Part shown: positions 1 to 56,096 of the stretch, piece by piece
How the letters are laid out: each line of letters starts with the position of its first letter
Numbering within the stretch: the first letter of the stretch is position 1
Source: a virus
Length of the DNA: 56,096 bases
Reading direction: 5' to 3' (one strand)
IMG/VR virus record: IMGVR_UViG_3300021185_001851
Coordinates: 1-56,096 of that record
Notes under the pieces: model-generated
The model's input: only the letters and a program-made list of their open reading frames with translations
Told to the model about the DNA's origin: nothing
Database searches by the model: none
Translations under genes and position numbers: made by a program

Positions 1-599
1 TGATTAGGAGTTAGTATACCATATGCTAATCCAGGATGGCTTGAAGCATTTCTAAAAGGACCAGCATTAGTTTGACCTCTTCTTAAATCTTTATCAATTC
101 CTTGTTCACTTAATCTAAAACTAGCAGGGTGTTCAGGCCTACGCATGATATTTTTATCTGAAACATTCCATCTATTTCTATCGCCAATTGGCCTTACTAA
201 ACCTTCGTGTGTGGCTCCTGACGCAACTCCTGGCAATGCATGTGTTTTATCGTCATGTGGTACACATGCCCACCATACGCCTAAGTTTTTATCTCCATTA
301 ATAAAAGAGCATATTACAAACACATTTAAGTCTGGTGGAACATGCCATATACCATAGGCTCTATCTGTTTCTTCATAATCAACTGAACCTTTAACTGGCT
401 TCTCTGCTTGGTGGTTTGTTGATCCAGCAAAAGGAGGACAATACTTTACTCTTCTCCAATGATCTGGATTATTTTCATCTCCGAGAAACTCTTTGATATA
501 AACTTCAAGTACACCCATGCCATAGGGGTCTGCATTGTTTTTAATTTTACCAAGATACACTCCTGTAAAACTTTCTAAATCATATGGTCCTGTTGACAT
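1..599 (-). CDS. gp5: Baseplate hub protein gp5, N-terminal part (partial)
   Basis: The reading frame opens at an ATG at 599 and runs off the window edge, giving about 199 residues. The N-terminus (TGVYLGKIKNNADPYGMG, then WRRVKYCPPFAG and YGIWHVPPDLNVFVIC) has the look of the OB-fold that begins T4 gp5 and other central-spike proteins, with a later stretch typical of the gp5 linker. In T4 this protein sits with gp27 at the centre of the baseplate and carries a lysozyme domain for piercing peptidoglycan. No lysozyme part is visible because the gene is cut. It is the last visible gene of a minus-strand baseplate operon and follows its neighbour by one base, with a GGAG ribosome site. Family assignment is fairly secure; enzymatic activity cannot be judged. 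Confidence 0.75.
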   Translation of the reverse strand, partial: MSTGPYDLESFTGVYLGKIKNNADPYGMGVLEVYIKEFLGDENNPDHWRRVKYCPPFAGSTNHQAEKPVKGSVDYEETDRAYGIWHVPPDLNVFVICSFINGDKNLGVWWACVPHDDKTHALPGVASGATHEGLVRPIGDRNRWNVSDKNIMRRPEHPASFRLSEQGIDKDLRRGQTNAGPFRNASSHPGLAYGILTPN

Positions 600-600
600 A

Positions 601-2691
601 TTATACTCCTGCTTTTCCTGCTTCGTTTGCTTTTTTAAACTTTACATTTCTTTCTTTTTTGATCTTCTTCTGCATTGCTTCTTTTGCTTTTTGTCCTAAA
701 AGAGGATCTTTTGTTCCTTTTAACTTTGATGTAAACTTTCCACCTGTAAATGTATGTACAGTTGAAAAAATCCTATATACACCCGTAATCAAATCTTCTT
801 TGTCTAGGTCCATAAGGTCTTTGTCGTTTCTATCTGCACTTGGTACTCCGACTTCTAAGTAGACTGAATTATCTACATTTTGCCCAGCTGTTTTTGCTAA
901 GTGTTCTTTTAGTGCTTCCTTGTAGTTTCCTATATTTTCGATATAAAAATTTATGTCATCTTGTACTGGTGCTTTTCCTTCTACTCCTGCTGGTGTTTGG
1001 TGTAGCCAAAACGGATCTCCTAAAACATCAAAATCTAATGTTATTAAATCTCCACTACCTGCACTTGCACCAGCATGTAATTGTTTAAACAAATGTTTTG
1101 AAACAAACTCTGCTCTTTTGCCTTCTGATTGTGTATCTTTTGTTTTACCTTGTGTATTAGTTGGAGTAAACATAGTCTTATAGATATTTGCTTCTTTTTC
1201 TTGTGCTTTATTTACATCAGGTTCTGTTAAATCTTCAGCAAATCTAAAAGGAGCAAGTTTTTCATCTTGTATTCTTTTTATTGTCGCTTCATCTCTTCTT
1301 TTATTTTCAGCATTTTGTTTTCTTGCAACTTCTCTTAATTCCTTGGCTGATGGTTTGTTCTTTGTAGTTTTTGCTTGTGGAACAGAAAGGTCATTAATTA
1401 TTGACAGAGGAATTCTCCAAAGGTTATTAAACTTAAGATCTAAGTTTAATATTTCAGTATTTTCTCCTGAATAAATCCACTTATATGCTTTTCTAATAAG
1501 TCCGTTTTCAATATAATCATCAATCCTAGCAGATACATCATCTATAGATGAAGTCTGTTCTAATTCATTAGGATCCATAAGATCTTTGGCTAAAGCCCTT
1601 GCACCTACGAATACTTCTACATCTACTGCTTCTTTCATTCGTTTAGCATCAAATGAATCTTTGCCTTGTACAGTAACTCCTGTAACAACTAGTATTGACT
1701 TCTTTAACTTTTTAAGAGACTCTGGTTTTGGTTTTACACTTTCTTGGTCAAATGCATCATTTGTTAAATATTTTACAAGCTCTGGCGAAGTGCCAAACAT
1801 TTGATGTATAAACCCTTGTATTGTTTCTCCTGGTGCTAGTGCAATATTACCATCCGTAAATATACTCATAAAAAAGCCTTCGCTTTTTGTTGCAATTAGT
1901 TTTGAATCAAAATCAAATTTTAATTTCTTTAGTGTGTCGCAAACATAAAATTTATAGGTGTCTGCTTTTTCTTGTATTCCGTCTTTAACTAATTCTTTTT
2001 GGTACTTGTTTAATCCAGTTTCTAATCTTGTAATAAGACCTTGTATATTATTCTGTTTACTATTATCATTGTCTTTGTCAACAGATACACCTTTTTCTAT
2101 TTTCAACACTTCTGTATTACTAGAAGAACCTAAGTTTGTTACTAGTTGTAAACTATATGTTGAACCTCTTAAATCTAGACTCATTTCTAAATCAGTAATT
2201 GTAACATACCATTTATAGACCATTTCGTTACCTAATCCATCTTTGCATATAACTGGCATGTCGTTTTCGTAACCCTTGAAGTTTACTTCTAATAAAAATA
2301 TTGCTTCTTGAGAATTAGGATAGTTAAACGATCTTGCAGACTTTGCAATCATCTCTGGTAGTTTAGCACCCAAAGGTTCAGTTATTCCCATTTTAAATGT
2401 ATGATCTATTGCAGACATATAAAAGGGTTGTGGGTGTCCAGGATTAGCTGTTGTTATTTCAAGCGATTCTAATACAATCGAACCAACTGATGCCGAGTCT
2501 AATACTTTAATCCCTCTTCCGTGATTAAATGATCTTTCTTTTATTTTAAGTGTTCTTTCGTCGCTGGGCATCATAGTTAACACTATATTATAGGTATAAC
2601 TAGGATATGCTAATAAAGGATTATCTCCTACTTCACTAGCAAGTTTTGGAGGAGCTTGAATTGACTCAGGTGCAAGTTTCGCTATGGCCAT
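601..2691 (-). CDS. Baseplate-region structural protein, 696 aa
   Basis: A long soluble protein with no signal peptide or membrane segment. It lies between the gp53-like wedge gene and gp5 on the same strand, separated by one or two bases, so it is almost certainly part of the baseplate operon. Residues 1-200 look like a beta-rich structural domain. The middle is mixed alpha/beta, and about residues 450-520 and the C-terminal 30 residues are rich in Lys and charged helices. T4 encodes hub protein gp27 as the partner of gp5, and by position this could be its much larger counterpart, but I see no diagnostic motif. The safest reading is a virion baseplate protein of unknown exact role. Confidence 0.6.
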   Translation of the reverse strand: MAIAKLAPESIQAPPKLASEVGDNPLLAYPSYTYNIVLTMMPSDERTLKIKERSFNHGRGIKVLDSASVGSIVLESLEITTANPGHPQPFYMSAIDHTFKMGITEPLGAKLPEMIAKSARSFNYPNSQEAIFLLEVNFKGYENDMPVICKDGLGNEMVYKWYVTITDLEMSLDLRGSTYSLQLVTNLGSSSNTEVLKIEKGVSVDKDNDNSKQNNIQGLITRLETGLNKYQKELVKDGIQEKADTYKFYVCDTLKKLKFDFDSKLIATKSEGFFMSIFTDGNIALAPGETIQGFIHQMFGTSPELVKYLTNDAFDQESVKPKPESLKKLKKSILVVTGVTVQGKDSFDAKRMKEAVDVEVFVGARALAKDLMDPNELEQTSSIDDVSARIDDYIENGLIRKAYKWIYSGENTEILNLDLKFNNLWRIPLSIINDLSVPQAKTTKNKPSAKELREVARKQNAENKRRDEATIKRIQDEKLAPFRFAEDLTEPDVNKAQEKEANIYKTMFTPTNTQGKTKDTQSEGKRAEFVSKHLFKQLHAGASAGSGDLITLDFDVLGDPFWLHQTPAGVEGKAPVQDDINFYIENIGNYKEALKEHLAKTAGQNVDNSVYLEVGVPSADRNDKDLMDLDKEDLITGVYRIFSTVHTFTGGKFTSKLKGTKDPLLGQKAKEAMQKKIKKERNVKFKKANEAGKAGV

Positions 2692-2692
2692 T

Positions 2693-2983
2693 TTAAATTC
2701 CGTCTGTGCTAGTAAGTACCTCTAGTACTGTTCCAGCTTTTAAATCTCTAATAGGATCAACAAGTGCATTTCTATTGAGCATTGCAATAGTCCACCAATA
2801 CTTACTGTTACCATATAAATCATAACTTAGTTTGTCTGGTCTATGTGCCTGAGCTGGTGTAACTATATGTTGTTGGGTTTCGGTCCCAGGTGATACTAAA
2901 TCGTCGACTGTCTGTGCATTATAGATATCTAAGAAAAAGTCTTTAACTTTTGTATTTCCGTAATGTGCTTTGCCTGTTGCCAT
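2693..2983 (-). CDS. gp53: Baseplate wedge protein, gp53/LysM-like
   Basis: A 96-residue protein whose central part (RPDKLSYDLYGNSKYWW, followed by AMLNRNALVDPIRDL and a GTVLEV strand) matches the LysM-like fold shared by gp53-type baseplate wedge proteins and small tail proteins of other contractile systems. T4 gp53 is about twice as long, so this is a short form reduced to the core domain. Its start overlaps the stop of the upstream gene by one base (TAATG), which suggests translational coupling. It should act in joining wedges around the hub. The family call is good; equivalence to T4 gp53 rather than another LysM-type baseplate protein is inferred. Confidence 0.68.
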   Translation of the reverse strand: MATGKAHYGNTKVKDFFLDIYNAQTVDDLVSPGTETQQHIVTPAQAHRPDKLSYDLYGNSKYWWTIAMLNRNALVDPIRDLKAGTVLEVLTSTDGI

Positions 2984-3582
2984 TAAATATATCCTTTGCC
3001 TAATAGTTTACCTGATGCAAAATCCTCTAACTTAAAGTCTTTAACTACTTCAAGTGGGCTAAGTTGAACAAGTAATGTTACGGAGATATCAAATAATACA
3101 GGTACTGTCTGAAATCCATCTGCCATGCTTACTGTAATGTAATCTACGTCCTGTGGATAATCAAAAGAAAACGATTGTACTACAACTGGTGTATTATTAT
3201 AAAGCCCGTAAGCATTTAGTCTTCCAATTGGAGGAGGCGTTCCTCTTGTTTCTTTTTCTTGTTTTCTACCATAAAACATCATAGTAGATGTTCTTAACAA
3301 ATGTATTGCATTTAATGCTCTGCGTCCTTCTTTTTCATCTCTACTAACAAAAGGTCCACTAATTGATATTGAAGGAACTTTTCTATTACCAAACGCACTT
3401 GGTTGATAATTTGTATGTTGTAATTCAATAGTATTATAGTTAACTTCAATAGATTGTGTTATTCTCGGAGTATAGTCCCATTCAATAATATTAGTGTTAA
3501 AAGCCGCATTATCCGAAGTTGGTGTAACTTCAGGCTTTAGTGCTTTAAACGATAATTTTACTTTATCCGCAACTTGAGCCAT
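2983..3582 (-). CDS. Tail-tube-fold baseplate protein, gp48-like candidate
   Basis: A 199-residue beta-rich protein with features common to tube-cap and tube-initiator proteins of T4-like marine phages: an N-terminal IEWDYTPRITQSIEVNYN strand region, a helix containing ALNAIHLLRT, a GTPPPIGRLNAYG segment and the strand VVVQSFSFDYPQDVDYI. It sits directly upstream of the gp53-like gene in the minus-strand baseplate operon. In T4, gp48 and gp54 nucleate the tail tube on the baseplate and have domains related to tube protein gp19; this is the most likely role here. The family link is from remembered motif similarity and position, so the exact T4 counterpart is uncertain. Confidence 0.5.
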   Translation of the reverse strand: MAQVADKVKLSFKALKPEVTPTSDNAAFNTNIIEWDYTPRITQSIEVNYNTIELQHTNYQPSAFGNRKVPSISISGPFVSRDEKEGRRALNAIHLLRTSTMMFYGRKQEKETRGTPPPIGRLNAYGLYNNTPVVVQSFSFDYPQDVDYITVSMADGFQTVPVLFDISVTLLVQLSPLEVVKDFKLEDFASGKLLGKGYI

Positions 3583-3583
3583 G

Positions 3584-4234
3584 TTATGTTAGCCTCCTGC
3601 TAAAAATACTAAGGATCTTTTTCTGTAAACCTTCGTCTGCGTTTGGGTATAGATCTTTTACAATTCTTTCTTGTTCCTCTGTACTTCCGCTTGCAAACAT
3701 ACTTCTAATCTCTGATGCACTTCCTGCTGTTTGCCCTGCAACTGTAAACTTATAATCTTTAACAGGATATATGTACCCATGTCCAGGGCGTTCTGTTCCT
3801 TCACCTTTGTCGTTTGTAAAAGGTTTCATCTTACCACCTGTGTACTTTTGAAAATAAGAAGGCGAACCATTTTTTAATGGTGTGAACTGAAATCTAGGAT
3901 CTTCTTGCATATCCTTTGATCCTACTCCAAATACCATAACATCTGTGTTAGGATCAAGACCTAATGCAGTTGGTAATATCTTTGGATTATAAGGAACCGG
4001 TTCTTCAATAACCTGGCTTGGATTAATACCCGTTGCTTGTATCATTGCTTTTTTCTCGTCAAAAGAAAAAGGACTCTTATTCGGCTCTACTTTGCCGCTA
4101 GAAGCGATATAAGTATTGTTAATGCCAAACTTAGACGCTAGTTCTTTATATGCAGAAGCATGTCCATGATGGAACGGATGAAACCTTCCACCATAAATGG
4201 CAATTACTTGGGGTTGCAAATCACTAATTTTCAT
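3584..4234 (-). CDS. HIGH-type nucleotidyltransferase (cytidylyltransferase/NMN adenylyltransferase fold)
   Basis: The N-terminus has the class-defining signature GGRFHPFHHGH (residues 15-25), where the HxGH histidines bind nucleotide phosphates. SASEIRSMF (172-180) fits the second conserved site, usually (S/T)xxR. This fold transfers a nucleotide onto a phosphate group; substrates in the family include NMN, nicotinate mononucleotide, FMN, pantetheine phosphate and choline phosphate, and the sequence does not say which applies. The gene is first in the minus-strand baseplate operon and has its own late-type promoter (4254-4261), so it is expressed with virion genes. Similar genes are common accessory genes in marine T4-like phages. 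Fold certain, substrate unknown. Confidence 0.82.
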   Translation of the reverse strand: MKISDLQPQVIAIYGGRFHPFHHGHASAYKELASKFGINNTYIASSGKVEPNKSPFSFDEKKAMIQATGINPSQVIEEPVPYNPKILPTALGLDPNTDVMVFGVGSKDMQEDPRFQFTPLKNGSPSYFQKYTGGKMKPFTNDKGEGTERPGHGYIYPVKDYKFTVAGQTAGSASEIRSMFASGSTEEQERIVKDLYPNADEGLQKKILSIFSRRLT

Positions 4235-4253
4235 GTTATAATATCTCCAACTA

Positions 4254-4261
4254 TATTTACC
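4254..4261 (-). promoter_or_regulatory. Late promoter, GGTAAATA
   Basis: The minus strand reads GGTAAATA about 20 bases upstream of the nucleotidyltransferase start, followed by a GGAG ribosome site. The TAAATA core is that of T4 late promoters (TATAAATA) and recurs upstream of most virion operons in this window. Confidence 0.6.
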
Positions 4262-4288
4262 GTTTTTATAAAGTGGGTAGATAACCTA

Positions 4289-4317
4289 TTGACAATAAGA
4301 ACAATATTTGCTATACT
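4289..4317 (+). promoter_or_regulatory. Host sigma70-type promoter for gp55
   Basis: TTGACA at 4289-4294 and TATACT at 4312-4317 are separated by 17 bases, a near-consensus sigma70 promoter. Transcription would start near 4324, leaving a short leader with AAGGA before the ATG at 4338. It is divergent from the late promoter at 4254. Confidence 0.85.
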
Positions 4318-4337
4318 AATGAAAATAAGGAATTAAT

Positions 4338-5306
4338 ATGACAACTAATCTAAAAAACGTATACTTAAAGAATAAAGACTTACTTCTTCAGATCCATAAA
4401 AGCAAACTTCAGTTTTGCTGGAAAGAAGATAGGAAATATGGTGATTATGATATCATTTTGCATGACCTAAAACATTTCCATAATCGCAAGACTATAGCAT
4501 TTCCGGAAGGAGCTCTTAACATTGCAAAGGCTACTCGAGCCAAAAGATTTGCAGAAGCACTTCATAAAGAGGCTATTAAGCAATGGGAAGAAGAAGGAAA
4601 ACGTCCTAGCAAGAAACCAAAAATGGATCAATTTATGGTACCAACAAAATCTATTTCTAACGATGAAATAGTGGTTAGGCTCATGGATTGGGATCATATT
4701 CCAGAAGAACCAGGACGTAAGACTAATCCTAAAACACCTGCAGATTACAGAGCTAAAGTTAACTTTCCTCCTTTTAAACATTATGTTAAGGAAGACGGAG
4801 AGTGGAAAGAAGTAGTTCGTAGTCATTGGAAAGGTGATTTAGAAACTGGCCACTTTAGTATTGATCATGGAAAGATTACTAATAGGCTTGGCGCAATGTT
4901 TCTAAAATTATGTGAACGTTATAGTTTACGAAGTAACTGGAGAGGATATAGTTATATTGACGAAATGAGAGGACAGGCTCTTATACAATTAACGCAGATT
5001 GCTTTACAATTTGATGAGAGCAAGAGTCAAAACCCGTTTGCTTATTATACTGCCGCCGTAACTAATAGTTTTACTCGAGTATTAAATGTTGAAAAGAGAC
5101 AACGTGATATACGTGACGATTTACTACAAGAAGCAGGGCAAACTCCAAGTTGGACCAGACAAGCAGAGCATATTGAAAAAGTAAAAGCAGAAGTTGAAAG
5201 AGCTCTTGCTTTAAAAGAAGCAGAGAAAGCAGAAAAAGAAAAAGAAGAAAAAGAACCATTATCAGAGATGATTGGACATAATAATCCGCCACCAGAATTT
5301 CAGTAA
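4338..5306 (+). CDS. gp55: Late-transcription sigma factor gp55
   Basis: The region around residues 190-275 carries the gp55 signature: LKLCERYSLRSNWRGY, YIDEMRGQAL, FDESKSQNPFAYYTAAVTN and a basic RQRDIRDDLL helix, corresponding to sigma region 2 in this minimal sigma family. T4 gp55 directs host RNA polymerase to TATAAATA late promoters together with gp33 and the sliding clamp. At 322 residues it is much longer than T4 gp55 (about 185): it has a long N-terminal extension (1-185), a Lys/Glu-rich helix (about 284-308) and a distinct tail, MIGHNNPPPEFQ. It is driven by a strong host-type promoter, so it would be made before late genes. Assignment is confident. Confidence 0.9.
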   Translation: MTTNLKNVYLKNKDLLLQIHKSKLQFCWKEDRKYGDYDIILHDLKHFHNRKTIAFPEGALNIAKATRAKRFAEALHKEAIKQWEEEGKRPSKKPKMDQFMVPTKSISNDEIVVRLMDWDHIPEEPGRKTNPKTPADYRAKVNFPPFKHYVKEDGEWKEVVRSHWKGDLETGHFSIDHGKITNRLGAMFLKLCERYSLRSNWRGYSYIDEMRGQALIQLTQIALQFDESKSQNPFAYYTAAVTNSFTRVLNVEKRQRDIRDDLLQEAGQTPSWTRQAEHIEKVKAEVERALALKEAEKAEKEKEEKEPLSEMIGHNNPPPEFQ

Positions 5307-5316
5307 GGAGTAATAA

Positions 5317-5700
5317 ATGACAAATCCATTTGAAGACCAGGAACGTTTTATGTTAGCATGTGATCAAACTGTTGCAGAAGAAAACATTCCACAATACCAG
5401 CTATACCTTTCGTTAATTAACGAAGAAGCAAAGGAGTTAGTTGATGCAATTAAAGCCAGTGATAAACAGGAACAATTAGATGCCTTAATTGATATTCTTG
5501 TTGTTACAATTGGCGCAATCCATTCTATGGGAGCCGATGGCGAAGGTGCTTGGAGCGAAGTAATGTCTACAAACTTTGCCAAAATTGATGAAGTAACTGG
5601 TAAAGTTAATAAAAGAAGTGACGGTAAAATTCTTAAGCCAAAAGATTGGGAAAGCCCAAAATTGGAGCAATATTTACAAAGGAAACTCGAAGATGAATAG
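5317..5700 (+). CDS. MazG-like NTP pyrophosphohydrolase
   Basis: A 127-residue all-alpha protein with the MazG/phosphoribosyl-ATP pyrophosphatase pattern: NEEAKELVDAI (35-45, the ExxE metal-binding helix) followed by LDALIDILVVTIGAI (54-68, with the second set of acidic residues). Enzymes of this family hydrolyse nucleoside triphosphates, or related nucleotides such as dUTP or ppGpp analogues, to monophosphate and pyrophosphate. It is 10 bases downstream of gp55 with an AAGGAG site, so it is in the same early operon. It may clean nucleotide pools or alter host alarmone signalling; the substrate cannot be read from sequence. Confidence 0.75.
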   Translation: MTNPFEDQERFMLACDQTVAEENIPQYQLYLSLINEEAKELVDAIKASDKQEQLDALIDILVVTIGAIHSMGADGEGAWSEVMSTNFAKIDEVTGKVNKRSDGKILKPKDWESPKLEQYLQRKLEDE

Positions 5701-5851
5701 AGCATTAGAACGACTCGAATATAAACACAAAGTTCTTAAGAAACTTGTTGAGGGTGCAACAGGAGACCTTGTACAAAAACTAAAGAAAGAAAAACTTTTT
5801 ATAAAAGATCAGTTAGTTAGAGCTAGACAACAAGCAAAAGAAGTGTTATAA
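5693..5851 (+). CDS. Small coiled-coil protein, DUF465/YdcH-like
   Basis: A 52-residue protein starting at the ATG at 5693, which overlaps the end of the MazG-like gene by eight bases and is preceded by AAAGGA. A longer open frame begins at 5618 but has no ribosome site. The sequence is a charged helix pair ending in LKKEKLFIKDQL, very like the DUF465 (YdcH) signature LKKEKLRLKDEI. The function of that family is unknown; members are small helical hairpins found in proteobacteria and phages. It is part of the gp55 operon. Confidence 0.65.
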   Translation: MNRALERLEYKHKVLKKLVEGATGDLVQKLKKEKLFIKDQLVRARQQAKEVL

Positions 5852-5857
5852 TATAGA

Positions 5858-6880
5858 ATGAATCAACCTTTTAAGAAAGCCGCATATTTTACGGATATTC
5901 ATTTTGGTTTAAGAAATAACAGTCGAGCTCATAATGATGACTGTGAAAACTTTATCAAGTGGTTTGTAGAAGAAGCTCACAAAGAAGGATGCGAAACTTG
6001 TATCTTTGGTGGCGATTGGCATAATAGCCGTAGTAATATTAATGTTAGTACACTTAATTATACTACCACAAATTTAGAATACTTGAGCCAAAACTTTGAA
6101 AATGTCTATGTGATTATGGGCAATCATGACTTGGCTTATAGAGAAAAACGAGAAATTAATTCTCTGCCTTTTGGCGAATATTTGACAAATTTGCATATTA
6201 TTAATGAACTTACTACTATTGGTGACATGACTATTGTTCCTTGGTTAGTTGGTGAAGAATGGACAGAAATGAGAAATATACATTCTCGTTACATATTTGG
6301 ACACTTTGAACTTCCTCGTTTTAAAATGAATGCTATGGTAGAGATGCCGGACCATGGAGGGCTAAATGGGGATCATTTTCCTAATCAGGAATTTGTATTC
6401 AGCGGACACTTTCATAAGAGGCAAAGAAGAGGAAATGTAATCTACACAGGTAATGCTTTCCCTCATAATTTTGCTGATGCAGGTGATGACGAAAGAGGCA
6501 TGATGATACTTCCTTATGGTGGAGAGTATGTATTTAGACAGTGGCCAGATGCTCCTAAATTTAAAACTATGTCGTTGACACATGCAATTGACAACCATAC
6601 ACATTTGTTTGATCATACAACTTTTGCTCGTATTACTATTGATGTTGATATTAGTTACGAAGAAGCATCTTATATCAAAGAAAAGTGGTATAACGAATAT
6701 GGAATGCGTGAATTATCTCTTATACCAAATGCTAAGGAAGAACATTCTAAAGAATGGGATGGCGGAGAAATTAAATTTGAAAGTGTTGATGCTATTGTTC
6801 TAAATCAAATTCAATCTATTGATTCTGATGTAATAGATAGAAAATTATTAACAGAAATATACCAAGGATTGAATAAATGA
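5858..6880 (+). CDS. gp47: Recombination endonuclease subunit gp47 (Mre11/SbcD-like)
   Basis: A 340-residue metallophosphatase with the Mre11 motif series: TDIHFG (D13, H15), GGDWH (D53), GNHD (N89-D91), and later GHFE and SGHFHKR histidines (about 147 and 183-186). With gp46 it forms the nuclease-ATPase complex that resects DNA ends, producing 3-prime single strands for UvsX-driven recombination-dependent replication. Its stop overlaps the gp46 start by four bases (ATGA), consistent with equimolar coupled translation. All metal-binding motifs are present and the length is close to T4 gp47 (339). Confident. Confidence 0.93.
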   Translation: MNQPFKKAAYFTDIHFGLRNNSRAHNDDCENFIKWFVEEAHKEGCETCIFGGDWHNSRSNINVSTLNYTTTNLEYLSQNFENVYVIMGNHDLAYREKREINSLPFGEYLTNLHIINELTTIGDMTIVPWLVGEEWTEMRNIHSRYIFGHFELPRFKMNAMVEMPDHGGLNGDHFPNQEFVFSGHFHKRQRRGNVIYTGNAFPHNFADAGDDERGMMILPYGGEYVFRQWPDAPKFKTMSLTHAIDNHTHLFDHTTFARITIDVDISYEEASYIKEKWYNEYGMRELSLIPNAKEEHSKEWDGGEIKFESVDAIVLNQIQSIDSDVIDRKLLTEIYQGLNK

Positions 6881-8646
6881 TTATATTCAAGAATATTACA
6901 ATAAAAAACTTTATGAGTGTTGGTAATGTTACTCAGGCATTAAACTTAGACAAAGATGGTTTGACTCTTGTACTAGGAAATAACTTAGATTTAGGTGGCG
7001 ATGGAGCTCGTAATGGTGTTGGTAAAACAACTATTGTTAATGCTTTGTCTTTTGCACTTTATGGTGATGCATTAACTACAATCCGTAAACATAACCTAAT
7101 TAACAAAACTAATGGCAAGAATATGCTTGTTACATTAGAGTTTGAAAAGAACGGCGAAAAGTTTAAAATTGAACGTGGACGTAGTCCAAATGTCTTACAT
7201 TTTTATATTAACGATAGTAAGTTAGGTGATGTAACAGATGAAGGACAAGGCGAAAATAGAGTTACACAAAAAGAAATAGATAGGCTTATTGGCATGGGCA
7301 AAGAAATGTTCAAACACCTTGTTGCATTGAACACTTATACACAACCTTTCTTATCTTTACGGGCCAATGAACAACGAGAAATTATTGAAGAACTTCTCGG
7401 TATTACACAACTTAGTGAAAAAGCTGACATACTTAAAGAAGGTATTAGAAATACTAAGGATCTGGTTAAAGATGAAGAATCAAGGCATCGTGCATTAGAA
7501 GAAAGTAATGCTAGAGTTAAGTCTACTATTGACGATTTAAAAAGACGTAGCAGGACATGGGCTAAGAAAAAAGATGCTGACTTAACTAATTTGTTGGCTG
7601 GTATTACAGAGTTAGAATCAACAGATATTGATGCAGAACTTGCATCTCACAGGGCATTAGAAGTTTTTAAAGAAAACGATAATCGCCTAAAGTTAGCCAA
7701 TAAAGAACTTGCTTCTAGACAGAGTAATATTAATAAACTTAAGGAATCTTTTAAATTATCTGAAAATAATTTAGTATCTTTAAAGGATAATAAGTGCCAT
7801 ACTTGTGGTACTAAGTTACAAGACGAAAAGCAAAAAACTTTAATAACAGAATCTAACAATATGCTAAATCAGATTAAAGATGCTCTTAAAGAAGAACATG
7901 GTCTTTTAGCACAAGCAGATATTGCTGTTCGAGATATTGGAGATATGGGTACAAGACCTAGTACAAAATATTTGAATATTGAAGAAGCAATTAAACACCA
8001 GAGTAATTTAGAAAACTTAAAAAGTACTCTGGTAAACAAGGAAGGAGAGGCAGATCCTTACCAGGAGCAAATAGAAGCTCTTGAAACTACTGCCCTTGCA
8101 GAAATATCATGGGAGAACATGAATGAGTATACAAAACTGCAAGAACACCAAGAATTTTTGTTAAAATTGCTTACTAACAAGGACTCATTTGTCCGTAAAC
8201 GCATTATCGAGCAGAATTTAGCATATTTGAACCACAGACTAGGTTATTACTTGGATAAGTTACAATTACCACATGAAGTGGAATTTAAAAGCGACTTAGA
8301 GGTTGACATTACTCAATTGGGTCAAACATTTGATTTTGACAACCTAAGCAGGGGAGAACGTAACAGGTTAATCTTAGCTCTAAGTTGGAGTTTTAGAGAT
8401 GTGTATGAGAGTTTCACAGAACCTATGAATTTATTGTTTATTGATGAATTAGTAGACTCAGGCATGGACCAAGTTGGTATTGAGTTATCAATGAGTGTCT
8501 TAAAGAAAATGGGCCGTGAAATGAAACGTAATGTCTTTTTAATCAGCCATCGAGACGAACTCGCTGGTCGTGTAAACAACGTACTAATGGTTGTTAAGCA
8601 AAATGGTTTTACCGAGCTTGACAATTCTACTGAAATTATTTTATAA
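6877..8646 (+). CDS. gp46: Recombination endonuclease subunit gp46 (Rad50/SbcC-like)
   Basis: A 589-residue SMC-like ATPase. The Walker A region (GARNGVGKTT, about 43-52) is N-terminal, two coiled-coil arms flank a zinc-hook CHTCG near residue 307, and the signature LSRGERNRL (about 490) and Walker B LLFIDE (about 518) are C-terminal, the canonical Rad50 order. It partners gp47 in DNA end processing for recombination, repair and replication restart. It is slightly longer than T4 gp46 (560). All elements needed for ATP-driven clamp activity are intact. Confidence 0.93.
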   Translation: MIIFKNITIKNFMSVGNVTQALNLDKDGLTLVLGNNLDLGGDGARNGVGKTTIVNALSFALYGDALTTIRKHNLINKTNGKNMLVTLEFEKNGEKFKIERGRSPNVLHFYINDSKLGDVTDEGQGENRVTQKEIDRLIGMGKEMFKHLVALNTYTQPFLSLRANEQREIIEELLGITQLSEKADILKEGIRNTKDLVKDEESRHRALEESNARVKSTIDDLKRRSRTWAKKKDADLTNLLAGITELESTDIDAELASHRALEVFKENDNRLKLANKELASRQSNINKLKESFKLSENNLVSLKDNKCHTCGTKLQDEKQKTLITESNNMLNQIKDALKEEHGLLAQADIAVRDIGDMGTRPSTKYLNIEEAIKHQSNLENLKSTLVNKEGEADPYQEQIEALETTALAEISWENMNEYTKLQEHQEFLLKLLTNKDSFVRKRIIEQNLAYLNHRLGYYLDKLQLPHEVEFKSDLEVDITQLGQTFDFDNLSRGERNRLILALSWSFRDVYESFTEPMNLLFIDELVDSGMDQVGIELSMSVLKKMGREMKRNVFLISHRDELAGRVNNVLMVVKQNGFTELDNSTEIIL

Positions 8647-8656
8647 GGAGAATAAT

Positions 8657-8851
8657 ATGACAGACCCAAGAGATTCAGCTCACCATATAGCACTAATGGA
8701 AAATATGGATACTTATATGGCAGAGAACAGAAAGTTTGTAGAAAAGGGAGTTAAGGCTTCTGCAACTAGAGCTCGTAAAGCTCTTCAGGCTATTGCTGTT
8801 GCTGTTAAAGAAAGACGTAAAGAAATCACAGAAGAGAAAAACGCACTTTAA
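8657..8851 (+). CDS. Small basic histone H1-like protein
   Basis: A 64-residue protein beginning at the ATG at 8657, ten bases after gp46, with an AAGGAG ribosome site. Its C-terminal half (KASATRARKALQAIAVAVKERRKEI) resembles the short conserved segment of bacterial Hc1-like histone proteins, which bind DNA through Lys/Arg/Ala helices. The N-terminal third is polar and acidic. Placement between gp46 and a nuclease fits a DNA-associated role, but binding is inferred. Its stop overlaps the next start by one base (TAATG). Confidence 0.6.
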   Translation: MTDPRDSAHHIALMENMDTYMAENRKFVEKGVKASATRARKALQAIAVAVKERRKEITEEKNAL

Positions 8852-9363
8852 TGCCAAGTAAAAGTAAAACTAAAGGATCAAGTTTTGAGAGGGAGGTTGC
8901 AACACATCTCTCAGAAATTTACAACGAAAGTTTTGTAAGAGTTCCAAACTCAGGAGCTTTTGTTGGAGGAATGAATCAGGCTCGTAAAAGCTATCTAAGT
9001 GAAGAACAAATTAGAGGCTTTAAAGGAGATATTATTCCTGGTCCTAGTTTTCCTTTATTGGTATTTGAATGCAAATTTTATGCAGACTTTCCTTTCCATC
9101 AGTTACTTCAAAATACGGACGTACTGATATTAGATGACTGGATAAATCAAACTATAGACTGTATGGATGATGGCGACTTAGGACTTCTTTGTATGAAGTT
9201 TAATAGGAAAGGTCGTTATGTTGCATACGAGGACAAGTTTAAATTTAAGACAACAAGATCTATAAACTATAAAAATTGGCTCATAACAGAATACGATTCC
9301 TTTTGGGAATTGAATGTAGAACAAGTAAAAACATACTCAAAACTCACAGAGACCATCTCTTAG
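8851..9363 (+). CDS. PD-(D/E)xK nuclease, Holliday-junction-resolvase-like
   Basis: A 170-residue protein with a recognisable PD-(D/E)xK core: an N-terminal KGSSFEREVATHL helix with E13, then FKGDIIPG (D60) and VFECKFY (E73, K75). This arrangement is shared by archaeal Hjc-like resolvases and other small restriction-type nucleases. It ends the gp55-gp46 operon, so it probably acts on recombination or replication intermediates. It is not T4 gp49, which is an unrelated HNH-type resolvase, and may replace it. Catalytic residues are all present; substrate preference is inferred. Confidence 0.72.
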   Translation: MPSKSKTKGSSFEREVATHLSEIYNESFVRVPNSGAFVGGMNQARKSYLSEEQIRGFKGDIIPGPSFPLLVFECKFYADFPFHQLLQNTDVLILDDWINQTIDCMDDGDLGLLCMKFNRKGRYVAYEDKFKFKTTRSINYKNWLITEYDSFWELNVEQVKTYSKLTETIS

Positions 9364-9930
9364 ACACATTGGCAAGCTATCTACTGATAGGTTAGTGCAA
9401 GCCGTTTATATTGCACCCATAAAATCTGGATCAATTAAGGATCGCAGAGGACGGAAGTTCTGAGCAGTAGCAGAGACATATCACCACTATCCTTGACAGG
9501 ACGTAGTTCAAACAGCATGAAACTGGACTGGTGTATGTATAGTATTGCTAAAATGAGTAGGCTCTGGTGAACTATTACAACCTACATAACAATAGAATTG
9601 GTTTGGTTTGGTTCTATTTGTTTGCGTTATTACAGTCTAGTGTAAAAGGGTACCGCGTAACCGCCCTAACAGAAATGTTGCTTTAACCAAAGTGTGGTAG
9701 AGGTCTGTGTCAAGACAACCATTTATCTTAGCCCCTAAACGGGGCTAAGTGTGGATAGTTAATCTATGTCAAGCTAAACTTAAAAATATTAGAGTCAAAC
9801 TTATATAATAAAAACTATGTGTTATCGTTTGAAATATAAAATTGAATGAGTAGAGCAACGCGATACGATATTCATGGACGAAGTATTCGTCCTGTAACTG
9901 ATTCTTAACAATGTTAATGAGCAACTCTGG
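9364..9930 (+). ncRNA. Gene-free stretch with candidate structured RNA (strand uncertain)
   Basis: No protein gene fits in these 567 bases, unusual in so compact a genome. The stretch is dense in inverted repeats: GTGCAA/TTGCAC (9395-9400 with 9411-9416); AAGGAT/ATCCTT (9437-9442 with 9489-9494) enclosing AGGAC-GGAA-GTTCT (9448-9461); ATAAC and AATAGAA paired with TTCTATT and GTTAT (9586-9597 with 9612-9630); a perfect 9-bp stem CTTAGCCCC/GGGGCTAAG (9727-9735 with 9741-9749); and a perfect 7-bp stem GGACGAA/TTCGTCC (9876-9882 with 9886-9892). None of the two strong hairpins is followed by a T run, so they are not ordinary terminators. It lies between convergent genes and could be transcribed by read-through. 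I cannot place it in a known RNA family. Confidence 0.45.
9727..9749. repeat. Perfect 9-bp inverted repeat, 5-base loop
   Basis: CTTAGCCCC and GGGGCTAAG flank the loop TAAAC. It is the strongest hairpin of the gene-free stretch. It lies between convergent operons, where a bidirectional terminator would be expected, but neither strand has the following T tract, so it may be an RNA domain or a barrier of another kind. Confidence 0.8.
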
Positions 9931-10158
9931 CTAACGCATCTGATTAGCAATACCCTTTTTACCATACATTGTATCTATCTTCTCTTTAACTACTTCTGAT
10001 AAGATTACTCTGTCAGTGTATGGCATATCCCATACAACTTGTATAGGGTTGCTACTCCAAACACTTAAATTACATATATCTTGGGTTAGGGCTCTTGACT
10101 CAGATTCAAAACTTTCGATATACTTTGTAATCTTATTTGAATCAGTTCCTAGACTCAA
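9931..10158 (-). CDS. Second tail assembly chaperone ORF (gpT-like), reached by -1 frameshift
   Basis: This 75-codon frame opens with TTG overlapping the TGA stop of the gp26-like gene (TTGA) and has no convincing ribosome site. It lies in the -1 frame relative to that gene and stays open upstream through a T8 slippery run (10169-10176), so a -1 shift there would append 79 residues to 293 of the first ORF, giving a product of about 372 residues. The sequence (VVWDMPYTDRVILSEVVKEK) resembles the short helical second domain of lambda GT-type tail assembly chaperones. The adjacent, divergent gene is the tape measure, the usual client. T4 gp51 may be the counterpart. The frameshift is inferred from sequence. 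Confidence 0.6.
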   Translation of the reverse strand: MSLGTDSNKITKYIESFESESRALTQDICNLSVWSSNPIQVVWDMPYTDRVILSEVVKEKIDTMYGKKGIANQMR

Positions 10159-10178
10159 GAGCCTTCGGAAAAAAAACT
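10137..10178 (-). promoter_or_regulatory. Programmed -1 ribosomal frameshift signal
   Basis: On the minus strand, zero-frame codons AGT TTT TTT TCC contain the canonical slippery heptamer T TTT TTT (complement of 10170-10176). Eleven bases later the arms TTGAGTC (10158-10152) and GATTCAA (10143-10137) form a 7-bp stem with an 8-base loop, extendable by TCTT/AAGA with a small bulge. A slippery heptamer plus a stem-loop at this spacing is the usual architecture of -1 frameshifting, as in lambda G/GT. Confidence 0.7.
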
Positions 10179-11048
10179 TGTTGGATCAAAAAGCATATCT
10201 GTTTTGTATTCTTCTTGGCAAAAATCACATTTAGCTGAAACTTCTCTGATAATTCCAAATTCTTGGAATGCTTTTAATTCTTCTTCTAACCTATCAACTG
10301 AGCCTCTGTCGAGGTTACCCAACCAGTCAGCAATAAATTTTATATCAGTTATTTCTTGTGGTTCTGCTTCTCCGGTACCTGGGATAACAACTTTAAGAAT
10401 TGCGCCAATCATTAAGTCATGACTTAGATCAACTAATTGAGCAAAGCCTGCATTTGCAATTTCAGTTTGTCTTTCTACTGGTTCTTCTCGTTGTTCACTT
10501 GACTGTAATGCCCTCATCGAATCAAATTGCATTCGTAGTAAACGTGATTGATCTTTTAAATTATACGGTCTTAGATGTACTTCTAAGTTATTTGCAAGTT
10601 TCACGATGCCTAATTTAGCTGGAATTGGCTTTAATGTACCAATTATCTGTCCTAAACTTACATTTATTCGTTGAGACTTACCATCAGACTCGTTACAGCC
10701 ATGACTGATATCCATTGGCATATCGTCTCCGTAACTTGCCATTTTAATTGCAACTAAAATCATATCAACATCTGCTGACGGAACTTCATCAACATCAGCA
10801 ATGTCTGGACAAGAACTTTTGATTACACCTCTCATTGCTTCACCGTTAAATAAAGCGTCAGGGTTTTTAAGGCGTAATTCGTCTTTTGCAGTCATTGGAT
10901 ATATTGCAAGTTCCCCGCTTTCAGTTAACTTAGGTGGCTGTTTATAGTATCTTCCATTAGAAGGAAGAGTAATATATGTTCCAGGTTGCCTAAAATAATC
11001 CGATAAAGGGTTAGCAGTTTGCCCGGAAAGTGGGTTTTTATTATCCAT
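10155..11048 (-). CDS. gp26: gp26-like baseplate hub / tail assembly chaperone protein
   Basis: A 297-residue protein of the T4 gp26 type. The N-terminal YFRQPGTYITLPSNGRYY and YPMTAKDELRLKNPDALFNG segments are typical of this family, followed by helical and mixed domains and a C-terminal cysteine pair in CDFCQEEYKTDMLFDPTSFF. In T4, gp26 is needed for baseplate hub assembly and is thought to be related to tail assembly chaperones. Its last codons contain the T8 slippery run that leads into the downstream -1 frame. It is transcribed away from the tape measure gene, from a shared intergenic region. Family call good; chaperone role inferred from frameshift architecture. Confidence 0.75.
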   Translation of the reverse strand: MDNKNPLSGQTANPLSDYFRQPGTYITLPSNGRYYKQPPKLTESGELAIYPMTAKDELRLKNPDALFNGEAMRGVIKSSCPDIADVDEVPSADVDMILVAIKMASYGDDMPMDISHGCNESDGKSQRINVSLGQIIGTLKPIPAKLGIVKLANNLEVHLRPYNLKDQSRLLRMQFDSMRALQSSEQREEPVERQTEIANAGFAQLVDLSHDLMIGAILKVVIPGTGEAEPQEITDIKFIADWLGNLDRGSVDRLEEELKAFQEFGIIREVSAKCDFCQEEYKTDMLFDPTSFFSEGS

Positions 11049-11064
11049 GTAGTTAATCCTATCA

Positions 11065-11072
11065 GGTAAATA
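11065..11072 (+). promoter_or_regulatory. Late promoter GGTAAATA upstream of tape measure
   Basis: GGTAAATA lies 70 bases before the tape measure start. The same 95-base divergent gap carries a weaker minus-strand CAAATA (complement of 11089-11094) that may serve the gp26-like gene. Confidence 0.5.
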
Positions 11073-11142
11073 GGCTTATAGAAACCTATATTTGTAACTA
11101 TACTTATATTCGGTTATAAAGCACAAAGGTCCAAAAGGTAAT

Positions 11143-14142
11143 ATGGAAGAAGAATTAAAAGAAGCAATTGGTAAATTAACCGATCAGATTTCCAGTATGA
11201 ATAAACAAACAGGCTCAAGACCTGGTGGAAGTCGTGGATCTACAGGTCCTAAAGTTGATGCTACTGCTTCGGCAATGGACAAACTAAAAGATGGGGTCAA
11301 AGGTACTACTTCAAGTTTAAAGAAAACTGCTGAATCAAACGAAAAACTTGTACAAGCATCTAAAAAACTTACCTGGGAGCAAAAATCACAAATAAGAGGA
11401 TTGCAAAATTTTGGTAAAGGATTACTTGACGGAAGTAAAAAAGGACAAGATTCTTTAAACCAGTTATCCGGAGCTCTAACAAATAGCACAGGAAAAGTTA
11501 CTAAAGTACTTGGCGCCTTTGCCGCTGGTTTAGGTTTTGCATGGGGAACATTAGAAAATTTTGCAGATGCCGCTAGAGGAGCAAGTGGAGCATTAAACTT
11601 AGGTGCTGTTGGTGTTGGCTTAATGCAAACACAAAGTATGATGTCAGGACTTGGCAAAGAGTTTGCAACTGTTATTAATGAAAGCGGAGGCGGTTTTAAA
11701 TTATTAGGAGCAACTACAGAAGACGCAGTTAGAAACTTATCTCAAATGTCGAGAGCAGTTAGAAACGGTTCTTCTATGATGGGCAACCTTACAAAAGAAT
11801 TTGGTGTGTCAGCAAAAGCAGTCGACGAAACTGCAAAGTTAACTGCTCAGTTAGGACTTACAGAAAAAGATAGTGCCAGCTTAATGGCCGCTAGTTTAGA
11901 TGTTGCAAGAAGGTCTGGTGCTTCACAAGAAACAGCAATGCAGACTGCAATTAAAAGTTATGCTACTACTGCAAAGACAGCTCGAGGATTAAGCGATCAA
12001 TTTGGTGTTAGTGCCAAGGTAATTATGCAGGCTTCAATGGCTTTCCAGAAATCTATTGCAGGACAAAGAGCCGCAATGCTTGGAGTAGGAACAGATGCTA
12101 CTGAAATCCAAGGAGTAATGGGTCAAATGCTTGGTAATCTAAGCCAAGATCAAAGAGATAGAGCATCAGCCGCAATGGCCGCAGGAGAAATTGGACAAGC
12201 TATTGCTATTGCAACTGAAGGTAAATCTGGAGCAGAAGCAAGTGCAACTGCTGACATGATAAGAATGATATCTGAAGCAAACACCGGAAAAGGTGATGGT
12301 ACAGTTTTACAAGCTCTTAAAGGTATGGAAAATGCTTCCATGGAACAGTTTGCAAGCAGTAGAAACTTTAGAGATCAAAATATGAATGCCGCGGCAGGAA
12401 TTGGCGCCGCATTTAAACGATTAAGTGATGATGCAGATAAGTCTAATAAAGATGCTAAGAAAAATGCAGAAGAAGGTCAAACTACAGAAGCAAGCAATAT
12501 TAAGTCTCTTACACAAATGTCAACAGCCGTTGATTATGCTAAAGGATCATTTTATGGTTTAATAGCAGGTGGTGTTGGATTACTAGGATCGTTTGTATCG
12601 TTAGCGGCCGCAGGTAGTGCCGCCGCTATAGCAATGGGTGGCGGAGGCTTAACAGGAATGTTAGGTGGACTTAGCAAAGGACTTAATAAAATAACATCTG
12701 GTGCGTTAGGATCAGTAGGTAAAGTAGGCGGAGCAGTATCTGGTGCAACCGGAGGAATGCTTAGTAAAGCAAAAGGATTTTTAGGAATTGGAGCAGGAGG
12801 AGGTTCTGCTACTCAGTCTGTACCTGGTGTGCCTAGCACTAAAGGAATGCAAACAGCAGTAGGTGAAGTTAAAAGCCTAGGAAAGATGATACAAGATACT
12901 TTATCAGGTATAGGAAACGGAATTGCAAAATTAGCAAGAGGCATAGGCAGTTCATTATCTTCTATTGGAACAGGAATTTCAAAGTTAGCAAAAGGAATTG
13001 GCAGATCAATGTCCTCTCTTGGTAAAGGTATTGGAGATTTAGGAGAAGGACTAGGTAGAGGAATTGGAAAACTAGTTGAAAGTTCTTTAAAAGGAATTGG
13101 TAAAGGACTTGCCGCAGTATCTAATCCAAAATATTTAATTGGAGCCGCAGTACTAGCCGCAACAGGTGGTGCAATGTGGATTGCTGGAAAAGCATTCCAA
13201 CAGTTTGCAAATATTAATTGGGGCGGAGTAATTGCTGGAGGCATTGCCCTAGCCGCAGTAACAGCAGGTGCCGCATTAATTGGATCATCTGGTATGATTG
13301 CACCTATTCTAATTGGAGCAGTAGCAATTGGAGCTCTTGGAGCCGCACTAATACCATTTAGCTATGCCGCTAAACTTGCAGGCGAAGGAATGGTAGACTT
13401 AGGTAGAGGGTTAAGAATAATTGGTGATGTTCCAATTCCAACGTTACTTGCTATAGGTCCTGCATTAGCATTAATGGGAGTAGGTTTAGCCGCACTTTCA
13501 GCCGCTGGTGCAGTAAGTTCTCTTTTAGGAGCATTCCAAGATGAAGGACCAATTGATAAAATTGTAAAAATTGCCAAAGCCGCTCCTGGTGTTAACTTAA
13601 TGGCTAAGTCTTTAAGAACATTTGGTATTAACATAATGGTCTTTAACAAAGGACTTGAAGGTTTAAGTATGACAGCATTAGATGCTTTAGAAGACTTTAA
13701 TGACGTTGCAAGTAATATATCACAATCTTCTGTAACTGCAATGGCAGATTTAGCAGTAGCAACTTCGTTACTTGGATTTAATATAAAAGATATAGATTGG
13801 AATCAATTAGTTTTACCAGTAGACATTGGTGAAAGATATCATAATTTAGCAGAAGGAATGGTAGCAACTGCTGAAGCAATGGATAAGATGCCTAAGCCAG
13901 GTATGTGGGACACTATTGTTGCAGGTGTAGGCAACTTGTTTGGAGTAAATGGTGGAGAACAAGGTAGCTTGACTGAGTCAGTTCAGAAAGAAAGAACCAC
14001 AACTACAACATACAGCGATGGATCTGTTGATACAAATACAGAGATGATTACAGTTCTTAAGTCTATTGACGGACATATGGGCAAAGTTACTCAGAATACT
14101 AAGAAAGAAGTAACTGTAACAGCACCTCGCTTTGGTAGTTAA
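11143..14142 (+). CDS. Tail tape measure protein
   Basis: A 999-residue protein with tape-measure composition: N-terminal coiled coils, long Ala/Gly/Ser-rich helices, and hydrophobic stretches near residues 470-500 and 665-755 that could cross a membrane during DNA injection. Short Gly/Ile/Leu/Lys repeats (GIGNGIAKLARGIGSSL and variants) fill about residues 585-660. No lysozyme or peptidase motif is evident. Tape measures set tail length and are ejected first; T4 gp29 (590 residues) plays this role, so this longer version predicts a longer tail if scaling holds. Its divergent neighbour encodes the probable chaperones. Start is supported by AAAAGG before the ATG. Confidence 0.8.
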   Translation: MEEELKEAIGKLTDQISSMNKQTGSRPGGSRGSTGPKVDATASAMDKLKDGVKGTTSSLKKTAESNEKLVQASKKLTWEQKSQIRGLQNFGKGLLDGSKKGQDSLNQLSGALTNSTGKVTKVLGAFAAGLGFAWGTLENFADAARGASGALNLGAVGVGLMQTQSMMSGLGKEFATVINESGGGFKLLGATTEDAVRNLSQMSRAVRNGSSMMGNLTKEFGVSAKAVDETAKLTAQLGLTEKDSASLMAASLDVARRSGASQETAMQTAIKSYATTAKTARGLSDQFGVSAKVIMQASMAFQKSIAGQRAAMLGVGTDATEIQGVMGQMLGNLSQDQRDRASAAMAAGEIGQAIAIATEGKSGAEASATADMIRMISEANTGKGDGTVLQALKGMENASMEQFASSRNFRDQNMNAAAGIGAAFKRLSDDADKSNKDAKKNAEEGQTTEASNIKSLTQMSTAVDYAKGSFYGLIAGGVGLLGSFVSLAAAGSAAAIAMGGGGLTGMLGGLSKGLNKITSGALGSVGKVGGAVSGATGGMLSKAKGFLGIGAGGGSATQSVPGVPSTKGMQTAVGEVKSLGKMIQDTLSGIGNGIAKLARGIGSSLSSIGTGISKLAKGIGRSMSSLGKGIGDLGEGLGRGIGKLVESSLKGIGKGLAAVSNPKYLIGAAVLAATGGAMWIAGKAFQQFANINWGGVIAGGIALAAVTAGAALIGSSGMIAPILIGAVAIGALGAALIPFSYAAKLAGEGMVDLGRGLRIIGDVPIPTLLAIGPALALMGVGLAALSAAGAVSSLLGAFQDEGPIDKIVKIAKAAPGVNLMAKSLRTFGINIMVFNKGLEGLSMTALDALEDFNDVASNISQSSVTAMADLAVATSLLGFNIKDIDWNQLVLPVDIGERYHNLAEGMVATAEAMDKMPKPGMWDTIVAGVGNLFGVNGGEQGSLTESVQKERTTTTTYSDGSVDTNTEMITVLKSIDGHMGKVTQNTKKEVTVTAPRFGS

Positions 14143-14170
14143 GTATTAATATAAAAAGGTAAGTAATAGT

Positions 14171-15835
14171 ATGGCATCATGGAAAAAACATTTTAAGATA
14201 TGGGATCCCCAAGCTGAACAGACTAATAATGGTCCAAGACAGCAGGGAGGTAGTTCATCTAAGTTCGCTAGTTGGCTACAAGACGTGTACACAGGGCAAC
14301 CTAACAGAGTTGAACGTTATAGTCAGTATGATCAAATGGATCAAGACTCAGAAGTTAATGCGGCCTTAGACACAATTACAGAATTTTGTACTCAGGAGGA
14401 TCCTTTAACACATCTTCCTTTTGCTTTAAGATGGTCCTCGGACCCAACACCAAGTGAAAATACAACTATTAATGAAACACTTAAAAAATGGTGTGCTATT
14501 AACGGATTTGATCAAAAACTATTTAGAACTTTTAGAAGTGCTATTAAGTTTGGAGATCACTTCTTTTTACGTGATCCGGAAACATTTGAATTATATTGGG
14601 TAAATCCAGGTGATGTTAAAAGAGCAGTAATTAACGAAGCTGAAGGTCGTAAAGTTGAACAGTATGTTATTAGTAACTTACACCCTAACTTAGGAGCAAA
14701 AGTAGCAACTAAGCCAATTGAAAGTGTTCAATCAATGGCCAATGCAGTACAAGCAGGACCAAACAATCAATATAACGTTTCAAATAGTGCTTATAAAAGT
14801 GGTAACACAGGAACCGAAGTTACAGTTGATGCAAAAGATATGATTCATATTAGTTTAAGCGAAGGCTTAGATGCTAACTGGCCTTTTGGAGCAAGTATAC
14901 TTGATAGTGTTTTTAAAATTTATAAACAAAAAGAATTATTAGAAGATGCGATTATCATTTATCGTGTACAAAGAGCACCAGAACGTAGAGTGTTTTATAT
15001 TGATACAGGTAATTTACCTAGTCATCAAGCAATGGGATTTCTTGAAAGAGTTAAAAACGAAATACACCAAAGACGTATTCCTACTAGATCAGGTGGTGGT
15101 ACTACTATGGATGCAAGTTACAATCCTTTGAGCATTATGGAAGACTTTTTCTTTGCTCAATCAGCTGACGGTAGAGGAAGTAAAGTTGAAGTATTACCGG
15201 GTGGAACAAACTTAGGTGAAATTGACGATTTAAAGTTCTTTTCAAACAAATTAATGAGAGGTTTAAGAATTCCTAGTAGTTATATGCCTACTGGACCTGA
15301 CGATAGTGCAGTTCAATTAACAGATGGTCGTGTAGGAACAGCATTAATTCAAGAATATCGCTTTAATAGATACTGTCAGAGACTCCAAGGTTTAATTATG
15401 CCTATGCTATGTAAAGAGTTTAAAACTTTTGTAAAGCATAGAGGTATTAATGTAGACACATCTTCTTTTGAGATTGATATGCTAGAGCCTCAAAACTTTA
15501 GTGATTATAGACAAATTGAAGTTAATAATGCAAGGGCTAGTGTGTTTACACAATTAGCAGAAGTACCTTACATGAGTCATAGATTTAAGTTACAAAAGTT
15601 CTTAGGTTTAACTGATGCAGAGTTACTTGAAAATGAAAAACTTTGGTTAGAAGAAAATAAAAACCCAACACCAGCTGAAGGCGACGAAGAAGCTGGATTT
15701 AGCGATATTGGTGGCGGTGCCGGCGGTGGCGGACTAAGTGATGGTGATATGGACTTTGCCGACGACTTAGAAAATGCAGAACCAGCCGCAGACGATGGTG
15801 GCGGTGAATCTGCACCTACAGAACCAGAAGCATAA
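14171..15835 (+). CDS. gp20: Portal protein gp20
   Basis: A 554-residue T4-type portal. Recognisable segments include SEVNAALDTITEFCTQED near the N-terminus, the FGDHFFLRDP region, RVQRAPERRVFYIDTG and LPGGTNLGEIDDLKFF, ending in an acidic Gly/Asp-rich tail (from about 505). Twelve copies form the ring at the head vertex through which DNA is packaged and ejected, and it nucleates prohead assembly. It is close in size to T4 gp20 (524). It opens the head operon in the standard T4 order gp20, core, gp21, gp22, gp23. Very secure. Confidence 0.95.
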   Translation: MASWKKHFKIWDPQAEQTNNGPRQQGGSSSKFASWLQDVYTGQPNRVERYSQYDQMDQDSEVNAALDTITEFCTQEDPLTHLPFALRWSSDPTPSENTTINETLKKWCAINGFDQKLFRTFRSAIKFGDHFFLRDPETFELYWVNPGDVKRAVINEAEGRKVEQYVISNLHPNLGAKVATKPIESVQSMANAVQAGPNNQYNVSNSAYKSGNTGTEVTVDAKDMIHISLSEGLDANWPFGASILDSVFKIYKQKELLEDAIIIYRVQRAPERRVFYIDTGNLPSHQAMGFLERVKNEIHQRRIPTRSGGGTTMDASYNPLSIMEDFFFAQSADGRGSKVEVLPGGTNLGEIDDLKFFSNKLMRGLRIPSSYMPTGPDDSAVQLTDGRVGTALIQEYRFNRYCQRLQGLIMPMLCKEFKTFVKHRGINVDTSSFEIDMLEPQNFSDYRQIEVNNARASVFTQLAEVPYMSHRFKLQKFLGLTDAELLENEKLWLEENKNPTPAEGDEEAGFSDIGGGAGGGGLSDGDMDFADDLENAEPAADDGGGESAPTEPEA

Positions 15836-15852
15836 AAGGAATAAGTAAAGTT

Positions 15853-16059
15853 ATGAGATTTAATGACTTAACAAGAATACAAGACGAAATCGAAGAAGAA
15901 ATCGATCCTGAGGTAGCATTCTATTCCGACATGCGTAGACACCGTATGACTTTAGAACATGTTAACAGGTTGCGTAAACTTCGTGAACTAAGGAAATACG
16001 AGCAAAAAACAAGACTTGAAGCCATTACTAAAATGTATCAACGTCCTCCTGCAGTTTAG
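15853..16059 (+). CDS. Small charged protein between portal and prohead core
   Basis: A 68-residue, strongly charged, mostly helical protein with an acidic N-terminal part (IQDEIEEEIDPEVAF) and a basic second half rich in Arg, Leu and Lys. It follows gp20 by 17 bases. In T4 the small prohead core genes 67 and 68 occupy this interval, so a role in head assembly is likely by position. I do not recognise the family. A terminator-like structure follows it. Confidence 0.6.
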   Translation: MRFNDLTRIQDEIEEEIDPEVAFYSDMRRHRMTLEHVNRLRKLRELRKYEQKTRLEAITKMYQRPPAV

Positions 16060-16096
16060 CAATATTCTTTAAAAATATTAGATTTTCATTAATAAT

Positions 16097-16157
16097 AAGC
16101 CGGTTTGTAAAAATTGTGCCAAAAAGTACAGTTTTTACCCTATAACTACGGCTTTTT
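16097..16157 (+). terminator. Possible branched intrinsic terminator
   Basis: AAGCCG (16097-16102) pairs with CGGCTT (16149-16154), followed by TTT; inside, GTAAAAA (16107-16113) pairs with TTTTTAC (16132-16138). The stems are stacked with loops, unlike a simple terminator, so it may instead be a leader structure for the next gene. Confidence 0.45.
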
Positions 16158-16220
16158 CGTGCGTCATTAGTAAGTACTTATTGGTGAATACCCGCCTTTC
16201 GCGATAAGGAGAAAAAGAAT

Positions 16221-16937
16221 ATGACAACAGTACTTGAACAGGCACTTGAGCACCTCTTGAATAAAGAAGAGGACAAAGCAAGTATCCTATTACATGATTA
16301 CTATGTTGGTATTGGTCGTAAAGTCTATGAAGACATTATGTCCGACGATACTAATCTAGAAGAAGAAATTGAAGATATTGATGCCGCAGTTGATGAAGTT
16401 GAATCTGATTTAACTGAAGAAGGTGACGATATGGAGGCAGAAATGGATGCTATTGATGCAGACGCAGACGCCGCAGAAATTGCAACAGATATGGATGCTG
16501 ATGAAGCACCTGTATCATCTGATGCCGCTGACGTTGCTGATGCAATGGTTGACGTAGAAGCCGCACTAGCTAACCTAAAAGCAGAATTTGAAGACATGCT
16601 AACAGGTGGTGACGCAGAAGCACCAGCAGAAGAAGAAATGCCAGAAGAAAGTGTACAATTTGAAGAAAAAGAAGAAAGCCTCGATGAAGCTGATTCTGAA
16701 GAGCAAATTGACGAAGCGGCAGAACTTAAATTAGCACAGAAGCCAGATATGGCCGACCATGCAGACAATAAAGCAAGCCCAGTCGCTAAGAAAAATGACA
16801 TGGGTGGTAAAGCAGTTAACATGGCAGGTGGATCTGCAGAAGGTGTAGCATCTGGAACAACTCCAGCTAAAGCTCCAGCTTCACAGGAACTACCACATGG
16901 AACTACTGAGCCAGCAATGAGCCAGGTAAAGGGTTAA
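16221..16937 (+). CDS. Acidic prohead core protein (gp67/gp68 position)
   Basis: A 238-residue, extremely acidic protein with Asp/Glu/Ala-rich low-complexity sequence from about residue 40 to 160 and a Gly/Ala/Pro/Lys-rich tail. Only the first 40 residues look like a folded helix pair. T4 gp67 is likewise an acidic internal core protein encoded between gp20 and gp21. Such proteins pack inside the prohead with gp22 and are degraded by gp21 before DNA enters. Homology cannot be shown from this composition, so the call rests on position and character. An AAGGAG site precedes the ATG. Confidence 0.6.
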   Translation: MTTVLEQALEHLLNKEEDKASILLHDYYVGIGRKVYEDIMSDDTNLEEEIEDIDAAVDEVESDLTEEGDDMEAEMDAIDADADAAEIATDMDADEAPVSSDAADVADAMVDVEAALANLKAEFEDMLTGGDAEAPAEEEMPEESVQFEEKEESLDEADSEEQIDEAAELKLAQKPDMADHADNKASPVAKKNDMGGKAVNMAGGSAEGVASGTTPAKAPASQELPHGTTEPAMSQVKG

Positions 16938-16941
16938 TAAG

Positions 16942-17580
16942 ATGAACTTACAACCATTAACAGAAAGACTATCATTCGACCAAGCGAATCTCGTTGTCGA
17001 AATGGCAGAGAATCAGGATGGTGGTAAGGATCTCTACATGAAAGGGATTTTCATACAAGGTGATAAAAAGAATCATAACGAAAGAGTTTATCCAGCAGAT
17101 GAAATTTCTCGGGCAGTAGAGAGCATTAGTCAAAGACTAGCAGATGGCTTTTCAGTATTAGGCGAAGCAGATCATCCAGATGATTTACAGGTTAACATCG
17201 ACCGTGTCAGTCATATGGTTACTGAAATGTGGATGCAAGGTTCCGATGGATATGGAAAACTAAGAATTATTCCAACTCCAATGGGAAACATTATTAAAAC
17301 ATTACTAGAAAGCAAAGTAAAACTAGGAGTAAGTTCTAGAGGATCCGGGAATGTAGGCAACGGTGGAAACGTTTCAGATTTTGAAATTGTTACTGTTGAT
17401 GTTGTAGCACAACCGAGTGCCCCTGATGCTTATCCAACTCCAATTTACGAAAGAGTTATGCTAGACAAAAGACGAGCCGCTCTTATGGATGTAGCCCTAG
17501 CGACGACTTACGATAAGTCCGCACAAAAGCACCTTGAAATTGAGGTACTTAGATTCCTTGAGAATCTTAAAAAAGTCTGA
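16942..17580 (+). CDS. gp21: Prohead core protease gp21
   Basis: A 212-residue serine protease of the T4 prohead type. The catalytic His lies in GEADHPDD (H78) and the Ser in GVSSRGSG (about S131-132), with the conserved DFEIVTVDVVAQPSAPDA strand following. It matures the head by cutting scaffold, core and capsid proteins after motifs such as (L/I)xE. A candidate site in the downstream capsid protein is L41-A42-E43. Length matches T4 gp21 (212). It sits between the core and scaffold genes, as in T4. Confident. Confidence 0.94.
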   Translation: MNLQPLTERLSFDQANLVVEMAENQDGGKDLYMKGIFIQGDKKNHNERVYPADEISRAVESISQRLADGFSVLGEADHPDDLQVNIDRVSHMVTEMWMQGSDGYGKLRIIPTPMGNIIKTLLESKVKLGVSSRGSGNVGNGGNVSDFEIVTVDVVAQPSAPDAYPTPIYERVMLDKRRAALMDVALATTYDKSAQKHLEIEVLRFLENLKKV

Positions 17581-17591
17581 GGAGACAAATT

Positions 17592-18704
17592 ATGAGTAAT
17601 GAAAACTTTACAGATTTGCTCGGCTCTGTAACATTGTCTGAAGAGGTGCGTGATAATATCAACACCGCTTGGGATCAAAAACAGATTGAAACTCGTGAAG
17701 AAGTAACAGCAGAACTCCGTGAGGAATTTGCAACACGATATGAGCACGATAAAGGTCAACTCGTTGAAGCAATGGATAAATTGATTCAAGATACCATTTC
17801 TGGTGCTAGTGACGAGTTCAAGAAACTACATGAAGATACTAAACAATCTCGTGTAAAATATGCTACTAAGATTAGTGAAGATGCGAAACTTCTACAAAAA
17901 TTTGTTATGGAAACATTAGCAAAAGAAGTTAGTGAACTTAAATCTGATCGAGCCGCACAAAAAGAAAATTTTAAAGGCTTAGAAGAATTTGCCCTACGCA
18001 AATTAACTAATGAGCTTTCAGAGTTACACGAAGACCACAAACAATTAGTTGAAGCTCGTGTTAAACTAATTTCAGAAGGTCGTACTGCTATCGAAGAAGC
18101 AAGATCGCAATTTATTAAGAAAGCAAGTGAAAAGGTTAACAGCCTTGTAACTGAATCTTTCAAAACTGAATTGTCCTCGCTTAAAACTGATATCCGTGAA
18201 GCAAAAGAAAACAACTTTGGACGTAAAATTATGGAGGCTTTTGCCGCTGAATTTATGTCAAGTAAGTTTGCAGATGGAACAGCAGTAAGTGATCTTAATG
18301 GAAAAATTACTGAGATGGAAGTAAAATTAGCAGAAGCACATAAAGCTATTGCTGATAAAGAACATCTCATCACCGAATCAAGTCGTTTACAGCGCCTAGC
18401 GGAAGATAAAATGACTAGATCTCGTATTATGCAAGAACTAAATGCTCCTTTATCAAAAGATAAAAGAGTTATTATGGATGAATTACTTGAGACAACTCCA
18501 ACAAGTAAACTCAATGAAGCATTCCAAAAGTACTTGCCATCAGTTCTTAACGAAGAGGTCCGTAGAGACAAGAAAGTTATCGTTGAGGGTCAACAATCAC
18601 AGAAGACTGTGGTTACCGGAAACAAACCAGCAAATAACGTAGACGAAGCTCCAGTTGAAGTTGATTCAACTATTGCAGATCTTCGTAAACTAGCTGGACT
18701 CTAA
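17592..18704 (+). CDS. gp22: Prohead core scaffolding protein gp22
   Basis: A 370-residue, almost wholly helical, highly charged protein with long coiled-coil stretches, as expected of the major scaffold around which gp23 assembles and which gp21 later destroys. The C-terminal VDSTIADLRKLAGL is a small hydrophobic motif seen at the end of T4-like scaffolds. Longer than T4 gp22 (269). It starts 12 bases after gp21 with a GAGG site and is followed directly by the capsid gene. The order gp21-gp22-gp23 makes the call secure. Confidence 0.88.
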   Translation: MSNENFTDLLGSVTLSEEVRDNINTAWDQKQIETREEVTAELREEFATRYEHDKGQLVEAMDKLIQDTISGASDEFKKLHEDTKQSRVKYATKISEDAKLLQKFVMETLAKEVSELKSDRAAQKENFKGLEEFALRKLTNELSELHEDHKQLVEARVKLISEGRTAIEEARSQFIKKASEKVNSLVTESFKTELSSLKTDIREAKENNFGRKIMEAFAAEFMSSKFADGTAVSDLNGKITEMEVKLAEAHKAIADKEHLITESSRLQRLAEDKMTRSRIMQELNAPLSKDKRVIMDELLETTPTSKLNEAFQKYLPSVLNEEVRRDKKVIVEGQQSQKTVVTGNKPANNVDEAPVEVDSTIADLRKLAGL

Positions 18705-18720
18705 AGAAGGAGACATTAAA

Positions 18721-19920
18721 ATGTCAGAAGCTCTTTTTGAAGCTAAAAATTGGTCCGCAACTAAAGACGCCTTAACAGAAGGTCTTAACGGACAACGTAA
18801 ATCTACAATGGAAGTTTGCTTAGAAAATACTAAAAAGTATTTGGCTGAGACAGCAACCACTGGTGCAACAGCATCTGGAAACGTAGCAGTACTTAACAAA
18901 GTAATTCTACCAGTTATCAGACGTGTTATGCCAACAACCATCGCTAACGAATTAGTCGGTGTTCAACCTATGCAGGGACCTGTTTCTCAGATTCATACAC
19001 TTCGTGTACGTTATGCTGAGGCAGCCGCCGCTTCTTCAAACGAAGACGGTGTAGTTGGTGCAGAGGTTGTTGCTGGTGATGAAGCATTATCACCATTTGC
19101 TATTGCTAACCAGTACTCAGGTGGTGCTGATGGTAAAGCAGACGCAACTGCTACTAAAGAGGGAACTGGTGGAAACAAAATGTCAATCCAGATCCTTAAA
19201 GAAACTGTAGAAGCTAAATCCAGAAAGCTATCAGCTCGTTGGACATTTGAAGCCGCTCAGGACGCACAAGCCATTCATGGTGTTGACGTTGAAGCTGAAA
19301 TCATGGCCGCACTTGCTCAAGAAATTACTGCTGAAATTGACCAGGAAGTTATCCAGTCATTAACAGCACTTTCCGGATCTGCATTTGGTACATATGACCA
19401 AGCCGCAGTAAGTGGTACAGCTAACTTCGTAGGTGACGAGCATGCCGCTCTTGCAGTTCTAATTAACAGAGCCGCTAACGACATTGCTTCTCGTACAAGA
19501 CGTGGTGCAGGTAACTACATTGTTGTAAGCCCAACAGCTTTAACAATTCTACAATCTGCTACAACTTCAGCATTCGCTAGAACAACTGAAGGAACTTTTG
19601 AAGCACCAACAAATACTAAGTTTGTTGGAACACTTAACAGCTCAGTAAGAGTATACGTTAACCACTACAGTGGTGACGCGGCTCCTGTATTGATTGGTTA
19701 TAAAGGTGCAAATGAAATGGATGCTCCGGCATTCTATTGCCCATACATTCCATTGATGAGCTCAGGTGTTGTATTAGATCCTAACACATTCGAGCCAACT
19801 GTCAGCTTTATGACACGTTACGGATATGTTGAGCTTTCTAACACAGCTTCATCTCTTGGTAACGCGGCTGATTATGTTAATAACATTGCAATCACAAGCG
19901 GTAACCTTTCTTTCATCTAG
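18721..19920 (+). CDS. gp23: Major capsid protein gp23
   Basis: A 399-residue HK97-fold capsid protein with hallmark gp23 segments: VLPVIRRVMPTTIANELVG followed by QPMQGPVSQI, the region KLSARWTFEAAQD, and IVVSPTALTIL. It is clearly shorter than T4 gp23 (521), probably because the insertion domain is reduced. KYLAE (residues 39-43) offers an (L/I)xE site for gp21, which would remove a 43-residue propeptide; LTE at 18-20 is an alternative. It has an AAGGAG site and is followed by a strong terminator, allowing high expression as the last gene of the head operon. Confidence 0.95.
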   Translation: MSEALFEAKNWSATKDALTEGLNGQRKSTMEVCLENTKKYLAETATTGATASGNVAVLNKVILPVIRRVMPTTIANELVGVQPMQGPVSQIHTLRVRYAEAAAASSNEDGVVGAEVVAGDEALSPFAIANQYSGGADGKADATATKEGTGGNKMSIQILKETVEAKSRKLSARWTFEAAQDAQAIHGVDVEAEIMAALAQEITAEIDQEVIQSLTALSGSAFGTYDQAAVSGTANFVGDEHAALAVLINRAANDIASRTRRGAGNYIVVSPTALTILQSATTSAFARTTEGTFEAPTNTKFVGTLNSSVRVYVNHYSGDAAPVLIGYKGANEMDAPAFYCPYIPLMSSGVVLDPNTFEPTVSFMTRYGYVELSNTASSLGNAADYVNNIAITSGNLSFI

Positions 19921-19948
19921 TCCTAGACTAAGCGAAGAAAAAAAATTA

Positions 19949-19979
19949 AGCAGGGCTAGTTTTACTAGCTCTGCTTTTT
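19949..19979 (+). terminator. Intrinsic terminator after gp23
   Basis: AGCAGGGCTAG (19949-19959) and CTAGCTCTGCT (19965-19975) form an 11-bp stem with one G-U pair and loop TTTTA, followed by TTTT. It ends the head operon. Confidence 0.88.
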
Positions 19980-19983
19980 CTTT

Positions 19984-19991
19984 GATAAATA
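19984..19991 (+). promoter_or_regulatory. Late promoter GATAAATA, possibly for a leaderless mRNA
   Basis: GATAAATA directly follows the gp23 terminator. If the start is placed as in T4 late promoters, the mRNA would begin at or next to the ATG at 19997. Confidence 0.5.
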
Positions 19992-19996
19992 TTTCT

Positions 19997-20203
19997 ATGT
20001 TAGCATCTATGAAAGACAGATTATCAAGAGCAAAAATTTGTCATGAGTGCGAGTTTTATACTAGATTTACAAAGCAATGCAAAGAGTGCGGTTGCTTGAT
20101 CAACTTAAAAATATCATTTTCTCAAACTTCATGTCCAGTAGGTAAATGGAAATCAGTTGAAAATGGTAGTCAAACTAATTTAATTAAAAATTTTATCTCT
20201 TAA
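19997..20203 (+). CDS. Small zinc-ribbon protein downstream of capsid
   Basis: A 68-residue basic protein with four cysteine clusters: ICHEC, QCKECGC and a final SCPVGKW. The spacing suggests a small zinc ribbon. The ATG at 19997 fits a leaderless start behind the late promoter at 19984; an alternative ATG is at 20009. There is no clear ribosome site for either. It lies alone between the gp23 terminator and the holin promoter. Short cysteine proteins next to gp23 occur in other marine T4-like phages but have no known role that I can state. Confidence 0.65.
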   Translation: MLASMKDRLSRAKICHECEFYTRFTKQCKECGCLINLKISFSQTSCPVGKWKSVENGSQTNLIKNFIS

Positions 20204-20218
20204 AAAATTAACTCAAAC

Positions 20219-20226
20219 GGTAAATA
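20219..20226 (+). promoter_or_regulatory. Late promoter GGTAAATA for the holin operon
   Basis: GGTAAATA lies 26 bases before the holin ATG (20252) and is identical in its core to the minus-strand late promoters at 4254 and 36054. Confidence 0.6.
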
Positions 20227-20251
20227 GCATGAAGAACATGGGAGATTTATT

Positions 20252-20737
20252 ATGCCTAAATTAAGCACATATGACGACAGTGGATTTGATACATCTATTA
20301 GTATTAAAAGCAAAAATAAACTAGCTACAAGCGATAGCCTAGCAATGGTTGCAGGCGATAACAGAAATGTTACAATAGATGTTGCCGCAAGCAGAGCGGC
20401 CACTGATAATGCCGCCGCAGTAACTACTGCCGGAGGAGCTGAAACAACTATTAAGAATACCAACGAGAATTGGGTAAACAGTAAATGGAGACCTATGATG
20501 GGTTGGGTATACATGGGAACATGTATTTTTGATTTTATATTAGCACCAATTGGTTGGGGAATACTACAAACAATGGGAGCAGGGTCCGGAGGACAAGTAG
20601 CAGTACAATGGGCTCCTCTAACATTACAAGGAGCAGGACTTTATCATGTTGCAATGGGTGCCGTTATTGGTGTAACAGCATTTGGTAGAACTAAAGAAAA
20701 GACTACAGCAACATCTGCATTAGGAAAACTAAAGTAA
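20252..20737 (+). CDS. Holin, GTA-type three-helix family
   Basis: A 161-residue protein with a polar Ala/Thr-rich N-terminal half and a membrane C-terminal half. The motif WVNSKWRPMMGW (74-85), followed by hydrophobic helices at about 83-107 and 124-145 and a short basic tail, fits the 3-TM holin family first described from alphaproteobacterial gene transfer agents, where the W-R-P motif opens the first helix. It would form membrane lesions that time lysis. No endolysin is adjacent. It is under a late promoter and is followed one base later by a fibre gene, an unusual pairing. Confidence 0.75.
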   Translation: MPKLSTYDDSGFDTSISIKSKNKLATSDSLAMVAGDNRNVTIDVAASRAATDNAAAVTTAGGAETTIKNTNENWVNSKWRPMMGWVYMGTCIFDFILAPIGWGILQTMGAGSGGQVAVQWAPLTLQGAGLYHVAMGAVIGVTAFGRTKEKTTATSALGKLK

Positions 20738-20738
20738 T

Positions 20739-22772
20739 ATGGCAATCAAGACTAATCAAACAACAGATACACTAACTCCAAGTACTGGTACTATAATAGT
20801 AAACTCTACTGGAGCATTAGAAGTACCTACAGGTAATACACTTCAAAGACCGGTAACACCAGGTGCAGGTGCCTTGCGTTTTGATTCTAGTTCTTCTACA
20901 TTAGATATATTTGATGGATCATTATGGAATACATTAGTTTCTTTGTCTTATGTTGATACAACTGCAACAAACTTGCAAACACAGATTAATAATATTGTTA
21001 GCAACTTAGATCCTGCAACATTAGATTCTTTAACAGAAATCGTTGCCGCTTTTCAAAGCGAAGATAACACATTACTTTCTTTGATTAATACTGCTAATAC
21101 AAATATTAGTGCATTACAAACAGACTTAACACAAGAAATTAGTAATAGACAGTTTGCAGATACACTTGCAACCAACGCAAGAGCAACAGAAGTTACTAAT
21201 AGGACCAATGCTGATACATTATTACAAACTAATATAACAGCAGAAGAAACTGCTCGTATAGCACAAGACAATCAATTAGCATTAGATATTCAGCAAGAAA
21301 CATCAGATAGACAAACTGCTATTTCTACATTAGATACTGCAATTACTAACGAAGAAACTGCTCGTATTGCCGCAGATTCAACTCATACTGCTAACATTAC
21401 AACACTTTCTGGAGACTTAAACACAGAAATATCTGACAGACAAACTGCAATTACTACCGAAGCCAATGCTCGTATTGCTGGCGATGCCGCAAACGGTGCT
21501 GATATTAGCACATTAACAACAAACTTAGCAACTGAAGTAACCAACAGAACAAACGCAGACACTACATTACAAAATAATATTGATAGTAACAGTCTAAGTA
21601 TATTACAAGAAATACAAGACAGAGGCGCCGCTGATACATTAATACAAACTAATCTTGATACAGAAATAATTGATAGAACAAATGCTGATACAACATTACA
21701 AACTAATATTGATACAGAAGAAACTGATAGAATAGCCGCTGATACAGCATTACAAACTAGTATTACTACTAATACAACAAATTTAGCAACTGAGGTAACC
21801 GACAGAACAAACGCAGACACTACATTACAATCTAATATTGATGCTGAAGAAACTGCTCGTATTGCCGGAGATGCTGGCTTACAAACAACCATTGATAACT
21901 TAGAACTAAGTGATCTAACAGATGTAACTAACACTTCTCCAACAGACGGACAGATGCTTAGTTATGATGGTACAACAGGCAACTTTAGACCACAAACAGT
22001 AGCACTTGCTCCTGTTAATAAAAACTATGTTGGTGACGGAACAACTTTACAATTTGATTTAGGACAAGATGTTCCAAGCCCAAACAATCTTGTTGTGGTA
22101 GTTGATGGAATTGCACAGAAACCTTTGTATAGTTATGTTGTTACCAACGGAGATAAGTTAGTATTTGACGAAGCTCCAGAAAGTGGATCTATAGTTGAAG
22201 TTAGAATATTAGTAGGACAATCTACAACTGATAGACCTAGGCCTAAAATTTCAAACATTGCATACTCAGAAACTGCCGCCCCGGTTTTTAATCTTATTAC
22301 ATTTAATGTTACAGAGATGACTTATGGGTTTGGTGCTAAAATAGGAACGGTTCCTATTGCACACATTGAATATCCATCAGCTGGATCTATGCAATTAAAA
22401 ACTGCCGAGACGTTTACCGGAAATCAATCTATTACATTAATTGATAATAGTGGAAACGAATTTGTATTTGAAGATGCGTTTGCAGAACCAGATGGAACTT
22501 CAAATCCATTATGGACTGATGCAAGAAAATTTATTGGTACTTTTAGTGCCGGAGACAGCATTAATTACACAATAGGTGTAAATAGCACGTCAACATTGAC
22601 TCTGGGTGCAACATCATCCCAGGAAACTGCTCCGACTTGGTTGTCGGTTAGTGGTTTAACTCTTGTAGGAACTGCACCAACATTGAGCAGTCCTTGCAGA
22701 TACGAGTTCCAAATAATTGCAACAATAGGCAGTAAGAGTATATCTCGTAATTATTGGCTTGTTGTAATTTAA
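20739..22772 (+). CDS. Tail fibre / coiled-coil virion protein with Ig-like end
   Basis: A 677-residue protein. Residues 1-80 form a small beta-rich head, and about 85-395 are repeats of the type TNRTNADTTLQTNI / EETARIAAD, in which a hydrophobic residue every seven positions predicts a long trimeric coiled coil. A beta-rich region follows (NKNYVGDGTTLQFDLGQDV), shared in style with the next fibre. The C-terminus (APTWLSVSGLTLVGTAP onward) resembles a putative-Ig domain of surface proteins. A shaft protein of the adsorption apparatus is the best reading; receptor specificity cannot be inferred. Translation probably couples to the holin gene. Confidence 0.7.
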   Translation: MAIKTNQTTDTLTPSTGTIIVNSTGALEVPTGNTLQRPVTPGAGALRFDSSSSTLDIFDGSLWNTLVSLSYVDTTATNLQTQINNIVSNLDPATLDSLTEIVAAFQSEDNTLLSLINTANTNISALQTDLTQEISNRQFADTLATNARATEVTNRTNADTLLQTNITAEETARIAQDNQLALDIQQETSDRQTAISTLDTAITNEETARIAADSTHTANITTLSGDLNTEISDRQTAITTEANARIAGDAANGADISTLTTNLATEVTNRTNADTTLQNNIDSNSLSILQEIQDRGAADTLIQTNLDTEIIDRTNADTTLQTNIDTEETDRIAADTALQTSITTNTTNLATEVTDRTNADTTLQSNIDAEETARIAGDAGLQTTIDNLELSDLTDVTNTSPTDGQMLSYDGTTGNFRPQTVALAPVNKNYVGDGTTLQFDLGQDVPSPNNLVVVVDGIAQKPLYSYVVTNGDKLVFDEAPESGSIVEVRILVGQSTTDRPRPKISNIAYSETAAPVFNLITFNVTEMTYGFGAKIGTVPIAHIEYPSAGSMQLKTAETFTGNQSITLIDNSGNEFVFEDAFAEPDGTSNPLWTDARKFIGTFSAGDSINYTIGVNSTSTLTLGATSSQETAPTWLSVSGLTLVGTAPTLSSPCRYEFQIIATIGSKSISRNYWLVVI

Positions 22773-22843
22773 AAAATCATCTATATAACGGAAAATATTT
22801 TCCTAATCCTTTATTGGGTCTAACCAATTTAATTTTAGACAAC

Positions 22844-22851
22844 TATAAATG
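22844..22851 (+). promoter_or_regulatory. Late promoter TATAAATG
   Basis: TATAAATG differs from the T4 late consensus at the last base and stands about 40 bases before the 1275-residue fibre gene. A 14-base palindrome (22790-22803) precedes it. Confidence 0.5.
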
Positions 22852-22891
22852 ACGCATGAGTGTCATTTCTCAATAATAAGGAAAAGAAAAC

Positions 22892-25800
22892 ATGCCTTTA
22901 ATTAAAGCACGTTCGAGTTCGTTGATGAACTCAATTGATTTAAGAGGTACTCCGACTGCCGCTACTGCCGCCGCTGGTACATCGACTACCCAGCTTGCGT
23001 CAACAGGCTTCGTGTCAACAGAAATTAGCAACTTAGTTAACTCCGCACCTACTCTTCTAGATACATTAGACGAATTAGCCGCGGCGATTGGCGATGATGC
23101 CAGTTTCTCTACCACGATGACAACAGCACTATCGGAAAAAGTAGCATTAGCAGGTGGTACAATGACTGGAGCATTAGTGCTCTCAGGTGCACCAGCCAAT
23201 GACCTCGAAGCATCAACAAAGAAATATGTTGACGATGGATTATTAGCTCAGCTAATTTCTTCAACAGACGATGTTCCAGAAGGAACAAACAATCTTTATC
23301 ATACAACTGCAAGAGTAAGAGCAGGAATTACTTTATCATCAGATAACACTACAGTATTAGATTACGATAGTGCCACTGGTGTTATTGCATATGCTCATCC
23401 TACTACTGCTGGTATTATAGAAGATGCATCAAACTTGTACTATACAGATGCTCGTGTTAGAGCCGCTATCTCATTAACAACAACAGATAGCACAATTTTA
23501 TCTTATAGTAATACAACTGGTGCATTTACTTTCGCAGAGCAAGATACTGATAAAGTTGATGAAGGTTCAACAAACCTTTATTTTACAACTACAAGAGCGA
23601 GAGATTCTGTGAGTGCAGGTACTAACGTTACATACAACTCAGCTACTGGTGTTATTTCAGCAGACGGTGCGGTTGTTAGTGTTAACGGTGCTGACGGTAT
23701 TGTTACAATAGGAACAGATGATGTAGATGAAGGTTCAAGTAACTTATACTTTTCAGATACTAGAGCAAGAAATGCTATTAGTTTAACAAGTACTGATACA
23801 AACACACTATCTTATAGTGCTGGAACTGGTGTACTTACATATACAAAACCAAATTCAGATGGTATTGCAGAAGGTACAACTAACCTTTACTTTCTTGACA
23901 GTAGAGCAAGAGCCGCAATTAGTGCCTCTGGAGATGTTGCTTACAACTCAACTAGTGGTGTAATTACATTTAACATGGCTGATCACGATACTGATGATTT
24001 AGCAGAAGGTACAGCTAACCTTTACTTTCTTGACAGTAGAGCAAGAGGTGCAATTAGTGTAGCAGGATCTTTAGCATACAATTCTACAACTGGTGTTATT
24101 TCTTATACAACTCCAGATACTGACGGTGTAGACGAAGGTAGTTTAAACCTTTACTACACAGATGCTAGAGCAAGAGCTTCAATTAGTGCAGGTGGTGATT
24201 TAAGTTATGTTTCTAGTACAGGTGTTATGTCTTATACAACTCCAGATACAGATGGTATTACTGAAGGATCTGTTAACCTTTACTATACAGATGCTAGAAC
24301 AAGAGCCGCAATTTCTGTAACAGGTGATTTGACATACAATGGTACAACAGGTGCAATTGGTTTTGCATTAGCAGATCATACAACAGCCGACTTAGCTGAA
24401 GGAACTAACCTTTACTATCTTGATAGTAGAGCAAGAGCCGCTATTTCAGTTTCAGGTGCCGCATTAGCATATGATAATACAACTGGTGTTCTTTCTACAA
24501 ACGCATTAGTAGCAAGTGTTAACACTAAAACTGGTGTTGTAACATTAACTACAGATGATATTAACGAAGGTTCAACTAACTTGTACTATACAGATGCTCG
24601 TGTTAGATCTGCTGTTTCATTAACTTCAGACGATACTACTGTTCTGTCATATAGTTCAGGAACTGGTGCATTTACATACGCCAAGCCTAACACAGACAAA
24701 ATCAGTGAAGGTACAACTAACTTGTATTTCACAGATGCTAGAGCAAGAGCCGCATTTTCTGAAGGAACAGGTGTATCGATTACAGCTGGAGAAATTGCTA
24801 TCGGTCAGGCCGTTGCTACAACAGACAATGTTACATTTAATGACCTTGTTGTTGATGGTGACTTAACTATCAATGGTACAACAACTACCGTTAATACAGC
24901 AACATTAGATGTTGAAGATATTAACATTACAGTAGCAAAAGGTGCCGCATCAGCGGCGGCCGCTAACGGTGCTGGTTTAACAGTTGATGGTGCCGCGGCA
25001 ACTATCTTGTATGTTTCTGCAACTGACACTTGGGACTTTAACAAAGACGTTAAAGGAACATTTATTGGTGATTTAACTGGTGATGTTGTTGGTGATTTAA
25101 CTGGTGATGTAACTGGTACAGTTTCAGACATTAGTAATCATGACACAGATGCTTTATCTGAAGGTACAGCTAACTTGTACTACACAGATGGTAGATCAAG
25201 AGCCGCTATTAGTGTAAACTCAACTGAACTAGGTTATGACAACTCAACAGGTGTTATAACATATACTCAAGGTAATACTGATGGTGTTGCTGAAGGTTCA
25301 ACTAACTTGTACTTCTCAGATGCTAGAGCAAGAGGTGCAATTAGTGTATCAGGCGATATGACCTACAATTCTACAACAGGCGTTATTGGTTTTGCATTAG
25401 CAGATCATACAACAACTGACTTAGCTGAAGGTGATAACAAGTATTACACAGATGCAAGAGCAAGAGCTTCTATTTCCGTTACAGGTGATTTAGCTTATGT
25501 AGCAGGAACAGGTGTTATTTCTTACTCAACACCAGACACAGACGGAGTTACAGAAGGAACAACTAACCTTTACTACACAGATGCTCGTGTTAGAGCGGCT
25601 ATTAGTGGTAGTGGTGACATTGTGTATGATAGTGCAACAGGTGACTTTGCATACTCAACTCCAGATACTGACGGTGTAGACGAAGGAACAACTAACCTTT
25701 ATCATACAACTGCTAGAGCAAGAGCAACAATAAGTGCAAGTGATGACTTAACTTATGATAGTGCAACTGGTGTCATGACATTTAAGATGTCTGATCATGA

Positions 25801-26719
25801 TACTGATGATTTATCTGAAGGTACAGCTAACTTGTACTACACAGATGCAAGAGTACATAGTGCGATTTCATTAACATCAGATGATCAGGATATTATGTCT
25901 TATGATAACGCAGGTGGATTCACATTTGCTATCGGCAACATGGATACTGATGATGTTACTGAAGGTACATCAAATCTATACTTTACAACTGGTAGAGCGA
26001 GAGCTTCTGTAAGTGCTGGTAGTAACATTAGCTATGATAGTGCAACTGGTGTTATTTCAACATTAGCCGCAGTTCAGAGTGTTAATGGTGCAACTGGTGT
26101 TGTTGTTATTGGAACTGATGACGTAGATGAGGGATCAAGCAATCTTTACTATACAGATGCAAGAGCCCAAGCCTCTATTACAATGGTTTCTGATGATACA
26201 ACAATTCTAAGTTATGCTTCAGGTACTGGAACAATAACATATGTAACTCCGGATACAGATGCTATTAATGAAGGTTCTGTTAACGAATACTTTACCAATG
26301 CAAGAGCTGATGCTCGTATTGCCGCGGCAAGTATTGATGACTTATCAGATGTTGATACAGGTTCTCCCGCTGACGGTGCCGCTCTTGTTTGGAGTTCATC
26401 AGGTCAGAAGTATGTAACAACCGACTTATCAACTACAACTACAGCCGCTAACTTTACAGCTAACGGTACTGATACAGACTTTGACTTAACCAGTGTTGTA
26501 GTCGACTCAATCGAAAATACCACCGTGTTTATTAACGGTATTTTCCAAGCACCAACATATTCATACACTATTTCAAATGATGGTACTGATACTACTATTT
26601 CCTTTGATGCCGCTCCAGAAGCTAACGACATTATTACAGTTCGTTATATTTTAGGTGGAACATTGAATACTGATGGTATACTTAACGAAAGCTCAACAAT
26701 TGATGGTGGTACTTACTAA
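22892..26719 (+). CDS. Giant repeat-rich tail fibre protein
   Basis: At 1275 residues this is the largest protein here. It is built of about 20 imperfect repeats of roughly 40-50 residues, each with a core like EGSTNLYYTDARARAAI followed by a beta-rich TYNSTTGVISY segment, which predicts a long trimeric beta-fibre shaft. A non-repeat block (about 635-745) contains a strand-rich VNTATLDVEDINITVAKG segment. The C-terminal domain (about 1165-1275) has a TTVFINGIFQAPTYSY motif like that of the preceding fibre, and the end is IDGGTY. The same repeat core occurs in the next two fibre genes, suggesting duplication and exchange. Confidence 0.8.
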   Translation: MPLIKARSSSLMNSIDLRGTPTAATAAAGTSTTQLASTGFVSTEISNLVNSAPTLLDTLDELAAAIGDDASFSTTMTTALSEKVALAGGTMTGALVLSGAPANDLEASTKKYVDDGLLAQLISSTDDVPEGTNNLYHTTARVRAGITLSSDNTTVLDYDSATGVIAYAHPTTAGIIEDASNLYYTDARVRAAISLTTTDSTILSYSNTTGAFTFAEQDTDKVDEGSTNLYFTTTRARDSVSAGTNVTYNSATGVISADGAVVSVNGADGIVTIGTDDVDEGSSNLYFSDTRARNAISLTSTDTNTLSYSAGTGVLTYTKPNSDGIAEGTTNLYFLDSRARAAISASGDVAYNSTSGVITFNMADHDTDDLAEGTANLYFLDSRARGAISVAGSLAYNSTTGVISYTTPDTDGVDEGSLNLYYTDARARASISAGGDLSYVSSTGVMSYTTPDTDGITEGSVNLYYTDARTRAAISVTGDLTYNGTTGAIGFALADHTTADLAEGTNLYYLDSRARAAISVSGAALAYDNTTGVLSTNALVASVNTKTGVVTLTTDDINEGSTNLYYTDARVRSAVSLTSDDTTVLSYSSGTGAFTYAKPNTDKISEGTTNLYFTDARARAAFSEGTGVSITAGEIAIGQAVATTDNVTFNDLVVDGDLTINGTTTTVNTATLDVEDINITVAKGAASAAAANGAGLTVDGAAATILYVSATDTWDFNKDVKGTFIGDLTGDVVGDLTGDVTGTVSDISNHDTDALSEGTANLYYTDGRSRAAISVNSTELGYDNSTGVITYTQGNTDGVAEGSTNLYFSDARARGAISVSGDMTYNSTTGVIGFALADHTTTDLAEGDNKYYTDARARASISVTGDLAYVAGTGVISYSTPDTDGVTEGTTNLYYTDARVRAAISGSGDIVYDSATGDFAYSTPDTDGVDEGTTNLYHTTARARATISASDDLTYDSATGVMTFKMSDHDTDDLSEGTANLYYTDARVHSAISLTSDDQDIMSYDNAGGFTFAIGNMDTDDVTEGTSNLYFTTGRARASVSAGSNISYDSATGVISTLAAVQSVNGATGVVVIGTDDVDEGSSNLYYTDARAQASITMVSDDTTILSYASGTGTITYVTPDTDAINEGSVNEYFTNARADARIAAASIDDLSDVDTGSPADGAALVWSSSGQKYVTTDLSTTTTAANFTANGTDTDFDLTSVVVDSIENTTVFINGIFQAPTYSYTISNDGTDTTISFDAAPEANDIITVRYILGGTLNTDGILNESSTIDGGTY

Positions 26720-26743
26720 TCATTAATTAGAGTTAGATTTACT

Positions 26744-26773
26744 GAATAAGGGGCTTTATGCCCCTTATTCTTT
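26744..26773 (+). terminator. Intrinsic terminator after the giant fibre gene
   Basis: GAATAAGGGGC (26744-26754) and GCCCCTTATTC (26760-26770) form a perfect 11-bp stem with loop TTTAT, followed by TTT. Confidence 0.87.
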
Positions 26774-26794
26774 GACACAATTATATAGAAAAGA

Positions 26795-26802
26795 CATAAA
26801 TA
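26795..26802 (+). promoter_or_regulatory. Late promoter CATAAATA
   Basis: CATAAATA lies 31 bases before the next fibre start. A TTGACA at 26772-26777 stands 17 bases upstream of CATAAA, so a weak host-type promoter may coincide. Confidence 0.6.
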
Positions 26803-26833
26803 CCTTGTATACTATTACTCAAAGGATAAATGC

Positions 26834-29356
26834 ATGCCACTTTTTAGAGGTCAACTAAAGCACATTAGGGGTTTAACAGACTATAAAGATAGCGTTCTTG
26901 TAGCCTCAACAAATAATGTTGGAGTAACATCAACTATATCTTCTGTTGATGGAGTTACTTTATCTGAAGGAGATAGAATACTTCTAGTAGGACAAACTAC
27001 TACAACAGAAAATGGCATCTATGCAAGTCAATCTAACGGAACAATAGCAAGAGCATTTGATGCAGATAGTACTGAAGAGTTTTCTTCTGGTATGACTGTT
27101 TATGTTGAACAAGGAACTAGTAATGGCAAGAGCACTTGGCTCTTGATAACAACTGGAGAGATTGTTTTAGGTACAACCTCTCTTCAATTCCAAAAGCAAT
27201 CGCAGATATATGATTCTCTTGAAGGAACATATGGCGGAGCATCAAAATCTTTAACTTTAGGAATACAAAAAAACGGAGTTATTACTACTGTAACTGAAAA
27301 TACATTAGATTCAGATAATGTAACTGAAGGATCATCAAATCTTTATCATACAACTGCAAGAACTAGAAGTTCAATATCAGCATCTGGTGGTCATTTAAGT
27401 TATAATTCATCAACTGGTGCTATGTCATTTAGCTCTGCAAGTTTAACTCCAGGTACAGGTATTTCTGGAGATAATTTTGACACTTCAACAAACAGAACAT
27501 TTGCTATTGATACATCAGTAATACCGACATTAAGTTCTGGTGTTTCTGTCTTTACAAATGATGCCGGATACATTACAGGTTATACTGTTACTGAAAGTGA
27601 TGTTACAACTCATCAAGCGGCTTTAAGTATAACCGAAAGCCAAATTAGTGATTTATCAAGTTATATTACAGCTAGTTCAACAGACACATTAACTAATAAA
27701 ACGATTGGTGCGTCAACAATTTCAGGAAACTTAATTCCAGATACAACAGAAACATACGACCTTGGATCGTCAACTTATAGATTTAATGACCTTTATCTAG
27801 CAGGTAGTACTATTGACTTAGGCGGTGCTAAACTAACAAATGATGGTAGTGATAACCTTGATATTAAAGATAGTTCAGGTAATAGAAAAATACTTAGAGC
27901 AAGTGCTATTGAATTGGTAGATAGCTCCGGTAAAAAAATTAAAATTGAACGAGACGCCACTTCAGGTAAAATGAAATCACGTAAATTTGATTCAAGTGGT
28001 AATGCAGAAGCAGATGGAGATGACGTTAACGAAATATCAGAAGACAAAACACCACAACTAGGCGGTACATTAGATGCTAATGGAAATTATATTGATATGG
28101 GTTCAAACAACATCACAGATACAAAAGTTGGCCAATGGGATACCTCATACGGCTGGGGAGACCATGCAAGTTCAAATTATCTAACAGATTATACTGTTAC
28201 GGAATCAGATGTTACTGGACACCAATCAGCACTAAGCATAACTGAATCACAAATTAGTGATCTAGACGATTACCTCCCAATAACTTTATCAACAGTGGTT
28301 GATTCGCGAGCCGACATTGATTCAATCTCTCAAATACGTTTTATTTTAGACGAAACTACTTCTGGTTCGCAAGGTAATATATCAAATACATCAAGTTATA
28401 ATATTGCTTTGTCTGTTACCAATTCCTTTATAGGATACGATACCTCAGGAATATTTTATTTAAGCGACAGCAATCGTGGAACATACGAAGACATAATTCT
28501 AAGGACAAATGGAGTAGGTACCAGCGCCAACGGTTTTGCTAATCCGTCAGGTGCCACTAGTATATTTGGTTTTAGAGGTAACTCAGCTACCACTGGCAAT
28601 AGATCCCTTACAACTGCAAGTATTAATACATCAAGTTATACAAAACTTGGTTTTGACATAATCCAAGGTACTGGCAGTAACGGTGGTGAAGGTACTGACA
28701 GTGGTGATGATTTTAAAATCTACTATAGTACTAACAGTGGCTCAAGTTACACACTTATGCAAACATACTATGGAAGTCCAAGAACATATTCCTCCTGGAC
28801 TACTGTATCAATTGCTTTACCATCAGGCGCTATAGGAAGTAGTGTTAAATTTAAATTTGAAAACATTCATACTGCTAGTGGAGACTTTGATCATTGGGCT
28901 ATTAGTAAAGTTAATTTCAACACTACAGAAACTACTGTTCCATACTTTCGATTAGATGTAGGAAGTGGAACAGTTATAGATTCTCTTGAAAATAGTACAA
29001 CTTTTACAGGCAGTTTAGTTGGTAATGTAACTGGTAATGTAACTGGTAATGTTGCAGGCAACCAGTCAGGTGGTTCGGTTAGTGCAACTTCGGGTTCCTT
29101 TAGTAGTAATTTACAAAGTAATGGTAATTTTTATGCTAATGGATCATATACCTATCTAGCAAATAATACTAACGATAGAGTTTATATAAGAACTCCGCTA
29201 TTTTATTTCAACAATGTCTTAATTACAGCCACAGGAACTGAACTTAATTATGTAGATGGTGTTACAAGTAATATTCAAACACAACTTAATACCAAAGCAT
29301 CTCTTACTGGTACAGAAACCTTGGATAACAAGAGCATAGACGGTGGTTCTTTCTAA
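26834..29356 (+). CDS. Tail fibre protein, 840 aa
   Basis: The N-terminal 125 residues form a compact domain (RGLTDYKDSVLVASTNNV, later GDRILLVGQTTTTENGIY) commonly found at the start of phage tail fibres that bind the virion. One repeat like those of the preceding fibre (EGSSNLYHTTARTRSSI) follows, then long beta-rich sequence with ESDVTTHQAALSITESQISDL duplicated, and a Gly/Ser-rich section around residues 560-700 that could be a lectin-like receptor domain. It ends NKSIDGGSF, echoing the IDGGTY end of its neighbour. It is expressed from its own late promoter. Confidence 0.78.
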   Translation: MPLFRGQLKHIRGLTDYKDSVLVASTNNVGVTSTISSVDGVTLSEGDRILLVGQTTTTENGIYASQSNGTIARAFDADSTEEFSSGMTVYVEQGTSNGKSTWLLITTGEIVLGTTSLQFQKQSQIYDSLEGTYGGASKSLTLGIQKNGVITTVTENTLDSDNVTEGSSNLYHTTARTRSSISASGGHLSYNSSTGAMSFSSASLTPGTGISGDNFDTSTNRTFAIDTSVIPTLSSGVSVFTNDAGYITGYTVTESDVTTHQAALSITESQISDLSSYITASSTDTLTNKTIGASTISGNLIPDTTETYDLGSSTYRFNDLYLAGSTIDLGGAKLTNDGSDNLDIKDSSGNRKILRASAIELVDSSGKKIKIERDATSGKMKSRKFDSSGNAEADGDDVNEISEDKTPQLGGTLDANGNYIDMGSNNITDTKVGQWDTSYGWGDHASSNYLTDYTVTESDVTGHQSALSITESQISDLDDYLPITLSTVVDSRADIDSISQIRFILDETTSGSQGNISNTSSYNIALSVTNSFIGYDTSGIFYLSDSNRGTYEDIILRTNGVGTSANGFANPSGATSIFGFRGNSATTGNRSLTTASINTSSYTKLGFDIIQGTGSNGGEGTDSGDDFKIYYSTNSGSSYTLMQTYYGSPRTYSSWTTVSIALPSGAIGSSVKFKFENIHTASGDFDHWAISKVNFNTTETTVPYFRLDVGSGTVIDSLENSTTFTGSLVGNVTGNVTGNVAGNQSGGSVSATSGSFSSNLQSNGNFYANGSYTYLANNTNDRVYIRTPLFYFNNVLITATGTELNYVDGVTSNIQTQLNTKASLTGTETLDNKSIDGGSF

Positions 29357-29406
29357 TAATTTATATTATTATTAGCTCTAATAAAACACACAAATAGAAG
29401 AAATTG

Positions 29407-29414
29407 TATAAATA
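29407..29414 (+). promoter_or_regulatory. Late promoter TATAAATA (exact T4 consensus)
   Basis: TATAAATA at 29407-29414 is identical to the T4 late consensus and lies 68 bases before the fourth fibre start, leaving a structured leader. Confidence 0.72.
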
Positions 29415-29423
29415 ACAACGGAA

Positions 29424-29480
29424 CACAAAAAATGAGAGCCGACCTCTCATTGTGCTTATATAACCCGGGAGTATATACTC
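29424..29480 (+). promoter_or_regulatory. Structured mRNA leader overlapping the ribosome site
   Basis: Near the predicted mRNA 5-prime end, AATGAGAG (29431-29438) pairs with CTCTCATT (29444-29451), extended by CACA/TGTG. The 12-base palindrome GAGTATATACTC (29469-29480) contains part of the GGGAG ribosome site and ends one base before the ATG, so it could limit translation. Confidence 0.55.
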
Positions 29481-29481
29481 A

Positions 29482-30984
29482 ATGGCAAATACCATTATTT
29501 TAAAAAGATCCGCAACACAAGGCAACACCCCTACTACCTCACAACTTGAGCTTGGTGAAGTAGCAATCAACACATATGACGGTAAAGTTTACATTAAAAA
29601 ATCTGTCTCTGGTTCAGCCAGTATTGTTGAGGTTGGTCCTGTTGTTAGTGTTAACGGTTCTACAGGAGCAGTAACAATTGGAACAGATGAAACTGCAGAA
29701 GGTTCAACTAACCTTTATTACACAGATGCGAGAGCAAGAGCGGCAATTTCCGCAGGAACTGGCATCACATACAATTCAACATCAGGTGAGATTCAAACAG
29801 CTCAAGATATAACAACTGCAGGATCACCATCATTTGCTGGTTTAACATTAACTGGCAATGCAGAAACACTAAGTCTTATCCCAGCCTCAGACAACGTATA
29901 CAGTTTAGGCTCGGCTACTAAAGCATATGCTGACATTTATGTTGGTCCAGGATCGCTTTACATTAACGGTAAGAAAGCAATCGAAGACGATTCAGATACA
30001 ATGACGTTTTCTACAGATACAGACCAAGATTTAAGAATGAATACATCAGGTTCTGGTTCTGTTGAATTACTTGCAAGTGGAACAGGTAGCATTCAGGCTA
30101 TGGGAACACTTTCAATACAAACATCAAAGAGAATTGTTGACTCAGCAGGAGTTAATGTTGAATTTGGTAATCCAGTTCACATGAATTCTAATAAAATTAC
30201 TAACTTAGCAGAACCTACAGCTAGTACAGATGGTGCAACTAAGAATTATGTTGATACAGCAATTACTAACTTAGTAGATGCTTCACCAACTACACTTGAT
30301 ACATTGAACGAGTTAGCCGCGGCACTTGGTGACGATGCAAACTTTTCAACAACAATTACTACTTCAATTGCAACTAAGTTAAACTCAGCAGACTATACTG
30401 CCTCTGATGTTTTAACTAAAATTAAAACAGTTGATGGAGCCGCATCTGGTTTAGATGCTGACATCTTAGATGGTCAACAAGGTTCTTACTACTTAGATGG
30501 TAATAACATGATTAACATGCCAGCAACTGGTGTTACATCTGTTTCAACTGGAAACGGTTTAAGCGGTGGAGACATTACAGGAACAGGTACTTTAACAATG
30601 TCTGGATCTTACTCAGGAACATTTAGTGTTACTGGTGAAATTAAGGCAACTGGTGAAGTAACAGCTTACTTCTCAGATGAAAGACTTAAAAAAGATATCG
30701 TACCAATTGACGGAGCACTTAAAGGTGTTATGGCAATGGGTGGTTATAACTATAAAGCAAACGGTTTAGCTAAAGAACTTGGCGTTGAAAGAACTGACAA
30801 TCAAATTGGACTTCTAGCACAAGAAGTTGAAGCACAATTTCCTGAGTTAGTTACAGAGTCTGCTTTAGAAGGTTATAAGACAATTAGATATGACAAGATG
30901 GTTACAGTTTTAGTTGAAGCAATGAAAGAGCAACAAGCAATGATTGAACAACTACAAGCTGATGTGAAGAAGACTTTACATTGA
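29482..30984 (+). CDS. Tail fibre/spike with S74 intramolecular chaperone
   Basis: A 500-residue fibre protein. It begins with the segment IILKRSATQGNTPTTSQL often seen in marine phage fibres, has one NLYYTDARARAAI repeat near residue 85, a beta-rich shaft, and from about residue 395 the peptidase S74 / endosialidase chaperone domain: SDERLKKDI, then GLLAQEVEAQFPELV and a final trimeric coiled coil. In this family the chaperone trimerises the fibre and often cuts itself off at the Ser of the SD motif. Residues needed for folding and cleavage appear present. Confidence 0.85.
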   Translation: MANTIILKRSATQGNTPTTSQLELGEVAINTYDGKVYIKKSVSGSASIVEVGPVVSVNGSTGAVTIGTDETAEGSTNLYYTDARARAAISAGTGITYNSTSGEIQTAQDITTAGSPSFAGLTLTGNAETLSLIPASDNVYSLGSATKAYADIYVGPGSLYINGKKAIEDDSDTMTFSTDTDQDLRMNTSGSGSVELLASGTGSIQAMGTLSIQTSKRIVDSAGVNVEFGNPVHMNSNKITNLAEPTASTDGATKNYVDTAITNLVDASPTTLDTLNELAAALGDDANFSTTITTSIATKLNSADYTASDVLTKIKTVDGAASGLDADILDGQQGSYYLDGNNMINMPATGVTSVSTGNGLSGGDITGTGTLTMSGSYSGTFSVTGEIKATGEVTAYFSDERLKKDIVPIDGALKGVMAMGGYNYKANGLAKELGVERTDNQIGLLAQEVEAQFPELVTESALEGYKTIRYDKMVTVLVEAMKEQQAMIEQLQADVKKTLH

Positions 30985-31010
30985 TTTTTAAACTAATAGG
31001 AGTATAAGAT

Positions 31011-31223
31011 ATGGCAAACGCCTTTCCAGCTACTGGGTCTACAAAATCAATGGGTCGTATCAGAAGAGGATTTGTTGCTTCTGGTAGTCACTATGCAACT
31101 GGAGGCTTCACATTAAGAGGTACTTTAGGAGGCTACTTAGGTATTACTAGTGGCGCGGTATCAATTAGTTCAACATTTGGAGGTTACTACTCACCAAATT
31201 CAACTGATGATTCTGACAACTAG
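31011..31223 (+). CDS. Small Gly/Ser/aromatic-rich late protein
   Basis: A 70-residue protein lacking charged residues in its core, with repeated Gly-Gly-(Phe/Tyr) steps (TGGFTLRGTLGGYLG, then TFGGYYSPN) and an acidic tail. It starts 27 bases after the S74 fibre gene with a TAGGAG site and ends just before a terminator, so it is co-expressed with the fibre. It could be a short beta-structured virion component or fibre accessory. I recognise no family. Confidence 0.6.
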   Translation: MANAFPATGSTKSMGRIRRGFVASGSHYATGGFTLRGTLGGYLGITSGAVSISSTFGGYYSPNSTDDSDN

Positions 31224-31255
31224 GCTTTAACACAGACCCTAATATAGAGTCACCG

Positions 31256-31280
31256 AAAGGAGCAGAAATGCTCCTTTCTT
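31256..31280 (+). terminator. Intrinsic terminator after the fibre cluster
   Basis: AAAGGAGCA (31256-31264) and TGCTCCTTT (31269-31277) form a perfect 9-bp stem with a GAAA tetraloop, followed by a short T-rich stretch. Confidence 0.75.
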
Positions 31281-31339
31281 TATGGCTAGAACACCACATA
31301 AAAAGTTAGATATATAGTAACGAGTCAAAAGGAGGCACC

Positions 31340-31864
31340 ATGACAAAGTCAGTAGAAGAAATTATGAATGCGGTGTATAATATACAATCTGGTACCCCAT
31401 TTAGAACAAGTTTTGAGAGAGAAAATTTTGTTTATAATGAAGCAGAAGGTCCTAGATTAGTACTAATTTTATGTCAAGACCTTACTCAGCTTTCTAACCA
31501 TCATGAAACAGCATGTCAATCGGAATGGGAAAAAGAAGCAGTAGTTAAAGAAATGAATATTGTACAAGAGAAGTTAAACGAAGTGATGGAAGAGCTTGGT
31601 ATAACTAATCCAGAAGAGTTTAATAATGCATTAGAAGAAGCAGAACCAGAGTATTGGTCAGAGACATTATCAAGACGTGCGGCAGTTGAAGCATTATCAA
31701 ACAAACAAAGTACTGCTAATATGAGTGATATGTTAAACTTACCACTTGAAGTATATGAACAAACAATTATGAAAACGCAAACGTACCTCAATGTAGTTAA
31801 TAAAACAACCAGGGTAGCAGAACGTACAGCAAATAGAAGAGCACAGGACGAAGACGAAGAATAG
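31340..31864 (+). CDS. Helical protein of unknown function, 174 aa
   Basis: A 174-residue acidic protein, mostly helical, with two long amphipathic helices (about 55-90 and 115-160) and an Asp/Glu tail. A strong AAAGGAGG ribosome site precedes the ATG. It sits one base upstream of the glycosyltransferase gene, so the two form one operon. No promoter motif is obvious in the gap after the terminator. I do not recognise a family, and no catalytic pattern is visible. Confidence 0.65.
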   Translation: MTKSVEEIMNAVYNIQSGTPFRTSFERENFVYNEAEGPRLVLILCQDLTQLSNHHETACQSEWEKEAVVKEMNIVQEKLNEVMEELGITNPEEFNNALEEAEPEYWSETLSRRAAVEALSNKQSTANMSDMLNLPLEVYEQTIMKTQTYLNVVNKTTRVAERTANRRAQDEDEE

Positions 31865-31865
31865 A

Positions 31866-32513
31866 ATGTTCGGTAAGAATCTAAAAGCCGTGCCTGTAAC
31901 CAGTAAAGGAAGTCATATTGCTATATGTATTCCAACTAATGGACTTTTACATTCTGAATTCGCATTTTTTCTAATTGACGCAATACGTTATACGGAAAGA
32001 CAAGGATACATAGTCGACATACTTATGGATCTTGGAACAGTATTAAGTAGTCAGAGGCAATTCTTAGCTAGGCGAGCTATCAATGATCATAATGCAGATT
32101 ATATTATGTGGTTTGATAGTGATATGACATTTCCAGAAGATACGATTGTTAATTTATTAGAAAGAAATAAAGATGTAGTTTGTGCAACATATTCTAAAAG
32201 AGTAGAGCCCTTTCATGCAACTGCCTTTGAAGAAATTAATCCTGTTGTCCCAGTTGAAATGAGCGGTAGTTTAAAAAAAGTAAAGTATGCTGGAATGGGC
32301 TGTATGTTAGTTAAAGCAGATGTATATGCGTCAATTGACGCTCCGTGGTTTCCTTTAACATGGCATGAACAAACAGATAGCTGGCATGGAGAAGATATGG
32401 GATTTTGTACAAAAGCTATTGAAGCCGGTTATGATATCTGGTGTGATATTGATCTTAGTGTTAACATTGGTCATTTAGGTCAACGAGAATTTTTGTTGAG
32501 TCGGGAAGACTAG
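31866..32513 (+). CDS. Glycosyltransferase, GT-A fold
   Basis: A 215-residue protein with an N-terminal HIAICIPTNG strand, the metal-binding DSD motif in MWFDSDMTFPEDT (about 79-91), CATYSKR, and a late GEDMGFCTKAIEAGYDIWCD segment, all typical of GT-A glycosyltransferases that use nucleotide sugars. Such genes are common in T4-like marine phages and may modify virion proteins, phage DNA or host surface sugars; which applies is unknown. Its 3-prime end overlaps the convergent minus-strand gene by 53 bases. Confidence 0.8.
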   Translation: MFGKNLKAVPVTSKGSHIAICIPTNGLLHSEFAFFLIDAIRYTERQGYIVDILMDLGTVLSSQRQFLARRAINDHNADYIMWFDSDMTFPEDTIVNLLERNKDVVCATYSKRVEPFHATAFEEINPVVPVEMSGSLKKVKYAGMGCMLVKADVYASIDAPWFPLTWHEQTDSWHGEDMGFCTKAIEAGYDIWCDIDLSVNIGHLGQREFLLSRED

Positions 32514-32883
32514 AAAAGAATCCACACCATCTATGCAACTTTTTTAAGTTAATCCCAGCACTAATATGAAATTCTGGTAGAGAAACATTATTAACAACAT
32601 TCCTCATTAATACACCATCAATGACTGTACTTTTTACAAGTTTAGCCTTTAGGTTAGTATCTTCGCATATAATTTGTATAATTGGATGGTTCCAGTTTTC
32701 GTCAAATATAATCTTTCTGGCTTCTAAGTACCAACGTTCTGTGTAGCAAATATTATCTTTATATAACTTGTTTAACAGAGGATTATTCAATCTTTCTTCG
32801 TTACACAATGTAAATTGCATCTGTTTATGGGGACCACTGTAAAACTCAGCTGGAATTTTATCTTTAACTAATTTTAAACTCAT
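32461..32883 (-). CDS. Unknown protein, 140 aa, after the Nudix gene
   Basis: The likely start is the ATG at 32883 (a GTG lies one codon upstream). It overlaps the Nudix gene by 20 bases and the convergent glycosyltransferase gene by 53 bases. The protein has mixed alpha/beta composition with a CYTERWYLEARKIIF helix and many Asn and Leu residues. I recognise no family. Overlapping, same-strand placement suggests it is translated with the Nudix hydrolase. Confidence 0.55.
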   Translation of the reverse strand: MSLKLVKDKIPAEFYSGPHKQMQFTLCNEERLNNPLLNKLYKDNICYTERWYLEARKIIFDENWNHPIIQIICEDTNLKAKLVKSTVIDGVLMRNVVNNVSLPEFHISAGINLKKLHRWCGFFSSLPDSTKILVDLNDQC

Positions 32884-33301
32884 CACTTAGTATACTCTTT
32901 AACGTTTCTTTAAATGCTCTGCTCTTGAACATTTTTCCTGTATTATAATGGAGTGGTGACGGCCATGAATTTAGTTTAACCCAACAGTATCCAGCACTCT
33001 CGTTGTTTAATATAGGATTAAATTCTTCCTCGCATAAAACAGCATAACTTACATGCCTAAAATGTCGATTTCTTGTTGTGAATGTATAGATATGACTGAT
33101 ACCAATAGTATCAGGAACTCCTGGATGTCCGAGTTCTTCGACTAGCTCTCTTTTAAGTCCTTCTAAGTCGCCTTCGTTGCCTATGAGTTTTCCTCCCCAT
33201 AACCCCCAACACATACTATGACGCTCTTCTTCACTTCTTAATTGCATCATCGCTCTTTGTGTTTTCTGACATATAATTAATGCTCCTACTGCTCTTAACA
33301 T
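32864..33301 (-). CDS. Nudix hydrolase
   Basis: A 145-residue protein with an intact Nudix box: G37-x5-E43-x7-R51-E52-L53-V54-E55-E56-L57-G58, the Mg-binding loop that hydrolyses nucleoside diphosphates linked to another group. N-terminal RAVGALIICQ and the late CWVKLNSW strand fit the fold. Substrates in phages range from oxidised nucleotides to ADP-ribose, NAD-type compounds and capped RNA; none can be chosen here. It lies 8 bases downstream of gp15, so it is expressed with late neck genes. An NMN-transferase-type gene elsewhere in the window raises a possible link to NAD metabolism. Confidence 0.87.
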   Translation of the reverse strand: MLRAVGALIICQKTQRAMMQLRSEEERHSMCWGLWGGKLIGNEGDLEGLKRELVEELGHPGVPDTIGISHIYTFTTRNRHFRHVSYAVLCEEEFNPILNNESAGYCWVKLNSWPSPLHYNTGKMFKSRAFKETLKSILSDEFKIS

Positions 33302-33308
33302 GATAAAA

Positions 33309-34682
33309 CTAGTTAACTATCCTCCAATAACCTTGTTCAAATATTCCTTCTATTGCTATTACCCAAGTTTCTCCGTCGTAATACAACTTCTCACCTGAGT
33401 TAGCATTAGTAGTATACCCTATTGTGTTTACCGCCGTTGAGTCGAAACTGACTACCCAATCTGTACCATTATATTCAATAATATCGTCTTCTCCTGCTTC
33501 TAATAATCCCCACGGACCTCCATCAAATGGGACAATATTATTAACTAGTAGATATCTCTGACCGGTTGCTTCTGCTGGTAAATTTCCAACTCCGGGTTGT
33601 GATTTCTGTGGATTAATAATACCATTGATAGAAGTAATTGTATCATTTGGCAATGTATCTTGATTCAATGTAAAAGCAATTAGATTTTCGTTGCCACTTA
33701 CAATAGCATCACATATTAATATAACTTCGTCGGCTTCGTCTGCAAAAGCTGAACTTGGACCTATTCTTAATCTAATTTCTGTAATACCCGGTTTGAATCC
33801 ACCATGCAAATTAAAATGGGTTGTCCAATTTAATAAATCTGTACCTTGTGTTCTATCAATATTAGTATTATCATTATTTAATAATTCAATATTATCTGAA
33901 TTTACTTTAATATGTCTATTTTCAAAAGTAAGCCATTGTCTTTGTGTATTTCCGTTAAAATTAATATTTAAACTTTCAATACTTACATTATCAATATCTT
34001 CATATGCAGATTGTAATATACTATGAATAAGAACTTGTCTTTTAATTTTTGCAGGTGGTGTTAAGTAGATTGGTAATTGATATATCAAACTTGAAACATC
34101 AATAATATCATCTTGTCCATTTGGAATCTGTCTTGCTGTCCATGTGGTATTGATTAACTCAACAACTCCTAAACTTGTCCAATCAAATGGATTATCACTA
34201 CTTTGTAAGTTAACACTTGGATTAAAGAGCAATAGTATTTGCTCTAGTAATTGTAACTTTTGTTCTGTATTACTAGTCCATATATCAACATTAAGAGTTA
34301 GGTCATAAGGAATAGGAGATATTCTTTCTAGTGTATAAGACTCGCCAAGTTCATCTAAAAACTCATTATTATTAGAATCAAACTTCTTTTCTAATACTTG
34401 AGCTCTATCAATATGAGTTGGATTTAATCTTCTTTCCGGACTAGGAATTAATTCTGAGATATAAACAGATATAAACGGAACAGTATTGATTTTATTTTCT
34501 GAATTTTCTTTAATAATATGAGATGCCATTCTGCTAGTATCGCCATATCTAACCGGTACTAAATGAAAGTAATCTGCTCCATTGTCGTCTTTACCCATCT
34601 TAACAGAAAATCCGCCAAATACTCTCATAAATTGTACTAGCCATCTTCTTATTTGTTGATCATAAAAATATGTTTGTGCCAT
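33309..34682 (-). CDS. gp15: Tail sheath stabiliser/terminator gp15
   Basis: A 457-residue protein. Its N-terminal half has the gp15 pattern: TYFYDQQIRRWLVQFMRVFGGF, VPVRYGD and the YDLTLNVDIWTSN strand followed by LEQILLLFNPSVN, corresponding to T4 gp15 (272 residues), the ring that caps sheath and tube before the head joins. About 185 extra C-terminal residues are beta-rich and include GTDWVV and YYDGETWVIA repeats, like small surface domains of sheath proteins in this phage. Its neighbour gp14 is on the same strand. Confident in the core; the extension is unassigned. Confidence 0.85.
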   Translation of the reverse strand: MAQTYFYDQQIRRWLVQFMRVFGGFSVKMGKDDNGADYFHLVPVRYGDTSRMASHIIKENSENKINTVPFISVYISELIPSPERRLNPTHIDRAQVLEKKFDSNNNEFLDELGESYTLERISPIPYDLTLNVDIWTSNTEQKLQLLEQILLLFNPSVNLQSSDNPFDWTSLGVVELINTTWTARQIPNGQDDIIDVSSLIYQLPIYLTPPAKIKRQVLIHSILQSAYEDIDNVSIESLNINFNGNTQRQWLTFENRHIKVNSDNIELLNNDNTNIDRTQGTDLLNWTTHFNLHGGFKPGITEIRLRIGPSSAFADEADEVILICDAIVSGNENLIAFTLNQDTLPNDTITSINGIINPQKSQPGVGNLPAEATGQRYLLVNNIVPFDGGPWGLLEAGEDDIIEYNGTDWVVSFDSTAVNTIGYTTNANSGEKLYYDGETWVIAIEGIFEQGYWRIVN

Positions 34683-34927
34683 TATTTTTTATCCTGTTTC
34701 AATATTTGTTTTTGCATTTCCTCAAGAGTTTCATTGTTTACACATTGTATATTTAACTCTGTTATGTTTGGAAAAGCCGATCTTAAACCTTTATCTAAAC
34801 CGTCTGCATATATTGTTTGGTATCCCTTGCAATCGTTAGCATTTTCAAATTTTAAAGACGTGTTTATTTTTAACTCAACCTCTTCAGATCCTGCAAACAT
34901 TACTAAAGCCACTAGAAACCAAGTCAT
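34682..34927 (-). CDS. Small protein with hydrophobic N-terminus
   Basis: An 81-residue protein between gp14 and gp15, abutting one and overlapping the other by one base. The first 13 residues (MTWFLVALVMFAG) are hydrophobic, too short to be a standard signal peptide without a basic start, and two cysteines (about 33 and 62) could form a disulfide outside the cytoplasm. The rest is polar and helical. It may be a membrane-anchored or exported protein. I do not recognise a family. Confidence 0.5.
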   Translation of the reverse strand: MTWFLVALVMFAGSEEVELKINTSLKFENANDCKGYQTIYADGLDKGLRSAFPNITELNIQCVNNETLEEMQKQILKQDKK

Positions 34928-36028
34928 CTAATCATCCGTCCTAGGTTTTTTAAATACTTTAGATAAAGTTTGCTTTTCGCTAGTAATACCTTTTTCGTCT
35001 GCTGGATTACTAGATCTAGTTTTGTTATCATTATTAATAAATGCATTAGTTGGTGTTCTAGGTCGTAAGTCGCCTCCAAATCCTGCTTGTTCAACACTAT
35101 CAAATATTCTAAGCCATTTTTTACCTATATACTGGAATAATCTATTAGGAACAAAATCACTTCTAATAAAATATTCTTGCTGGTCAGGATTGCTAGGAAA
35201 ACTTAAACCAGATGAAACTAAATTCTTATCTGGTAATCCACCTACTTTAATGTCTTTTACAGGTCCGCTATCCGGATCTGCTGTTGGCTCTTTTCCTTCT
35301 TTTTCTCCAAAGAAAGATGAATCGTCCCATAAGCCTGAGTCGGGTACAAGTACCTCTGACGAAGCAATAACTGCTTCAGAAATTTCAACTTCTTTTTGGT
35401 AGGTACTTAATGCATTCTTTAAACTATCTTCATCTTCTGGATCACCAAGTATTCCTCGATATTCCTGTGCATCCATCATTGGAGATGCTTTTATTCTCCA
35501 TAAATGAGGCCACCATGTAGGACCAAAACCTTCTGCGGCCCTAGATGCATCATTAATAACATAAAATTTATTAATGCTCTTTGCACCAGCATCTAACAGT
35601 AAGTCATCATTTAAGTGAGGTAATTCTATAACATCACCAGCCATAAGTTTTCTACCTAATATAGAAGCCATATCGTTTGTATGGAAAGTAATAAAAATAG
35701 TATCAGCACTAAGGAATAAACCAAACTGGCTTAAATCAAAGTCAGTATCTGCAACATTATATGTTCCTCTTAATTCGTAAATTGTAGTATCATAAACACG
35801 ATCTCTATTTTCTAAAAATAGTAAATCTTGTATATCCAACTCAGATACATCACCTTTTGCTTGTAAATTTGGTTGTGCAGGATCATTTGTTTCTCCCTGC
35901 GACGCAGGTCCTAAATACTTGTGGATATAGATAGAGGTACCACCTGCATTAACAGCTTCTCGTATAATGCGGTCTTGGTAGTGATAATCCTTACCTTTAT
36001 CGTTATTCCAGAGTTGAATTCTTGGCAT
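34928..36028 (-). CDS. gp14: Neck protein gp14
   Basis: A 366-residue protein. The middle matches T4 gp14: GRKLMAGDVIELPHLNDD followed by INKFYVINDASRAAEGFG and WWPHLWRIK, a pattern of the gp14 neck ring that joins head and tail. T4 gp14 is 256 residues; here the C-terminal 130 residues are acidic, Pro/Asp/Ser-rich and probably flexible, with a FIRSDFVPNRLFQY motif. It is the first gene of the minus-strand neck operon, with a late promoter 26 bases upstream. Confidence 0.83.
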   Translation of the reverse strand: MPRIQLWNNDKGKDYHYQDRIIREAVNAGGTSIYIHKYLGPASQGETNDPAQPNLQAKGDVSELDIQDLLFLENRDRVYDTTIYELRGTYNVADTDFDLSQFGLFLSADTIFITFHTNDMASILGRKLMAGDVIELPHLNDDLLLDAGAKSINKFYVINDASRAAEGFGPTWWPHLWRIKASPMMDAQEYRGILGDPEDEDSLKNALSTYQKEVEISEAVIASSEVLVPDSGLWDDSSFFGEKEGKEPTADPDSGPVKDIKVGGLPDKNLVSSGLSFPSNPDQQEYFIRSDFVPNRLFQYIGKKWLRIFDSVEQAGFGGDLRPRTPTNAFINNDNKTRSSNPADEKGITSEKQTLSKVFKKPRTDD

Positions 36029-36053
36029 AAATGCTCCTTAATTACATATATTG

Positions 36054-36061
36054 TATTTACC
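36054..36061 (-). promoter_or_regulatory. Late promoter GGTAAATA for the gp14-gp15 operon
   Basis: The minus strand carries GGTAAATA 26 bases upstream of gp14, matching the motif at 4254 and 20219. It is divergent from the host-type promoter at 36077. Confidence 0.62.
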
Positions 36062-36076
36062 GTTCTTAGATTTAGG

Positions 36077-36105
36077 TTGACACCAAGGTAAGAATACTAT
36101 ATACT
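36077..36105 (+). promoter_or_regulatory. Host sigma70-type promoter
   Basis: TTGACA at 36077-36082 and TATACT at 36100-36105 are 17 bases apart. The predicted start is near 36112, with the next gene at 36139 behind a TAGGAG site. Confidence 0.85.
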
Positions 36106-36138
36106 TACTAGTAGTTAGTTAGAAATAGGAGAACATCT

Positions 36139-37353
36139 ATGGCTTTGCCAAAAGTAACAAAACGTAAAAAACCTCGTGCCGCTAGGCGTGTTAGCACAGG
36201 AGAGCCTAAGTTTGAAGGAATTGAATCTCTAAACGGACAAGAGTATTGTAAAACATACAGGCAGATGTCCGAGTATTATCGTTTAGACTGTAAGAGCTCT
36301 GACTATAAAGGTTGGGTTGTTGCATATTGCAAAGAACATGAAGAATTTAAAAGTAAATCAACTATAGTTAATAAAGTTCCAGATAGCAGATTTGGTCCTA
36401 GTCTGGGTTGTAGTGCTAGGTTGTTATCAAGAGGATGGCCAGACTATCATCCTGCATATGCAGAATATTGGGAAAATCTAGCAGGTACAATGGGAGAGGT
36501 TGCTCCTTTAAGTACATGGCTTGATAAAAACATAAAAGAGATAATTGAAGTTGGCGAGACAATCGTTGAGGAAAAGAAAGCGATTGAGAAAAAGAGTGCA
36601 GTTCCTAAACAAACAATACAAGATAGATTGAAAGAACAACTTGATGATCTGCTAGGTGAAATTGAAGGTGCAGTAGATGACTTTACTGAGCAAGGTAAAG
36701 CATTTGATGCATATAAATTTTTACAGTCAAATAACTTAGCGGCAAACTCTGCTCCTCAAATTGCTGAATTTTACAAGCCATTAATTGCTGAAATTGAAGA
36801 ATACTTAAAAGGTGATTGCGAACAGTTAAACGAAGCATATGCTCACTTAGGAAAACGTGATGCTAAGAATTTTATTAAATTTTTGCAGTCTATTGTTGAC
36901 GGAGCGAATGCATATAAGGCAATGAAAATTTCTACTAGGGCAAAACCTAAGAGAAAACCAATTCCAGCAGAACGTATTGTTAGGAAACTAAAATATCTAA
37001 AAACATATACACTAGGAGGACTTGAATTCAAGAGTGTTGATCCAAGAGATATATTGCAATGCTCTGAACTTTGGACTTATAATACAAAGACAAGAAAACT
37101 TGGTAGATTTGTTGCCGCAAAGCACGGTGATGTTGTAGTATCTCACCTAACAGTTAAGAGTACTAGTATTACAGGACATGATACTGATAAGAGTATTAGC
37201 AAAACACTTCGTAGGCCAGAAGAACAACTTACAGAATGGAAAAAGGCTAGTCGTCCTGAGTTACGGAAATTTTTAGGTAAAATTAAAGGAACAGAAGTTA
37301 AACTTCGTCCTAGGATATCAGAAGAGACGTTATTACTAAAAATTATAAAGTAG
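36139..37353 (+). CDS. Early protein of unknown function, 404 aa
   Basis: A 404-residue protein with a very basic N-terminal tail (KRKKPRAARR), a Cys/Tyr/Trp-rich domain (about 30-115), acidic helices (about 130-240), and a basic beta-rich C-terminal domain containing LGGLEFKSVDPRDILQ and SISKTLRRPEEQL. The composition suggests a nucleic-acid or polymerase-binding protein. It is the only gene behind its own host-type promoter amid late genes, so it is probably made early. I do not know its function. Confidence 0.7.
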   Translation: MALPKVTKRKKPRAARRVSTGEPKFEGIESLNGQEYCKTYRQMSEYYRLDCKSSDYKGWVVAYCKEHEEFKSKSTIVNKVPDSRFGPSLGCSARLLSRGWPDYHPAYAEYWENLAGTMGEVAPLSTWLDKNIKEIIEVGETIVEEKKAIEKKSAVPKQTIQDRLKEQLDDLLGEIEGAVDDFTEQGKAFDAYKFLQSNNLAANSAPQIAEFYKPLIAEIEEYLKGDCEQLNEAYAHLGKRDAKNFIKFLQSIVDGANAYKAMKISTRAKPKRKPIPAERIVRKLKYLKTYTLGGLEFKSVDPRDILQCSELWTYNTKTRKLGRFVAAKHGDVVVSHLTVKSTSITGHDTDKSISKTLRRPEEQLTEWKKASRPELRKFLGKIKGTEVKLRPRISEETLLLKIIK

Positions 37354-37379
37354 CAACCTATATGTTCTAATATAATTGC

Positions 37380-37387
37380 CATAAATA
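37380..37387 (+). promoter_or_regulatory. Late promoter CATAAATA for gp13-like gene
   Basis: CATAAATA at 37380-37387 is 17 bases before the ATG at 37405, with ACGGAG between them. Confidence 0.55.
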
Positions 37388-37404
37388 ATACGGAGACAAA
37401 ATTT

Positions 37405-38151
37405 ATGGCAATTACTACAGAACGCAACAAAGTTATCAAATATATCGAGCTATCTCTTGGTGAAGGAATGGTTGATGTAGAATTAGACAAAGAACACTAT
37501 GATATGGCTATTGATAAAGCGGTTGCCAAATACAGGCAACGTAGTACTCGTGCCGTTGAAGAAAGTTTTATGGTCTTAAAACTTAGTCCACAAGAGAGCA
37601 CCTATATATTACCAAGCGAGGTAATGGAAGTTAAGCAAGTATACAGAAGAAATGCCGGTGGTATCTCTGCTAGTGCAACTGACTTTGAACCTTTTGAAGC
37701 AGGTTACTTGAATATGTATATGCTAAATGCAGGACGAGGTGGCGGACTTGCTACATTTGAATTATATATGGGTTATAGAGAGCAAATGGGCAAAATGTTT
37801 GGAGCTCATCTAATATTTAATTGGAATGAAGTAACAAAGAAAATCCATCTACATAGAAAAATTAGAAGTGATGAGGAATGTATTCTTCATATCTATAACC
37901 ATAGACCAGACGAAATGTTACTAAGTGATTCACATTCCAATCCATGGTTAAAAGACTATGCTTTAGCAGTAGCAAAAATGTCTTTAGGACAAGCTCGTAG
38001 CAAATTTGGAGCCTTAGCTGGACCACAAGGTGGAGTACAGTTAAACGGTAACGACCTTATTGCACAATCTCAAGCTGAAATTGAAAAACTAGAAGCCGAA
38101 CTTATTAATTACGTTGACGGCGGAACTCCTATTAGCTTTATATTTGGTTAA
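37405..38151 (+). CDS. gp13: Neck/head-completion protein, gp13-like
   Basis: A 248-residue protein whose N-terminal IKYIELSLGEGMVDVELDKEHY and AIDKAVAKYRQRS helices, central YILPSEVMEVKQVYR strand and late LAVAKMSLGQARSKFG segment are typical of the gp13-type neck or connector protein of T4-like phages. T4 gp13 (309 residues) binds the portal and gp14 when the head is finished. Separated from gp14/gp15 only by one early gene but on the other strand. The assignment to gp13 rather than another connector is moderate. Confidence 0.62.
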   Translation: MAITTERNKVIKYIELSLGEGMVDVELDKEHYDMAIDKAVAKYRQRSTRAVEESFMVLKLSPQESTYILPSEVMEVKQVYRRNAGGISASATDFEPFEAGYLNMYMLNAGRGGGLATFELYMGYREQMGKMFGAHLIFNWNEVTKKIHLHRKIRSDEECILHIYNHRPDEMLLSDSHSNPWLKDYALAVAKMSLGQARSKFGALAGPQGGVQLNGNDLIAQSQAEIEKLEAELINYVDGGTPISFIFG

Positions 38152-38159
38152 ACAATGTT

Positions 38160-38188
38160 TTGACAATACAGTCAAATAATGCTATAAT
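38160..38188 (+). promoter_or_regulatory. Host sigma70-type promoter
   Basis: TTGACA at 38160-38165 and TATAAT at 38183-38188 with 17 bases between them, a perfect -10 box. It serves the P-loop kinase gene at 38216. Confidence 0.88.
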
Positions 38189-38215
38189 AAATTATTATAG
38201 TTAGGATTTACCAAT

Positions 38216-38728
38216 ATGCAATTACCCAAATTACTAGTAGTAGGACACGGAAGACACGGCAAGGATACTGTATGTGAACTGCTGGCAAAATATGGTTATA
38301 CTTTTCAATCAAGTTCAAAGTTTTGCTCAGAACTGTTTATATTCAACGATACTAAAAACAAGTATGGATATAAGGACGAGGAAGAATGTTATGCTGACAG
38401 ACATAACCATAGAACTGAATGGTACGAAATGATACATGATTATTGTAAGGATGACTTGGCTAAACTTGGAAGAAATTTATTTGCAAAGCATGACATATAC
38501 TGCGGTCTGAGAAACAAACGTGAATATTTTGCTATGCAAAACGAAATAATTTTTGATTATGCAATATGGGTAGATAGAGCAGATCACTTAGAATTAGAAG
38601 ATCCAAGTAGTATGAGTATTGAACAATGGATGTGTGATTTTACTATTGATAATAATGGATCATTAGATAGATTAGTAAAAAATGTTGATATACTTGCACA
38701 ACGACGCTTAAACTTAACGTTGTCCTAG
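38216..38728 (+). CDS. P-loop kinase, dNMP-kinase-like
   Basis: A 170-residue protein with Walker A GHGRHGKDT (about 10-18). A helix containing NKREYFAMQN follows, then the strand FDYAIWVDR and a C-terminal DNNGSLDRLV segment; T4 deoxynucleotide kinase gp1 ends similarly (NDGSLEEL). It is shorter than T4 gp1 (241), so substrate specificity may differ. It has its own host-type promoter and a weak AGGA site, fitting early expression for nucleotide supply. Phosphotransfer is likely; the exact substrate is inferred. Confidence 0.68.
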   Translation: MQLPKLLVVGHGRHGKDTVCELLAKYGYTFQSSSKFCSELFIFNDTKNKYGYKDEEECYADRHNHRTEWYEMIHDYCKDDLAKLGRNLFAKHDIYCGLRNKREYFAMQNEIIFDYAIWVDRADHLELEDPSSMSIEQWMCDFTIDNNGSLDRLVKNVDILAQRRLNLTLS

Positions 38729-38750
38729 AAATCTATAAATTAACTACCCT

Positions 38751-38758
38751 AATAAATA
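38751..38758 (+). promoter_or_regulatory. Late promoter AATAAATA for gp18, with leader hairpin
   Basis: AATAAATA is the best TAAATA match before the sheath gene; TATAAATT (38735) and CTAAATAC (38781) are alternatives. The leader then forms a hairpin AGGGC/GCCCT (38797-38801 with 38806-38810). Confidence 0.5.
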
Positions 38759-38836
38759 GCCGGTTTTACTGGTCCTTTAGCTAAATACATCTGAGAAGGG
38801 CAGACGCCCTGTAAACTAAACTCGGAGAAAAAAATT

Positions 38837-41203
38837 ATGGCAACTTTAGTTTCCCCAGGTGTATCGGTTTCCGTCATTGACGAATCCGCTTATGCATCGG
38901 CCGGTAATGGAACAGTTCCTGCGATTTTCATTGTAACGCGATCTAATAAATTAGCACCAGATGGAACTATTGCAGAATATACAAAATCCAAATATGCTGG
39001 TTTACCTCTAACTATCACTAGTCAGAGAGAATTAGTTCAGCTATATGGAGAACCAGAATTTACAATCGTAGATGGTACCCCAGTACACGGACATGAATTA
39101 AACGAATACGGTCTTCTAGCCGCATACTATTATTTAGGTGTTGCAAACAGAGCAATCGTAACTCGTGCAGATTTAAACGTAGAAGAAATGGAACCGTTAG
39201 ATGTAGCACCAACAGGAGATCCAGTAAATGGAACTTATTGGTTTGATACAGCAAGCACTTCCTTTGGAATTTTTGAAGGTAACGGTACAGCATGGATTGC
39301 AAAAAGTGTAACACTTTTTGATGGAACACCAACAGGTGGTTCAGATGGTGATTATGCTCTTGACATTTCAGCAGATTTAAAAGAATTTTATAAAAACGAG
39401 TCAGGAGTATGGAACAAACTTACAACCGCAGATATTGCAGGTACAGTTAACATTGCTCCTCACTATAACTTTCCAACACCAACATCAGGAGATGTATGGT
39501 TTAAAACAACTTCACCAAATAGCGGATTTAGTCCAGTTATCAAAAAGTATAGCAGTTCAACTGGCTCATTTGCACAACAAATTATTGGTCCAAATTTACC
39601 AGATCAACTTGTTGCTTATGTTGATGATACTGCCGCCGCAACGGCATTTGGTACATCATTAGATGGAAACGATCTTTATATTAAGATTGCTGATCCTAGT
39701 GAAGCAAACTTTGAGGTTCGTAGATATGACGGATCTTCTTTTGCCGCTAATGTACAAGAAGTTAAAGCAACTGCTCCAGTAGGTGCTATTGTTGACGGAA
39801 CACTATGGTATGACGCAGGAACCACAGCTGACGTTTACAGAAAAGCATCATCAGGATGGGAGCCAGTAGGTGCTGGTAACATTACAGTTGATACTATTGA
39901 GCCATCAGGTCCAACAACTGGAGATGTTTGGGTTGATACTAATGACCTTGTAAATTATCCTTTGCTTAAAGTATATGATGGCGCAGAATTTGTTGCTTTT
40001 GATAATGCAGATCAAACTACTCCAACCGGTGTATTGTTTGCTGACTTAACTGCTACTCCACAAGATTCAACAGGAGCAGGCGGTGTTGCTACTGCAATGG
40101 ACAGCGAAGCACCAGATCCAGCTTTTTACCCTGAAGGAATGCTTCTTTTCAATACAGCAGTAAGTTCAGGTAACGTTAAAAAATGGAACGATACTGCAGG
40201 ACATTTCCAAAGTGAATCAGGCAATAGAGACTCCGGTCCTAAAGCAGGATCCATGTATGCATTTGATAAAGCTCAACGTAGAGTTGTTGCTAAAAGATTG
40301 CAGGCAGTACTAACAAGCGGAGAAGAATTAAGAGAAGAAACACTTAACTTTAACTTAATTGCAACTCCAGGATATCCTGAGTGTATTGATGAAATGTTAA
40401 CACTAAACATTGATCGTAAGGAAACAGCATTTATTATTGCTGATACTCCAATGAAACTTGGAACTAATACAGCAGAAGTTAATGCTTGGGCACTTGGAAC
40501 CAATGCTGGTACTAACGGAGAAGACGGATTGACAACAAGAAATGCGTCAATTGGACTTTATTATCCATCAGCACTATCAACTGATTTATCAGGTAATGAT
40601 GTTGCAGTTCCAGGAAGTCATGCAGTACTAAGAGCTTATGCTTATAATGACGAAGTAGCTTATCCATGGTTTGCTCCAGCTGGTTTAACCAGAGGACAGG
40701 CAAGTGGTGTTAGTAACTTTGGTGTTGTTACAGCAGAAAATGAGTTCAAGAACGTTGCATTAAACAATGGTCAACGTGATGCACTTTATACGAAGAATAT
40801 TAATCCACTATGTAACTTTCCAGGAACTGGACTTTACCTTTGGGGACAAAAGACACTTCATCCATTTGCATCAGCACTTGATCGTGTAAACGTTGCACGT
40901 CTATTAGCGTTCTTACGTGAAAGATTTGACGTTGTTGCTCGTCCGTTCATTTTTGAGCCAAACGACAAGATTACAAGAGATCGTGTATTATTAGTATTCA
41001 ATGCTTTCATGGAAGACATGGTTGCTAAGAGAGCTGTTTATGATTTCTTAGTAGTATGTGACGAAACTAATAACACTAATGCAAGAATCGATCGAAACGA
41101 ATTGTACATTGATATAGCAATTGAGCCAGTTAAAGCGGCTGAATTTATCTATATTCCAATTCGTGTAGTTAACACTGGCGCGATAGCCGGTGCAAATGCA
41201 TAA
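38837..41203 (+). CDS. gp18: Tail sheath protein gp18
   Basis: A 788-residue contractile sheath protein. The N-terminal SPGVSVSVIDES strand and the C-terminal core (NPLCNFPGTGLYLWGQKTL, RVNVARLLAFLRERFD, then FEPND) are the signature of the T4 sheath family. It is longer than T4 gp18 (659). About residues 125-440 hold several small beta domains with recurrent GDVWFKT, GDVWVDT and GTLWYDAG motifs, probably surface-exposed. Contraction of this sheath drives the tube through the outer membrane. It precedes tube gene gp19, as usual. Confidence 0.95.
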   Translation: MATLVSPGVSVSVIDESAYASAGNGTVPAIFIVTRSNKLAPDGTIAEYTKSKYAGLPLTITSQRELVQLYGEPEFTIVDGTPVHGHELNEYGLLAAYYYLGVANRAIVTRADLNVEEMEPLDVAPTGDPVNGTYWFDTASTSFGIFEGNGTAWIAKSVTLFDGTPTGGSDGDYALDISADLKEFYKNESGVWNKLTTADIAGTVNIAPHYNFPTPTSGDVWFKTTSPNSGFSPVIKKYSSSTGSFAQQIIGPNLPDQLVAYVDDTAAATAFGTSLDGNDLYIKIADPSEANFEVRRYDGSSFAANVQEVKATAPVGAIVDGTLWYDAGTTADVYRKASSGWEPVGAGNITVDTIEPSGPTTGDVWVDTNDLVNYPLLKVYDGAEFVAFDNADQTTPTGVLFADLTATPQDSTGAGGVATAMDSEAPDPAFYPEGMLLFNTAVSSGNVKKWNDTAGHFQSESGNRDSGPKAGSMYAFDKAQRRVVAKRLQAVLTSGEELREETLNFNLIATPGYPECIDEMLTLNIDRKETAFIIADTPMKLGTNTAEVNAWALGTNAGTNGEDGLTTRNASIGLYYPSALSTDLSGNDVAVPGSHAVLRAYAYNDEVAYPWFAPAGLTRGQASGVSNFGVVTAENEFKNVALNNGQRDALYTKNINPLCNFPGTGLYLWGQKTLHPFASALDRVNVARLLAFLRERFDVVARPFIFEPNDKITRDRVLLVFNAFMEDMVAKRAVYDFLVVCDETNNTNARIDRNELYIDIAIEPVKAAEFIYIPIRVVNTGAIAGANA

Positions 41204-41206
41204 ATA
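41199..41206 (+). promoter_or_regulatory. Late promoter CATAAATA overlapping the gp18 stop
   Basis: CATAAATA overlaps the sheath stop codon, 20 bases upstream of gp19, which has a strong AAGGAG site. It would allow extra tube mRNA. Confidence 0.5.
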
Positions 41207-41225
41207 AACGTAAGGAGATAAGAAA

Positions 41226-41822
41226 ATGGCAGTTTCAGTAAGTAAATTTAATGTACCTGGTACAACAGATGCCGCACTTGTTAGCCCTAAGTTATCTTAC
41301 AGATTTAGAGTTACTTTCACACAATTAGGTGAAGGAGACACAGTAAGTTTAACTAGTCAGGTTGTAAGTGTTAGTCGTCCTTCCGTTACACACGACGACA
41401 TAACAATCGACGTTTATAACTCCAGGATTTATATGGCTGGTAAGCATACTTGGGATCCAATTACATTAACAGTTCGTGACGATGTCACAGGTGCTGTTGG
41501 TAATTCGTTAGCCCAACAGCTTCAAAAGCAAATGGATCACGGAGGACAAACTGGACAAACAGCAGGCGGCCAATACAAGTTCACTACAGTTATTGAGAAC
41601 TTAGATGGTAGCGAAGGCGCTGAAGTACTTGATGCTTGGGAGTTAGCAGGTTGCTATATCCAAAACATTAACTATGGTGAAAACAATTATGCTACAAGTG
41701 ATCCATTACAAATTACTGTAATGATCAAGTTTGATAATGCTAATCATACTGTTGCAGGAACGGAAGTTCTAACAGGAGCGGTCGCAGGTAACTCAACTGA
41801 CAACGCAACGGCATCTAATTAA
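41226..41822 (+). CDS. gp19: Tail tube protein gp19
   Basis: A 198-residue beta-rich protein: SPKLSYRFRVTFTQLG, VVSVSRPSVTHDDITIDVYN, HTWDPITLTVRDD and the late NYGENNYATSDPLQITVMIKFD strand give the tail-tube fold. Slightly longer than T4 gp19 (163). Hexameric rings stack inside the sheath to form the DNA conduit. It follows gp18 directly and has a promoter of its own, consistent with the high copy number needed. Confidence 0.93.
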   Translation: MAVSVSKFNVPGTTDAALVSPKLSYRFRVTFTQLGEGDTVSLTSQVVSVSRPSVTHDDITIDVYNSRIYMAGKHTWDPITLTVRDDVTGAVGNSLAQQLQKQMDHGGQTGQTAGGQYKFTTVIENLDGSEGAEVLDAWELAGCYIQNINYGENNYATSDPLQITVMIKFDNANHTVAGTEVLTGAVAGNSTDNATASN

Positions 41823-41841
41823 ACTAGTGGTTAATTAAAAC

Positions 41842-41849
41842 GATAAATA
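41842..41849 (+). promoter_or_regulatory. Possible late promoter GATAAATA
   Basis: GATAAATA matches the late core but lies upstream of a terminator (41890-41911), so transcripts from it would have to read through. It may be fortuitous or subject to attenuation. Confidence 0.35.
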
Positions 41850-41889
41850 TAAGTGAGACGGAAACGTATTGCTTATATAAGAATAAAGC

Positions 41890-41911
41890 AAAAGGGCCGT
41901 TAGGCCCTTTT
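41890..41911 (+). terminator. Intrinsic terminator after gp19
   Basis: AAAAGGGCC (41890-41898) and GGCCCTTTT (41903-41911) form a perfect 9-bp stem with loop GTTA, ending in a T run on either strand. Confidence 0.8.
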
Positions 41912-41934
41912 GTTGCGACAACGGAGAATAATAC

Positions 41935-43131
41935 ATGCCTTTTAATTCATATGCTTTTAAGCAAATAGGAAATCTTGGTAACTCAGGAGACTTTGTTGCT
42001 GACAGATCTCCTTACCTTAAGTATCAATTTATTGCTGAGTTTTCTTTAGATGATGCTAATAGAGATGCACCTCCAGGCGAAGATACGTTTCAAGGTAATG
42101 ATAGCTCCAGAGAAGATACATCACAACAATTTACTTTAAAAACATTTGAACTACCACGTTGGACAATAGATAGCCAGGTTATTAATCAGTACAATCATAA
42201 ATCAGTTATCCAAACTAAAATGAATTTTGAACCTATTACCATATCATTTTATGATCAACAAAATGATGCAGTAGAAACATTTATCAGTGATGTTGTAAAA
42301 GGACAGTTTGATGCAACTGACGGTTCTAAAAATTTATCTAATAGGCCAATGACAATAAAAGTTCATATGCAACAAACATCAGATGGAGCTCTAAGAAACG
42401 ACTTAGACGAAACTGAATTTACAGGAAAAACATATGAATTATATAATGCTTATATTGTTGATGCACAACACGATACATTAGACTATTCGGCAAGTGATGC
42501 GGTATTGTGGACACTTTCCATTAGATACGAATTTATGTCCTGGCACGAAGATGCAGGAAAGAACTTTAGTAACGTTGATATAGACAAAGACGGAAATTAT
42601 ATTAGACAATTTCCAGCAAATAAAGCACCTGAAGCTATTCCAGATACAAAGAAAAAAGCAGATCCTCCTCCAAAGACAGTAGTAAAGTCAGTGGTAAAAG
42701 AAAGAGAAGTAGTGTTTAACAAGAAGTCACTAACTGGTAGCGAATCTCAAGAAATAATAGATGCTAGGAAAGATAAAATTAAGACCAGTCAAGCAGTTAA
42801 TCAAAGAGACTTAAAACCTAATGCTCCTGTTGAAGAAGTATTTCTAAAACGTCTTGATAACTCAAATGGAAAACAAATTCTTCAAGCAGTTAATAGAAAA
42901 ACTAGAAGATCTCTTTCACCATCGGAAGCCGCCGATGTTGCTAGAATTGTAAGACAGCAAGATGATAAATTAGGAGCAGGAGTACTTGAAGCTCAAAGAA
43001 ATAAACTAAGCCCTGATGCTAGAAAAGCATTACAGCAAATTAACTCGTCACAAAATACTAAGGTAAGAGAAGATATCCAACGTAAGGATAACATACTTAG
43101 AACACAACGAGATGCATCTAGGAGAGGTTAA
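41935..43131 (+). CDS. Tail-tube-related protein, tube initiator/terminator candidate
   Basis: A 398-residue protein. The first 210 residues contain a tube-like fold: LKYQFIAEFSLDDA, FELPRWTIDSQVINQYN, MNFEPITISFYDQQND and LYNAYIVDAQHDTLDY parallel the strands of gp19. The rest is charged, helical and probably extended. T4 proteins gp48, gp54 and gp3 share the tube fold and cap the tube at either end. The position after gp18-gp19 fits any of these. It overlaps the next gene by one base. Confidence 0.62.
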   Translation: MPFNSYAFKQIGNLGNSGDFVADRSPYLKYQFIAEFSLDDANRDAPPGEDTFQGNDSSREDTSQQFTLKTFELPRWTIDSQVINQYNHKSVIQTKMNFEPITISFYDQQNDAVETFISDVVKGQFDATDGSKNLSNRPMTIKVHMQQTSDGALRNDLDETEFTGKTYELYNAYIVDAQHDTLDYSASDAVLWTLSIRYEFMSWHEDAGKNFSNVDIDKDGNYIRQFPANKAPEAIPDTKKKADPPPKTVVKSVVKEREVVFNKKSLTGSESQEIIDARKDKIKTSQAVNQRDLKPNAPVEEVFLKRLDNSNGKQILQAVNRKTRRSLSPSEAADVARIVRQQDDKLGAGVLEAQRNKLSPDARKALQQINSSQNTKVREDIQRKDNILRTQRDASRRG

Positions 43132-43514
43132 TGAGTGATATTATACCACAAGTAAAATTTGATCAAGCAGTACAGAAAGTCTTAAACTTGGGCTTAGGAA
43201 GAACACCAGCAGAAAATGTTGTTCAGAATCTATGGAAAGCAAGTATTGACTTAGGACTTGAGTTTAATAACTTAATTACTCAAGCAACTAAGACTGGAAA
43301 GTTAGTGGTTACTCAAGATGTTTTAAATAATATTAATACCAATAATAATCCAGACGGTATCTCGTATAATGTAAAACAGCCTCTTAACATTCCACCGGTT
43401 GTATTAAGAGAGTTTCGTGTTAATAATTATGATTATGCTTATACAACACAACTTGGAGAATTAATTACTACACAAGATCCAAACGAGGCGTTATTAACTG
43501 AAGCCGGTACATAA
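43131..43514 (+). CDS. Unknown virion-region protein, 127 aa
   Basis: A 127-residue protein starting with ATG overlapping the TAATG end of the previous gene. A helical N-terminal half (FDQAVQKVLNLGLGR followed by ENVVQNLWKAS) precedes an Asn-rich stretch and a Pro-rich VKQPLNIPPVVLREF segment. It lies between a tube-related gene and gp4, so it probably acts in tail or head completion. I recognise no family. Confidence 0.6.
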   Translation: MSDIIPQVKFDQAVQKVLNLGLGRTPAENVVQNLWKASIDLGLEFNNLITQATKTGKLVVTQDVLNNINTNNNPDGISYNVKQPLNIPPVVLREFRVNNYDYAYTTQLGELITTQDPNEALLTEAGT

Positions 43515-43516
43515 AA

Positions 43517-43969
43517 ATGGCCAACAATTTTAAAAAAGGAACCTATTCGGTTCTCAACCCAAACAAGTACACAGGTAAAGGAGCTCCAACATATAGAAGT
43601 GGTTGGGAGTTAACCTTTATGAGATTCTGTGATAATAATCCTAATATTATATCTTGGGCAAGTGAAGCAGTTAGAATACCTTACAGAAATCCATTTACTG
43701 GAAAACAAACAACTTATGTCCCAGACTTTTTAATAACTTATATGGGAAAAAATAATCAACGTAGAGCAGAACTAATCGAAGTTAAACCTAGAGCTCAAGT
43801 TACTTTAGAAGTAGCTCGTAGCCAGAAAGAAAAAGCGTCAGTAATACTTAATATGGCAAAGTGGGAAGCCGCTAGAGCCTGGTGCAAAGGAATGGGTTGT
43901 CAATTCCGTATTATAACAGAGGAAGATCTTTTTAATAAGGCTAGTCCTAACAGAACACGTCGTAAATAA
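43517..43969 (+). CDS. gp4: Head completion protein gp4
   Basis: A 150-residue protein, the same length as T4 gp4. Key segments are NPNKYTGKGAPTYRSGWEL, FMRFCDNNPNIISWASE, YVPDFLITY and ELIEVKPR. The residues E31, D70, E88 and K90 form a PD-(D/E)xK-like nuclease core, found in this family. In T4, gp4 acts on the head after packaging so that a tail can join. It is followed by the small terminase gene. Confident. Confidence 0.9.
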   Translation: MANNFKKGTYSVLNPNKYTGKGAPTYRSGWELTFMRFCDNNPNIISWASEAVRIPYRNPFTGKQTTYVPDFLITYMGKNNQRRAELIEVKPRAQVTLEVARSQKEKASVILNMAKWEAARAWCKGMGCQFRIITEEDLFNKASPNRTRRK

Positions 43970-44025
43970 CCTAATTTTTGGTTCAAAGTGAACACCCGTA
44001 TGGTATTAAGATCATAAGTATATAC

Positions 44026-44547
44026 ATGACTAAGAAATTAGAAGAGGTATTTGGATTTTCTCCCGAAAGTGATGATGAAAACGATAGTACCGACCTAAAC
44101 AACACAATTGACGCAGAAGTCAATATCGAGCCAGTAGTAGTGGATGAAATAAGATCTGCTCAGGCAGTAATAGATATGGCGAGTCGTATAGATACGGCTT
44201 TACCAACTGTTACAGATATGGCTAGTGCTGAAAGAGAATTAGATAACCTTGCACAAAAGGCAGAAGGTCAAAGCGATAGATTAATGGATTTAGGCTTTAA
44301 TGTTGATGACAGAAATGCCGGTAAAGTATTTGAAGTAGGAGCCACATTACTTAAAGTAGCAGTAGACGCCAAAGTATCTAAGTTAGAAAAGAAACTTAAA
44401 ATGGTAGAATTACAGCTAAGAAAAGCAAAACTTAACCAGTCAGACGATAAGGATGATACAAATGTCATAGACGCAGATTCAACTACCTTGGCTAGTAGGA
44501 ATGACTTAGTGCAAGCAATACTAAATCGTGTGGGTCAGAATAAATAA
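44026..44547 (+). CDS. gp16: Terminase small subunit gp16
   Basis: A 173-residue protein beginning MTKKLEEVFGF at the ATG at 44026. Longer frames extend to 43978 only with a TTG and lack a ribosome site. The sequence has an acidic N-terminal arm, a central helix pair (AERELDNLAQKAEGQSDRL) and a long C-terminal coiled coil, the layout of gp16, which forms rings that start packaging and regulate gp17. Length is near T4 gp16 (164). The ribosome site is weak, which could keep expression low. Position between gp4 and gp17 supports the call. Confidence 0.82.
   Translation: MTKKLEEVFGFSPESDDENDSTDLNNTIDAEVNIEPVVVDEIRSAQAVIDMASRIDTALPTVTDMASAERELDNLAQKAEGQSDRLMDLGFNVDDRNAGKVFEVGATLLKVAVDAKVSKLEKKLKMVELQLRKAKLNQSDDKDDTNVIDADSTTLASRNDLVQAILNRVGQNK
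44539..44546 (+). promoter_or_regulatory. Possible late promoter AATAAATA
   Basis: AATAAATA overlaps the end of gp16 and lies 22 bases before the next start. It encodes Lys and a stop here, so it may be coincidence. Confidence 0.35.
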
Positions 44548-44567
44548 GAGTATGAGGAGATATAATT

Positions 44568-45164
44568 ATGCCCACTTTATTAGAATATATTAACCAATTA
44601 CAACGGGAACACAAATACCGTGTAAAAATGGTTTTTTCGCCTAGCGAAAAACAGCTCGAGACTTTAGAAAGACATATGAAAAAATATGATGCTCTTGAAG
44701 TTGGAAGACCTGAAAAACTTATGCTACAAGCAATCCCTGCAGACTTTCCTAACTATGGAGGTCACGAGGTTGTGGTAATGGACGTTACTACAAGATTGCC
44801 AATTCAGCCTGTTATGTTAGAGACAGAACTTAGAGAACTTTGTAGAGTACCAGAAGGAACTTTAAAAGTATTTGGTGCTGACGAGCCATTGGAAAAGCAA
44901 ACTCAAAAATCAATGGAAGAAACAGATGAAGAATACGAAGCAATTACAGGAACAGAATACCAAGACAAAGAAGCAAATGAAGTTTCTGCTAAAGATGTAG
45001 CAGGCGACGAATATGTTTCTAAACTTGTAGACTCTGCATCAGAAGATGACAGCAGAAAAGTAGTATTATCTAAAGAATCAGATGCTACTACATCTGGACC
45101 AATCCTAAACGACAAGACAGTTTCTGATAGTCCACTAACAAAAGCAAACAAAGGAGCAAACTAA
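44568..45164 (+). CDS. Unknown late protein, 198 aa, between terminase genes
   Basis: A 198-residue protein with two parts: a folded basic N-terminal domain (about 1-110; LEYINQLQREHKYRVKMVF, then YGGHEVVVMDVTTRLP and LRELCRVPEGTLKVFGADEP) and an acidic, disordered tail. It has an AGGAG site and lies one base before an even more acidic gene. The folded part looks like a compact alpha/beta domain typical of virion assembly factors. I do not recognise a function. Confidence 0.62.
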   Translation: MPTLLEYINQLQREHKYRVKMVFSPSEKQLETLERHMKKYDALEVGRPEKLMLQAIPADFPNYGGHEVVVMDVTTRLPIQPVMLETELRELCRVPEGTLKVFGADEPLEKQTQKSMEETDEEYEAITGTEYQDKEANEVSAKDVAGDEYVSKLVDSASEDDSRKVVLSKESDATTSGPILNDKTVSDSPLTKANKGAN

Positions 45165-45165
45165 A

Positions 45166-47193
45166 ATGGCAAATAATAATGATGACATTAAAAATGTATT
45201 ATTAGCACTTAATCAATTTACTCCTGCTGATGCAGTATTAACTGTCGATAGTGAAACTAAGAATACTGATATTGTGCAGGAAGGAATTAGAGTTACCAAA
45301 GAAGGTATTGAAGAAGCATGGGACACGTTAGAGTCTCCTAAGGCTAAAGAAGCTACTGCTGAAGCAGATACAGAGGTTACAGAGCATAACAGCGGTGAAG
45401 ATGTTACTTTAACAGTTAACACTCCAACTGAAATCAAAGTACCAGCAGAGCAAGCAGATATGATTGCTAATATGCTTAAATTAGCAGGAGTTGAAGTTGG
45501 CGACAAACCAGCTATGGACCAACCAGATATGGATATGGACAGCGGTGACGGAGAAGACTTACCTATGGTAATTCCAACTGATGACGAAGAAGCACCATTA
45601 ATGGGTGCCTGTGCATCAGAAGGAAATGAATTCTCAGGTAAACGCCAAGATGCTATTGATGCTGGAGAAGACGAGTTTGAAGTTGACGGTAAAACTCATA
45701 AAGTTAAAGGCGACAAAAGCAAAACTGAATCAGAAGAAGTTCAAGAAGCCAAAGATAAGATGGTTTGTAAGCATTGTGGAGATGAAATTTATAAACCTAA
45801 ATCAGATTGTGAATGTGATTGCAATGATCCAAAAGGTGATAATTGGGTCAAAGAAACATATGAAATGGCTGAAGTTGAAGAATCAATTGAAAAGGCATGG
45901 AACGAAAATGTTACATCTGAAGCAGTTGGACAGTATGCAGATCCACTATACGATTTAATTGAAGAATTAGGAAGTCATCAGGTAGTAATGGATGAACTTA
46001 TTCGTTATTTAGATGCTGATCAAATTAAAGAGTTTGTTTCAGACTTCCGCAGACATCATGAAATGCCAGCAGATGGTCCTATTGATGATGACGATCCAAG
46101 GTACATGGATGATGAAAATCTTCCAAAAGAAGGAGTTGAAATGAAAAAAGAATCAGACACAGCTTGGTCTACAGGAAATGCAATAATGTATAAAGGCAAA
46201 GAAATTGATTTGCGTAAACTAGATTATGACATGCAAGACATAAGCGATGGCATATGGGAAATCAATGCTCCTGCGTATTACACAGACGGTACAGAAGTAG
46301 CAGATGGTGATTATGATGGTTTATATGATCTGCCAGAATTAAATGATTGGATATATCAAGATTATACGTCCGAGTCTATAGAAGGAGAACAACCAATGCA
46401 AGAAGCTTTTGACAAAGTAGATAGAATTACAGATATGGAAGAACTCAATCTTTACGATCCTGCAGAAATAGAAGCCGCTAAGTCAATGAGTGCAGAACAA
46501 CTTAAAGACGAGCTAATGGGCGACATCTATCATGTAATGGATAAAGCATCAGATGATTTTACTGACAATGATTATATTGTGGATGAAATGGGTGATAACT
46601 TTGCCTCTATGCATTTAAACGCAGATGATGCAACATTGTCTTGTTATGCCGCAATGAGAGATTTAGTTGATGAAGATCCAGCAGACGTTTTACAAACAGG
46701 TCAAATGTGCCTTAAAATATTAGGTGCTCAACCATATGAAGCTAATGAGTCTAAAGATAATTTAGATCCTCAAGTAAATCGTATTGCTGAGTTATCAGGT
46801 ATAACAAACCCAGTAGCAGAAGCAAACCCAGTAGCAGAAGCAGTTTCAACAACAGACCTTATTACAAAGTACCAAGGTGCAGAGGTTGATATTAACGATA
46901 TGAATAGATTGTTAAAACTATCTGGAATGGGCGAACTAGACGAGTCTAAACTAGCAAATGCACCAGCAGGAACTAGTATGGATGAGCCAACTGAATTTGA
47001 CAAATTGCCAAGTGAAGTAGGTAAAGGTGCTGGTAACTCAGATTACATTAACCGTGCAGATGGCCAAGGAGAAAATCCAATGGGTATGCATAGTAGTGAT
47101 GTTGAAGAGTCGTTTAATACAGCTTTAGGTGAATACCGCAAGTTTGTAGCAGAAGGCATTATGGGAAAAAAGACTAAAAAAGCTAAGAAGTAG
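45166..47193 (+). CDS. Large acidic protein with Cys cluster
   Basis: A 675-residue, strongly acidic protein. Features in order: an N-terminal region with TEIKVPAEQADMIANMLKLAGVEV, a GKRQDAIDAGEDEFEVDGKT segment, a metal-binding type cluster CKHCG ... CECDC near residues 200-220, a long acidic middle that includes an Asp-rich WxIxxPxYYTDG element, the segment LDPQVNRIAELSGIT near 530, and a C-terminal MNRLLKLSGMGELDES with a basic KKTKKAKK end. It resembles core or scaffold-like internal proteins rather than an enzyme. It lies between gp16 and gp17. Role unknown. Confidence 0.62.
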   Translation: MANNNDDIKNVLLALNQFTPADAVLTVDSETKNTDIVQEGIRVTKEGIEEAWDTLESPKAKEATAEADTEVTEHNSGEDVTLTVNTPTEIKVPAEQADMIANMLKLAGVEVGDKPAMDQPDMDMDSGDGEDLPMVIPTDDEEAPLMGACASEGNEFSGKRQDAIDAGEDEFEVDGKTHKVKGDKSKTESEEVQEAKDKMVCKHCGDEIYKPKSDCECDCNDPKGDNWVKETYEMAEVEESIEKAWNENVTSEAVGQYADPLYDLIEELGSHQVVMDELIRYLDADQIKEFVSDFRRHHEMPADGPIDDDDPRYMDDENLPKEGVEMKKESDTAWSTGNAIMYKGKEIDLRKLDYDMQDISDGIWEINAPAYYTDGTEVADGDYDGLYDLPELNDWIYQDYTSESIEGEQPMQEAFDKVDRITDMEELNLYDPAEIEAAKSMSAEQLKDELMGDIYHVMDKASDDFTDNDYIVDEMGDNFASMHLNADDATLSCYAAMRDLVDEDPADVLQTGQMCLKILGAQPYEANESKDNLDPQVNRIAELSGITNPVAEANPVAEAVSTTDLITKYQGAEVDINDMNRLLKLSGMGELDESKLANAPAGTSMDEPTEFDKLPSEVGKGAGNSDYINRADGQGENPMGMHSSDVEESFNTALGEYRKFVAEGIMGKKTKKAKK

Positions 47194-47202
47194 GAGTAGC
47201 TA

Positions 47203-48762
47203 ATGGCAAACAGACCTAATTTTAGTTTTGTTAAATCGCCTTATCAATTAGAGAGATTCACGGACGAACAAATCCGTGAACTCTCCCTTTGTGCAAACGA
47301 TCCAATTTATTTTATCGATACTCATTGTTGGGTACAACATGCAGTTCGAGGTAAAATACCTTTCAAACTTTATCGTTATCAACGTGATTTATTAAAATGC
47401 TATCATGAAAACAGATATAGTATTAATATGCTTGGAAGACAGATGGGCAAAACTGCCTGTGCGGCCGCATACCTAGTATGGAGAGCATTATTTGTTGCTG
47501 ATAGTACAATACTTATTGCGGCACATAAATTTGCTGGTGCTCAAGAAATTATGCAAAGGGTTCGTTATACATATGAAACACTTCCAGAATTTCTAAAAGC
47601 AGGCGCAACTAGTTATAATAAAGGTAGTATAGATTTTGACAACGGAAGTCGTATCATGTCAGCAACAACCACAGACAATACCGGACGTGGTATGTCTATA
47701 TCTTTATTATATGCTGATGAGTTTGCCTTTGTTAAGCCTAGAATTGCAACTGAATTTTGGACATCAATTTCACCTACACTAGCAACAGGTGGTAAATGTA
47801 TTATTACAAGTACTCCAAACCAAGATGACGACCAATTTGCTCGTATATGGAAAGAAGCGGAAAAGAAGATTGATGACTTTGGAAATCCTAATACTGACCC
47901 TACACTAGGACAAAACGGATTTGCAAATATACAATTTAAATGGGACAGACATCCAGAAAGAGATAAAGATTGGGCAATGGAAGAACGTTCTAAAATTGGA
48001 GAAGAAAGATTTAGAAGAGAACACGAATGTGAATTTATTATTGCAGATGAAACATTAATTAATCCTTTAAAATTAGTAAACATGAAAAGCCAAGATGCAA
48101 AATTTAATTTAGGACAAGTCCGTGTTTACGAACAGCCTAATGCTACAGCATTTGTAATAGGATGGGATCCTTCATTAGGAACAGGCGGAGATATGGCCGC
48201 AATCGAAATATATCGTTTACCAGATGTTGTACAAGTAGCAGAATGGCAACATAATAAAACAGATATACAAGGCCAGTTAAGACAACTTGTTAGTATGTTA
48301 CGTTGGCTAGAAACCGAATGCCCTGACGCAGAACTATATTGGTCAGTAGAGAATAATAGTATTGGTGAAGCATCGTTAGTTTCAATTAAAGAATTTGGAG
48401 AAGAAAACATTCCTGGTAACTTTGTACAAGAAGTAAGAAAGCCCGGACAAACAAAAGGAAGAAGAGGATTTAATACAACGCATAAAAGTAAAATTACTTC
48501 TTGTATGCGTTTGAAGAGCTATATTGAAGGCGACAAAATGACAGTAAGAAGTCATAACTTGTTAAGAGAAATGAAAAATTTTATTGCTAAAGGTTCTAGT
48601 TTTTCTGCTAAAGAAGGGGAAACTGATGATTTAGTAATGTCTACAATATTAGCATTAAGAATTATTGAGGTAGTAATGGCATGGGATATGCCAACATATG
48701 AATATCTCATAAATAGTGATACAGAAGAAGCAATTAAGCCTATGCCTATTGGCTTCTTATAA
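47203..48762 (+). CDS. gp17: Terminase large subunit gp17
   Basis: A 519-residue packaging motor. The ATPase domain has Walker A GRQMGKT (78-84), Walker B SLLYADEFAFV (about 167-177) and an STPNQ coupling motif; the nuclease domain has GWDPSLGTGGD (about 320-330) and further acidic residues (ENNS and ETDD regions). It cuts concatemers and pumps DNA into the prohead through gp20. Length compares with T4 gp17 (610), mainly lacking N-terminal sequence. Assignment is certain. Confidence 0.96.
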   Translation: MANRPNFSFVKSPYQLERFTDEQIRELSLCANDPIYFIDTHCWVQHAVRGKIPFKLYRYQRDLLKCYHENRYSINMLGRQMGKTACAAAYLVWRALFVADSTILIAAHKFAGAQEIMQRVRYTYETLPEFLKAGATSYNKGSIDFDNGSRIMSATTTDNTGRGMSISLLYADEFAFVKPRIATEFWTSISPTLATGGKCIITSTPNQDDDQFARIWKEAEKKIDDFGNPNTDPTLGQNGFANIQFKWDRHPERDKDWAMEERSKIGEERFRREHECEFIIADETLINPLKLVNMKSQDAKFNLGQVRVYEQPNATAFVIGWDPSLGTGGDMAAIEIYRLPDVVQVAEWQHNKTDIQGQLRQLVSMLRWLETECPDAELYWSVENNSIGEASLVSIKEFGEENIPGNFVQEVRKPGQTKGRRGFNTTHKSKITSCMRLKSYIEGDKMTVRSHNLLREMKNFIAKGSSFSAKEGETDDLVMSTILALRIIEVVMAWDMPTYEYLINSDTEEAIKPMPIGFL

Positions 48763-48775
48763 GGTAAATAACAGT

Positions 48776-49687
48776 ATGGCAAATAAAGAAAATATATCAT
48801 CTGACTTAGTTGGAACTTTAACAGGGCTTAGTCATAGTGTAGCACTTCGAGATGACGAAGGTAGAGCAACTGTTAATGCAGATGCTTCTATATACCTATA
48901 CATTAAAGATAAAGGTATTCTTGTATTAGTTAAGAATGATGTCAAAGAAGTTGAAATTTGGTACGATCCTGCTTCAGCAGATATGGAATTTGTTAAAAAC
49001 GAAATTAAACCACGGGTAACTACTACAGCTAGAAGATATCTTTATAGCACAACAACTAGAAGTTATGACGGAGAAATTAGACCTAAAGATTTTGTACACA
49101 GAACACAAACAAATGAAAGTAGGAATACAAGTAAATCCAGTTATCATCCGTTGGGCGAAACAAGAATTATTATTCGACACAATAAAAAAGTAGACGAAGA
49201 AAAACGCGGAGCTCGTAGCCGTAATATACAGGATGTTTTTATTGAACATAAAGGCGAAAGATTTAGATATCCGCACAAACATTTACTTGGTGCTAGAGTC
49301 ATGGCATTACACGTTGATCAAGGTGGAAAGCCTTGGGATCAACTAGGCGAAAAAATTAACGAAATTAGCAGACGTAGAAAAGACATTATGGAATTATTGC
49401 GTTGGAGCAAGAAAATTGAACCGTCATCGCAACTTGAAGAAATTAAAAGTCGTGCAAAAAGTGAAGTATTATTGCTTCGTAGAATAATGGATAGTGCCGC
49501 TAGAACTGGTAAATTAGATCGTATTATTGAACATAAACTAGTAATTAGACAGCCAGTATCAGAATCAAATTTAAATATTATACGAAATACAAATGTTAAA
49601 CTTAAATTAATCCCCGGGTTAGAAATTATTAGGCCAGAGGGGTTAGTTACTGAAGAACTTAATATACTAACTAATAAATTATTATGA
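48776..49687 (+). CDS. Unknown protein, 303 aa, after gp17
   Basis: A 303-residue basic protein starting at the ATG at 48776 (an upstream frame from 48716 overlaps gp17 and is unlikely). A beta-rich domain with SIYLYIKDKGILVLVKNDVKEVEIWYD begins it, a polar Arg/Ser stretch follows, then long basic helices (EISRRRKDIMELLRWSKKI and SEVLLLRRIMDSAARTG). The layout suggests a virion or DNA-binding protein. Its end overlaps the methyltransferase gene by four bases. No family recognised. Confidence 0.65.
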   Translation: MANKENISSDLVGTLTGLSHSVALRDDEGRATVNADASIYLYIKDKGILVLVKNDVKEVEIWYDPASADMEFVKNEIKPRVTTTARRYLYSTTTRSYDGEIRPKDFVHRTQTNESRNTSKSSYHPLGETRIIIRHNKKVDEEKRGARSRNIQDVFIEHKGERFRYPHKHLLGARVMALHVDQGGKPWDQLGEKINEISRRRKDIMELLRWSKKIEPSSQLEEIKSRAKSEVLLLRRIMDSAARTGKLDRIIEHKLVIRQPVSESNLNIIRNTNVKLKLIPGLEIIRPEGLVTEELNILTNKLL

Positions 49688-50418
49688 TCAATTGGCAGAA
49701 TGCCTATAATACACCTGGATGGATGCTTTGGAGAGATTTAATACTTTTAGGCATCATTGCTAAACATACATCAGAAAATTCAAATTTTATAGAAATTGGT
49801 AGTTTTGTCGGACGTAGCACTATGGCTATTAAAGACAATTTACCAAAAAGCACTTGTTTAACAAGTATCGATCCATTATCAACGCAGATTTGGTCTGCGT
49901 ATAAAATGGGTCCAGGTTGTTTAGGAGATCAAAAGAATAAAGAAGATTCTAAGATATACAACAACTGGAAAGAAATGGTAAAAATAGCACAAGAGCATGA
50001 CAGCTGGATTCCTAGTTTTAAGTATTGTACAAATTTTGTTGAAAGTGATAAATGGAAGCTAATAACAAAAAGAAGTGACGAATACGAAATCCCACATGAT
50101 ATGAATATTGATGCAGTTTTTATAGATGGTGACCATTCCACCGAACAAGTTGAACGTGATATCTGTAAGTTTATAGATGCAGATCCAAATGATGAGATGT
50201 TAATGCTAGGGCATGACTTAAACCTAGATCACCATGACGACATATATCCAGCATTAGTTAGAACACAACGACACCCACATTATAGACATAGAAGGCGCAT
50301 ATTAGTACAGATGCAATTATCTGAAATATGGTTTCTTTGGCCTACAAAAGGCAAGTGGGCAACCCTTTTACCACAAATTATAAACGAAGTCAACCACGAA
50401 AGTGAATATTTCTCCTAA
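49684..50418 (+). CDS. Class I SAM-dependent methyltransferase-like protein
   Basis: A 244-residue protein with a Rossmann motif FIEIGSFVGRSTMAI (about 35-49), acidic strand ends (LTSIDP, AVFIDGDHSTEQVERDI), and a following MLGHDLNLDH loop, matching the methyltransferase-24 group often linked to sugar or small-molecule modification. The start overlaps the upstream stop (ATGA), so the two are co-translated. It could modify glycans or host molecules; the acceptor is unknown. Similar enzymes recur among accessory genes of marine T4-like phages. Confidence 0.72.
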   Translation: MINWQNAYNTPGWMLWRDLILLGIIAKHTSENSNFIEIGSFVGRSTMAIKDNLPKSTCLTSIDPLSTQIWSAYKMGPGCLGDQKNKEDSKIYNNWKEMVKIAQEHDSWIPSFKYCTNFVESDKWKLITKRSDEYEIPHDMNIDAVFIDGDHSTEQVERDICKFIDADPNDEMLMLGHDLNLDHHDDIYPALVRTQRHPHYRHRRRILVQMQLSEIWFLWPTKGKWATLLPQIINEVNHESEYFS

Positions 50419-50446
50419 ATACCGTCTAAAACGGATAAATGGACAC

Positions 50447-50475
50447 TTGACTTTAACTAAGAAGATAAGTATAAT
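50447..50475 (+). promoter_or_regulatory. Host sigma70-type promoter for gp32
   Basis: TTGACT at 50447-50452 and TATAAT at 50470-50475 with a 17-base spacer. Late-type CCTAAATA (50414-50421) lies just upstream, so gp32 may also be made late. Confidence 0.85.
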
Positions 50476-50481
50476 TACAAT

Positions 50482-50557
50482 GTAGGCCGGGAAGGTTTAC
50501 GTTGTTTGGCTCATAAGATATGAACAAATTAAGGCTCATAATAAGGAGAAAATAATT
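50482..50557 (+). promoter_or_regulatory. gp32 mRNA leader with direct repeat
   Basis: This 76-base leader contains the direct repeat GGCTCATAA at 50508-50516 and 50533-50541, the second adjacent to the AAGGAG ribosome site. T4 gp32 represses its own mRNA through a leader structure; repeats here could be an analogous binding site. The role is inferred. Confidence 0.45.
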
Positions 50558-51580
50558 ATGGCAACTTTAGCAGAAATACGAGCTCGTCTAACCGAGCAAG
50601 CCGCAAAATCGGGCGGTTCAACTCAATCCGGTGATAACGGGCTTTTCGCCCATTGGAACATTCCAGAAGGAACATCCGCAGTAATTCGCTTTCTACCAGA
50701 CGGCGACGAATCCAATACATTCTTTTGGAGAGAACGTTTAATGATGCGTTTTGAATTTCCAGGCATTAAAGGCCAGGATGAAAATCGCAAATGCATTGTT
50801 CAAGTACCTTGTGTAGATATGTGGGGAGAGTCATGTCCAATTCATGCTCAATTACGTCCTTGGTTTAATGATCCAAGCATGGAGCAATTGGCTAGGAAAT
50901 ATTGGAAGAAACGTAGTTACGTTTTTCAAGGACTTATCGTATCTAGTCCAATGGATGAAGAAAATGTTCCAGATAATCCAGTTCGTAGAATGATTATTAG
51001 CCCTCAGATTTTTACAATCATTAAGAGTGCATTAATGGACGTTGAGATGGAAGAGATCCCAACTGATTACGAACGTGGTACAGACTTCCGTATCAATAAA
51101 ACCCAAAAAGGTGGTTATGCTGATTATAGTACCTCATCTTGGGCTCGAAAGGAACGTAGTTTAAACGAGGAAGAACTAGAAGCAGTTTCTAAGCATGGAC
51201 TGTTTAACTTAGATCAGTTTATGCCTAAACGTCCTGGTAAGGAAGAAGTTGATATTCAACTAGAAATGTTTGAAGCGTCAGTAGACGGCAAATTGTATGA
51301 TCCAGAACGTTGGGGCAATTACTATCGCCCTAATGGAGCAACCTTTGCTACTTCTACTTCAGCAACTAATCCAGCTCCGGCTACTCCGGTAGCAACACCT
51401 GCACCAGTAGCAGAAACGGCACCAGCACCCGTTGCAACACCTGAAGAAATGGGAGCAACCCCTTCTCCGGTAGCAGAAGCGGCTCCAGCGGCAGAACCAG
51501 CCGAAGCATCTGGTGAGAAGAAACCTAGTGTTGACGATATCTTAAGCATGATTCGTAACAGGGAAACTACAGGTCAGTAA
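50558..51580 (+). CDS. gp32: Single-stranded DNA-binding protein gp32
   Basis: A 340-residue protein. The OB-fold core includes GLFAHWNIPEGTSAVIRFLPDGD, the strand FFWRERLMMRFEFPG, and zinc-type residues C79, C85, C93 and H96 around ESCPIHAQ. An Ala/Pro/Thr-rich linker (about 264-318) leads to a C-terminal KPSVDDILSMIR helix that should contact replication partners. T4 gp32 is 301 residues. It coats single-stranded DNA during replication and recombination with uvsX and uvsY encoded next door. Confident. Confidence 0.9.
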   Translation: MATLAEIRARLTEQAAKSGGSTQSGDNGLFAHWNIPEGTSAVIRFLPDGDESNTFFWRERLMMRFEFPGIKGQDENRKCIVQVPCVDMWGESCPIHAQLRPWFNDPSMEQLARKYWKKRSYVFQGLIVSSPMDEENVPDNPVRRMIISPQIFTIIKSALMDVEMEEIPTDYERGTDFRINKTQKGGYADYSTSSWARKERSLNEEELEAVSKHGLFNLDQFMPKRPGKEEVDIQLEMFEASVDGKLYDPERWGNYYRPNGATFATSTSATNPAPATPVATPAPVAETAPAPVATPEEMGATPSPVAEAAPAAEPAEASGEKKPSVDDILSMIRNRETTGQ

Positions 51581-51588
51581 AGTAATAT

Positions 51589-51637
51589 AGGAAGTTCCGG
51601 CAAAAACCTCCGTTACGGTAACCAGCGAGGTCTTCCT
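51589..51637 (+). promoter_or_regulatory. Structured element in the uvsX leader
   Basis: Three nested stems: AGGAAG/CTTCCT (51589-51594 with 51632-51637), ACCTC/GAGGT (51606-51610 with 51627-51631) and GTTA/TAAC (51612-51615 with 51619-51622), with an 11-base bulge TTCCGGCAAAA on one side. No T run follows, so it is not a terminator. It ends 22 bases before uvsX. Confidence 0.6.
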
Positions 51638-51659
51638 AATTACATATATAGGAGAAGAT

Positions 51660-52778
51660 ATGACAAATAAAGCATTTGACGTTTCTAAGTTTCGTAAAAA
51701 CTTAACAAAAGCCGTGCCTGGTATGAGTACCGGTTTTAATGATCCAAGAGATTGGATTAGTACAGGCAATTATTGCTTAAATTACCTTATGTCAGGTGAT
51801 TTTACAAGAGCAGTACCCCTTGGCAAAGTAACTATGTTTGCAGGAGAATCCGGAGCAGGTAAATCTTTTATTGCTTCTGGCAACCTTGTAAAAAATGCCC
51901 AAGAACAGGATATTTTACCAGTTATCCTAGATACTGAGAACGCATTAGACGAAGATTGGTTAAAAGCATTAGGCATTAACACAGACCCAGAAAAATTAAT
52001 GAGGTTTGGAGTTTCAATGGTTGATGAAGTTGCTAAATTTATCTCAGAGTTTATGAAAGCATATAAGGATGAGTATGGAGATCTTCCGTATGAAGAGCAA
52101 AAGAAGATTATGTTTGTTGTTGATAGTGTTGGTATGCTATTAACACCCACAGATATTAATCAGTTCGAAGGCGGAGATTTAAAAGGTGATATGGGTCGTA
52201 AAGCAAAAGCACTTACGGCATTGATTAAAAATACTGTAAACCGTATTGCTCCGCATCCTGTAGGTTTAGTAGTTACTAACCATACCTATGCAAGTCAAGA
52301 TATGTTTGATCCGGACGATAAAATTACTGGTGGTGCAGGATTTGTTTATGCAAGTTCTATGGTTGTAGCAATGAAGAAGCTAAAACTTAAGGTAGATGCA
52401 GACGGCAACAAAACATCACAAGTACATGGTATTAGAGCCGCATGTAAAATTATGAAAACAAGATATTCTAAACCTTTTGAAAGTGTACAAGTAGAAATAC
52501 CGTACACAACTGGTATGAATCCATATAGTGGACTTGTTGAATTATTTGAAGCACGTGGTTTTCTTAAGAAGGAAGGTAACAAATTAGCATACACTATGTT
52601 AAATGGTGATATTGTTAAGGAGTTCCGTAAGCAATATACCGGAGAAGTACTAGATAAAGTAATGCAAGACGTTATCGCTCGTGGACAAGAACTAGCATAT
52701 AGTGGTACCGAGGAAGATATTATTGATCCTGATACAGGTGAGGTACTAGAAGAAGCCAACGCAGTAGCAACAGAGTAG
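51660..52778 (+). CDS. uvsX: RecA-like recombinase UvsX
   Basis: A 372-residue RecA-fold protein: Walker A GESGAGKS (62-69), the DTENALDEDWL region, Walker B IMFVVDSVG and the VVTNHTYASQDMFDPDDKITGG loop region with its DNA-binding segment. Length is close to T4 UvsX (391). It forms filaments on single-stranded DNA and drives strand exchange and recombination-dependent replication with gp32, UvsY and gp46/47, all encoded here. It has an AGGAG site and a structured leader. Confident. Confidence 0.94.
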   Translation: MTNKAFDVSKFRKNLTKAVPGMSTGFNDPRDWISTGNYCLNYLMSGDFTRAVPLGKVTMFAGESGAGKSFIASGNLVKNAQEQDILPVILDTENALDEDWLKALGINTDPEKLMRFGVSMVDEVAKFISEFMKAYKDEYGDLPYEEQKKIMFVVDSVGMLLTPTDINQFEGGDLKGDMGRKAKALTALIKNTVNRIAPHPVGLVVTNHTYASQDMFDPDDKITGGAGFVYASSMVVAMKKLKLKVDADGNKTSQVHGIRAACKIMKTRYSKPFESVQVEIPYTTGMNPYSGLVELFEARGFLKKEGNKLAYTMLNGDIVKEFRKQYTGEVLDKVMQDVIARGQELAYSGTEEDIIDPDTGEVLEEANAVATE

Positions 52779-52781
52779 AAA

Positions 52782-53210
52782 ATGAAGGATTTGATGAAAA
52801 GAATAGGTCGTTATAGACTTATTTTAGATAGAAATAGTAACGAACCTTACCTGGAAAGATACTATCTATTCTTAAAGGATCGTGTAAACTTTCCTTTTAA
52901 CATCTTCCTTCATAAGTTTCTTAGAAGTGACCCGGATGATTTACACGATCATCCGTGGTCATACTTCACTCTTATTCTTAGAGGCGGATATTGGGAGCAT
53001 ACGTTAGACGGAAAGTACTGGCGAGGACCAGGACACTTTAGAGTATGCAAGGCAAATAGCTATCATAGAATTGAAATAGATCCTAATGTTGATGTATGGA
53101 CATTGTTTATGCCATTTAAGCAAAAACGAGAATGGGGATTTTTAGAAAAAGGTAAGAAATGGGTGCATCACAAGACATACTTGGATAAACTTGCTAAAAA
53201 AATTAACTAA
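52782..53210 (+). CDS. Cupin-fold protein
   Basis: A 142-residue protein with a basic helix at the start and a beta-barrel with cupin-type features: LHDHPWSYFTLILRGGYWE (about 53-72, possible metal-binding histidines), then ANSYHRIEI and WTLFMPF. Cupins include dioxygenases, epimerases and sugar-binding proteins; no specific activity can be assigned. It lies three bases after uvsX, perhaps in the same mRNA. Similar cupin genes occur in marine T4-like phages. Confidence 0.65.
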   Translation: MKDLMKRIGRYRLILDRNSNEPYLERYYLFLKDRVNFPFNIFLHKFLRSDPDDLHDHPWSYFTLILRGGYWEHTLDGKYWRGPGHFRVCKANSYHRIEIDPNVDVWTLFMPFKQKREWGFLEKGKKWVHHKTYLDKLAKKIN

Positions 53211-53218
53211 GTATAGCG

Positions 53219-53232
53219 ACTTGGTACCAAGT
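53219..53232. repeat. 14-base perfect palindrome
   Basis: ACTTGGTACCAAGT lies 20 bases upstream of the small acidic gene. It is too compact for a normal hairpin, so a DNA-binding protein site is as likely as an RNA structure. Confidence 0.7.
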
Positions 53233-53251
53233 TTATTATGGAGAAAAAAAT

Positions 53252-53482
53252 ATGAGTGATAATTCAGGAGAAATGTTAGCAGAAATATGGGTAGCATTAA
53301 AACCTTACCTTGATAAAAAAGATAGACCAGATGCCGCACAGGCATTTGTACGAGTTTCAGAAGAGTATATTAACCTAGAAATTCATAGAGAAGAACTAAA
53401 CGAAGCAGGAACAGAAATTAATCATGCATTAAATGAATTACTAGGCGAAGATGATGAGGATTTTGAAGAAGAGGACTACTAA
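53252..53482 (+). CDS. Small acidic protein upstream of uvsY
   Basis: A 76-residue acidic, helical protein ending in a Glu/Asp-rich tail (DDEDFEEEDY). A GGAG site precedes the ATG, and it ends directly before uvsY, so the two are likely co-translated. A 14-base palindrome precedes it. In T4 the late co-activator gp33 is encoded near gp32, and a small acidic gene here could be its counterpart, but no motif proves it. Confidence 0.6.
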   Translation: MSDNSGEMLAEIWVALKPYLDKKDRPDAAQAFVRVSEEYINLEIHREELNEAGTEINHALNELLGEDDEDFEEEDY

Positions 53483-53944
53483 ATGAGTACATGGTATAGA
53501 AAAGTTCAGTCAGATATCACACATTTACCAAATTGCATAGGGCATTTTGAGAATGAGATAGCTGAAGCCCGTAAAGAGCTAAAAATGAACGGAAGTCTCG
53601 AAAAAGCAAGTAGGGAAATGCCAGGACAGGTAGAATGGAGGTTTAATCAGCTACAAGAAATTGAAGCAATTCTCGAACATTTGAATATTGAGCTTAGAAA
53701 AGTACGATCTGCTAAATTTAGGCAGTTTACAGAGCATTACAACCGTACATTAAGCAGTCGAGACGCAGAAAAGTACACAGATGGGGAGCCAGAAGTAGCA
53801 CAGATGGAGAATCTCATCAATGAATTTGCATTGTTGAGGAATAAGTTCATAGGACTTACAAAAGCCTTAGATGCAAAGTCGTTTCAGATCAATAATATTA
53901 CTAAATTACGGGTTGCTGGACTAGAAGATGTGGAATTACGTTAA
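53483..53944 (+). CDS. uvsY: Recombination mediator UvsY
   Basis: A 153-residue helical protein. The C-terminal half (SSRDAEKYTDGEPEVAQMEN, then NEFALLRNKFIGLTKALDAKSFQINNI) matches the UvsY family, whose T4 member (137 residues) has a comparable GFAIKHIQDMR end. UvsY loads UvsX onto DNA coated with gp32. The ATG follows the previous stop by one base. The presence of gp32, uvsX and uvsY within 3.5 kb supports the assignment. Confidence 0.85.
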   Translation: MSTWYRKVQSDITHLPNCIGHFENEIAEARKELKMNGSLEKASREMPGQVEWRFNQLQEIEAILEHLNIELRKVRSAKFRQFTEHYNRTLSSRDAEKYTDGEPEVAQMENLINEFALLRNKFIGLTKALDAKSFQINNITKLRVAGLEDVELR

Positions 53945-54016
53945 GTCATTGAATAATAACACAAATCTTTTTTTCAAAATCGTTTAAAATCAATGACTTA
54001 GTGGTCCATAAAAAGG

Positions 54017-54045
54017 TTGACCTTATGGTCCTTTTGTCTTATACT
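54017..54045 (+). promoter_or_regulatory. First of two tandem host-type promoters
   Basis: TTGACC at 54017-54022 and TATACT at 54040-54045 with a 17-base spacer. Almost the same promoter is repeated at 54116. Confidence 0.83.
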
Positions 54046-54066
54046 GTATAGACAATGAGGAAACAG

Positions 54067-54189
54067 ATGGTACATACAGTAATAAAAAAAAGTTACAAAA
54101 AAGACAAAATAAAGGTTGACCTTTGGTCCGTTTTGTCTTATACTGTAAGTACAATAAGAGTTCAACCACGCGAAACGAAGGAAAATTAA
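54067..54189 (+). CDS. Possible 40-residue basic leader peptide
   Basis: The ATG at 54067 follows GAGGA by about six bases and opens a frame of 40 residues rich in Lys (VIKKSYKKDKIKV). It overlaps the second promoter and ends in TAATG, one base overlapping the start of the AAA+ ATPase gene. Only mRNA from the first promoter would carry it. It could couple translation to the ATPase or be chance. Confidence 0.28.
   Translation: MVHTVIKKSYKKDKIKVDLWSVLSYTVSTIRVQPRETKEN
54116..54144 (+). promoter_or_regulatory. Second tandem host-type promoter
   Basis: TTGACC at 54116-54121 and TATACT at 54139-54144 with a 17-base spacer. About 38 bases around it, from AAAGG to CTGTA, repeat the first promoter with few changes. 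Confidence 0.83.
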
Positions 54190-55220
54190 TGTCAGCTTTT
54201 ATAAAAATTACAAATGGTAAGTATCGCACTTTTACAGTACATAACAAGGTACTGCAATTGGTAGCAGATTACAACGAAAAAGGCGGTTATGTAACTGTCG
54301 TTGCAGATGACTCCTTTGGTGAGTTTGCAGATAAACAAATCCGTGTTAAAGTTAAAAGCATGGAAGATATTACTCCTGCTAATGCTGGTGAAGCATTTAA
54401 CAAGGATGATACTCCTATTAAAGAAGTACATGATGCAGAATATGATGCAAAACGTTTAGAAGAAATTGCAGAACGTTTTGAGATTCTAGAAGATATGACT
54501 GATGCCGCTATTGAAGGTACAGTTCGTGCAATGATTGTTGTAGGACCTCCAGGTGTTGGTAAGTCTTTTGGTGTTGAACGTACTCTTGAAAAAGCGGCTA
54601 TGTTTGATAAAATTGCAAATATGGCTCCTCGTTTTGAGGTTGTTAAAGGTGCAATGAGTCCGATCGGTTTGTATTGTAAATTGTATCAGTATTCAGGTGC
54701 TGGTAATGTGCTAGTATTTGATGACTGTGATAGTGTTTTAATGGACGATTTGTCCTTGAACATTCTTAAAGCGGCTTTGGATAGTTCTAAGAAACGTATT
54801 ATTTGCTGGAATACAGATTCTGCAATGTTACGTCGTGAAGGTGTTCCAGATCGTTTTGAATTTAAAGGTAGTGCTATCTTTATTACTAACATTAAATTTG
54901 ATAATGTACGAAGTGCAAAACTTAAAGATCACCTTAGTGCTCTTGAGTCACGTTGTCACTATTTGGATCTTACACTTGATTCAGCATATGACAAGATGCT
55001 TCGTATCAAGCAAATAATGAGAGATGGTATGCTTAACTCATACAACTTCTCAGAAGAAGAAAACAAAATCATTTATGATTATGTTGAAACCAACCAGGAC
55101 AGGCTCCGTGAGCTTTCACTTCGTACAGTGATTAAGGTTGCAGACCTTTGCAAGATGACTGGTATAGATGGTAAATGGAAAAGGCTTGCAGAAACCACAG
55201 TAATGAAACGAAGCTTCTAA
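54189..55220 (+). CDS. AAA+ ATPase
   Basis: A 343-residue protein starting at the ATG at 54189 (GAAGGAA site); an upstream frame to 54123 crosses the promoter and is rejected. Walker A is GPPGVGKS (119-126) and Walker B VLVFDDCD (174-181), followed by a sensor-like ITNIKFD strand and the C-terminal helical lid. The N-terminal 60 residues form a small beta domain. It could remodel a protein or DNA complex during replication; related genes are widespread in marine T4-like phages. Two strong tandem promoters predict high early expression. Client unknown. Confidence 0.8.
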   Translation: MSAFIKITNGKYRTFTVHNKVLQLVADYNEKGGYVTVVADDSFGEFADKQIRVKVKSMEDITPANAGEAFNKDDTPIKEVHDAEYDAKRLEEIAERFEILEDMTDAAIEGTVRAMIVVGPPGVGKSFGVERTLEKAAMFDKIANMAPRFEVVKGAMSPIGLYCKLYQYSGAGNVLVFDDCDSVLMDDLSLNILKAALDSSKKRIICWNTDSAMLRREGVPDRFEFKGSAIFITNIKFDNVRSAKLKDHLSALESRCHYLDLTLDSAYDKMLRIKQIMRDGMLNSYNFSEEENKIIYDYVETNQDRLRELSLRTVIKVADLCKMTGIDGKWKRLAETTVMKRSF

Positions 55221-55231
55221 AGGAGGTATAA

Positions 55232-55669
55232 ATGTTTAAGAAATCACTTTTAACTATTGCTACACTAGCCCTTGTAAGTACAGGTGCTAGTGCGGCTGAG
55301 AAAATGGAGGTAAAGTACAAGGATAAGGTTTGGAAAACTGTAGTCGCTACTGATTCGATGTCCGATTCTTCTTATTGTAAAGTTACCTCGGTTAAGCGAA
55401 AACATATTACTGCAAATCCTAGTATGGTTTATGTTAACACAAAAACCAATGGAATTGTAAGTTATCAGATACGTTTAGATAGTAATCCGGCACTACCAAA
55501 GCAGACTTCTACGGTGCTAGAACGTGATACTGGATTTATTATGATCCCGTCTACCACTTATATTGGTAAGAGTAGAATGAGGATTGTAGGTACTTCGGTT
55601 AAAGGTAAGTCTATATTCGAAGATGTAGATTTGCAGTCATTGAATATGGCAACAAAGGCTTGCCTATAA
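55232..55669 (+). CDS. Exported protein with signal peptide
   Basis: A 145-residue protein with a clear signal peptide: MFKKSLLTIATLALVSTG and a cleavage site after ASA (about residue 21). The mature part is beta-rich with two cysteines (48 and 144) that could form a disulfide in the periplasm. A strong AAGGAGG site lies 12 bases after the ATPase gene, and a terminator follows. It may modify the periplasm or envelope during infection, for example against superinfection. I recognise no family. Confidence 0.75.
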   Translation: MFKKSLLTIATLALVSTGASAAEKMEVKYKDKVWKTVVATDSMSDSSYCKVTSVKRKHITANPSMVYVNTKTNGIVSYQIRLDSNPALPKQTSTVLERDTGFIMIPSTTYIGKSRMRIVGTSVKGKSIFEDVDLQSLNMATKACL

Positions 55670-55708
55670 AGAATATAGGTGTTGACATTCGCGTGGTGGC
55701 ACCTATTA

Positions 55709-55736
55709 GTACCCTCCTTCGGGAGGGTACCTTTTT
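55709..55736 (+). terminator. Intrinsic terminator with UUCG loop
   Basis: GTACCCTCC (55709-55717) and GGAGGGTAC (55722-55730) form a perfect 9-bp stem with loop TTCG, followed by CTTTTT. An inverted repeat ATAGGTG/CACCTAT (55675-55681 with 55700-55706) lies just upstream. Confidence 0.93.
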
Positions 55737-55755
55737 AATTCGGTAAACAAGAACA

Positions 55756-55784
55756 TTGACTTTTAAGTCGTTTGAAAGTATACT
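55756..55784 (+). promoter_or_regulatory. Host sigma70-type promoter for uvsW
   Basis: TTGACT at 55756-55761 and TATACT at 55779-55784 with a 17-base spacer. The expected start falls at or near the ATG at 55791. Confidence 0.85.
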
Positions 55785-55790
55785 ATTAAT

Positions 55791-56096
55791 ATGTCAGGAA
55801 TATGTACATTAGAAATAAGAGATGAGGTAAACGTTCGTTTTCACGAGCTATCGCCGAGTACTCGACGATCGTGTGAAGCAAAATTAAAATATATGTTGCC
55901 TTATGCATATCATGTACCAGCCTACAGGCTAGGAAGATGGGATGGTAAGATTGGATTTTTTACAGCCGCTGGATCAACGTATTTGAATTTGCTTGATCGA
56001 GTTTTACCTATATTAGATAACGAAGGCTGGAGTGTTGAGCTTGTTGATAACAGAATTAAACATAGTTTCGAGTTTGAGCAAGTTACCGAAGACACT
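55791..56096 (+). CDS. uvsW: UvsW helicase, N-terminal part (partial)
   Basis: The frame opens at 55791 and runs off the window after 102 residues. The segment VPAYRLGRWDGKIGFFTAAG matches the N-terminal DNA-binding domain of UvsW-type SF2 helicases (T4: FRYGNWDGRI), and the following LDRVLPILDNEGWSVELVDN fits the same domain. UvsW unwinds branched DNA and R-loops, helping the switch to recombination-dependent replication. No ribosome site precedes the ATG, and the promoter spacing suggests a leaderless mRNA. The helicase motifs lie beyond the window. Confidence 0.82.
   Translation, partial: MSGICTLEIRDEVNVRFHELSPSTRRSCEAKLKYMLPYAYHVPAYRLGRWDGKIGFFTAAGSTYLNLLDRVLPILDNEGWSVELVDNRIKHSFEFEQVTEDT

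Follow-up and report, generated by a model that had tools for sequence, protein, structure and literature searches.

Gene layout at the tail chaperone locus

The window analysed here is a virus record of 56,096 bases, IMGVR_UViG_3300021185_001851, taken at its full length. It encodes a gp26-like protein, an ORF overlapping the end of this gene in the -1 frame, and a tape measure protein in the opposite orientation (Table 1). The start codons of the two divergent genes, at 11048 and 11143, are separated by 94 nt, that is, the gp26-like gene is adjacent to the tape measure gene, as in frameshifted tail chaperones. The N part of the window's chaperone belongs to the T4 gp26/gp51 family, represented by PF12322 in Pfam (E 6.9e-10; 39.4 bits against a cut-off of 24.5) and by phrog_150, 'baseplate hub', in PHROG (E 7.1e-15). 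An Rfam Polynucleobacter-1 RNA (RF01718; 91.6 bits, E 2.4e-18) was detected on the plus strand at 9390-9538, in the space that separates a PDDEXK/RusA-like gene from the convergent end of the -1 ORF.

Table 1. Features of the tail chaperone locus in the window
Feature	Coordinates	Strand	Remarks
gp26-like gene, short form of the tail assembly chaperone (TAC-N)	11048-10155	-	297 aa
Slippery heptamer T TTT TTT	10170-10176	-	in phase; within T8 (10169-10176)
-1 frame extension, predicted C domain of the long form (TAC-C)	9931-10170	-	79 aa + stop
5' arm of the long-range stem, GGCUCUUGA	10155-10163	-	6 nt after the heptamer; 0-frame stop at its end
3' arm of the long-range stem, UCAAGAGCC	10090-10098	-	within the -1 ORF
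Tape measure protein gene, divergent neighbour, presumed chaperone client	11143-14142	+	phrog_167 (tail length tape measure protein), E 3.3e-6

Near its end, the gp26-like gene reads AGT TTT TTT TCC, and the heptamer is in the correct phase for a -1 slip. Reading in the 0 frame ends with a TGA at 10157-10155; in the -1 frame, no stop occurs from upstream of the T run, across the slip site, until a TAG at 9933-9931. A -1 shift would yield a fusion of 293 + 79 = 372 residues. Within the first 40 codons of the -1 ORF, the sole start codon is a TTG that overlaps the 0-frame stop, and no Shine-Dalgarno match was found ahead of it. The preliminary description of this locus, which reported an in-phase heptamer, a downstream ORF open back through the T run with only a TTG start and no ribosome site, and a fusion of about 372 residues, was accurate in all these respects. 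Taken with the comparative evidence presented below, the sequence makes -1 programmed ribosomal frameshifting in the tail chaperone gene of the window very likely.

Conservation of the slip site

Related contigs were collected by a scan of viral contigs, from which the 80 best-scoring of 282 stretches were kept; this set is partly redundant and, due to the selection by score, leans to close relatives. All 80 of these best-scoring contigs contain an in-phase TTTTTT close to the end of gp26, with the 0-frame stop 1 to 6 codons past it. The -1 ORF runs on for 75-81 codons in 77 of them; in two others (L033 and L051), it is cut by the contig end, and in one (L067), it stops after 11 codons. The T run is T8 in the eight closest relatives (L001-L008) and T6C in the remaining contigs. 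In L067 (region 3822-3857), where the -1 ORF hits a TAG, the later codons nevertheless stay similar to those of the relatives. Reading of this TAG as an amino acid is unsupported, the three longest ORFs of the locus being free of TAG, and a mutation or a sequencing error remains as the explanation of the early stop.

A second scan, with a cyanophage gp26 as the query, provided the best 80 of 598 matches listed, to which two KVP40-like contigs were added, one of them 100% identical to its query. The in-phase site, together with a -1 ORF, is present in all 82 contigs of this set (80 of which are the best of the 598 matches listed); in L123 and L141, the -1 ORF is cut by the contig end. Among the 25 annotated phages analysed, 19 have the site and a -1 ORF: 121Q, Atu_ph07, PA5oct, Phosso, SCTP-2, RAS14, BF, Munch, XacN1, RaK2, XaC1, CBB, GAP32, Hallingskeid, ZPAH1, S-RIM8, PhiW-14, VH1_2019, and Melnitz-1. 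The site is absent in the other six, namely, T4, Octan, Aes508, Phi1, and the Ackermannviridae 3M and VAP7, the latter two lacking any in-phase heptamer of the X XXY YYZ type. It is likewise absent in the T4-type contigs L194, L195, L196, and L198. Klebsiella phage CPRSA, with a fragmented gp26 region, and L197 and L199, which are two pieces of one T4-type contig, were kept outside these counts.

Chance occurrence of the T run was rejected: in 180 site-bearing gp26 genes, in-phase TTTTTT was found elsewhere at 5 of 46,487 other codon positions, compared with 80 of the 80 related contigs at the slip position. In the window clade, TTT accounts for 89% of Phe codons at other places, so the first Phe codon of the site carries little weight by itself. 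The codon ahead of it, however, is invariably AGT (48 of 48 distinct genes of this clade), although T is the last base in only 47% of the serine codons elsewhere. The heptamer is thus in phase and kept among the relatives.

The T run could also act on transcription, with RNA polymerase adding or dropping a base on T8, such that part of the mRNA would carry the fused frame. The eight T's of the window and its closest relatives (L001-L008) would suit such slippage, but most relatives have only T6C, in phase (TTTTTTC in 156 of 163 distinct genes, TTTTTTT in 7 of 163), and six T's are too short for efficient polymerase slippage. Furthermore, a downstream RNA stem at a fixed spacing, described below, fits stimulation of the ribosome. 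We consider transcriptional slippage highly improbable, the least probable of the readings weighed here, and retain ribosomal frameshifting as the preferred one.

Coding potential of the -1 ORF

The -1 ORF is open and homologous in relatives and evolves under purifying selection. Beyond the 0-frame stop, the median dN/dS is 0.107, with values below 1 in 122 of 122 pairs (window clade, 75-97% identity, drawn from 42 distinct sequences), and substitutions at codon positions 1, 2, and 3 number 967, 529, and 2442, respectively.

An alternative reading is termination-reinitiation, whereby the ORF is translated on its own from the start overlapping the stop (TTGA), and the C domain, at about 75 aa, is released as a separate protein instead of a fusion. 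The TTG overlaps the stop in 8 of 8 window-clade loci examined, an ATG does so in 121Q (L083), PhiW-14 (L099), and VH1_2019 (L100), and the C-domain ORF is annotated as a separate gene in some phages, for example, 121Q and Phosso. However, the TTG has no Shine-Dalgarno match ahead, no start is common to the 39 loci compared, and in PA5oct (L085), the first 40 codons of the -1 ORF contain no ATG, GTG, or TTG. Reinitiation also leaves unexplained both the fixed T run and the N+C-like gp51 of T4 (see below). It appears quite unlikely, if slightly less so than polymerase slippage, and frameshifting remains the reading that we follow here.

The predicted products were modeled with AlphaFold2. The model of the C domain is helical (pLDDT 85.3; 27 rows) and that of the short form is confident (pLDDT 88.5; 25 rows). 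Searched against a viral fold library, the short form is closest to an entry named T4-like baseplate hub assembly protein (E 5.0e-24), and the C domain produced a single match at E 0.001 or better. A Foldseek comparison of the short form with the PDB yielded nothing at this threshold, and further structure comparison gave only middling matches, the best with a Z of 8.0 over 78 residues; hence, we make no claim on the fold of the short form. Taken alone, the C domain of the window matched no Pfam family at E 10, and in PHROG, it showed only a weak match to an unrelated family (E 0.11). The short-form model also matches, in the viral fold library, uncharacterised proteins of the jumbo phages Motura, RSL1, phiEaH2, PaBG, and RSF1 (E 3e-6 to 2.3e-4; query TM 0.44-0.52), and judging from these models, the proteins may be unrecognised tail chaperones.

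RNA structure downstream of the slip site

The preliminary description named a 7-bp stem-loop 11 nt after the heptamer, and such a hairpin is present in the window (TTGAGTC, 10158-10152, with GATTCAA, 10143-10137; one G-U pair). Folding of the 69 nt that include it does not surpass that of shuffled sequence (z +0.68; equalled by 148 of 200 shuffles), and across 58 relatives, 47.5% of its cells are paired compared with 46.4% in shuffles. With both folding and conservation at the shuffle level, this hairpin was rejected as a stimulator. Of the elements that were expected to persist among homologues, the T run and its phase are conserved (80/80 and 82/82) and the named stem is not.

A different stem, of 9 bp, is formed at long range by the two arms listed in Table 1, with a loop of 56 nt. 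The 93 nt of the window containing this stem fold at -23.5 kcal/mol (z -3.29), with 2 of 200 shuffles as good. Conservation was assessed in 58 dereplicated sequences of 94 loci, with controls uncorrected for kinship, and in a set of 47 rows obtained by removing 11 of these (L083, L087, and L088-L096). In the 58 rows, 83.0% of the stem cells are paired, compared with at most 52.7% when the partner is slid by 1-3 columns. Two-sided changes occur at 7 of the 9 pairs, compared with 4.5 in shuffles (8 of 500 as high), and covariation is 0.266 compared with 0.143 +/- 0.013, a value reached by none of 500 shuffles. In the 47 rows, pairing rises to 91.5% and covariation is 0.206 compared with 0.113, neither reached by any shuffle; in this set, however, neither the count of pairs with two-sided changes (4 vs 2.6; reached in 52 of 500 shuffles) nor that of further pair types (9 vs 8.4; reached in 224 of 500) is exceptional. 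RNAalifold recovered seven of the stem pairs unaided from the 47 rows and found no common stem in all 58.

Because the arms lie in coding sequence, a synonymous control was used, in which the codons over the 3' arm were redrawn 1000 times. In the window clade (29 rows), 247 of 261 cells are paired, with a best random value of 186, and in a second jumbo group (18 rows), 144 of 162 are paired, with a best random value of 132, both counts being uncorrected for kinship. The 11 remaining rows, RaK2-like and other distant ones, showed no excess over chance (42 of 99 cells); therefore, the stem belongs to the lineages of the window, not to the RaK2-like ones. By these alignment-based measures, the long-range 9-bp stem is a conserved, covarying element in the window's lineages.

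Some cyanophage contigs (e.g., L126, L128, L132, and L139) contain an 11-bp hairpin spaced 5 nt from the heptamer on its downstream side, in which bases have changed yet still pair; many others lack it. This hairpin is a different possible stimulator.

Relation to gp26 and gp51 of T4

T4 has gene 26 followed by gene 25, with gene 51 divergent. As the preliminary description held, T4 keeps gp26 and gp51 as separate genes, and the slip site is absent there. We compared profiles built from up to 60 of 82 jumbo fusions, up to 60 of 79 cyanophage fusions, eight gp51 sequences, and five gp26 sequences; L192, in which the frame is broken, was omitted from the gp51 profile. The jumbo fusion matches the cyanophage fusion with a probability of 97.0 over 287 columns, spanning the junction; the cyanophage fusion matches T4 gp51 at 97.9, again across the slip junction; and T4 gp26 matches gp51 at 98.4. 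Direct links between the jumbo and T4 profiles are absent (fusion vs gp51, 4.2; C domain vs gp51, 2.6; N part vs gp26, 0.7), so the chain from the jumbo phages to gp51 runs through the cyanophages. In addition, the end of T4 gp51 matches phrog_634, 'baseplate hub assembly catalyst' (E 1.2e-23), and so do six of the 27 C domains compared (best E 2.1e-30); these 27 include six cyanophage or KVP40-like rows.

Given these profile links and phrog_634 matches, T4 gp51 looks like the long form, with N and C parts fused in frame, and the -1 ORF of the window would correspond to its last part only. The preliminary description calls the downstream ORF a chaperone ORF and sets it beside the separate T4 genes gp26 and gp51; this ORF is not a whole gp51 and would be only the C domain. 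The same description left open whether frameshifting is an ancestral or a regained state. The distribution of the site, as opposed to a tree, suggests the former, with loss in the branch of T4 favoured over regain. In a passage of Atkins et al. 2016 (PMC5009743), the G-T frameshift is called widely conserved 'except T4', and the distribution seen here supports this exception as a derived state.

Proposed mechanism

From these data, we infer not only that frameshifting occurs but also its efficiency, the role of the stem, and the chaperone function, as follows. Most ribosomes would read to the TGA and produce the short form of 297 aa, and a minority would shift back by a single base at T TTT TTT, bypass the stop, and produce a long form of 372 aa, consisting of the N part of the short form and an extra helical C domain. 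The ribosome is probably kept on the heptamer by the 9-bp RNA stem, which starts 6 nt past it and is closed, beyond a 56-nt loop, by a strand within the -1 ORF. If the two proteins act like lambda gpG and gpGT, each would bind the tape measure protein, and tail tube subunits would be recruited through the C domain. The stem is a candidate stimulator, and its arms can be tested apart from the coding sequence.

The predicted geometry of the stem, with the 0-frame stop held in the 5' arm (in the window clade) and the 3' arm inside the -1 ORF, bears on regulation. A shifting ribosome must melt the 3' arm, so that a closely following ribosome would meet no stimulator. Speculatively, and with rather low confidence, stem-driven frameshifting in the jumbo lineage could thus limit itself, with the ratio of short to long form varying with the density of ribosomes on the mRNA. 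No such traffic-dependent regulation of tail chaperones turned up in a search of literature listings; if real, it would represent an added regulatory layer for these proteins.

Comparison with known systems

In lambda phage, the chaperone gene lies beside the tape measure gene, with the latter downstream. Low-level -1 frameshifting near the end of the lambda chaperone gene yields the short gpG and long gpGT forms, as outlined in the relevant passage of PMC5009743. The window is similar in having a predicted -1 slip near the end of the chaperone gene, beside the tape measure gene, a likeness of arrangement. It differs in its slip site, T TTT TTY, and in the divergent rather than downstream position of the tape measure gene. 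The lambda G/GT design seen here by the preliminary description thus holds for the predicted -1 frameshift and the adjacent tape measure gene but not for the gene order.

Another parallel is the TAC locus of Pseudomonas phage Adele and of Vandenendeviridae/Andersonviridae. According to a passage of PMC12846349, ribosomes shift by -1 there at a polyT close to the 3' end of TAC-N, and annotations mostly list the -1 ORF as a hypothetical gene of its own. The window locus shares the position of the predicted polyT -1 slip in TAC-N, and in its relatives, too, the -1 ORF can be annotated separately; the Adele-type motif is GTTTTT, and the passage mentions no long-range stem. As for the phages analysed here, the 121Q and Phosso records list the C domain as a separate hypothetical gene, and the PA5oct (L085) and RaK2 (L092) records list no gene for it after the slip site.

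Among T4-like phages, Vladimirov and colleagues reportedly described frameshifting in several groups, and genes 26 and 51 in T4. Their work on T4-like tail assembly chaperones (Vladimirov, Gautam and Davidson 2022, Virology 566:9-15) is cited in passages of PMC10885494 and PMC12846349, the latter referring to it for polyT sequences as established -1 signals in the TAC-N genes of this phage group and the former noting that some T4-like phages have one short gene and one separate, fused long gene. The mechanism is therefore already known in kind, and the idea of a frameshifted T4-like tail chaperone has precedents. For the long-range stem, a search of literature listings, outside the full text of Vladimirov et al. 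2022, pointed to no earlier account. The window locus belongs to the same gene family as the T4-like gp26/gp51 chaperones (PF12322, phrog_150), and it represents a jumbo clade with a conserved long-range stem in the window's lineages. Recoding of a known type is thereby extended to many giant phages, in whose annotations the predicted long chaperone is either split or missed.
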